IMG/VR virus record: IMGVR_UViG_3300047322_000110
Location: 1 to 31,945 of that record
DNA length: 31,945 nucleotides
DNA from: a virus
Reading direction: 5' to 3' (one strand)
This document shows, in pieces, positions 1-31,945 of this stretch (its first letter is position 1; the number at the start of each line of letters is the position of its first letter). The translations under genes were made by a program, and so were the position numbers. The notes beneath the pieces were generated by a model. It made no database searches. It was not told the DNA's origin and worked only from the letters and a program-made list of their open reading frames with translations.

Positions 1-105
1 GCCGTCAAGTCCGTGCCGATCACCGACAACATGAACACGGTCATCGGCTATCGCGATCGTCTGCGCTTCCCGTACCGCGTTATCACCAACCGGCGCGGAG
101 CGTAA
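1..105 (+). CDS. C-terminal end of an upstream virion gene (partial), possibly the major capsid protein
   Basis: Frame 1 is open from the window edge to a TAA at 103-105 and gives the last 34 residues of a protein that ends in ITNRRGA. The stop abuts the ATG of the next gene with no gap, as expected inside a phage structural operon. In podoviruses the gene before the head-tail adaptor is often the capsid or another head protein, so capsid is the best guess. This rests on position only; the residues themselves carry no motif I recognise. Confidence 0.5.
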   Translation, partial: AVKSVPITDNMNTVIGYRDRLRFPYRVITNRRGA

Positions 106-882
106 ATGAATCTCGGGGAGCAACTGAACGAACTTCGCTTCAACGTATTGCGGGATCGCAGCGACTTGATCGCGGGCGATAGCGATTCGTTGTGGTCGGA
201 TGAGACGTTGCTCCTTTACATCAAGGACGCCGAACGCCGCTTCGCGCGCCAGTCGTTGATCCTGCGGGATTCGACGACGCCGCAAGCGACGCAGGTGCGC
301 CTGAAGTCCGGGGTTCAAGAATACGCGCTGCACCCTTCGGTAATCGGGGTGCTGTCTGCGCAGTACACCGATCCGATCTCGAAAACGCCCTACGATCTGC
401 AGCGCTCGGGCCACGCGCTCGTCACGCAAGCCGCGCCGGTCGAGGTCACGTTCTTCGATCCGCTGAACCCGTATAGCTCGATGCTGCCGCCGGGCGCGCC
501 GCTCGCCTACTTCACGGACGAGACGCTGGTGTATGCGCGGCAGACGCGCGTCACGTTCAACGTCTATCCGATCCCCTCGGACAACGAGGACGGGCAGATC
601 GTCCCGCTGCGCGTCGTGCGCCTGCCCATGACGGGCTATGGCCGCGACTGCCTCGATCGCGAGTCGGAACTGCCCGAGGACTATCAGCTGGACGTGCTGG
701 AGTGGGCCGCGTACCGCGCGCAACGCACGTACGACGCTGATGCAGGCGCGCCGACTTCGGCCGATCAGCACAAGGCCGCGTTCGAGGATGCGGTGACGCA
801 AGCCAAGCGCGAAGCGAAGCGCAAGATGTTCGTCGGCACCTCCATCGCGTACGGCGCGAATGGTTTCTCGTGGACGCGATGA
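106..882 (+). CDS. Head-to-tail adaptor / connector protein
   Basis: 258 residues. The N-terminal half resembles phage adaptor proteins that bind below the portal: an opening helix (LNELRFNVLRD), then a W-S-D-E-T-L-L-Y-I-K-DAERRFARQ segment at about residues 30-50, where each residue row predicts a helix that packs in a ring. The middle is beta-rich, and the C-terminal 70 residues are helical and basic (AKREAKRKMF). The start ATG follows directly on the upstream stop, so translation is probably coupled. Position between a head gene and a tail hub protein supports the adaptor role. The assignment is by general resemblance and context; no catalytic site is expected. Confidence 0.6.
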   Translation: MNLGEQLNELRFNVLRDRSDLIAGDSDSLWSDETLLLYIKDAERRFARQSLILRDSTTPQATQVRLKSGVQEYALHPSVIGVLSAQYTDPISKTPYDLQRSGHALVTQAAPVEVTFFDPLNPYSSMLPPGAPLAYFTDETLVYARQTRVTFNVYPIPSDNEDGQIVPLRVVRLPMTGYGRDCLDRESELPEDYQLDVLEWAAYRAQRTYDADAGAPTSADQHKAAFEDAVTQAKREAKRKMFVGTSIAYGANGFSWTR

Positions 883-888
883 GGGGAT

Positions 889-2133
889 ATGCCCGACAAC
901 CAAGCCCCGCAGCGCGACCAAGATGTAGTCGCCTATCAGTCGTTTAGCGGACTGCGTAACGAGGTCACGCCCGAACGCTTCACGGTCTCCGATCTCGCCT
1001 CGGCGGTGAACGTCGATCTGGACAAGACGGGCCGCCTCGCGCGCCGTGACGGCTACACGCAAGTGCGCGCAGGTGCCGCGCATTCCGTGTGGGCCGATCC
1101 GCAAGGCTCGATGTGCCTGTTCGTGGCCAATGGCCAGCTGCAGCAGCTGAACGCCGACATGAGCGCGACGCCGATCGCCGCGCTCTACGATGGCGACTCG
1201 CCCGTGTCGTACGTGCGCGTGAACGACCGCGTGTACTTCAACAACGGCATCGATACCGGTGTGGTCGAGAACGGCGCGTCGCGCTCGTGGGGCCTGCCGG
1301 TGCCGACGTTGCCGTACGTCTCGGTCGGGCCGGGCCGCATGCCCGCCGGTTCCTATCAATTCGTTGTGACGCAAATGCGCGCTGATGGGCAAGAGTCCGG
1401 CGCGCAGCCGCTCGCGGGCGTGGTCGAGGTGCCGGCGGCAGGCGGCCTCACCTTCACGCTGCCGTACGCCGTCGATCATGACGTGGTGACGCAGGCGATC
1501 TACCTGACGACGGCCAACGGAACGGCGTTGTATCTCGCGGGCCTCGTGCCGGTCGGGGTGCAGTTCTGGACGTACGGCAACGACACGAGCGAGCTTTCGC
1601 TCCCGCTCGCGACACAATTCCTCTCACCTTGCCCGCGCGGGCAGCTGGTGACGTTCTATCGCGGCCGTGCGTACGTGGCGGTGGGCGACACGCTCTACCC
1701 CTCGCAGCCGTTCGCGCCGGAACTGTTCGACATGCGCGAGTACATCCAGCTGGACGGCCGGATCACGATGCTCGCGCCGATGGTCGAGAAAGAGCTTTAC
1801 GACAAGGGCGCGAACAGCGGCTTTTTCGTCGGCACCGACCGCAGCTGCGGCCTGCTCGTGGGCAGCGACCCCAGCGAGTTCCAGTACGTGCCGAAGGTGC
1901 CATACGGGGCGATCCCCGGTGCGATCGACATGGTGGACGGCTCCCTGTTTGGCGACGACAGCGCGGGCGCGCGCGAGTTGCCGATGTGGCTCTCGCAGCA
2001 AGGCATCTGCGTCGGCATGCCGGACCTGTCGATCCGCAATCTCACGCGTTCGAAGTACACGTTTTCAGCGAGCGGCCAAGGCGCGGCAGTCTTTATGCCC
2101 GGCCCGAACCGTTTTATTGCGACCAATTATTAA
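889..2133 (+). CDS. Beta-rich tail hub / nozzle protein (podoviral DNA-stabilisation type)
   Basis: 414 residues. The N-terminus (YQSFSGLRNEVTPERF, then a segment with SAVNVDLDKTGRLARRDGY at about residues 38-56) is the pattern seen at the start of beta-propeller tail proteins of podoviruses, comparable in role to P22 gp10 or T7 gp12, which close the portal channel and hold packaged DNA. The rest is almost wholly beta-strand with repeated short G/Y/V turns. The SD-like AGGGGAT lies just before the ATG, six bases after the upstream stop. The gene order adaptor then hub supports this. Family membership is inferred from the motif and fold type, not from an alignment. Confidence 0.55.
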   Translation: MPDNQAPQRDQDVVAYQSFSGLRNEVTPERFTVSDLASAVNVDLDKTGRLARRDGYTQVRAGAAHSVWADPQGSMCLFVANGQLQQLNADMSATPIAALYDGDSPVSYVRVNDRVYFNNGIDTGVVENGASRSWGLPVPTLPYVSVGPGRMPAGSYQFVVTQMRADGQESGAQPLAGVVEVPAAGGLTFTLPYAVDHDVVTQAIYLTTANGTALYLAGLVPVGVQFWTYGNDTSELSLPLATQFLSPCPRGQLVTFYRGRAYVAVGDTLYPSQPFAPELFDMREYIQLDGRITMLAPMVEKELYDKGANSGFFVGTDRSCGLLVGSDPSEFQYVPKVPYGAIPGAIDMVDGSLFGDDSAGARELPMWLSQQGICVGMPDLSIRNLTRSKYTFSASGQGAAVFMPGPNRFIATNY

Positions 2134-2145
2134 GGAGTCCAAACC

Positions 2146-2922
2146 ATGACCGCACGCTACTCGACCGGCATGATCAACTACCTCGCCAAGCAAGGCAGCA
2201 TCGACGGTGCGCTGCGCAACGGCTTGATCGAAATCTACACGGGCGCGCAGCCGGCCTCGGCCGACGCCGCGGCGACTGGCACGCTGCTGTGCCGTATCAC
2301 GAACAACTCGCAGGGTATCGTCAACGAGGTGCAGGCGACTGGCTCGGTGACGCTCACGGGCGGCTCGGCCGGCGCGGTCAACTCGTTGACGATCAACGGC
2401 GTGGACTGCCTCGGCGCGTCGGTGCCCTTCAACGGCACGCTCGCGCAGACGGCCGCCGATGTGGCCGCACAGATCAACCGCTACAAGAGTTCGCCGGACT
2501 ATACCGCGATCGCGAGCAGCAACGTCATCACGATCTACGCGGGCTTGGGCGTGGCCGCAGGCGCGAACGGCTTCTCGATCGTCCCCGTGACGACGGGCAG
2601 CATCACGACCTCGGCCGCCGCCATGGCCAACGGCTCGGCACCGTCCAACGGCCTGCTGTTCGACAACAGCGTGGCGGGTGTGCTCACGAAGCTCTCGACG
2701 CAAACGTGGAGCGGTCTGAACATCGCGGGCGGCGTGGCGGGCTGGTTCCGTCAACACGGCGCGGTGCTCGACAACAACACGCTGGACTCGGCGGGCCAGC
2801 TGTTGCGCATCGACGGCGCGATCGCGACGAGCGGCGCAGAAATGAACCTGAACTCGACGCAGTTCGCGCAGGGCGCAACGACCACCCTGCCGACGTGGCA
2901 GATGACGGTTCCGGCGCAGTAA
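2146..2922 (+). CDS. Phage structural protein, small beta-rich tail or decoration protein
   Basis: 258 residues, rich in A, G, T, S and N. The opening YSTGMINYLAKQGS followed by LIEIYTGAQPASAD is a pattern met in many uncharacterised phage virion proteins. A middle part with TITING-type strands and AADVAAQIN (about residues 85-108) resembles small repeated phage tail domains. A strong ribosome site (AAGGAG) stands eight bases before the ATG. No enzyme motif is visible. It lies between the tail hub and a repeat-rich tail protein, so a virion role is likely, but the exact place in the particle cannot be told. Confidence 0.6.
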   Translation: MTARYSTGMINYLAKQGSIDGALRNGLIEIYTGAQPASADAAATGTLLCRITNNSQGIVNEVQATGSVTLTGGSAGAVNSLTINGVDCLGASVPFNGTLAQTAADVAAQINRYKSSPDYTAIASSNVITIYAGLGVAAGANGFSIVPVTTGSITTSAAAMANGSAPSNGLLFDNSVAGVLTKLSTQTWSGLNIAGGVAGWFRQHGAVLDNNTLDSAGQLLRIDGAIATSGAEMNLNSTQFAQGATTTLPTWQMTVPAQ

Positions 2923-2936
2923 TCGGGGGGTAACGC

Positions 2937-4103
2937 ATGGCCGACGTAACCACTTTCCTGTCCGGCAACAAAGCGCGCACCGTACTGCGGTCGGTCGGCG
3001 CGCCCGTGCAAGCGGGAGTTGTGCTGACGCTGCCGGTGCCGCAGATGGGCATCGCGGGAACGGTGGGTGCGTCGATCAGCGTGTCCCTCACCCTGCCCAC
3101 GTTCAAGCTCTCGATCGCGGGCGGCGGGACATCGGCGGCGGTGGGCATGCGCCTGCCGTCGCTGAAACTGCAAGCGACCGGGCTGATCGGCGCGAACGGC
3201 GCGGTGCGCCTGACGCTGCCGGTGCCGCAGCTGGTGATGCGCCCGGCCTCGGGCGTGAGCCTCGCGCTGCCGTCGCTTTCTCTGTCAACGAGTGGCGCGA
3301 CAGGCGTCATCGGGTCGGTGTCGCTGCGCCTGCCTTCGCTGCGCCTAGCGAGCACGGCGAGCCAGTCGGTGATCGGCGGTGTGGCGCTGCAGCTGCGCCC
3401 GCGCGTAATCTCGATCACGGGTATCGCGGGCCAAGCGGCCGGCGTCGCGCTCACGCTCCGGCGTCTCGCGCTCGCCGTCGAGGGCCGCACCGGCTCGATC
3501 GGCAGCGTCTCGCTCGCGCTGCCGGTGATGCGTCTCGCGGCGGAAGGCTTCGGCGAAACGGTGGGTGTCGCGCAGCTGACGCTGCCGGCGCTGCATCTGG
3601 TCATGACCGGGCGCGTCTCGGCCGGCGCGCCGCAGACCTTCGCGATGCACACCGAGACGATGGCGCTCACGCGGTACGACAACTTCCCGTTCACGAGCTT
3701 CGCGCAATTCAACGGCGTGACGATCGGCGCGTGCGCGGATGGCCTTTTTGCTCTCTCGGGCGCGACCGATAACGGCGCGATGATCGACGCGTATGCGCGC
3801 GTGGGAATCTCCGACTTCGGCTCGTCGCACCTCAAGCGCGTCGATCGCGTCTACGTCGGGTATCGCTCGGACGGCGATCTGGTGCTGCGCGTGTTGACCG
3901 ATGAGACGGATCAGCGCGACTATCTGCTGCGCGGCAACGGCACGAGCAACTTGCACGGCAACCGCGTGCAGCTGGGCAAGGGCTTGAGCGCGCGCTACTG
4001 GCAGTTTGAGGTCCGCAACCGCGACGGCGCGGACTTCGACATCAACACCATCGAACTGAAGCCGACCACGCTGCGCCGCCGTGTCGGGGGATGGGATGCG
4101 TGA
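2937..4103 (+). CDS. Repeat-rich tail protein with tandem 'LxLPxLxL' beta repeats
   Basis: 388 residues. Residues about 25-235 hold roughly ten degenerate repeats of 20-23 residues, each built on a V-x-L-x-L-P-x-L-x-L strand followed by a Gly-rich turn (for example LTLPVPQM, MRLPSLKL, LRLPSLRL, LALPVMRL). This predicts a long beta-stack or fibre shaft. The C-terminal 150 residues are different: mixed beta with TRYDNFPFTSFAQFNGV and a DRVYVGYRSDGDLVLRVLTDE stretch, a globular cap I have seen in phage tail proteins of unknown function. A GGGGGG ribosome site precedes the ATG. The end overlaps the start of the next gene. A minor tail or fibre role is inferred. Confidence 0.55.
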   Translation: MADVTTFLSGNKARTVLRSVGAPVQAGVVLTLPVPQMGIAGTVGASISVSLTLPTFKLSIAGGGTSAAVGMRLPSLKLQATGLIGANGAVRLTLPVPQLVMRPASGVSLALPSLSLSTSGATGVIGSVSLRLPSLRLASTASQSVIGGVALQLRPRVISITGIAGQAAGVALTLRRLALAVEGRTGSIGSVSLALPVMRLAAEGFGETVGVAQLTLPALHLVMTGRVSAGAPQTFAMHTETMALTRYDNFPFTSFAQFNGVTIGACADGLFALSGATDNGAMIDAYARVGISDFGSSHLKRVDRVYVGYRSDGDLVLRVLTDETDQRDYLLRGNGTSNLHGNRVQLGKGLSARYWQFEVRNRDGADFDINTIELKPTTLRRRVGGWDA

Positions 4104-5976
4104 GTTCGGCGAGGTCCGCAAGGACTTCGGAGAGGACAACGAGGCCGCCGCTCCGTATGTGGGGCAGGCCCGCACGCTGCTCGGCGTGCTCAAGAACCGC
4201 ATGGAACGCGGGGGCCTCTCGCAGCTGACGCAGACCACGGCGCTGCCTGATGGCGCGGTGATCACGGTCTCGTCGATCATGGGGCAGGACACGATCAGGA
4301 TCGCGCCCCCGGCGACCCCCGCCAGCACAGAAACCACCCCGGATGTCGAGATCGAGCAGCCGGTGATCCCGGACGTGGAGATCACATTCGACTACGAGGT
4401 GCCGGTGCAGACCACGACGCCCGGCACGACCGAGTATTACTCGCCGATCTACCGCACGGGCGTGCTGCTCGGCGCGGTCATGGACAAGACGACCAAGGTC
4501 ACGTACCTCGCCTATGCCGCCCCGTTCGTCGACCAGACGTTCGGGCGCTATCAGCCCGGCACCGTCAACAATCAGAGTCAGCTGGTGGCGCTCGACAAGA
4601 CGCTCACGGAAACGTCGCGCACGCTCGTCGCGCAACCGGACTGGGGCGGCCAACTCACATACGACTATGTGACCGACTCGTTTTTCATGAACGTGTGGAC
4701 GGCCAGCGATCCGCGCTATTCGAGCACGTATGGCCTGCCCTCGTTCGCGTCGAGCCGCCCAACGGTCAACATGCCGCACCGCAGCCTCATCCAGATCACG
4801 AAGAATGGGGCGACCGCCACGATGTCCGAGGATGCGCTCGTGACGATCGCGAACAATTATTCGAACGCGTACCTATGGGGCGACTGCTCGTATTATTTCG
4901 GTAACGGTTGGCTGGGCACCGCTGGCGACGGGATTCGCTACGCCCCGTCGGGCGATGGCTCCAACACGGCGATGTACGGCAACATCGGCACGAGCCGGTA
5001 CTGGCAGCAATGGCCGCTCTCGCAGCCCTCCACTTCGGGCCTGATCGCGGTGATGTTTCAGGGCGGGCAGGCATATGGCGACGGCGGTGTGGGCTGGAGC
5101 GCGGACCCGACCGCCGCGCCGCAGATGACCGGCTACGCGTTCGTCTGGAGCACGGTCTCGAAGTCGATCGTGTGGAAGGGGCTGGGCATCGCGTCATCGA
5201 CCGGGGTGCTGGACACGCGGTTCGGTCGGTTCGCGACAACCAACCGTTTCGATCAGTGGGCGACGATCACCCCGGCGGGTGACGCGATCTTGGGGATTGA
5301 CGGCGTGCCGTACCCCGTAACGATCGGCGGCAGCGGGCCGCCTACCCCGCCGACCGGCACGCTCGATGTCGTGGTAACGCGCAAGGGCTTGGCGTACGCG
5401 ATCACCGCGACGGGCGGTTTCGTCCTTCAGAACGGCTCATGGACGCCGCTCGTGTTCGGCGGTACGCCGCGCTCTGTGCTGCACGACCTCGTGACCGATG
5501 CCGTGGCGATCGTCCTGAACGACGCGAGCGGCGCGTGGATTTACAACGGCACGATCCCGTCGACCGGGGCGGCGGTCTCCCCGTTCAAGCTCGAATTCAG
5601 TCAGCCGCCGACGAAAGACTCGTCGATGTTCTACCCGCAGCAGTTCATCAACGGCTCGATCCTGATCACCTACGCGCTGCCGTGGGACGGCACGCGCGGC
5701 ACCATGGGCAGCCCGATTTTCATGCAGTACGCCACGGGGGGCAACACCAACCCGCTCAACCCGGCGGGGCCGCGCGGCATGGCGGCGCACTACTGGACTG
5801 GGCAGCATACCCCCGCGTGGCGTGCGCAACTCGGGCGCGTCGGCATGTACTCGCCGGCCAACGGGAACCCGTCGATGCCGATCGGCGATGTCGACTGCGC
5901 GGTGGACGGCTCGATCGACCCGTTCCAGTGGCAGATCGGCCGCTACGACATTCCGCAATTGCAAGTAAGTCTGTGA
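4096..5976 (+). CDS. Large beta-rich tail protein, function unknown
   Basis: 626 residues from the ATG at 4096, which overlaps the previous gene by eight bases and has GGGGGAT as ribosome site. An in-frame GTG at 4081 would add five residues. The first 70 residues have helical character (REFGEVRKDFGEDNEAAAPY). A Pro/Thr-rich linker follows at about 75-115. The remainder is aromatic and Gly-rich beta sequence with repeated W, Y and N positions, suggesting a propeller or receptor-facing domain. I do not recognise a named family. It belongs to the same operon as the tail genes around it and is probably a virion component. Confidence 0.55.
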   Translation: MREFGEVRKDFGEDNEAAAPYVGQARTLLGVLKNRMERGGLSQLTQTTALPDGAVITVSSIMGQDTIRIAPPATPASTETTPDVEIEQPVIPDVEITFDYEVPVQTTTPGTTEYYSPIYRTGVLLGAVMDKTTKVTYLAYAAPFVDQTFGRYQPGTVNNQSQLVALDKTLTETSRTLVAQPDWGGQLTYDYVTDSFFMNVWTASDPRYSSTYGLPSFASSRPTVNMPHRSLIQITKNGATATMSEDALVTIANNYSNAYLWGDCSYYFGNGWLGTAGDGIRYAPSGDGSNTAMYGNIGTSRYWQQWPLSQPSTSGLIAVMFQGGQAYGDGGVGWSADPTAAPQMTGYAFVWSTVSKSIVWKGLGIASSTGVLDTRFGRFATTNRFDQWATITPAGDAILGIDGVPYPVTIGGSGPPTPPTGTLDVVVTRKGLAYAITATGGFVLQNGSWTPLVFGGTPRSVLHDLVTDAVAIVLNDASGAWIYNGTIPSTGAAVSPFKLEFSQPPTKDSSMFYPQQFINGSILITYALPWDGTRGTMGSPIFMQYATGGNTNPLNPAGPRGMAAHYWTGQHTPAWRAQLGRVGMYSPANGNPSMPIGDVDCAVDGSIDPFQWQIGRYDIPQLQVSL

Positions 5977-6025
5977 CGTTATCCCCGGCTCGCGTATCAT
6001 TCGGTATCCTTTAGGAGTCCGATGA

Positions 6026-8062
6026 ATGAGCGACGAGCTTGCTATCCCGGCCCCGCCGTCAAATGGCGCGTCCGCGCTAGTCACACAGGGTTTCGCCAAC
6101 GCGCAACAGTACGCGGGCACCGCATTTACTGAAGCGCTCGGCTTTCTGCAGCAACTCGAAGTTGCGGCGGCGCAGCTGGGCCAGCTGCCCACGGTGGACG
6201 GGACGCTCCCGGCCGTGGGTGCGCAGGTGGATCAGTTCATCATGCCGGTTGCGCCCACCGCGCCCGGCGACCTCACGATGAATCTGCCGGCCGCGCCGGC
6301 CACGCCGACCCTCACGGCGGTCACGGGGATCACGCCGGGCAACGCGCCCGAGTTCACCGACCAGATGGTGCCGATCGACCTCTCGTTCGCGGTGCCGGAT
6401 GCGCTCAACGCTAACGCGCCGGTCGCGCCGACGCTCAACGGCGTGGTGGTGCCGGACGCGCCGGACATCGTGCTGCCGGATGTGCCGAGCCTCATGGGTA
6501 TCTCGGTGCCGGCCGCGCCGCTGCTCGCGCTGCCCACTTTCACCGCTGTCACGCCGGACTCGCCGCTCGCGCCCGATTACATTTTCAGTTTCAGCGAGCA
6601 GGCGTACACGTCCGGCCTGCTGACCGACCTTCGCTCAACGCTCAACGCGTGGGTGAATGGCGCGTCGACGGGTCTCTCCCCCGACGTGGAGGCGGCGATC
6701 TGGAATCGTGGCCGCGACCGCGAGATCACGGCATCGGGCCGCAAGGTGGCCGAGGCAATGCGCAGTTTCGCGCGGCTCGGCTTCACGAAGCCGCCGGGCG
6801 CGCTCGCGCTTGAGATCGCGCAGGGCCTGCAGGACTCGCAATCGACGCTGGTGGATCAGTCGCGCGACGTGATGGTGAAGCAGGCCGATCTGGAGCAGAG
6901 CAACCGCAAGTACGCTTTCGACACCGCATGGAAGGTCGAGGAAGGGCTGATCAACTACAACAGCCAGATCGCCCAGCGCTCGTTCGAGACCGCGAAGTAC
7001 GTGCAGCAGATCGGCATCGACATCTATCGCGAGACCGTCGCGCGTTACAGCGCCGACATTCAGGCGTTCGCCGCGCGCGTCGAGGCGTTCAAGGCTTCGC
7101 TGCAGGCCGAACTGTCTAAGCTCGATGTCTACAAGGCCGAGTTGGAAGGCCAGAAGCTGATCGGCGACCTCAACATGCAAGCGGTTGACACATACCGCGC
7201 GCGCATCACCGCCGCGCAGTCGCTGGTCGACATGTTCCGTGCGCGCGTCGAGGCGGCGAACACCGAGGCGACCGTCAACAAGACGGCGATCGAGGGCTAT
7301 TCGGCCATGGTCGGAGCCTACGCCGAGACCGTGCGCGCCAAGGCCGCCGAGTACGACATGTACGCGACGCGCGTCAAGGCCGAGGTGTCGAAGGCCGACA
7401 TCTACAACATTCAGGCGAGCGCCTACGGGCAGCGCGTGAACGGGTTCAAGACGGCGGTGGATGCGCTGGTCGCGCAGAAGAACATCGAGATCAAGGTCGG
7501 GCAAGAGGTGCCGCTCGACGTGTTCAAGTCGTTGACCGATGCGTACCGCACGTCGGTCAGCGCGGAGACGGAGCGCATTGGCGCGCTCGTGAAAGCGTAC
7601 TCGGCGAACACGGATGTGTTCAGCGCGCAGGTGCGCGGCGAGCAGTCCCGCATCGACAGTGAAGTGGCCGTGATGCGCGCGGACACCGACATTTCCAAGG
7701 CGACCGCCGATGTGCGGATCGAGGCGGCGAAGGCGAACGTGCAGACGCTGCTGCAGCAGATCAACTATCTGATCGAGTCCGTCAAGGGCGGCGCACAGGT
7801 GGCCGCGCAGCTGGCCGCGTCCTCGCTCTCGTCGGTGAACCTCTCCGGTCAGATCGGCGATCACACGAGCTACGGCGTGGGCTTCAACGTCAGCAACTCG
7901 TTCAACGACTCGGTGAGCAACGTGACTTCGAACAGCACGTCGAATTCGACGAGCAAGAGCACGAGCACGGTCGACAGCACGAGCACCAGCAGCAGCACGG
8001 TGGACAGCACGAGCAGCAGCAACTCGACCGCCGACGTGACGAACCACAACTATTCGAATTAA
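6026..8062 (+). CDS. Coiled-coil virion protein with Ser/Thr-rich C-terminal tail
   Basis: 678 residues in three parts. Residues 1-60 are helical. About 60-195 is a Pro/Val/Ala-rich extended stretch (VPDAPDIVLPDVPS and similar). About 195-590 is long alpha-helix with heptad character, many A, E, K, R and Q, and recurring Y-x-A-x-V-x-A-x-K motifs, so a coiled-coil rod is likely. The last 60 residues are almost only S, T, N, D and V, for example STSTSSSTVDSTSSSNSTAD. The start is the second of two near ATGs, chosen because AGGAG at 6013-6017 is well spaced and the first ATG is out of frame. A structural rod linking tail parts is inferred; no family is recognised with certainty. Confidence 0.55.
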   Translation: MSDELAIPAPPSNGASALVTQGFANAQQYAGTAFTEALGFLQQLEVAAAQLGQLPTVDGTLPAVGAQVDQFIMPVAPTAPGDLTMNLPAAPATPTLTAVTGITPGNAPEFTDQMVPIDLSFAVPDALNANAPVAPTLNGVVVPDAPDIVLPDVPSLMGISVPAAPLLALPTFTAVTPDSPLAPDYIFSFSEQAYTSGLLTDLRSTLNAWVNGASTGLSPDVEAAIWNRGRDREITASGRKVAEAMRSFARLGFTKPPGALALEIAQGLQDSQSTLVDQSRDVMVKQADLEQSNRKYAFDTAWKVEEGLINYNSQIAQRSFETAKYVQQIGIDIYRETVARYSADIQAFAARVEAFKASLQAELSKLDVYKAELEGQKLIGDLNMQAVDTYRARITAAQSLVDMFRARVEAANTEATVNKTAIEGYSAMVGAYAETVRAKAAEYDMYATRVKAEVSKADIYNIQASAYGQRVNGFKTAVDALVAQKNIEIKVGQEVPLDVFKSLTDAYRTSVSAETERIGALVKAYSANTDVFSAQVRGEQSRIDSEVAVMRADTDISKATADVRIEAAKANVQTLLQQINYLIESVKGGAQVAAQLAASSLSSVNLSGQIGDHTSYGVGFNVSNSFNDSVSNVTSNSTSNSTSKSTSTVDSTSTSSSTVDSTSSSNSTADVTNHNYSN

Positions 8063-8072
8063 GGACACCGAC

Positions 8073-9554
8073 ATGGCTAATCAGAACCTGCCCATGTACC
8101 CCGACGCCTCGGGCGTTCCGCACATGTTGCCGACTGGCGCGAGCGCGCTCGCGCCGCAGGCGTTCTCGCCTACTCCCGCCCCCGGTCCGGCCCGGCCGCC
8201 GTTCGTCGCGCCGGCCGTCGACCCGAACATGACGATGATGCTGCGGAACATGCAGCTGCCGCGCGACGCGGGCGTGGCCCCCAACTCGTTCGGTGGTGTC
8301 GGCGGCATTCCGCCCGCTCCCGCTCCGGCTCCCGCCGCCCCGGCTCCGGCTCCTGCCCCGGCCGTTGGCCCGGCTCCGTCCGCCGCGCCCGCTTTCGGCC
8401 CGACGAACGTCGCGACGCCTGCGGACAAGGCGTATTACGCTGCCGCGCAGTCCGCACCCTCGCTGCTCCCGCCGCAGTCGCCGGCCGCCGCCGCGCAGTC
8501 CGCGAGCGACCGCGCCGCGATCATGGGCAACGTGGTGAACCCGATGGCTAGCGGTGTCGCGCATATGGGTGCCGCAGCTGCGGACTTGATCGCGATGCCG
8601 GCGCGCGCGGTGATGGGTGTCGGCAACACAATGCTGCGCGTGCCCAATGCGTTCGGCGCGGGCATTCCGTACATCCCCGAGGAAGCGTTCGGTGGTAGCT
8701 CGTCGAGCCTCACGCCGTACTCGGATCGCCTCAACGCGTCGGAGGCGAAGGCCGCGCAAGCCGCCGCGCCTGCGCCCGCTACCGCCGCCGCGCCCGCCGC
8801 TGCAAAGCCGGCCCCGGCCGCTGCCGCCGCGCCCGCCGCGCCGCAGTACACGCCTGAACGCCTCGCGCGCGCGGGCGTCGGCGCGGATGGTGGCCAGCCC
8901 TCCCCGGCACTGGCTGATCGTCTGGCGAACCCGCTCCCGGCCGCATCTGTCGCTATGGGCGGTGCGATGCCCGCAGGCATTCGCGACCCGCAAGCTGCGA
9001 TCAGCGCCGGCTTCGACGCACAGGCACAGCGCGCGCACGGCTTCATGCGCGACGCGATTGATTACATCAACGGCGGCAGCGACATTTTCGACCGCGCCAC
9101 GCGCGGTCGTGCGATCGGCAATATCTTGGGCGCGGTCATGGGGCCGAACAACCAAGGCGCTACGTCGGGGCAAGGTGCGGACGCATTCAACAACTCGTTG
9201 GCTGGCATCCAGAACACCAACACGTACGCGAACGCGTCGATGCACGGCGCTGACAGCGGCCTGATCGGCACGCTGGCCTCGGCGCAGATGCAGGCGAACG
9301 AGCGGCACTACGAAACGGCGACGGGCACGGTCCCGACCGGCACGACCGTGGGTGTCGATCCGGTGACGCACATGGGCATTCCGCTCACGACGTACGGCAC
9401 GCGCGCGACGCATCCCGGCGGAATGCCGGGGCCGATCAGCGCGCAAGGCTCGCAGCCGAAATTTGTGCCGGGCCGTCAATACCGTGACGGGCAGGGCAAC
9501 GTGCAAATGTACAACGCAGACGGCACGTGGTCGCCGATTGTGGAGAAGAAATAA
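8073..9554 (+). CDS. Ala/Pro-rich internal virion protein
   Basis: 493 residues. Residues about 25-115 and 225-270 are low-complexity Ala/Pro tracts (PAPAPAAPAPAPAPA, AAAPAPATAAAPAAAKPAP). Between them is a moderately hydrophobic stretch (about 145-190, GVAHMGAAAADLIAMPARAVMGVG) that could touch a membrane. The last 170 residues are helical and then Gly-rich, ending in GQYRDGQGNVQMYNADG-like turns. Ribosome site AAGGA precedes the ATG. It sits directly before the giant ejection protein, and podoviruses usually have a group of internal proteins here that leave the head with the DNA. The function is inferred from place and composition only. Confidence 0.5.
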   Translation: MANQNLPMYPDASGVPHMLPTGASALAPQAFSPTPAPGPARPPFVAPAVDPNMTMMLRNMQLPRDAGVAPNSFGGVGGIPPAPAPAPAAPAPAPAPAVGPAPSAAPAFGPTNVATPADKAYYAAAQSAPSLLPPQSPAAAAQSASDRAAIMGNVVNPMASGVAHMGAAAADLIAMPARAVMGVGNTMLRVPNAFGAGIPYIPEEAFGGSSSSLTPYSDRLNASEAKAAQAAAPAPATAAAPAAAKPAPAAAAAPAAPQYTPERLARAGVGADGGQPSPALADRLANPLPAASVAMGGAMPAGIRDPQAAISAGFDAQAQRAHGFMRDAIDYINGGSDIFDRATRGRAIGNILGAVMGPNNQGATSGQGADAFNNSLAGIQNTNTYANASMHGADSGLIGTLASAQMQANERHYETATGTVPTGTTVGVDPVTHMGIPLTTYGTRATHPGGMPGPISAQGSQPKFVPGRQYRDGQGNVQMYNADGTWSPIVEKK

Positions 9555-9556
9555 CG

Positions 9557-12500
9557 ATGGCTAACTTCGATCCGAGCACCGCTCAACCTGTTGGCGGGCA
9601 ATTCGACCCGAGCACGGCGCAGGAAGTCGCACCGCCGCCCGCGCGCGGCGCGCTCGGCGAAATCGGCACGGGTATCGCGCGCGGCGCGCTCGTAGACCTC
9701 CCGACGATGGCGGGTAAGGCGCTGCAATACGCGGGCGCAGATAACGTCGGGGGCGCGGCGCGCCAGTTCGGCGAGGGCATGGGCGCGAAGCCCGGCCTGC
9801 AGCTGCAGCCGGAGCAACATGGCTGGCTCGTCAACAACTTGGCGCAAGGCGGTGAGATCGCGGCGAGCGCGGCCCCGGCGATGGCGGTCGGTGCGGGTGC
9901 TGCGATGCTCGGCGCGCCCGCCCTTGCTGCGACGGCGGTCGGTGCTGCGTCGCTCGGCGCGATGGGTGGTGGTGCCGCCGGTCAAGACACGCTGGAGAAA
10001 GCGAAGGCCAAGGGTGTCGACGATGCGACGGCTCGACAGGCCGCCGCGCTCAACGCGGGCGCGACGTTCGCGGGGCAGACGGCGATGGGCATGGTCGGTG
10101 GTCGCCTGCTCGGCGGCGCTGGCACGGCGCTCGGTAAGATGGTGGGTATCGAAGGCACGACGACGGCCGAGGGTATCCTCGGGCAGCTGGCGGGGCGGGA
10201 CGGCATTCTCGCGCCGGTCGCCAAGGCGCTGCCGGGCCTCGCCGCGGAGAACGTCGGTTTGGGCATGGCGCAGGCCGGCACGAGCGCGGCGATCGAGAAC
10301 CACTATGGCGTGGATGACACGAGTCCGTGGGACGCCATGAAGTCGCAGATCGGCCCGATGCTGGGGCTGACGGCCGTGATGTCGCCGCTCGGTCTCGCGG
10401 GCAAGGCGCTGGCCGTGCGCAACGCGAAGTCACGCGCCGACATGTTGGCAGGTACGGAAGCGACACCGGAGGTTCGTGGGCAGCTGGCTGATCAGTACGC
10501 CGCAGCAATCGGCAAGGCCGACCCGAATGCCGCCGCCGCGTTCCGCCAGAACGCTGAGAACGCGATCCGCGAAAACAAGCCGCTGCCGATCGACGCGAGC
10601 CTGCTCACGCCGGACACGATTCAGGGTCCGCAGTACACCGATGGCCAGCGCGAAATGTTCGGCGCGCCCCCGGCGGCCGAAGCCGGTGCACCGCTGCAAC
10701 CGGGCGAGCAAGGCGACATGTTCGGCGGTGGCGGCATGCGCGAGGCTCCCGCCGAGAACCCGAATCAGGGCGATCTGTTCGAACAGCCGGCCACGCCTGA
10801 ACAAACTGGTGAGCAGGGCCAACTCGATCTGAGCGCGCCGGCCGCGCCGGCCGAAGCGGTGCAGCTGCCGCAGACGCCGCCCGCGATGTCGACGCAGGCA
10901 TTCATCAACCAGTTGACGGGTGCCGACTCGCGCAAGCCGACGAAGAAGCAGACCGACGCCGCCAAGGCCGACGCCGAGGCCGCGTTCAACGCGCCGTCTG
11001 GCGTGTGGGCGCAGGACGCCGCGAACGGTCACGAGCGCGAACTCACGGTGCAGGAGCGCGCGAATCAGCTGTACCCCGAGCCGACCGAAGCCCCGGCCGC
11101 TGCTACCCCCACGAATGAGGGGGCCAGCGCGCAACCTGTTGAGGCGAAAGCAGAAGCAGCACCTGAAACTGCCGCGCCCGCGCCGCGCGAGGCGAACGCG
11201 CCGAAGGCCGCCGACGAGATCACGACGGACATCACCGCAGCCAACAAGACGTTGACGGGTGACGACGCGATCAAGAAGCAGGCGCTGATCCCGGTGCAGA
11301 AGCAGCTGGACGCGCTCGGCGTCGACAAGATGGCATCGCATCAAGAGCAGATCGACGCGGTGGATGGCCTGCTGAACTCCGACAAGAAGTTGGGGCAAGC
11401 CACGCGCGACCGCCTGCAGGCGCTCTCCGACCAGTGGAAGGAAGCGATGCCCAAGGCTGAGGAACCGGCCCCGGCCGTCGAGCGCACGTGGACGCCGCCG
11501 GGCGAGTTGGAAGTGCAGCCGGTGCGCGGGCCGAACGCCGCGCCGCCAGTGACCGATGCAGCGCAGCACGTCACGAAGGATGGCCGCAAGTTCACGACCG
11601 AGTACAGCGCCGACGAGGGGCGCGTGATCGCGCGCGACGAGTCTGGCAAAGAGATCGGCGAGTTGTCCACCGAGTTCAATCGCGGCGACAAGGGCGCGTT
11701 CGCGGCCATGGTGGGCACCGATGACGGCTGGCGTCGTCAGGGCGTGGCGTCTGCCATGTACGACCACTACGGCAAGAACGTGGGGCCGCTGGAGCCGAGC
11801 GGCATGCTTACGCGCGATGGCGAGGCCGTATGGGAGGGCCGCGCGCGCCGCGATCCGGCCGTGCATGAGGTGTACAACCGCTATCTCGACGCGCATATCG
11901 CGCAGGCGGAAGCCGCCGTTAAGCGCGATGCTGAGTTGGGCCGCCCGGACCACATGAGCGAGGCCGACTGGGCGATCAGCGAAGCTGATGCGAAGAACCG
12001 CCTTGCTGATCTGACGGCATCGCGCGCGCGCGTCAACCCGGAACCCGCCCCCGTCGTCCCGATCAGCGAACCGCAACCGGCCGCTTCCGCGCGCGTGATG
12101 GCGACCCTCCCCGACAACACGGGTAAGAAGCCGATCGAGCAAGCGTTCGACATGCGCGACGCGCTCACCTCGATCTCGAATGAGTATGCCGCCAAGGGCG
12201 ATGCGCTCACGCCGGATCAGGCCGAGCACGCCAAGCACGTGCAGTCGCTGCTCAGCGCGTTCAAGGACATCACCGGCCGCAAGTTCAAGGACATGAGCGA
12301 CGGCAGCAAGCGCTCGAATGATTACATCGACGGCATGCTGGAGTATGGCCGCGACGCGCTCGATGGCCAGACCGGCGAATCGCTGGCGAGCCGTTCGAAC
12401 ATGCCGGGCCAGACGAACCCGAACCTGCTCGACTCGATCGGCGGCCAACACGTTGAGGGCAAGCTGCATGACGTGCTGGGCAATCTTGCCGAGAACGGTT

Positions 12501-15500
12501 CGAAGGGCTGGGTGCGCACCTACGCCAAGTTCCTGCAGGGCCTGAACCTGCCCACGAAGATCATGGGCCATGGCGACATGGATCACCCGAGGGACGCGGA
12601 CACGCTCGGCCAGTACACGCCCGCGCACGACGCGATCGATCTGTTCCGCCGGGGCATGACCGAATCGACCCTGCTGCACGAGGCGACGCACGCGGCGCAG
12701 GCGCACCTGATCAACTTCGCGGATGGTCTGCGGCAGGCCGTCGCGCGCGGCTACGTGCCCAAGTCCCAATTTGAAGCGCGCATGCTGCGTATGGGGCAGG
12801 AACTCGACGCACTGCGCAACGAGGTGATCCTGCACGCGTCGGCCGACAAGTACGCGCACGAGTACGGACTCACGAACAACCACGAATTCCTCGCGGAACT
12901 CAACTCGAACCCGTCGTTCCAGCAGTTCCTGAAGGACACAGTGCCGGCCGCCGAAGGCAGCGCCGCGCCCAAGTCGCTGTGGCAACGTGCTGTGGATTTC
13001 GTCAAGAAGCTGTTCGGCGCGACGGGCAAGCCGGCCCCGGCCGCGTCGTTCTTCGACCGCGCCATGAGCCTCAACGACGAGTATTTCGACGTGGCCAAGA
13101 TGCAGCGCGATTTCGACTCGTCGCCGGCTGGCGCGCTCCACTCGACGGACCAAGTGCTGCACTCCATGGCGAGCGCGGCCGATCACATCGAGCGCATCAC
13201 CGACAAGCTGCCGACCGCGAACCGGGGCCTCTTCCAAAAGATGCTCGGCTGGAAAACCGTCGACTTCATTGCGCATCAAGTGCGCACGACGCCGGCCATG
13301 GTCGAGTCTGGTTTCGCTAAAGCGGTTGACGGCTACCGCGCCGCGCGCGACGCGCGCCGTGTCGTGGCTGAGCAGCTGAGCCAGTCGCTCGGCGAGTACA
13401 GCGAGCGCGCCAAGGCGGCGCTGCGTGCGACGAAGGACGCCAAGGCGTTCAACCTCAAGCTCATGCGCATCGCGGGCGAGGCGTCGATCAACGGCTTCGA
13501 CTTCACGAAGAATTACGCCGACAACCTCAAGATCGACAAGGCACTGGGGGCCAACGCCGACTACGTGAACGCGATCCATCGCGAGTTCCGTCAGCTGCCC
13601 GAGCCGTTGCAGAAAACGCTCATCGAAGGCGCGCAGCAGAACCGCAAGACGTACGTGCAGACGGTGGCCTCGATCTCGTCGAACCTGATGAGCGTGCACA
13701 CGGGCGTGGTGCCGCGTCTCGAAGCGGAGATCGCGCGCCTGCAGCCGGGCGACGAAGCCCGCGCGCGTCTGGAGAACCAGCTGGCCCTCGCGCGTGCGCA
13801 GTCCGATTTCGCGGCCAAGCACATGCCGCTGATGGACTTCATGGACAAGTCGTTGCAGGGTGCGACGAACGCCAACGCCGATCTGCATCTGGACGGCGCT
13901 GCGTCGGCGCTCGACCAGCGCGTGCGCGACATGTTCACCGAGGCGAAGGACTTGCCCGAGGGTTCCCCGCTGCAGAACGGCCTCGCTGAGATCAAGCGCA
14001 TGTATTACGCGCAGACCAAGGCCCCGTACTTCTCGCTCGGCCGCGACGGCGATCACTACGTCAACATCAAGTTCAAGGACGGCGCGCAGATCACGCCGGC
14101 CGTGCAGGCGAAGCTGGAGCAGGCGCTCGGCGGTTCGAACAAGGTGCTGGGCAATCTGCGCGACCAGAAGAACGCGTTTTTCCGCGTGGACTCGCTCGAT
14201 CAGGCGCAGGGCCTGTTCGACAAGCTCGTGAAGGCCGGCGGCGCTGACGTGATCGACGTGCCGCAGTCGAGCCGTGGCATGCTCACGATCAACGACATGC
14301 AGGGCGCGGCGGGCATCACCCCTGCCCTGCGTCAGCTGGAGCGCTCGCTGCACGACAATGCGAACATCGACACGTCGCTCACGCCTGAGCAACAGATGGC
14401 CGTCAAACAGAACATCACGCGCCAGCTGCTCTCGATGCTGCCGGAGACGGCGGGCCGCAGCGCGAAGATGGAACGCAAGGGCGTGCCCGGTTACGACGGC
14501 GATTTCGTCGGCAACTTCGCGCGCCGCGCGAGCGGCACCGTGCAGGACTTGAGCAACGCGTACACCAACCGCCAGTTCGCTCAATCGCTGAGGGATATGA
14601 AATCCTCCAACGAGTTGATGAATCGCGGTGCGGATGGCGACGCAGCGGCGCGCGCAACGATGGTCTCGGGCGAGATCAACAAGCGCTACCAGAACGGCAT
14701 GACGCGTGTGGACAACACGCACATCAACATGCTGAACTCGTTCGGCCATAGCTTCTATCTGGCTGTGTCGCCCGCTTTCTTCATTCGCACGATGGCGCAA
14801 CCCTACCATCGGGGGGTGCCGATCCTCGGTGCACGCTACGGCTTCGTCGGCGCGGCGAAGGAAATGGCGAAGGCCACTGGCACCGCGATGAACGTGATCC
14901 GCAACTCGATCGCGGCCGGCTGGGGCGCTGATGGCATCCACGGCTTCATGAGCACCGGCATGAAGTTCGACAACATGCCGGGCCTGAACCCCGAGGACAA
15001 GGCATTCGTTCAGGAAATGCACGATCGCGGTGTGCTCAAGCTCGGCCAAGCGCAGCAGCTGCAGCACGCGATGGAAGGCTCCACGCAGCGTCAGCAGGAC
15101 ATGGCGCGCCTCGCCTCGATGTCGGCGCAGTACGCCGAAATGACCAACCGCTTGACCGTTGGCCTCGCGGCCTATCGCATGGCGCGCGCCGGCTCCAAGG
15201 GCTTCCGGCCGATGGACGTGAACGGCGCGACCGACTGGGCGCACGAAGCGATCAACAACGCGATGGACAACTTCGACCCGGACAACACCGCACGCCAGAT
15301 CGGCAAGTTCGGGTTCGCCGGCAAGTCCACGCCGCTGTTCACGAGCTTCATGAATTACAACTTGCAGACGATGCAGCAGATCGTGCGCACGGTGCAGGAC
15401 GGCTATTTCGCCAAGGACAAGAGCACGCCCGAGGGCCAGCAGCGCATCAAGGAGTCGCGCCGCGAGTTCGGCGGCCTGATGGCGGCGACCTTCGCGATTT

Positions 15501-16348
15501 CCGGCGCGCTCGGCCTGCCGTTCGCCAACGCGTTCGCGGGTGTCTACAACACGTTGATGAAAGACAACGACGACCCGAGCGATATCCGCGGCGACTTCCG
15601 CAACTTCCTGACGAACACGTTCGGGCAAGGCACGGGCGACTTCATTGCGCACGGCGCGGGGTCGCTCGTCAACATGGACACCTCGACCTTCGGCCTCGAA
15701 AACCTGCTGCCCGGCAGCGAATTCCTCGCCTCGCGCGCGCAGCTGAAGGACAAGATCGGCGAGCAGTCGCAGCAGCTGCTCGGCCCGGCGCTCAACGGCT
15801 TGATCGATGTGGGCCTCGGCGCGCATACGATGATGGAAGGCAACTACATCAAGGGTCTGGAGAACATGCTCCCCTCGGGTATCAAGCCGTATTACAAGGC
15901 GGCGGAACTCGCGGGCGCGATCGGCCCCGGCGGCTACACCGACGCCAAGGGCAACAAGCTGCCGGCCCCGCTCAACGACGCAGGCGCATGGGACATCGGC
16001 CTGCAGGCGGCCGGCTTCCGCACGGCCGAGAAGGCGACGCGCGACGAAGCGGCGCATGAGTTCTCCGAGAACCAGCAAATCTTGCAGCATCGCCGCGAGA
16101 TCATTGGTGATCGGGTGTTCAAGGCCACGCAGTCGAAAGACCCGGGCGACATGACCAACGCGCTCGAAATGGTCGGCGATTACAACCGCGCGAACCCGAC
16201 GCAGGCGATCACCGATCTGTCGAGCATCGTGCGCCGCCACCTCACGGAGAACGCCCTCGGCTCGGGTCTCGGCATCGCAGTCACCAAGCGCCAGATGCCT
16301 GTAGCCAAGGAGCAGCTGGGTTACGCGGCGATGCCCACGAAGCAATAA
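9557..16348 (+). CDS. Giant DNA-ejection / internal virion protein of polyvalent type (GNAT-like and HExxH domains)
   Basis: 2263 residues from the ATG at 9557; an upstream in-frame GTG at 9527 lies inside the previous gene and is unlikely. The N-terminus has a twofold FDPSTAQ motif (about residues 4-21). A Gly/Ala hydrophobic region follows at about 98-145. Residues about 675-760 look like a GNAT acetyltransferase core, with RRQGVA (726-731) as the acetyl-CoA loop and A-M-Y-D-H-Y after it. A metallopeptidase motif HEATH lies at 1041-1045, followed by an EFLAELN helix about 85 residues on that could give the third zinc ligand. The C-terminal 900 residues are mostly helical with hydrophobic parts near 1730-1760 and 1970-2000. 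Such many-domain proteins are injected with phage DNA and can act on the host envelope or defences. The domain calls are by motif only. Confidence 0.65.
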   Translation: MANFDPSTAQPVGGQFDPSTAQEVAPPPARGALGEIGTGIARGALVDLPTMAGKALQYAGADNVGGAARQFGEGMGAKPGLQLQPEQHGWLVNNLAQGGEIAASAAPAMAVGAGAAMLGAPALAATAVGAASLGAMGGGAAGQDTLEKAKAKGVDDATARQAAALNAGATFAGQTAMGMVGGRLLGGAGTALGKMVGIEGTTTAEGILGQLAGRDGILAPVAKALPGLAAENVGLGMAQAGTSAAIENHYGVDDTSPWDAMKSQIGPMLGLTAVMSPLGLAGKALAVRNAKSRADMLAGTEATPEVRGQLADQYAAAIGKADPNAAAAFRQNAENAIRENKPLPIDASLLTPDTIQGPQYTDGQREMFGAPPAAEAGAPLQPGEQGDMFGGGGMREAPAENPNQGDLFEQPATPEQTGEQGQLDLSAPAAPAEAVQLPQTPPAMSTQAFINQLTGADSRKPTKKQTDAAKADAEAAFNAPSGVWAQDAANGHERELTVQERANQLYPEPTEAPAAATPTNEGASAQPVEAKAEAAPETAAPAPREANAPKAADEITTDITAANKTLTGDDAIKKQALIPVQKQLDALGVDKMASHQEQIDAVDGLLNSDKKLGQATRDRLQALSDQWKEAMPKAEEPAPAVERTWTPPGELEVQPVRGPNAAPPVTDAAQHVTKDGRKFTTEYSADEGRVIARDESGKEIGELSTEFNRGDKGAFAAMVGTDDGWRRQGVASAMYDHYGKNVGPLEPSGMLTRDGEAVWEGRARRDPAVHEVYNRYLDAHIAQAEAAVKRDAELGRPDHMSEADWAISEADAKNRLADLTASRARVNPEPAPVVPISEPQPAASARVMATLPDNTGKKPIEQAFDMRDALTSISNEYAAKGDALTPDQAEHAKHVQSLLSAFKDITGRKFKDMSDGSKRSNDYIDGMLEYGRDALDGQTGESLASRSNMPGQTNPNLLDSIGGQHVEGKLHDVLGNLAENGSKGWVRTYAKFLQGLNLPTKIMGHGDMDHPRDADTLGQYTPAHDAIDLFRRGMTESTLLHEATHAAQAHLINFADGLRQAVARGYVPKSQFEARMLRMGQELDALRNEVILHASADKYAHEYGLTNNHEFLAELNSNPSFQQFLKDTVPAAEGSAAPKSLWQRAVDFVKKLFGATGKPAPAASFFDRAMSLNDEYFDVAKMQRDFDSSPAGALHSTDQVLHSMASAADHIERITDKLPTANRGLFQKMLGWKTVDFIAHQVRTTPAMVESGFAKAVDGYRAARDARRVVAEQLSQSLGEYSERAKAALRATKDAKAFNLKLMRIAGEASINGFDFTKNYADNLKIDKALGANADYVNAIHREFRQLPEPLQKTLIEGAQQNRKTYVQTVASISSNLMSVHTGVVPRLEAEIARLQPGDEARARLENQLALARAQSDFAAKHMPLMDFMDKSLQGATNANADLHLDGAASALDQRVRDMFTEAKDLPEGSPLQNGLAEIKRMYYAQTKAPYFSLGRDGDHYVNIKFKDGAQITPAVQAKLEQALGGSNKVLGNLRDQKNAFFRVDSLDQAQGLFDKLVKAGGADVIDVPQSSRGMLTINDMQGAAGITPALRQLERSLHDNANIDTSLTPEQQMAVKQNITRQLLSMLPETAGRSAKMERKGVPGYDGDFVGNFARRASGTVQDLSNAYTNRQFAQSLRDMKSSNELMNRGADGDAAARATMVSGEINKRYQNGMTRVDNTHINMLNSFGHSFYLAVSPAFFIRTMAQPYHRGVPILGARYGFVGAAKEMAKATGTAMNVIRNSIAAGWGADGIHGFMSTGMKFDNMPGLNPEDKAFVQEMHDRGVLKLGQAQQLQHAMEGSTQRQQDMARLASMSAQYAEMTNRLTVGLAAYRMARAGSKGFRPMDVNGATDWAHEAINNAMDNFDPDNTARQIGKFGFAGKSTPLFTSFMNYNLQTMQQIVRTVQDGYFAKDKSTPEGQQRIKESRREFGGLMAATFAISGALGLPFANAFAGVYNTLMKDNDDPSDIRGDFRNFLTNTFGQGTGDFIAHGAGSLVNMDTSTFGLENLLPGSEFLASRAQLKDKIGEQSQQLLGPALNGLIDVGLGAHTMMEGNYIKGLENMLPSGIKPYYKAAELAGAIGPGGYTDAKGNKLPAPLNDAGAWDIGLQAAGFRTAEKATRDEAAHEFSENQQILQHRREIIGDRVFKATQSKDPGDMTNALEMVGDYNRANPTQAITDLSSIVRRHLTENALGSGLGIAVTKRQMPVAKEQLGYAAMPTKQ

Positions 16349-16385
16349 CCCATGTACACTTCAGCCTATTCGAACGGGGGCACAC

Positions 16386-16970
16386 GTGGATTGTGTAATT
16401 AATAAGGACTTCTGTGTAAGTGCCGGCGCGACGTTCCACCCCACCGTGAGGTGGGGGACGGACGAACTGAGCGCGGTGCCGATCACGGCGATCTCGCAAA
16501 CTGCGCCAGCAGTTATTACCGCTCCCGGTCACGGTGTCCCGCCGGGCTGGCCGGTGGCTGTCGTCTCCGCGCACGGCATGTCGCAGATCAACGCGACGCG
16601 TTACCCGCCGCAGGGTGCCGACTGGCACCGCGCGACGATCGTCAGCGCCGATCAGGTGGCGTTCAACGACGTGAACTCGGCCGACTTCTCGGCGTACGCC
16701 TCGGGCGGCTTTCTGGTGTTCAGCACGCCGATGGCGCTCGACGGCATGACGCTCGGCATGTCGGTCTACGACAACCCGAACCACACGGGCACCCCGCTCG
16801 TCACGCTCGCACAGGGCGTGGGCATTTTTGTCGACCCGCACGACCTGACGATCATCCCGGAACTGCAGACCGCAGGGCTGGCGTGGAATCTCGGCTATTA
16901 CGTGCTCGACGCAACCGACAGCGGCGGCGTGGTGACGCGCCTGCTGACTGGCACCATCACCATCAACTAA
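16386..16970 (+). CDS. Small beta-rich tail protein
   Basis: 194 residues with a GTG start at 16386; AACGGGGG ends five bases upstream and no ATG fits better. Residues about 35-115 (ITAPGHGVPPGWPVAVV, then INATRY and a segment ending ASGGFLVFSTP) follow a pattern seen in many phage tail and baseplate proteins, a small barrel with a conserved HG-x-P turn. The C-terminal part is a second small beta domain ending with LLTGTITIN. It is separated from the ejection protein by 37 bases in which I see no clear promoter. It begins the group of receptor-end genes. A fibre-associated or baseplate role is inferred. Confidence 0.5.
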   Translation: MDCVINKDFCVSAGATFHPTVRWGTDELSAVPITAISQTAPAVITAPGHGVPPGWPVAVVSAHGMSQINATRYPPQGADWHRATIVSADQVAFNDVNSADFSAYASGGFLVFSTPMALDGMTLGMSVYDNPNHTGTPLVTLAQGVGIFVDPHDLTIIPELQTAGLAWNLGYYVLDATDSGGVVTRLLTGTITIN

Positions 16971-16976
16971 AGCGCT

Positions 16977-17174
16977 ATGGCACTGATCAATACGATTCAC
17001 GGAGAAGTTGAGGAATCCGAACTTCTGAAGCTCGAAGGCGGGTTCGAAAACGACGAGGAAGTTGTTCGCTGGGTGCAGTACCACCTGCCTGCGGACGGCT
17101 CCATGGTTCATCGCAGCGCTCACGTGCACCTCAAGACGGTGTTCGCTGACGGCGCAATCGCAACTTTCGGTTAA
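16977..17174 (+). CDS. Small hypothetical protein in tail cluster
   Basis: 65 residues, acidic N-terminal half (GEVEESELLKLEGGFENDEE) and a histidine-rich centre (HLPADGSMVHRSAHVHLKT). It starts six bases after the previous stop without a visible Shine-Dalgarno sequence, so translation may depend on coupling. It ends nine bases before the next gene. Codon use matches its neighbours and the frame fills the gap exactly, which argues that it is real. No family recognised; it could be a small tail or assembly factor. Confidence 0.5.
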   Translation: MALINTIHGEVEESELLKLEGGFENDEEVVRWVQYHLPADGSMVHRSAHVHLKTVFADGAIATFG

Positions 17175-17183
17175 GGAGCCACC

Positions 17184-17642
17184 ATGGCAAACACCCAAGC
17201 AATGTGCACGTCCTTCAAGCTCGATCTGCTCAACGGCGTCCACGCTTTCGGCGTGCCGCCCACGCGCGCGAGCGCAGTGGCGGACACCTTCAAGGCCGCC
17301 CTCTATCTGGCATCGGCCTCGCTCGGCGCGGCGACCACCGCCTACTCGTCGACTGGCGAAGTCTCGGGCACCGGCTACACCGCTGGCGGCGTGAACGTCT
17401 CGTTCGGCACCGCGCCGTCGAGTTCGGGCACCTCGGCGATCGTCACGCCTTCGGCCTCGATCGTGTTCTCGGGCGTCACGCTCTCGACCTCGTTCGACAC
17501 CGTGCTGATCTACAACGGCACGGCCGCCGGCAAGAACGCCGTCTCGGTCCACACTTTCGGCGCGCAGACCATCACGGCCGGCACGCTCACGCTCACGATG
17601 CCGACGAACGCAGTTGGCACGGCGCTGATCGAAATCGACTAA
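17184..17642 (+). CDS. Small beta-rich virion protein
   Basis: 152 residues, rich in T, S, A and G. The N-terminal segment (FKLDLLNGVHAFG, then DTFKAALYLASASLG) is a pattern common to small phage tail or fibre-linked proteins of unknown role. The rest alternates short strands and turns (GGVNVSFGTAP, VFSGVTLSTSFDTVLIYNG). The ribosome site AAGGAG is six bases before the ATG. It precedes the two large adhesin genes, so it may form a collar or adaptor between the tail and the fibres; this is inference from position. Confidence 0.55.
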   Translation: MANTQAMCTSFKLDLLNGVHAFGVPPTRASAVADTFKAALYLASASLGAATTAYSSTGEVSGTGYTAGGVNVSFGTAPSSSGTSAIVTPSASIVFSGVTLSTSFDTVLIYNGTAAGKNAVSVHTFGAQTITAGTLTLTMPTNAVGTALIEID

Positions 17643-17653
17643 GAGGCTGAGCT

Positions 17654-19690
17654 ATGGCGACTTGGTACGTTGACCCCGAAGGCGGGAACGATTCGAATAG
17701 CGGTAATTCGTTCGCGAACCGCGTAAAGTCCTTCAGCGCGTTTACGCCTGCGGCCGGGGACAGCGTACGTGTGATCGCCAGCCCGGCCCCTCAGAGCGTC
17801 GGCAACGCGACGTGGACGAGCAACAGCGGCAATGTGACGCTCGCTTCGGCCCTGACCTACACCATCGACAACGGCTTCCCGTCGAACACGTGGACGGCCG
17901 CGGCGAACGTCACGAACACGTTCAACACGACGGCGCGCCGGTACGGCACGCAGCAGCTGGCGTTCACGCTGGCGAGCGCGTTCACGACTGGTTTGGTCGC
18001 GTATAAGGCCCTCAGCAATCTCGACCTGAGCGCCTACTCGTGCCTTTCCTGCAACTTCGGCTACAGCGGCACTTCGCTGGCGACAGGGGTCGTGCGGCTC
18101 GCGCTGTGCTCCGATAGCGCCGGGCAGGTGCCGATCGTCTATCTCACGCAGGACACGTTCGCATCGGCCATCGGCGGGCCGTCCGGCGTCCCGATGCTGT
18201 GGGAGAACGGCGGCAATCCGCTGCCATCCGGCATCAACAGCATCGCGATCTACGTATCCGTCAAGCCGTTCAGCAGTAGCGGCAACTTGTATTTCGGCAA
18301 CATCATCGCGACCACGGCACCGCACACGCCGGGGCATCTGTCGCACTGCTGCGTGATCGGCAAGAACACGACCGGCGAGCCTGAGTGGTATTCGGTTCAG
18401 TACATCGACGGCACGACGGTCAACCTTGGCCAGCAGACGGACACGGGGCGTGCGTCGGGGTCGCGCGTGTATTACGGCACGACCGAAACGGTGCCGACCT
18501 ACTCGATGGTCGGTTTGCGCCCGCGCTACAGCACCACGACATGCGTCCCCAAGGGGTCCGGCACGATGGCCAGTCCGATCACGTGGACGGGCGGATGGGA
18601 TCGCACCGCGATGTCGACTCAGACCGGCCAGACGTGGTTTAACGGCCTGCGCATCCAAGCGAATTTTTGGGCCAACGGGTCCAGCGGTAACGGGTTCAAC
18701 TGGCATATTTTCCCTGACTCGACCTTCGGGGGCATCGGCTCGACCGGTGAGGCGCTCGCGTTCGGGGGGCAGCAGGGGCGCATCTGCAAATGGGTTGGAT
18801 TGGTCGATTGCTCGCAGTTCTGGTCGACGTACCCGAACCTTGGCGTTGTGGTGGGGGCGTGCGACTACGAACTTGACTACGGGGTGTTCGGATGCGGCAG
18901 CAACTTCGTGTACGTCAACACCGAGTATTACTGGCCGGTGAAGATTCGCGTTCGCCGTCTGACCGGGTGCAATGTTGGCATCTGGCTCGGGTGTAGTGTC
19001 CCTGACCGGCTGTACGATATTTGGATCGGCCAGATCGATAGCGCGACGAACGCAGTTTATACGTACTACAACGGCAACAATTACGGGGCGTTTGCGCGCG
19101 TGCGCGGCACGAAGTTCGCCAACAACACGACCGACGTGGTCGGGTCAAACAGCTCGACGACCATCCTCGAACGTCCGTCCTTCGTCTCCGGCGCGCCCGT
19201 GATCAGCATGAGCGCGTCCGTCGTGCGCATGACGGCGGTGGGCGGTGCGCGGTGGGATAACCGCGTCTACACCATGCAGATGACGCAAACGGTGGATCAG
19301 TCGGTTGTGCACGGCACCACTGCGCAGAGCGTCAAGGCGACTCTCAACGACTACCGCGCGTATAGCCCTTCCACCCCGTACACCACGCGGCTGATGCGCG
19401 TCGCGGCGCTCGCCGGCAAGACGGTGACGGTGACGGGGTGGGTCCAGCGCAGTGACGCGACGAACCTCGGCGCGGGCCTCATGACGTTGGTCGGGGCCGT
19501 GGCGGGCGTGGGTGATCAGAGCGTGGCGGCGAGTGCGGCGACGAACGCATGGGGGCAGGTAACGATCTCGTTCACCCCGACCGAGGACGGTGTGGTGGAC
19601 GTGTATGGCTACGTCTCTGCCCCGACCGGTTCCGCCAGCGCCAACAGCCAAAGCGTCTGGTTCGGTGACATGGGAGTGACCTCGACATGA
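17654..19690 (+). CDS. Tail spike / fibre with probable right-handed beta-helix
   Basis: 678 residues. The start TWYVDPEGGNDSNSGNSF resembles the first turn of right-handed beta-helix (pectate-lyase-like) proteins, where a D-x-x-x-GND-x-x-G loop is common. Residues about 60-520 are Gly, Asn, Ser and aromatic rich with short strands, as in spike shafts. The last 140 residues (about 535-678), with Q-T-V-D-Q-S-V, LAGKTVTVTGWVQRSD and ITISFTPTEDGVVDVYGYV-like strands, look like a jelly-roll carbohydrate-binding domain. Host surface polysaccharide binding or cleavage is therefore plausible. The stop overlaps the next start as ATGA. No catalytic residues can be assigned by eye. Confidence 0.6.
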   Translation: MATWYVDPEGGNDSNSGNSFANRVKSFSAFTPAAGDSVRVIASPAPQSVGNATWTSNSGNVTLASALTYTIDNGFPSNTWTAAANVTNTFNTTARRYGTQQLAFTLASAFTTGLVAYKALSNLDLSAYSCLSCNFGYSGTSLATGVVRLALCSDSAGQVPIVYLTQDTFASAIGGPSGVPMLWENGGNPLPSGINSIAIYVSVKPFSSSGNLYFGNIIATTAPHTPGHLSHCCVIGKNTTGEPEWYSVQYIDGTTVNLGQQTDTGRASGSRVYYGTTETVPTYSMVGLRPRYSTTTCVPKGSGTMASPITWTGGWDRTAMSTQTGQTWFNGLRIQANFWANGSSGNGFNWHIFPDSTFGGIGSTGEALAFGGQQGRICKWVGLVDCSQFWSTYPNLGVVVGACDYELDYGVFGCGSNFVYVNTEYYWPVKIRVRRLTGCNVGIWLGCSVPDRLYDIWIGQIDSATNAVYTYYNGNNYGAFARVRGTKFANNTTDVVGSNSSTTILERPSFVSGAPVISMSASVVRMTAVGGARWDNRVYTMQMTQTVDQSVVHGTTAQSVKATLNDYRAYSPSTPYTTRLMRVAALAGKTVTVTGWVQRSDATNLGAGLMTLVGAVAGVGDQSVAASAATNAWGQVTISFTPTEDGVVDVYGYVSAPTGSASANSQSVWFGDMGVTST

Positions 19691-22572
19691 GTCTGCCGCA
19701 AGCGTCTGACCTGCGCGCGCTTGGGTTCGGTGACGACGGCGCGCCGTTCGACCTTCAAGCGCCCGCATCCGGTGTCACCACCGTCGATCTCGGCTGGGGT
19801 TCGGACGGCGAGCCGATCGGCTACGCGCCGGCATCGGCCACGCCGGGGGTCATTGCGCTCAGCGGCAATAAGGCGACGGGCAGAGTCGGCACGGCAACCG
19901 TTGCCAGTGGCTCGGTCACGCGCGCGCTGACAGGCAATAAGGCGACCGGCAGCGTCGGCACGGCAACCGCGACGGGCAGTGGCTCGACTACGGTCACACT
20001 CAGCGGCAACAAGGCGACGGGTCGCGTCGGCACGGCGGGCGTCACGAACAGCAGCGTGACCCGCGCGCTGACTGGCAACAAGGCGACCGGCGTACGCGGC
20101 AGCGTGGGCGTGAGCAAGTCGGCGACGCTCGCGCTATCTGGCAACAAGGCGACAGGTAAGGTCGGCACCGCGGCGGCCCTCTCGGGGGTCATCTACCGCG
20201 CGTCAACGTGGTCGCGCAACAATGGCACGTCGGTGTCCCTGCCGCTGCCTGCGGGTGTCGCGCCCGGCGATGTGGTGCTGGTGCTCGCCACGACGAACAG
20301 CGCGAGCGGGACGGTCACGCCCCCGAGCGGGTGGACTACGCTCTCCGCGCGCATTGGCTACGCGCTGTTCTACCGCACGTTCCAGTCTGGCGACCCGACG
20401 TCGATCGCGATCGCATCGAGCGATTCGGCGCGTCTCGATGCCGCCAGTGCGGCGTATTACAACGTCGACCAGCTGACCCCGATCGACGGGTGGAGCGAAG
20501 GCCACATCTACAGCGATGGGGTCTCGGCGTACGACATTTCCAACGTCAAGTGGCCGCTGCGCGCGCCCGCCGTCATGCCGTACTACGGCAGCGGTCGATG
20601 CGTGGCGATGTTCTCGACGACGGCTTACCCCGCCGGCCAAAACGCGGGCGCGTGGACGGTCCCCTCGGGCTTCACGCAGCGCGTCTACGATGCGGGTGTC
20701 GGCCCGTCGACGTGGATCGGCGACAAGACGCTCACGGGCAACGCGAACACCGGCAACGCCGAACTGATCACGGCGGCGGGCGAGGACAACACGACGCCGA
20801 ACTGGCACCACGGTTTCCAAGTGGTGCTCAAGGTCGCGGGTGGCGTCGCGCTCACGCAGGGCACGCCAGCGGTCGCGCAGGCCGGTAACGCCTCGGCCGT
20901 GGTCAACGAGGGGGACATCAACGCGCCGACGCAGGGTGTACTGTCCATCACGGGCGCGCTCTCGAAGATTTACCCGTACCCCGGCGACATGGTGCTCGTG
21001 TCGTTGCTCGGTGGCACGCCGAGCGGGCTGCCCTCCGGCTACTCGCTGGTGCAGTCGGGCACGCTCGGCAACATCTACGCAAAGATTTACGCGAACGGCG
21101 ATCCTGACCCGACCTTCACGTTCGCCTCGCTGACGGTCACGGCCGCGCACGTCGCGCTGTACCGCGCAGTCGGCGGCATCAACCTGCAGATCGACAACGC
21201 GGCCGGCCACGAGACGCTGACCTATCCGCAGACCACGAACCACCCGCTGCCGGCCATGACGCCGACGATGACTGGCTCATCGATCGAAGCGCTGCATGCT
21301 GCGTGGTTCACGAACAACCCGAACACGTTCTCGCTCGGCGCGTTCAACGATGCCGGCGCGGACTTCACGCAGTCCAACGGCTCGTATCAGGTCGGGTTCC
21401 AGACGAACATCACGAGCGCGGTCGCCTCGTACACCAGCCTCTCCACGGCCAACTGCCCCAGCACGGAAATCGCCGTCCTGATCGGCGGTGTGCCGAGCGG
21501 CAGCGCGACGGTGCGCGTCGGTGGCGCGAAGGGTGTCGGCCGTGTTGGCACCCCTGCGGCGGTGGTCACGAAGGCGCTCACGGGCGTCAAGGGCACCGCG
21601 AGGGTCGGCTCGGTCGGTGTGACGCAGGTTTCGAAGAACGTCGCGATCACAGGAACGGCCGCCACGGGCCGCGTCGGCTCGCCGACATACCAATCCACCA
21701 CCGCCCTCTCGGCAGCGGCTGCTACGGGCCGCGTAGGCGCTGCAATCAGCACTCGAAATACGCAGCTGGCGGGCGTGGGTGGCACCGCGCGCGTAGGAAA
21801 CACTCTTTCGCAACTAACCGTCTCGCCTGCAGGCAACCAAGCAGGAACTCAGGTCGGTGGCATCGACTCGACCGGGCGCACCGTCGCCGCGCCGGGCGTG
21901 CAGGCTGCGGGCCGTGTCGCCCCCGTATCGGTAAACCGCTCGGTGGATACGACGCGCGCGCACGCCTCGGCCCGCGTCGGCAGCGTGATCCTGACGCACA
22001 ACAAGGTCATCCAGCTGGACGGCAATGCGGCCACGGCGATCGGCGGCTCGGTCGGCGCGAAGCGCTCGCTGGCGGTTCACGGCAAGACGATTAGTTGCGT
22101 CCCCGGCACGCTCGTCACCGGCTCGGTTTACCGGCAGGACATCACGGGCGTCGACGCAAGCGGCGCGGCACCGGGCGTCGTCGGCACCGAAACGACGATT
22201 TCGCTCACGGGCGTCAACGCGCAGGCCGTCGCAGGCGTTGTTCAGCCCACGGTGGCTCGCGGCATCACGCGCGTGGCGGCCACCGGCAAAGTCCATTCGA
22301 TTTCGGGCTTCGGTCTCCTTGGCCTCGTGGCCGGCGTTCGCGCTGGCCAGCTGCAGGCGTCTCTCGCACTCCCCTTGTCTGGCGTCGGCGCTCGCGCTCG
22401 CGCCGGGCTGCTCCGGTCCCACGCCGCTCTGCATGGCGGCCCCTCTGCGTTTGCAAGCACATCCGTGAGCGAAGCGCTCGCGGTTTCTGGTCTCCAACAG
22501 GTCGTAGTGTTGTCACGAGACGACTCTGCGTTCGCGGTAGTTTCAAAAGAAACTACGCTCGTCGTGCCATAA
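19687..22572 (+). CDS. Large repeat-containing tail fibre / adhesin
   Basis: 961 residues, coupled to the spike gene by an ATGA overlap. After a short head (residues 1-55), five copies of a 20-30 residue unit built on SGNKATGRVGT run to about residue 165. Two globular beta domains follow, roughly 175-400 and 410-600; both start like PLPAGVAPGDVVLVLAT or YPYPGDMVLVSLLGG and resemble each other, so an internal duplication is likely. Residues about 610-900 hold further degenerate G-x-x-x-x-GRVG-type repeats. The C-terminus loses the repeat and ends with VVSKETTLVVP. The layout is that of a long fibre carrying two receptor domains. Host range determination is inferred. Confidence 0.55.
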   Translation: MSLPQASDLRALGFGDDGAPFDLQAPASGVTTVDLGWGSDGEPIGYAPASATPGVIALSGNKATGRVGTATVASGSVTRALTGNKATGSVGTATATGSGSTTVTLSGNKATGRVGTAGVTNSSVTRALTGNKATGVRGSVGVSKSATLALSGNKATGKVGTAAALSGVIYRASTWSRNNGTSVSLPLPAGVAPGDVVLVLATTNSASGTVTPPSGWTTLSARIGYALFYRTFQSGDPTSIAIASSDSARLDAASAAYYNVDQLTPIDGWSEGHIYSDGVSAYDISNVKWPLRAPAVMPYYGSGRCVAMFSTTAYPAGQNAGAWTVPSGFTQRVYDAGVGPSTWIGDKTLTGNANTGNAELITAAGEDNTTPNWHHGFQVVLKVAGGVALTQGTPAVAQAGNASAVVNEGDINAPTQGVLSITGALSKIYPYPGDMVLVSLLGGTPSGLPSGYSLVQSGTLGNIYAKIYANGDPDPTFTFASLTVTAAHVALYRAVGGINLQIDNAAGHETLTYPQTTNHPLPAMTPTMTGSSIEALHAAWFTNNPNTFSLGAFNDAGADFTQSNGSYQVGFQTNITSAVASYTSLSTANCPSTEIAVLIGGVPSGSATVRVGGAKGVGRVGTPAAVVTKALTGVKGTARVGSVGVTQVSKNVAITGTAATGRVGSPTYQSTTALSAAAATGRVGAAISTRNTQLAGVGGTARVGNTLSQLTVSPAGNQAGTQVGGIDSTGRTVAAPGVQAAGRVAPVSVNRSVDTTRAHASARVGSVILTHNKVIQLDGNAATAIGGSVGAKRSLAVHGKTISCVPGTLVTGSVYRQDITGVDASGAAPGVVGTETTISLTGVNAQAVAGVVQPTVARGITRVAATGKVHSISGFGLLGLVAGVRAGQLQASLALPLSGVGARARAGLLRSHAALHGGPSAFASTSVSEALAVSGLQQVVVLSRDDSAFAVVSKETTLVVP
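19856..20172 (+). repeat. Five in-frame DNA repeats (GNKATG units) in the fibre gene
   Basis: Copies of GGCAAYAAGGCGACNGG occur near 19864, 19935, 20006, 20078 and 20144, spaced about 66-72 bases and in one reading frame. They encode the GNKATG core of the fibre repeats. Similarity at the DNA level is higher than at more distant repeats of the same protein, so the array is probably recent or kept uniform by recombination. Confidence 0.7.
22537..22556 (+). other. Perfect hairpin before the lysis cassette
   Basis: GTAGTTTC and GAAACTAC form an eight-base perfect stem around an AAAA loop, inside the last codons of the fibre gene and 31 bases before the first holin start. No U-rich run follows, so it is not a standard terminator. 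It could slow ribosomes or protect mRNA ends ahead of the lysis genes; a chance palindrome in coding sequence is also possible. Confidence 0.35.
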
Positions 22573-22586
22573 TCAGGACATAAGAA

Positions 22587-22826
22587 ATGATGTGGAATCC
22601 TAACGAAAAGAGAGGTCGCATGATCGGTGCGCTCATGACCAGCGATGCCGTGGCCAGCGCAGTGAAAGCGACACCACCGGTATTCGTGACAGCCACTATG
22701 AAGCTCGGGGTGATCGATTGGGGCCATCTGGCCATCGTGCTGACGGTCGTCTATACGACGCTGCAGATCACATTTCTGGTATGGAATCAGGCCACGCGCA
22801 AGCGCGGCGAGAAGAACGAGGGTTGA
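22587..22826 (+). CDS. Holin, T7 gp17.5-like (class II type), possible dual start
   Basis: 79 residues. The segment KATPPVFVTATMKLGVIDWGHLAIVLTVVYTTLQ matches the pattern of T7-type holins: a Pro-containing N-terminal amphipathic part, then a D-W before a strong membrane span (about residues 44-66) and a basic tail (RKRGEKNEG). It would collect in the inner membrane and open it for the endolysin. Two starts are credible: ATG 22587 with CAGGA upstream, and ATG 22620 with AGAGAGG upstream. The longer form adds 11 residues with extra positive charge. The endolysin follows at once, which supports the role. Confidence 0.7.
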   Translation: MMWNPNEKRGRMIGALMTSDAVASAVKATPPVFVTATMKLGVIDWGHLAIVLTVVYTTLQITFLVWNQATRKRGEKNEG

Positions 22827-22827
22827 C

Positions 22828-23340
22828 ATGCCTGTTATGTCGGCGACCGCCTTGGGTGGTCAGAACATTTGCGCGTTCATGGACATGTTGGCGAGTGCTG
22901 CAGCTGAGGGCACTTCGTCGAGTCCCATCACGAAGAACAACGGCTACGATGTGATCGTCTCCGGCGTCGACGGCAAGCACCGTTTCGACGACTACGCGCA
23001 GCACCCGTTCGCGGGCGGCCGTCCGTCGATCGTGGTCAACAGCAAGGGCCTCACGTCGAACGCCAGCGGCAGGTATCAGTTCATGCTGAAGGACTGGGCG
23101 CACTACCGCGATCTGCTGCACCTCCCCGACTTCGGGCCGGGCGCGCAAGATCGCTGGTGCCTGCAGCTGATCAAGGAACGCGGCGCGATCCCCGACATCA
23201 TCGCGGGCAACCTCGGCAACGCCGTCGCGCGCTGCTCGAACATTTGGGCCTCGCTGCCGGGCAATAACTACGGCCAGCGTCAAGCCACGATGCAGGCATT
23301 GACCAACGTGTTTATCGCTGCTGGTGGGAGGCTGTCGTGA
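22828..23340 (+). CDS. Endolysin, lambda R-like lytic transglycosylase
   Basis: 170 residues, resembling the lambda endolysin R (glycoside hydrolase family 104). Shared blocks in order: AF-M-DMLA with the EGT motif (Glu27 in the place of lambda's catalytic Glu19, shifted by a two-residue insertion), NNGYDVIVSG, ASGRYQF, FGPGAQD, IKERGAIPDI and ARCSNIWASLPG-x-x-YGQ. It would cut the MurNAc-GlcNAc bond of peptidoglycan, forming 1,6-anhydro ends. There is no signal peptide, so export needs a holin. GAGGG before the ATG lies in the holin gene, two codons from its end. The stop overlaps the next start (GTGA). Confidence 0.9.
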   Translation: MPVMSATALGGQNICAFMDMLASAAAEGTSSSPITKNNGYDVIVSGVDGKHRFDDYAQHPFAGGRPSIVVNSKGLTSNASGRYQFMLKDWAHYRDLLHLPDFGPGAQDRWCLQLIKERGAIPDIIAGNLGNAVARCSNIWASLPGNNYGQRQATMQALTNVFIAAGGRLS

Positions 23341-23759
23341 TCATCGACGACGCGATCTCGGGCGTGGCCAAGCTGCTCGACGATGGGATGAACAAGATTT
23401 GGCCGGACCCGCAGGCGAAGGCCACGGCCGAGGCCACGCTCATGAAGGCGCAGGCCGATGCCGCGCTCGCTGAGTTGAAGCAGAACATGAGCGTGATGCT
23501 CGCCGAGGCTCAGTCGTCGGACCCGTGGACTTCACGCGCCCGGCCGTCGTTCATGTACGTCATGTACATCCTGATCCTCTGCGCGGTGCCCATGGGCATC
23601 TGCTCGGCTGTCTCGCCGGCCGCCGGCCTCGCGATCGCCAACGGCATGAAGGCGTGGCTTGCTGCGATCCCTGACGCCATGTGGGGCACCTTCGGCACGG
23701 CGTACTGCGGCTACACGTTGTCGCGCAGCTGGGAAAAGAAAAAGGGTCTCACGAAGTAA
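23337..23759 (+). CDS. Three-TM-type phage holin (GTA holin family-like)
   Basis: 140 residues with a GTG start overlapping the endolysin stop by four bases. The N-terminal 60 residues are helical and charged (PQAKATAEATLMKAQADAALAEL). Then SSDPWTSRARPSFMYVMY leads into membrane segments at about 71-93 and 112-130, with a weaker hydrophobic part between. The D-P-W-T-S-R-x-RP motif and the end ...GYTLSRSWEKKKG are typical of the holin family named after gene transfer agents (GTA_holin_3TM). It may be a second holin or an antiholin. It ends one base from the stop of the converging leftward operon. Confidence 0.8.
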   Translation: MIIDDAISGVAKLLDDGMNKIWPDPQAKATAEATLMKAQADAALAELKQNMSVMLAEAQSSDPWTSRARPSFMYVMYILILCAVPMGICSAVSPAAGLAIANGMKAWLAAIPDAMWGTFGTAYCGYTLSRSWEKKKGLTK

Positions 23760-23760
23760 G

Positions 23761-24396
23761 TCAGTGGGCCACGCGCTGCACGAGGTTGACCGCATCGCCG
23801 TGGCCCTTCAAGTTCTCGACCCATACGCCATCGAGCGAGGTGAGGTCATCGCCCCAAAAGCCGAACTCTTGGGCGATCATGAATGCTGCCTGCGGATGCG
23901 GGAGCCGGTTGTTGCTGCGGCTGATACTCAGGTGCCGGCATAGCCCGCACGGGTGGCCAGTCTCAAAACTGAACGTCACCATGAAGCCGGCGGGGATGTC
24001 GATTGTCTGCGCCGTCATCTGCGTCATGTGCGCGGCCTTCAGTTTGGGCAGCTTCAGCCGCTCCGTGATGCCGACCATGTTCACCGGTTTCTCTTGCGCC
24101 GCCGCGACCAGCTGCGCGATCTGCTTGCGCTCGTGGGGGCCGATTAGTAGCGCGCTCATCGGCTGTTCGAAAACTTGTAGTTCATCCGAAAACTTGTAGT
24201 TCATCGGCGGCTTGTCCGTGGCGAGTGCGGCGTCCATCTGCTTCACGCTGTAGCCGCGCAGCTTGAATTCAGCCTTCGTCTTGTAGGGCATGTGGCTCGC
24301 ATCCGCCAACAGCTTCGCCCATGCCTCATCGGCCGTGTCGCTGGCCAGCCACGTGACGATCGTGCCACCGGGCGTCACCGGATAGTGCTTCTTCAT
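23761..24396 (-). CDS. Fused hypothetical protein made of two small phage proteins (fusion by a 19-bp duplication)
   Basis: 211 residues from the ATG at 24396 (GAAGAAGAA ribosome site; its ATG overlaps the upstream stop as ATGA). Residues 1-70 look like one small phage protein (WLASDTADEAWAKLL, HMPYKTKAEFKLRGYSV). Residues 80-211 look like another, starting MSALLIGPHERKQIAQL and containing ETGHPCGLCRHLSIS and PHPQAAFMIAQEFGF. Between them an exact 19-bp tandem repeat (24168-24186, 24187-24205) shifts the frame by one. With one copy, the first protein would end after 73 residues at a TGA overlapping the ATG at 24159 of the second, the same ATGA junction as the other genes here. Both halves are of unknown function. 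Confidence 0.6.
   Translation of the reverse strand: MKKHYPVTPGGTIVTWLASDTADEAWAKLLADASHMPYKTKAEFKLRGYSVKQMDAALATDKPPMNYKFSDELQVFEQPMSALLIGPHERKQIAQLVAAAQEKPVNMVGITERLKLPKLKAAHMTQMTAQTIDIPAGFMVTFSFETGHPCGLCRHLSISRSNNRLPHPQAAFMIAQEFGFWGDDLTSLDGVWVENLKGHGDAVNLVQRVAH
24168..24205. repeat. Exact 19-bp tandem duplication
   Basis: Two adjoining exact copies of CGAAAACTTGTAGTTCATC at 24168-24186 and 24187-24205. Since 19 is not a multiple of three, the copies are read in two frames and the leftward gene stays open across them. The likely origin is replication slippage. Confidence 0.95.
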
Positions 24397-24623
24397 TGGT
24401 TCTTCTTCGGTAGCTTGTGCTCCCTGTCCATCCGGTAAGCGCGCCCGAGCATCAAGCCAGCCATCGTAGCCGCACCGCAGAGCAAGGCGAGGTTGATCGC
24501 CCTCGGCACGAACGACCACCATGGATCATTCCAGTGGTCGCACAGCGTCCAGACGTTCACCCCGATCGCGAGGGTTTCGCCGACGACGATTAACGTGCAC
24601 AGCTTCCAGAATGGCCAGATCAT
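24393..24623 (-). CDS. Small two-span membrane protein, unknown function
   Basis: 76 residues. Two hydrophobic spans are visible at about 4-27 (FWKLCTLIVVGETLAIGVNVW) and 39-62 (FVPRAINLALLCGAATMAGLML), joined by an aromatic loop with D, H and N, and followed by a basic tail (DREHKLPKKNQ). Both ends overlap neighbours by ATGA, so it belongs to the operon running from the winged-helix gene. Placement away from the lysis cassette argues against a simple holin, though that is not excluded; superinfection exclusion or another early membrane function is possible. Confidence 0.6.
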   Translation of the reverse strand: MIWPFWKLCTLIVVGETLAIGVNVWTLCDHWNDPWWSFVPRAINLALLCGAATMAGLMLGRAYRMDREHKLPKKNQ

Positions 24624-24853
24624 GGCAGATCGCTGAAGATGCGTTCGAACTCGGGCGTGGACTCGTACTGCTTCGTCGTCTTGTTGTACACGACGTTGTG
24701 GGGTGCGAGCTTGATGTACGCCTGCAGATCGACGCTGGCCTGCGGCTGCGACAGGCCGAAGTAATCCATGACCACCATGCGCCTGATCCAGCCATAGTGG
24801 TGCAGCATCCTATCGATGAATCGCAGACGATAGCCCTGCCCGTAGAGAATCAT
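24620..24853 (-). CDS. Stand-alone winged-helix DNA-binding regulator
   Basis: 77 residues from ATG 24853; the frame is open further upstream but holds no other usual start, and the ribosome site is weak. The sequence RLRFIDRMLHHYGWIRRM-V-VMDYFGLSQPQASVDLQAYIKLAPHN with a closing Y-N-K-T-T-K-Y is the winged-helix domain pattern found at the N-terminus of WYL-domain regulators such as those of BREX and CBASS loci. Here no WYL domain follows. It lies next to the origin-like region, whose repeats overlap its probable promoter. A role as operon repressor or copy-control regulator is inferred. Confidence 0.65.
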   Translation of the reverse strand: MILYGQGYRLRFIDRMLHHYGWIRRMVVMDYFGLSQPQASVDLQAYIKLAPHNVVYNKTTKQYESTPEFERIFSDLP

Positions 24854-24938
24854 TACCGATCGGTCTGTTTTGGTCGGAAGGAATTCTACAACCGATTTTC
24901 CCTTTAAAGCTTGTAAGTATAAAAAGAGTGTAAACCTA

Positions 24939-24967
24939 TATATAGAGGGGGCTTCGTAAGTGCACAA
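24939..24967 (-). promoter_or_regulatory. Candidate promoter for the winged-helix operon
   Basis: On the minus strand TTGTGC (24967-24962) and TATATA (24944-24939) are separated by 17 bases. The -35 is poor and lies inside the first GTGCACAA repeat, so whatever binds the repeat would block it. The long leader (about 85 bases) to the ATG at 24853 is otherwise unexplained. Confidence 0.35.
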
Positions 24968-24975
24968 AACGCACC
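24960..24975 (+). repeat. Iteron-like repeat copy 1
   Basis: GTGCACAAAACGCACC, first of three related 16-mers. With copy 3 on the other strand it forms an imperfect inverted repeat spanning 24960-25040. Confidence 0.65.
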
Positions 24976-24992
24976 TTACCCCCCTCCGCAGG

Positions 24993-25008
24993 GTGCACAA
25001 TATGCCCT
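24993..25008 (+). repeat. Iteron-like repeat copy 2
   Basis: GTGCACAATATGCCCT, same orientation as copy 1, starting 33 bases later (about three helix turns). Its end is part of a small hairpin (CCCTAT / ATAGGG, 25005-25021). Confidence 0.65.
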
Positions 25009-25024
25009 ATGAAGAATAGGGGTA

Positions 25025-25040
25025 GGGGCATTTTGTGCAC
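25025..25040 (-). repeat. Iteron-like repeat copy 3 (inverted)
   Basis: On the minus strand GTGCACAAAATGCCCC, differing from copy 1 at three positions. It completes the symmetric arrangement of the region. Confidence 0.65.
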
Positions 25041-25054
25041 TCATACGAATAGCC

Positions 25055-25074
25055 TGTGGATAAAGTTATTCACA
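25055..25074. promoter_or_regulatory. Two opposed DnaA boxes
   Basis: TGTGGATAA at 25055-25063 is the complement of the perfect box TTATCCACA, and TTATTCACA at 25066-25074 fits the relaxed consensus. They face each other across two bases and form a near-palindrome CCTGTG...CACAGG. The stop codon of the Rep-like gene (25070-25072) lies in the second box. Host DnaA binding is the natural reading; the hairpin might also act at the mRNA end. Confidence 0.65.
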
Positions 25075-25663
25075 GGCCCGCGACTTTCGCTGAGCGGTTC
25101 TCGATCAGCTTGCGCATCGCCTCGGCCAGCTGTGGGTCTTTCAACGCGTTGAAGATCATTTCGGCGTTGTTCTGCGTGGACTGGTCGTTGAACTGGTTGA
25201 ACGTAATGTGCAGATGGATGTGTTTGCCGTCGAGGTCGCCGCTTTTAAGCAGCGCCTTCAGTTCATCCACCGGCTTTTGCCATTCGAACGGCAGGTGGGA
25301 GAAATCGGCCTTGGCGTATGGTTCCCCGTTTTTCATTATCGGTACGTGCTCCGTCAGCTGGTACGTGTTCGGTTTGCCGCCCTGCGTCCGCGCTCGCTTG
25401 AGATACCCCATCGACTCTAGGTGATTGAGCATGTCTTTCACCTTCCGCTCGCTCATACCTGCGCCCTTGGCGATCACATCGATCGTCGGGAACTTGTCGG
25501 GGTCATCCGCGATGTTGATGTGGTACTTGACCACGATGTACACCGCCAGCCCGTACGGCGTCATTTTCGCCAGTGCCCCCGTGGCGATCATGGAGTGGAA
25601 CACGTGGAGCCAGCGCAGGTCGGCGTCTAGCTCATCCTTCTCGGTGGTCTCGGCTTCGGTCAT
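25070..25663 (-). CDS. Winged-helix Rep-like replication protein
   Basis: 197 residues. After an acidic start, WLHVFHSMIATGALAKM-PYGLAVY leads to a winged helix at about residues 58-103 (PTIDVIAKGAGMSERKVKDMLNHLESMGYL, then the wing KRARTQGGKPNTYQL). The C-terminal half has DFSHLPFEWQKPVDELKALL and ends with mixed helix. Proteins with this start and helix pattern occur beside ParA genes on plasmids and phage-plasmids and are taken for replication or copy-control proteins. The start overlaps the RHH gene stop (ATGA), and the gene ends within a DnaA box of the origin-like region. A plain transcription regulator is the alternative. Confidence 0.6.
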   Translation of the reverse strand: MTEAETTEKDELDADLRWLHVFHSMIATGALAKMTPYGLAVYIVVKYHINIADDPDKFPTIDVIAKGAGMSERKVKDMLNHLESMGYLKRARTQGGKPNTYQLTEHVPIMKNGEPYAKADFSHLPFEWQKPVDELKALLKSGDLDGKHIHLHITFNQFNDQSTQNNAEMIFNALKDPQLAEAMRKLIENRSAKVAGL

Positions 25664-26046
25664 GTTTTCTGCCCAATCCGTTTCATGAGTTCGGCAACGA
25701 CAGGCGCGGCGGACTCCACCAGCACGTCGGTCATCGTCTTTCCCCCGAACTTTTGGATCATCTGGAGATCGTCGAACAGGCTGACCGGCACGCGGATCGT
25801 CATGGGTACGCGCGGCTCGCGCTTCTTCACGAAGCCCCTCAAGTCGTCGACCGATACGATCGTCCGCCCCTTCGGCTCCGCGGCGCGCTCGGCCGGCGGC
25901 GGGGTTGTCAGTCGAACGGGTTGCGGCGCGGGCACCACACTGGGCTGCTCGGCGTTGTGTGCGGCGGCCAGCAGCTTGTCTCGGTCGACGGGCGGTTGCG
26001 CGGCGCGCGCGCCGAGTTGGATGCCGGGTGTGGGTGTCTTAGCCAT
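25660..26046 (-). CDS. ParB-like partition partner with ribbon-helix-helix domain
   Basis: 128 residues. Residues 1-75 are Pro/Ala-rich and flexible (PPVDRDKLLAAAHNAEQPS and so on). Residues about 81-123 form a ribbon-helix-helix domain: strand MTIRVPVSL, helix FDDLQMIQKF, turn GGKT, helix MTDVLVESAAPVVAELMKR. Small proteins with a loose N-terminus and an RHH C-terminus (ParG type) act as centromere binders and repressors, with the N-terminus touching ParA. Its start overlaps parA by eight bases. The repeats upstream of parA (26778-26804) are the natural candidates for its binding site. Confidence 0.7.
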   Translation of the reverse strand: MAKTPTPGIQLGARAAQPPVDRDKLLAAAHNAEQPSVVPAPQPVRLTTPPPAERAAEPKGRTIVSVDDLRGFVKKREPRVPMTIRVPVSLFDDLQMIQKFGGKTMTDVLVESAAPVVAELMKRIGQKT

Positions 26047-26692
26047 TGCTGATTGCCTCGTTGAAAAACGTATTGATGTTCTCGGTGGCCTTCACGTCGC
26101 GTGCGCCGCCATCCATTTCGATCACCGACAGGCCGACGCTCAACGCGTCCTTGAATACCTGCCGCCCGAAGATCACCGTGTCGCACGGCTCGAAGAACTG
26201 CTTGTACGCCTTCAGCGCGGCCGTAACGGTGCGCACGTCGCGGCTGTTACGCGTGGTCGGCGCGTTGTTGATCACGGCACGGCACCGGAAGCCCGCGCCC
26301 GTGGCACGCAGGCTCTCTATCAGGTCGGCCGCGTCGTCGAGCGCCCATACCTCGAACTGTCCGGGAATCACCGGGACCACCACGAGGTCCGCCAAACCAG
26401 CCGCAATAGTCAGCGCAGGGCCGCCCGTACCCTTGACGTCCACGACGACCACATCGCTGCTCTGCGATGCCGCCTGCAACTCGTCGAACAGGTCGTCTTT
26501 CGGGATGAGCAGGTCGATGCGCGGTCGGATGCCGAGGTTTCTGCGCTGATCGCACCACTTGCCGCCACTCCGCTGAACGTCCGTATCGAAGAACGTCACG
26601 CTATGCCCACGGGCGGCGGCTATTGCGGCGATGTTCGTAGCCAGCACGCTTTTCCCCACGCCACCCTTCGGGTTGGCAATCGTTATAACCAT
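26039..26692 (-). CDS. parA: ParA-family partition ATPase
   Basis: 217 residues, the length of small ParA proteins without an N-terminal HTH. The deviant Walker A PKGGVGKS sits at residues 8-15 (Lys9 signature and Lys14), the A' motif FFDTDVQRS at 34-42, and Walker B VVVVD at 81-85 followed by KGTGG. It should dimerise on ATP, bind nucleoid DNA and move the replicon with its partner. First gene of a leftward operon with the RHH protein and the Rep-like protein, joined by short overlaps. GGAG lies about ten bases before the ATG. ParA is rare in lytic phages and points to low-copy plasmid upkeep. Confidence 0.9.
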   Translation of the reverse strand: MVITIANPKGGVGKSVLATNIAAIAAARGHSVTFFDTDVQRSGGKWCDQRRNLGIRPRIDLLIPKDDLFDELQAASQSSDVVVVDVKGTGGPALTIAAGLADLVVVPVIPGQFEVWALDDAADLIESLRATGAGFRCRAVINNAPTTRNSRDVRTVTAALKAYKQFFEPCDTVIFGRQVFKDALSVGLSVIEMDGGARDVKATENINTFFNEAISNG

Positions 26693-26718
26693 GTTGTAGT
26701 CTCCAAGTAGGAGCCTCC

Positions 26719-26747
26719 AGCATAGTTACAGTAGGGAATAGTTACAA
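26719..26747 (-). promoter_or_regulatory. Promoter of the par operon
   Basis: On the minus strand TTGTAA (26747-26742) and TATGCT (26724-26719) are 17 bases apart, 27 bases before the parA ATG. The direct repeat ATAGTTACA (26722-26730 and 26738-26746) overlaps both elements and is a likely repressor site. Confidence 0.5.
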
Positions 26748-26756
26748 GGTGTCTTA

Positions 26757-26804
26757 CGTGCGGGACCGCACGCAACTTGTACGTACGGCTGTACGTACGT
26801 ACAG
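26757..26804. promoter_or_regulatory. Candidate centromere / operator repeats upstream of parA
   Basis: The 274-base space before parA holds a seven-base-arm dyad (CGTGCGG / CCGCACG, 26757-26772), a direct repeat TGTACGTACG at 26778-26787 and 26790-26799, and a perfect 16-base palindrome CTGTACGTACGTACAG at 26789-26804. Par centromeres are commonly found here, just before the ParA gene. Confidence 0.5.
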
Positions 26805-26854
26805 CAGGAGGAATGTAAGGAAGGTTCCCCGGCCGCCTCGCTTATCGCATAACA

Positions 26855-26874
26855 CTACCGGCCGAAGCCGGTAG
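26855..26874 (-). terminator. UUCG-loop hairpin, possible terminator of the replication operon
   Basis: Eight-base perfect stem CTACCGGC / GCCGGTAG; read leftward the loop is TTCG closed by C-G, the very stable tetraloop. It stands about 90 bases after the stop of the 90-residue gene and before the par promoter. Only a weak T-rich stretch follows (TGTTAT), so termination may be partial. Confidence 0.4.
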
Positions 26875-26966
26875 GGCGCTCACGATATGCAGCAAGGCTT
26901 TGGGCGCGGTTGCCGGGGGTTCACCGCCGCGTTGAGCGCCGCTGTCGTCAACTCAGGAGGATTTCG

Positions 26967-27239
26967 TTATGACGGGTCGGCGCGGGTGGCGAGCCGATCG
27001 GCGACGAGCTTGGCGTAGCCAACAATGTCGTGCCAATTGTCGTGATAGTTAGGGTCGCCGTTGAGCATGCGCGCGATCTTGTCGGCGATGGTCTCAAGCG
27101 CCTGCGCTTGGTCGGGCGCGAGCCGGGACCAGCCGGGGTTCCTCCACATGGACTCCTTGATCCGCTGGCAGATCGCCGCGTGGGTTGCGAAGTCACCGTA
27201 GCGCGCGCCGCGCTCGGCGAGGGTGGCGTTAATGTCCAT
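26967..27239 (-). CDS. Small conserved phage protein (DUF6378-like)
   Basis: 90 residues. The chain AERGARYGDFATHA, then a basic helix, W-R-N-P-GWSRLAPDQAQALETIADKIARML and NGDPNYHDNWHDIVGYAKLV follows a family of small phage proteins of unknown role, which I believe is called DUF6378. The conserved D-N-W-H-D and E-T-I-A-D-K residues in helices recall MazG-like nucleotide hydrolases, but the match is loose. It begins one base after the primase-helicase stop, so the two are co-transcribed. An accessory role in replication or nucleotide supply is inferred. Confidence 0.6.
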   Translation of the reverse strand: MDINATLAERGARYGDFATHAAICQRIKESMWRNPGWSRLAPDQAQALETIADKIARMLNGDPNYHDNWHDIVGYAKLVADRLATRADPS

Positions 27240-27240
27240 G

Positions 27241-30144
27241 TCAAATTCCAGTCGTTGAACGCAGGGTCGCGCCGCTGATCATCCAGCAACGCGTTTGCCC
27301 TTTCGAATACACGGTGTCGGCACCGAGAACCTTTTGTGCATTGCGCTTGGCCAGCACGCCGTCGCGCTCCAGATTCGCCTCGAACACGCGGAAGCTCGTG
27401 CGGTGCTCCGCGCAGTACGCCATGACCGCCGTGCGCGAGACGTAGATCGTGTCGGTGTCCAGTTCGTGCCGGATCATCAACTCGTCGAACGGCTTGATCA
27501 CGATGTTGTCCAGATTCGTTGCGCCCTTGGGCGACAGCGCCAGCGTGTTGCGCACGTGGCCGTCGAGGAACTGGGTCAGCAGTTCGACCGGCGTCGAGCC
27601 AGCCTCACGAATCGATTCGCGTTGGCGCGTGAGCAGCGCGATCATCCACTTCAGGTCGTCCTCGAACGGGAAGTCGAGAATGCCGGCCTTGCTGGCGATC
27701 TGCGCGGCGGTGTACGCGGCGGCGACGACTGCGGACCAGTAGCGCTCGGCCGAGGCGTTGCGCGAAGCCAACAGGCGGTCGACCTTCTCGACGTTGCGAA
27801 TGTAGAGCTTGCGCACTTGTTCGTAGTGCTGAGCAATATAGCGCATAAAGAGCGCGCCCGCGTGGCCATAATTCTGCCCCATGGCGCGGATGAAACGGTC
27901 GGCTTCGATCTTCGCGTCGGCGCGCGCATCGACGAGCGCGAATTCCACGCTCACCACGCGCATGAGGTGGGGGTCCACGTCCTTGCCGGTGGACATGAGC
28001 GACGTGAGCGTGTCGGCGTTCGTGGAGGTCAGCGTGAGGTTCGCCCACGTGTCCAGACGGCCCACCATCGTGCCGTCAGCCTGCATGCGGCGCTTGCCTT
28101 CGCCTTGGCTGATATTCAGTGCAAGGCGGCGCAGTTCGTCACTGTCGCGCTCGGTGATGTCGTCGAGCAGGAAGGGCAGGGAATGCACCGTGCCGAGCGT
28201 GCTGTACAGCGCGTTGGTGGTTGCACCTTCGCGGTTGCCGTTGACCACCAGTGCCTCGGGCGAACCCCACACGGACGAGCAGGCTTTCAGGCAAGTCGTC
28301 TTGCCGCGCCCGGATGCGCCGCCGGCCGCGAGCATCGCGCCCTTGTTGCCGGTGTCGTTCATGTGGAAAAGCGGCGAGCCGAACGAGGCATAGAGGAAGA
28401 AGCGATGCCCCTCGTAGCCGGGCCGGTTGAAGAACTGCATGGCCTGCTGCCAGCCGGCGAGCGTGCCCGCCGTCTTGAGGCCGTTCTTGGTGGTCGCGCG
28501 GATCGCGTCGCTCGCGGTGTGCGGCGTGCTGGTGCCGTCGCGGTGGATCACACGGTCGCCGAGCACGAACGTCTCGTGACCATCATGCCAGCCAAGGCGC
28601 TCGTACAGCTGATCGCGCCCGGCTTCCTTGGCCAGCTTTTGCAGGTAGGCAGACATATAGAGTTGCGTGAACTTCGGTTGATCCCCCGACAGCACGACGC
28701 CCTTGCTGAACAACAGCTTGGACAATCCACGCTGGTCGGCCAACAGTCCGAGCGGCACCGCGAAGTCGCGCGGCTCCGTGCCTGCGCCGCGCTTGAGCGG
28801 CAGGTGCGCACGCCACATGCTGTGCTCGTCGATCTCGGTGTCCGTGCCGTTCTGGCTGCGGATCGCGAGCGGGTAAAGGTCGTACGGGCAGATGGTCTCG
28901 AATGTCGGCTTGCCGTCCTGATCCTCGTGCTCGCGCACCACCGCGCCATCGGCGCGCCGCGAGTAGCCCGTGGGGAACTCCGGGCGGGTGAGGGTGATCG
29001 TGACAGGCGTCTGGTCGATCGCGTCCGGCGCGGGCGGCACCGTGATCTGCATGGGCGGGGCAGGGGTGTCGATGATCTGGCGGCCCAGCTGCGCGGGCGA
29101 CGTGAGCTTGCCCCAGTGCGGGCAGGACTCGCACGTGGAAGGATTCAGCTGGTGGAAGTGCGTGCACTTCGTCGGCCCGGCGTTCCAGTTGATGATCTTC
29201 TGCTCAGTACGTTGTGCGTCAAAGTCAGGGTGGCCATCGGAGATCACGCGCGCGGCGGCCGCCTGCTGTTCGCAGAACTTGACGATGCCGAGGCCAGCAC
29301 GCCACAGCTGTTCACCGGAGTCGCGCCCGCGCGCGCCGGCCTGCGCCTGCAGCTGAGGGCAGTGGAACACGATGCGGTCGAAGTTCAGCGGGTCGTTGGT
29401 CGCGCCGAGGTTGTCGCCAGCCCCCCACACGTCCACAGCCGGGCCAGAACCGAGGGTGCCGACCTTCGACCTACCTGCGGTCGTGGCGACGCCGTGGAGG
29501 CCCGCGTATCCCATGATGCGCTGAGCGAAGTCCTCGAACGCGATCGGGGGCGGGGGCGGGACCATCAACGAGACCGGCGCGCTGCGCTTGACGTTGTAGC
29601 TGCCGAGCACGCGCAGCACGCGCGCCTCGTCGGAGGTGAGACTACGGTCGGCATTGAACTGCTCGTGCACGCAGATCGCCTTGAACTGCTCAGCGATCGG
29701 CTTCCACTCCGCGGTGGTCACGTCCTGCACGAGCGGCCAGTACGCGTGGATGCCGCCGCCGGAGTCGACGATGAGCGGCCGGGGCAGGCCGACCTTTTTC
29801 ACAAACGCCTTGAGGCTTTGGCACGCCTGATCCTTGGAGTCGAAGCACAGCGGGTCGCCCGGCTTCACGTCCAGATCGAGGAAGAACGACCGGATTGCGC
29901 GGGCGTTGGCCTGCGTGCGACGCCGCCACTTCTGCGCCGCGTCGTCGAAATATTTATCCTTGTCGTACCCGGCCATCGAGAAATACGCGGGCCGGTTCTC
30001 GAACGTCAACTGGTTGACGAGATCGACGGCTTTATCCAGCGACCGATGAGGGATGTTGACCCAACCGCCTTGCGCACTGGGCGTGGCGATAAAGATCGCC
30101 CCCGAACGGGGGGTCAGCAGCTGCAGGAAATCACGCGTATTCAT
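27241..30144 (-). CDS. Primase-helicase (AEP-like primase with DUF927-type helicase)
   Basis: 967 residues. The N-terminal third looks like an archaeo-eukaryotic-type primase: FFLDLDV (Asp90, Asp92) as the metal-binding motif, SGGGIHAYW (128-136) as the second, and RVLRVLGSYNVKR (175-187) as the third. A Cys/His cluster at about 324-341 (C-x-H, then C-x-x-C) can bind zinc. The C-terminal half holds a Walker A GGASGRGKTT near residues 606-615, followed by LPFLLDDI as Walker B and a region with LTLTSTN like a sensor, as in DUF927 helicases. It would unwind and prime at the phage origin. It lies after a small HTH gene with a 29-base gap. Confidence 0.8.
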   Translation of the reverse strand: MNTRDFLQLLTPRSGAIFIATPSAQGGWVNIPHRSLDKAVDLVNQLTFENRPAYFSMAGYDKDKYFDDAAQKWRRRTQANARAIRSFFLDLDVKPGDPLCFDSKDQACQSLKAFVKKVGLPRPLIVDSGGGIHAYWPLVQDVTTAEWKPIAEQFKAICVHEQFNADRSLTSDEARVLRVLGSYNVKRSAPVSLMVPPPPPIAFEDFAQRIMGYAGLHGVATTAGRSKVGTLGSGPAVDVWGAGDNLGATNDPLNFDRIVFHCPQLQAQAGARGRDSGEQLWRAGLGIVKFCEQQAAAARVISDGHPDFDAQRTEQKIINWNAGPTKCTHFHQLNPSTCESCPHWGKLTSPAQLGRQIIDTPAPPMQITVPPAPDAIDQTPVTITLTRPEFPTGYSRRADGAVVREHEDQDGKPTFETICPYDLYPLAIRSQNGTDTEIDEHSMWRAHLPLKRGAGTEPRDFAVPLGLLADQRGLSKLLFSKGVVLSGDQPKFTQLYMSAYLQKLAKEAGRDQLYERLGWHDGHETFVLGDRVIHRDGTSTPHTASDAIRATTKNGLKTAGTLAGWQQAMQFFNRPGYEGHRFFLYASFGSPLFHMNDTGNKGAMLAAGGASGRGKTTCLKACSSVWGSPEALVVNGNREGATTNALYSTLGTVHSLPFLLDDITERDSDELRRLALNISQGEGKRRMQADGTMVGRLDTWANLTLTSTNADTLTSLMSTGKDVDPHLMRVVSVEFALVDARADAKIEADRFIRAMGQNYGHAGALFMRYIAQHYEQVRKLYIRNVEKVDRLLASRNASAERYWSAVVAAAYTAAQIASKAGILDFPFEDDLKWMIALLTRQRESIREAGSTPVELLTQFLDGHVRNTLALSPKGATNLDNIVIKPFDELMIRHELDTDTIYVSRTAVMAYCAEHRTSFRVFEANLERDGVLAKRNAQKVLGADTVYSKGQTRCWMISGATLRSTTGI

Positions 30145-30173
30145 TTGGACCCCGAATTGTCGAGCGTCAGATT

Positions 30174-30521
30174 TTATGACGGACTGCGCAGCGGGCGGTA
30201 GGCGATGATGAGCTTTTCAACCAGCTTAATACGCTGCGGCACGGTGCCAGCGAGCGGCAACTCCTTGGCCCGCTTGGCTTTGCGGAGAATCGTGAGAAGT
30301 TTCTCCAGCTTCGCGAGTTTGTCCTGATCGCGCGGGCGCGCGGTGCCGTACATCCAGCGGTAAATCGTCACATCGGACACGCGCAGCATGCGCGCGACGG
30401 CTTCCACCGGCACGTTGCCATCGATGATCAATTGCCCGAGGATAGGGCCGGGCGCGTTGGGGTCAGCTGCATGCGCGTCTGCGATCTGCTGGAGGCGATC
30501 GGCGGTGATAATGCGGGACAT
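30174..30521 (-). CDS. Small helix-turn-helix DNA-binding protein
   Basis: 115 residues. A helix-turn-helix is clear at about 36-60 (VPVEAVARMLRVSDVTIYRWMYG), followed by a charged helix with many K, R and L (LAKLEKLLTILRKAKRAKEL). The N-terminal 35 residues are helical. It may regulate the early operon or assist replication, since it lies between the ssDNA-binding candidate and the primase-helicase. A perfect 13-base-arm dyad stands 22 bases upstream of the start, a likely operator. AGGAGAAAG precedes the ATG. Confidence 0.65.
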   Translation of the reverse strand: MSRIITADRLQQIADAHAADPNAPGPILGQLIIDGNVPVEAVARMLRVSDVTIYRWMYGTARPRDQDKLAKLEKLLTILRKAKRAKELPLAGTVPQRIKLVEKLIIAYRPLRSPS

Positions 30522-30542
30522 TCTTTCTCCTATGGGGTGAAC

Positions 30543-30573
30543 CGGACAAACGGAGGGGCGCTCCGTTTGTCCG
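30543..30573. promoter_or_regulatory. Perfect 13-bp-arm inverted repeat upstream of the HTH gene
   Basis: CGGACAAACGGAG (30543-30555) and its exact complement CTCCGTTTGTCCG (30561-30573) flank a five-base spacer. It sits in the 60-base gap between the ssDNA-binding candidate and the HTH gene. No U-run follows on either strand, so an operator or an mRNA-stabilising hairpin is likelier than a terminator. Confidence 0.6.
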
Positions 30574-30581
30574 AACGTGGC

Positions 30582-31805
30582 TTAGTCGTCGGTGTCGTCC
30601 CAGCCATCGAGCAGGGCAGACAGGCCAGCCGGCGTTGCCGACTCCGTGCCCACACCCGCTTGCGGGGCGATCGGCTCGGCTGCGACCGGCGCTGCCGCCA
30701 ACGGGGCCGGCGCGTCGTCCTCATCGTCGTCATCGTCCTCGGCGCTCGCCGCCGCCGCTGCCGCCGCTGCTGCCGCCGCTGCCGCTGCCGCCGCCGCTTC
30801 TGCTGCCGCCTTGGCCTTGGCGTCCTTCGCTGCCTTCTTGCGTGCCTTCTCGGCCGCTACCGCTTCGGCTGCTGCCTTGGCTTCTGCTTCGGCCTTGGCG
30901 GCTTCGGCCTTCGCCACCGCGTCGATCGCGTCGACTGCCGCCTCAGCTGCGGCGACCTTCGTGGCCTTCACCGTGTCCGTTGCCGCCGGCAGGGACGCGA
31001 CGCCATCGGTCGGGATGCCCGGCGTGCCGGTGAGGCCGTCGTTCAGACCCGAGCCGGACAGGATTTTCGCGATGTCATCCACCGAGTCGTTGAGCATTGC
31101 CTTGGCGGCCACGGCTTCGTCGGGGTTCAGCCAGCGCGATGCCGAGAACAGCAGCTTCGGGTAAGCCATGCGCTTGTCGAACTTACAGCGCGTCTCCACT
31201 GCGGCCGTATGCTTCGCGCCGCGTGCGCGCAGGAAGTCGAGGTACTGGTCCCATGCGAACCAGCCTTGCGCTTCGTTCTCGGCGTTGTCCTTGTCCCACA
31301 CCGAAGTCTGCGCCAGACGCAGCAGCAGCGGCACGTGCTTGCCGATGCCGCCGACCGGGACCACAGCCACGCGCTTGTTCGGCGCGCATGCCGTCGTCGG
31401 CTTGCCGTTGTCGCTGATCTTCGAACCCTTCACGGCGTTCGGGCAAGTCGCGCACGTGGCCGCACACGGCTCCTTCACATTGGCGTCGGGCTTCACGCCG
31501 TCGCTCGATGCGCACGTCGGGGCCTTGTTCGCGCCGTCCTCGAAGCCACCGTCGTAGAAAGCGCGGCTGCGGCTCTTGTTGTGGTCGAGCACCACGATGT
31601 TGACGATCTGCGCCGGCACTTGGTCGCCGTTCACGTCTTGCATGAGGTCGGTCTCGCTGCCGTCGATCATGGTGCGCCAGACCTTGCCCTTGAACTTCAG
31701 CGCGTTGATGCCGTTGCGTTGCGCGATATTCGCGTCGTCGCCCCACAGCGAGTCGAGGTGTGCCGGGACGCCAGCGCCGCTATTGAAAGGAATGAGGTTG
31801 CTCAT
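30582..31805 (-). CDS. Candidate ssDNA-binding replication protein with Cys cluster and acidic tail
   Basis: 407 residues. Residues 1-235 look like a family of phage proteins found beside primase and exonuclease genes: FKGKVWRTM, IVVLDHNKSRSRAFYDG, SSDGVKPD, then a cysteine cluster C-x3-C-x2-CPNA-x-KGS with another Cys after it, and VPVGGIGKHVPLLLRLAQTSV. Residues about 270-355 are Ala/Lys/Glu-rich helix ending in a long Ala run. DDDDDEDD follows, and the protein ends WDDTDD. A flexible linker with an acidic end is the layout of SSB proteins, which recruit partners by that end. The function is inferred. AAGGA precedes the ATG. Confidence 0.55.
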   Translation of the reverse strand: MSNLIPFNSGAGVPAHLDSLWGDDANIAQRNGINALKFKGKVWRTMIDGSETDLMQDVNGDQVPAQIVNIVVLDHNKSRSRAFYDGGFEDGANKAPTCASSDGVKPDANVKEPCAATCATCPNAVKGSKISDNGKPTTACAPNKRVAVVPVGGIGKHVPLLLRLAQTSVWDKDNAENEAQGWFAWDQYLDFLRARGAKHTAAVETRCKFDKRMAYPKLLFSASRWLNPDEAVAAKAMLNDSVDDIAKILSGSGLNDGLTGTPGIPTDGVASLPAATDTVKATKVAAAEAAVDAIDAVAKAEAAKAEAEAKAAAEAVAAEKARKKAAKDAKAKAAAEAAAAAAAAAAAAAAAAASAEDDDDDEDDAPAPLAAAPVAAEPIAPQAGVGTESATPAGLSALLDGWDDTDD

Positions 31806-31814
31806 TAGTGATCC

Positions 31815-31844
31815 TTAAAAAATTGATCAATACGTTTATGTCAA
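31815..31844 (-). promoter_or_regulatory. Candidate promoter before the ssDNA-binding candidate
   Basis: A perfect -35 TTGACA lies on the minus strand at 31844-31839. The -10 is poor: TTTTTA or TTTTAA at 17-18 bases. The start codon is close (31805), so any transcript would have a very short leader. Confidence 0.3.
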
Positions 31845-31846
31845 AT

Positions 31847-31863
31847 GGCGTAGAGCCTACGCC
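31847..31863. terminator. Short hairpin over the exonuclease stop codon
   Basis: GGCGTAG and CTACGCC form a seven-base stem with a three-base loop; the exonuclease stop codon is in the stem. The leftward strand continues ATTTGACAT, so it is at best a weak terminator before the TTGACA element. Confidence 0.3.
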
Positions 31864-31945
31864 TTCAATCCCAGCGCGCTGTAGATGCCACGCAGGTGCA
31901 TCGCCTGTGAGACCGCATCATCCAACGCGTTGTGGTGCGTCCCCA
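31857..31945 (-). CDS. 3'-5' exonuclease, DEDDh type (C-terminal end only)
   Basis: The minus-strand frame from the window edge to the TAG at 31859-31857 gives 28 residues that begin GTHHNALDDAVSQAMHL. H-N-A-L-D-D is the last motif (H-x4-D) of DEDDh exonucleases, followed by the usual A-x-x-Q-A helix. The rest of the gene lies to the right of the window. In this place it would serve phage DNA replication or degradation, as the first visible gene of the leftward operon. Confidence 0.7.
   Translation of the reverse strand, partial: GTHHNALDDAVSQAMHLRGIYSALGLKA

Follow-up and report, generated by a model that had tools for sequence, protein, structure and literature searches.

A plasmid-maintenance cassette was identified on the minus strand of a 31,945-base virus record (IMG/VR IMGVR_UViG_3300047322_000110), which was analyzed over its whole length and is referred to as the window. 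Judged by sequence comparison, the cassette very probably represents a low-copy plasmid replicon in a temperate podovirus, the prophage of which would be kept as a free plasmid. The window is likely a fragment of about half a genome, because full-length relatives measure 60-65 kb. Phage virion and lysis functions are represented in it by genes for head closure, virion proteins, holin and lysozyme. The initial annotation had credited it with a full virion set, which is wrong: terminase, portal and capsid genes were not identified in the 31,945 bases and presumably lie outside the fragment.

The borders of the cassette were defined by alignment to the nearest relative, G007. The flanks align with 86% identity at 27400-26827 and 91% identity at 24397-24187, while nothing alignable was found between them, i.e. 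across positions 24,398-26,826 of the window. A unit spanning 23,761-26,966 had been proposed; the cassette does lie inside it, but its borders have to be redrawn to the variable unit of 24,398-26,826, as 23,761-24,397 is flanking phage DNA that is in part conserved in the nearest kin. The GC content of the slot is 0.590 versus 0.658 in the rest of the window. The slot, its small genes and its flanks are as follows:

22587..23759, plus strand: holin, lysozyme and holin-like lysis genes, oriented towards the cassette; flank, 49-88% identical in G007
24398..26826, minus strand: whole exchangeable slot (plasmid-maintenance cassette), from the flank alignment to G007
24393..24623, minus strand: small open reading frame of the slot, without confident family match
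24620..25000, minus strand: small slot gene, 52% identical over 65 amino acids to a gene adjoining the par module of the relative G001; its true start is probably the ATG near 24853
26967..27239, minus strand: DUF6378-like gene at the conserved upstream slot border; flank, 69-93% identical in G007, G001 and G002
27241..30144, minus strand: DUF927 primase/helicase of the phage replication arm; flank, 53-88% identical in kin

Within the slot, a ParF-type ParA, a small protein resembling ribbon-helix-helix (RHH) proteins and a winged-helix Rep are encoded on the minus strand by overlapping genes that form one operon:

26722..26803, minus strand: repeats ahead of parA that may serve as partition site and operator
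26039..26692, minus strand: parA, short ParF-type (class Ib) partition ATPase, assigned from motifs, profile matches and ParF
25660..26046, minus strand: RHH-like protein, likely centromere-binding partner of ParA, with an 8-base overlap with parA and an RHH-like C-terminus
25070..25663, minus strand: rep, winged-helix replication initiator candidate with relatives in a Polaromonas plasmid and an Acinetobacter baumannii phage/plasmid

ParA is clear. The protein of 217 amino acids carries the motifs KGGVGKS, DTDVQ and VVVVD, matches phrog_164 ('ParA-like partition protein', E 1e-33) and has ParF as its best solved relative (E 1.6e-9); it is short, has its Walker A motif at residue 9 and lacks an N-terminal helix-turn-helix, as in class Ib. 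The Walker motifs read in the initial annotation were thereby borne out. Of the RHH partner proposed there, the gene stands, directly downstream of parA and overlapping it by 8 bases, whereas the RHH fold is weakly supported. The protein of 128 amino acids gave no family match in profile searches, and its RHH-like C-terminus was recognized when it was aligned to the partner proteins of two kin phages. Its structural model is weak (C-terminal pLDDT 72-79); none of the fold matches had E below 1.3, and RHH proteins (such as Arc, CdbA, ParD, MatP and AtaR) made up most of them. Upstream of parA, TGTACGTACG/CGTACGTACA arms are present at 26778-26787 and 26794-26803, ATAGTTACA occurs twice (at 26722 and 26738), and six of the seven GTAYGTA/TACRTAC sites of the window are located here; other repeat tests on this region were not significant. 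In G001, repeats upstream of parA were not significant in a shuffle test.

Directly after rep, an origin-like stretch was detected:

25055..25074, no strand assigned: two DnaA boxes in inverted orientation, TTATCCACA at 25055-25063 (minus) and TTATTCACA at 25066-25074 (plus), the only TTATNCACA sites
25028..25040, minus strand: iteron GTGCACAAAATGC, degenerate pattern match
24993..25005, plus strand: iteron GTGCACAATATGC, degenerate pattern match
24960..24972, plus strand: iteron GTGCACAAAACGC, degenerate pattern match
24890..24948, no strand assigned: AT-rich stretch adjoining the iterons, possible unwinding region

Both copies of TTATNCACA in the 31,945 bases lie just past rep (0.14 expected). 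Three exact matches to the degenerate pattern GTGCACAAWAYGC fall inside 81 bases, and the rest of the window has none; this cluster was equaled in 1 of 200 local shuffles. These shuffles were restricted to the intergenic region; an earlier genome-wide test also flagged repetitive coding stretches. The GC content of 24900-25075 is 0.44. Iterons, DnaA boxes and an AT-rich stretch beside rep are the features of an iteron-type theta origin, and the region may work like one even though Rep falls outside the known Rep families. The origin-like region of the initial annotation is real, and its grouping with ParA, the RHH-like partner and the winged-helix Rep is confirmed by the operon overlaps and the adjacent sites.

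The proposed Rep-like nature of the winged-helix protein was supported by matches to replication-initiation families (E 1e-8 to 3e-7) and to phrog_28562 (7e-13). Rep_3 or any other curated plasmid Rep family was not matched, HTH_36 and DnaD-like families stayed below the cut-off, and PF05732 (RepL) was absent from the protein, which is no closer to initiators than to winged-helix regulators in general. An AlphaFold model of Rep (mean pLDDT 57, fold matches all E > 0.03) was set aside as evidence. The missing curated match leaves room for a cassette that serves partition and regulation only, with the winged helix acting in regulation or as a third protein of the partition system (TubR- or AspA-like), while the phage primase module would carry out replication; sequence matches of the winged helix include TubR (E 0.001) and, insignificantly, AspA. 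We consider this improbable, given the phage replication-initiation matches at E 1e-8, the true RepL in the corresponding slot of G001, and the DnaA boxes and iterons that directly follow the gene both here and in the Polaromonas plasmid pA29BJ2, which has no other annotated Rep.

In a search of 72,556 plasmids, a homologue of Rep was encoded by just two records at the sensitivity used, and in both the order is ParA-small protein-Rep: a plain Polaromonas plasmid and an A. baumannii element recorded as phage and as plasmid. pA29BJ2 shares ParA (32%), Rep (33%), the gene order, and iterons and DnaA boxes after rep, namely three palindromic CCCTTAT...AAGGG repeats and three DnaA boxes directly after the gene; a second replication initiator is not among its annotations. 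It differs from the window as a 104-kb plasmid without annotated virion genes and in its iteron sequence. The A. baumannii plasmid pRBH2-3 and phage vB_IME_Ab2712 share 98.7% identity across 96% of a 25-kb query. Their ParA (28%) and Rep (27-28%) homologues keep the order seen here, separated by a small gene; the phage, at 75 kb, has a different gene set. Repeats after rep of pRBH2-3 were not significant in a shuffle test. Both a candidate initiator and partition genes are represented in the cassette, ParA clearly and Rep through its plasmid and phage-plasmid homologues, the gene order and the origin features.

Kin phages were found by alignment of distant primases, for which the best 80 of 470 IMG/VR primase relatives were kept; pattern-based searches in IMG/VR and in bacterial genomes that relied on a single protein (ParA, Rep or primase) gave no finds. 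The closest kin contigs closing into circles, G007 (63.3 kb) and G001 (65.0 kb), each begin and end with the same 127 bases, which fits closed circles, although a circular contig itself shows no lysogen. Both carry ParA/plasmid modules that differ from the window's cassette in the same slot, that of G001 including RepL (PF05732, E 1e-32), and the window's Rep was absent from 20 kin records. An assembly chimera of phage and plasmid, to which a likely metagenomic origin and the lower GC content of the slot could point, is extremely improbable: both flanks match one kin phage in order, and the independent circular kin have their par modules at the same place.

A LexA/CI-type repressor with an S24 peptidase domain was found in neither circular genome; HTH_3 proteins are encoded by G001 and G006, while G007 gave a weak match only. 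Temperance is therefore short of proven. A strictly lytic phage, with ParA in a lytic-phase role or as a passive leftover, would fit a window in which no repressor was identified, and several kin are without any such module: five further records of the clade with >50% primase identity, some of them fragments, gave no clear ParA and no tyrosine integrase in the searches used (G010 among them has a marginal ParA-profile match, E 7e-4, 13.5 bits). We regard it as very unlikely, since separate kin keep different plasmid modules in the slot and the operon is intact with overlapping genes.

The low-copy plasmid prophage was finally weighed against a dual-mode temperate phage, in which an integrase encoded in the missing half would be backed up by the cassette during an episomal phase. 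Known phages offer precedents. Pseudomonas F116 is a reported plasmid prophage with an integrase, and phiC725A was both integrated and episomal (PMC5217972); the F116-like pANC7919.1, recorded as a circular plasmid, also has an integrase among its annotations. Head-closure and virion proteins of F116 and phiC725A are homologous to those of the window (27-31%), but an integrase is present and a comparable cassette was not found by tblastn. The Ochrobactrum podovirus POI1126, a prophage proven to be a plasmid, has a par operon as well as a putative integrase (PMC5492332). Against a dual mode, tyrosine integrase (PF00589) was absent from circular G007 and G001, and in G002 the PF00589 integrase occupies the slot itself, adjoining host rnr, so that we consider this alternative unlikely. 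No tRNA genes, as possible att sites, were found in the kin. The Bcep22-like phage JC1 integrates in rimO (PMC9144972), and therefore the type of lysogeny is not decidable from virion similarity alone.

The plasmid prophage reading, already put forward in the initial annotation, is supported by the shared gene order, the plasmid modules in the slot of kin and POI1126. Like the window, POI1126 is a podovirus (60 kb) in which virion and lysis genes face an opposite-strand par operon at the same architectural place; its partition genes are of the RepA/RepB type, and its similarity to the window is confined to the giant virion protein (23%) and a weak match to ParA. The Burkholderia phage KS14, a proven plasmid prophage (PMC3091744), has a homologous ParA (33% identical) but is P2-like, and a homologous Rep was not found. 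In cluster A mycobacteriophages (RedRock and Miko, for example), parABS is swapped for an integrase at one locus (PMC7157519). Their partition and replication cassettes, with RepA or RNA-based origins, are colinear with the integrase cassette of close relatives; compared by description, they differ in their actinobacterial hosts and in ParB, RepA and origin types.

As a mechanism, we propose that Rep would bind the three iterons that follow the rep gene and, together with DnaA at the two adjacent boxes, open the AT-rich stretch, leading to theta replication of the circular prophage. The RHH-like protein would bind the repeats upstream of parA, may also repress the operon, and with ParF-type ParA would share out the copies at cell division. 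The prophage could thus persist as a free plasmid at a presumably low copy number, the slot taking over the job done by an integrase in at least one relative (G002).

Phage-plasmid podoviruses as a kind are already known, POI1126 being one of few; they are rarely described, and the main text of some phage-plasmid literature does not mention podoviruses. The Par-Rep type found here and cassette swapping in a proteobacterial podovirus lineage are apparently undescribed. In a broader reading, with about even chances of being right, one slot next to the lysis genes, a few kilobases long, acts as a lysogeny socket in a single lineage of 60-65 kb proteobacterial podoviruses and accepts unrelated plugs (ParF-RHH with winged-helix Rep and iterons, ParA-RHH with RepL, a third ParA module with a putative Rep, or integrase with attP). 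A single exchange would let close relatives alternate between a plasmid and an integrated prophage and also change incompatibility type, and the winged-helix Rep would define an undescribed replicon type common to plasmids and phages. The lineage would then illustrate how the exchange of a single cassette can convert a phage from chromosomal lysogeny to plasmid lysogeny, in parallel to the cluster A mycobacteriophages. Because Rep and the RHH-like protein fall short of the cut-off for every curated family, such elements may be overlooked by family-based tools for plasmid typing and for the detection of phage-plasmids. At about 2.4 kb, the cassette is a small natural candidate replicon that is directly testable. 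Separately, a circular E. coli plasmid, pSTEC648_2, encodes a distantly related primase (24-25%), and a RelE/HigA pair is annotated in the interval from the primase to the lysis genes; a search of 5,426 E. coli genomes yielded no similar DNA.

Genes of the window are arranged as follows:

Up to 23,759, plus strand: head-closure protein, further virion proteins, a 2,273-aa protein and lysis proteins
Minus strand: 407-aa protein, small HTH protein, DUF927 primase/helicase and DUF6378-like gene, with the cassette next
26692-26039, minus strand: parA, with a Walker A motif of ParA type and a match to phrog_164 (E 1e-33)
26046-25660, minus strand: partner gene of parA, overlapping parA by 8 bases

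No terminase, portal or major capsid genes were identified within this virus contig of 31,945 bases, and full-length records of related phages with the same gene order measure 60-65 kb; therefore, about half of the genome is missing from the window. For this reason the full virion set proposed in the initial annotation was wrong, while the assignment of head-closure and other genes to the virion holds. The 407-aa protein (30582-31805) is conserved across the related phages and contains a long alanine- and acid-rich low-complexity run.

The closest solved relatives of ParA are ParF proteins. A family search with the partner protein gave no match; its fold, predicted with modest confidence, matched mostly ribbon-helix-helix (RHH) proteins, all with weak E-values, and its C-terminal 45 residues could be aligned with the partner proteins of two related phages. 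The Rep candidate gene overlaps the partner gene by 4 bases, and its product, annotated as a Rep-like winged-helix protein, indeed has a winged helix and matches phage replication-initiation families. The origin-like region was also recovered after rep: the window contains two copies in all of the DnaA box TTATNCACA (0.14 expected), both within 20 bases directly 3' of rep. They are followed by three iterons GTGCACAAWAYGC, of which one is inverted relative to the other two, alongside an AT-rich stretch. When the 176-base region was shuffled, three-copy repeats arose in 1 of 200 shuffles for 13-mers and in 0 of 200 for 16-mers. Most likely, such an iteron origin would support theta replication driven by Rep and DnaA, with binding and copy number presumed, and a class Ib partition system would act alongside.

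Related phages were retrieved from IMG/VR with an alignment of the primase and two distant phage homologues, which yielded 470 encoding stretches, of which the best 80 were kept. Closest among these 80 was G007 (63,289 bases; primase 88% identical to that of the window); the primase of G001 (64,981 bases) is 59% identical. Both records are syntenic with the window, and each has identical 127-base ends, as would be expected for closed circular assemblies. DNA alignment with G007 delimited a variable slot (24,398-26,826 of the window), flanked by sequences of 86% and 91% identity and without similarity inside. In G007 the slot encodes a different ParA, an RHH-like protein and a protein with no family match. 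G001 has yet another ParA there, again with an RHH-like gene, together with a clear RepL; in Polaromonas, RepL is accepted as a family of plasmid initiators (PMC6015842). A small protein of unknown function is shared by the window (24620-25000) and G001 (64678-64872), next to par modules with differing Rep types. In a third record, G002, the slot is occupied by a tyrosine integrase; because this directly adjoins bacterial rnr, G002 is an integrated prophage, with the attachment site presumably between the two genes. A PrtN-like small gene, recognized by eye, precedes them (G002 36393-40407). Within this small sample of the close clade (nine records including the window), the slot keeps its position while its contents are swapped, and each of these contents serves lysogenic maintenance; this is the strongest reason to think that the module keeps the prophage in the cell.

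Searches of G007 and G001 for a tyrosine integrase found none. G007 encodes a small serine recombinase of the invertase/resolvase kind, whose 192 aa fall short of the size of a large serine integrase; multimer resolution or tail-gene inversion are possible roles. It is followed by a 70-aa AlpA/excisionase-like gene (G007 46278-47065). An integrase could possibly lie elsewhere in the genome of the window phage and coexist with the cassette. We infer a free circle as the prophage state.

A search with Rep matched two of 72,556 plasmid records; among phages it also matched two records, one through the winged helix alone. In the Polaromonas plasmid pA29BJ2, ParA, a small gene and a Rep homologue stand in the order of the window. 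Palindromic repeats and DnaA boxes, three of each, lie 3' of the Rep homologue, and the annotation of this 104-kb plasmid lists no other initiator. The same order is found in Acinetobacter baumannii plasmid pRBH2-3, whose DNA is 98.7% identical to the deposited phage vB_IME_Ab2712 (96% of the 25-kb query covered). The cassette thus has homologues in a plasmid and in an element recorded as both plasmid and phage. Its Par-Rep type is apparently uncharacterised.

The lifestyle proposed here is already known from other phages. The Ochrobactrum podovirus POI1126, experimentally shown to be a plasmid prophage (PMC5492332), carries its partition operon in the corresponding position of the genome architecture, although it shares little sequence with the window; KS14, also a plasmid prophage (PMC3091744), has a related ParA. 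In about 20% of cluster A mycobacteriophages, parABS replaces the integration cassette (PMC7157519). Plasmid or mixed prophages are reported for F116-like phages (PMC5217972), which are distant relatives by virion proteins.

Two further circular records were noted. Escherichia coli plasmid pSTEC648_2 (CP061838.1, 32464-38956; 60.5 kb in total) carries phage-like genes and a distant relative of the DUF927 primase. Its primase and lysis genes flank a toxin-antitoxin pair annotated as RelE/HigA, and a ParB-like gene lies elsewhere; it looks like another undescribed phage-plasmid. Acinetobacter plasmid pANC7919.1 (NZ_CP156790.1; 60.7 kb) encodes F116-like virion proteins, a terminase, an S24 peptidase and an integrase, and is likely an episomal prophage.
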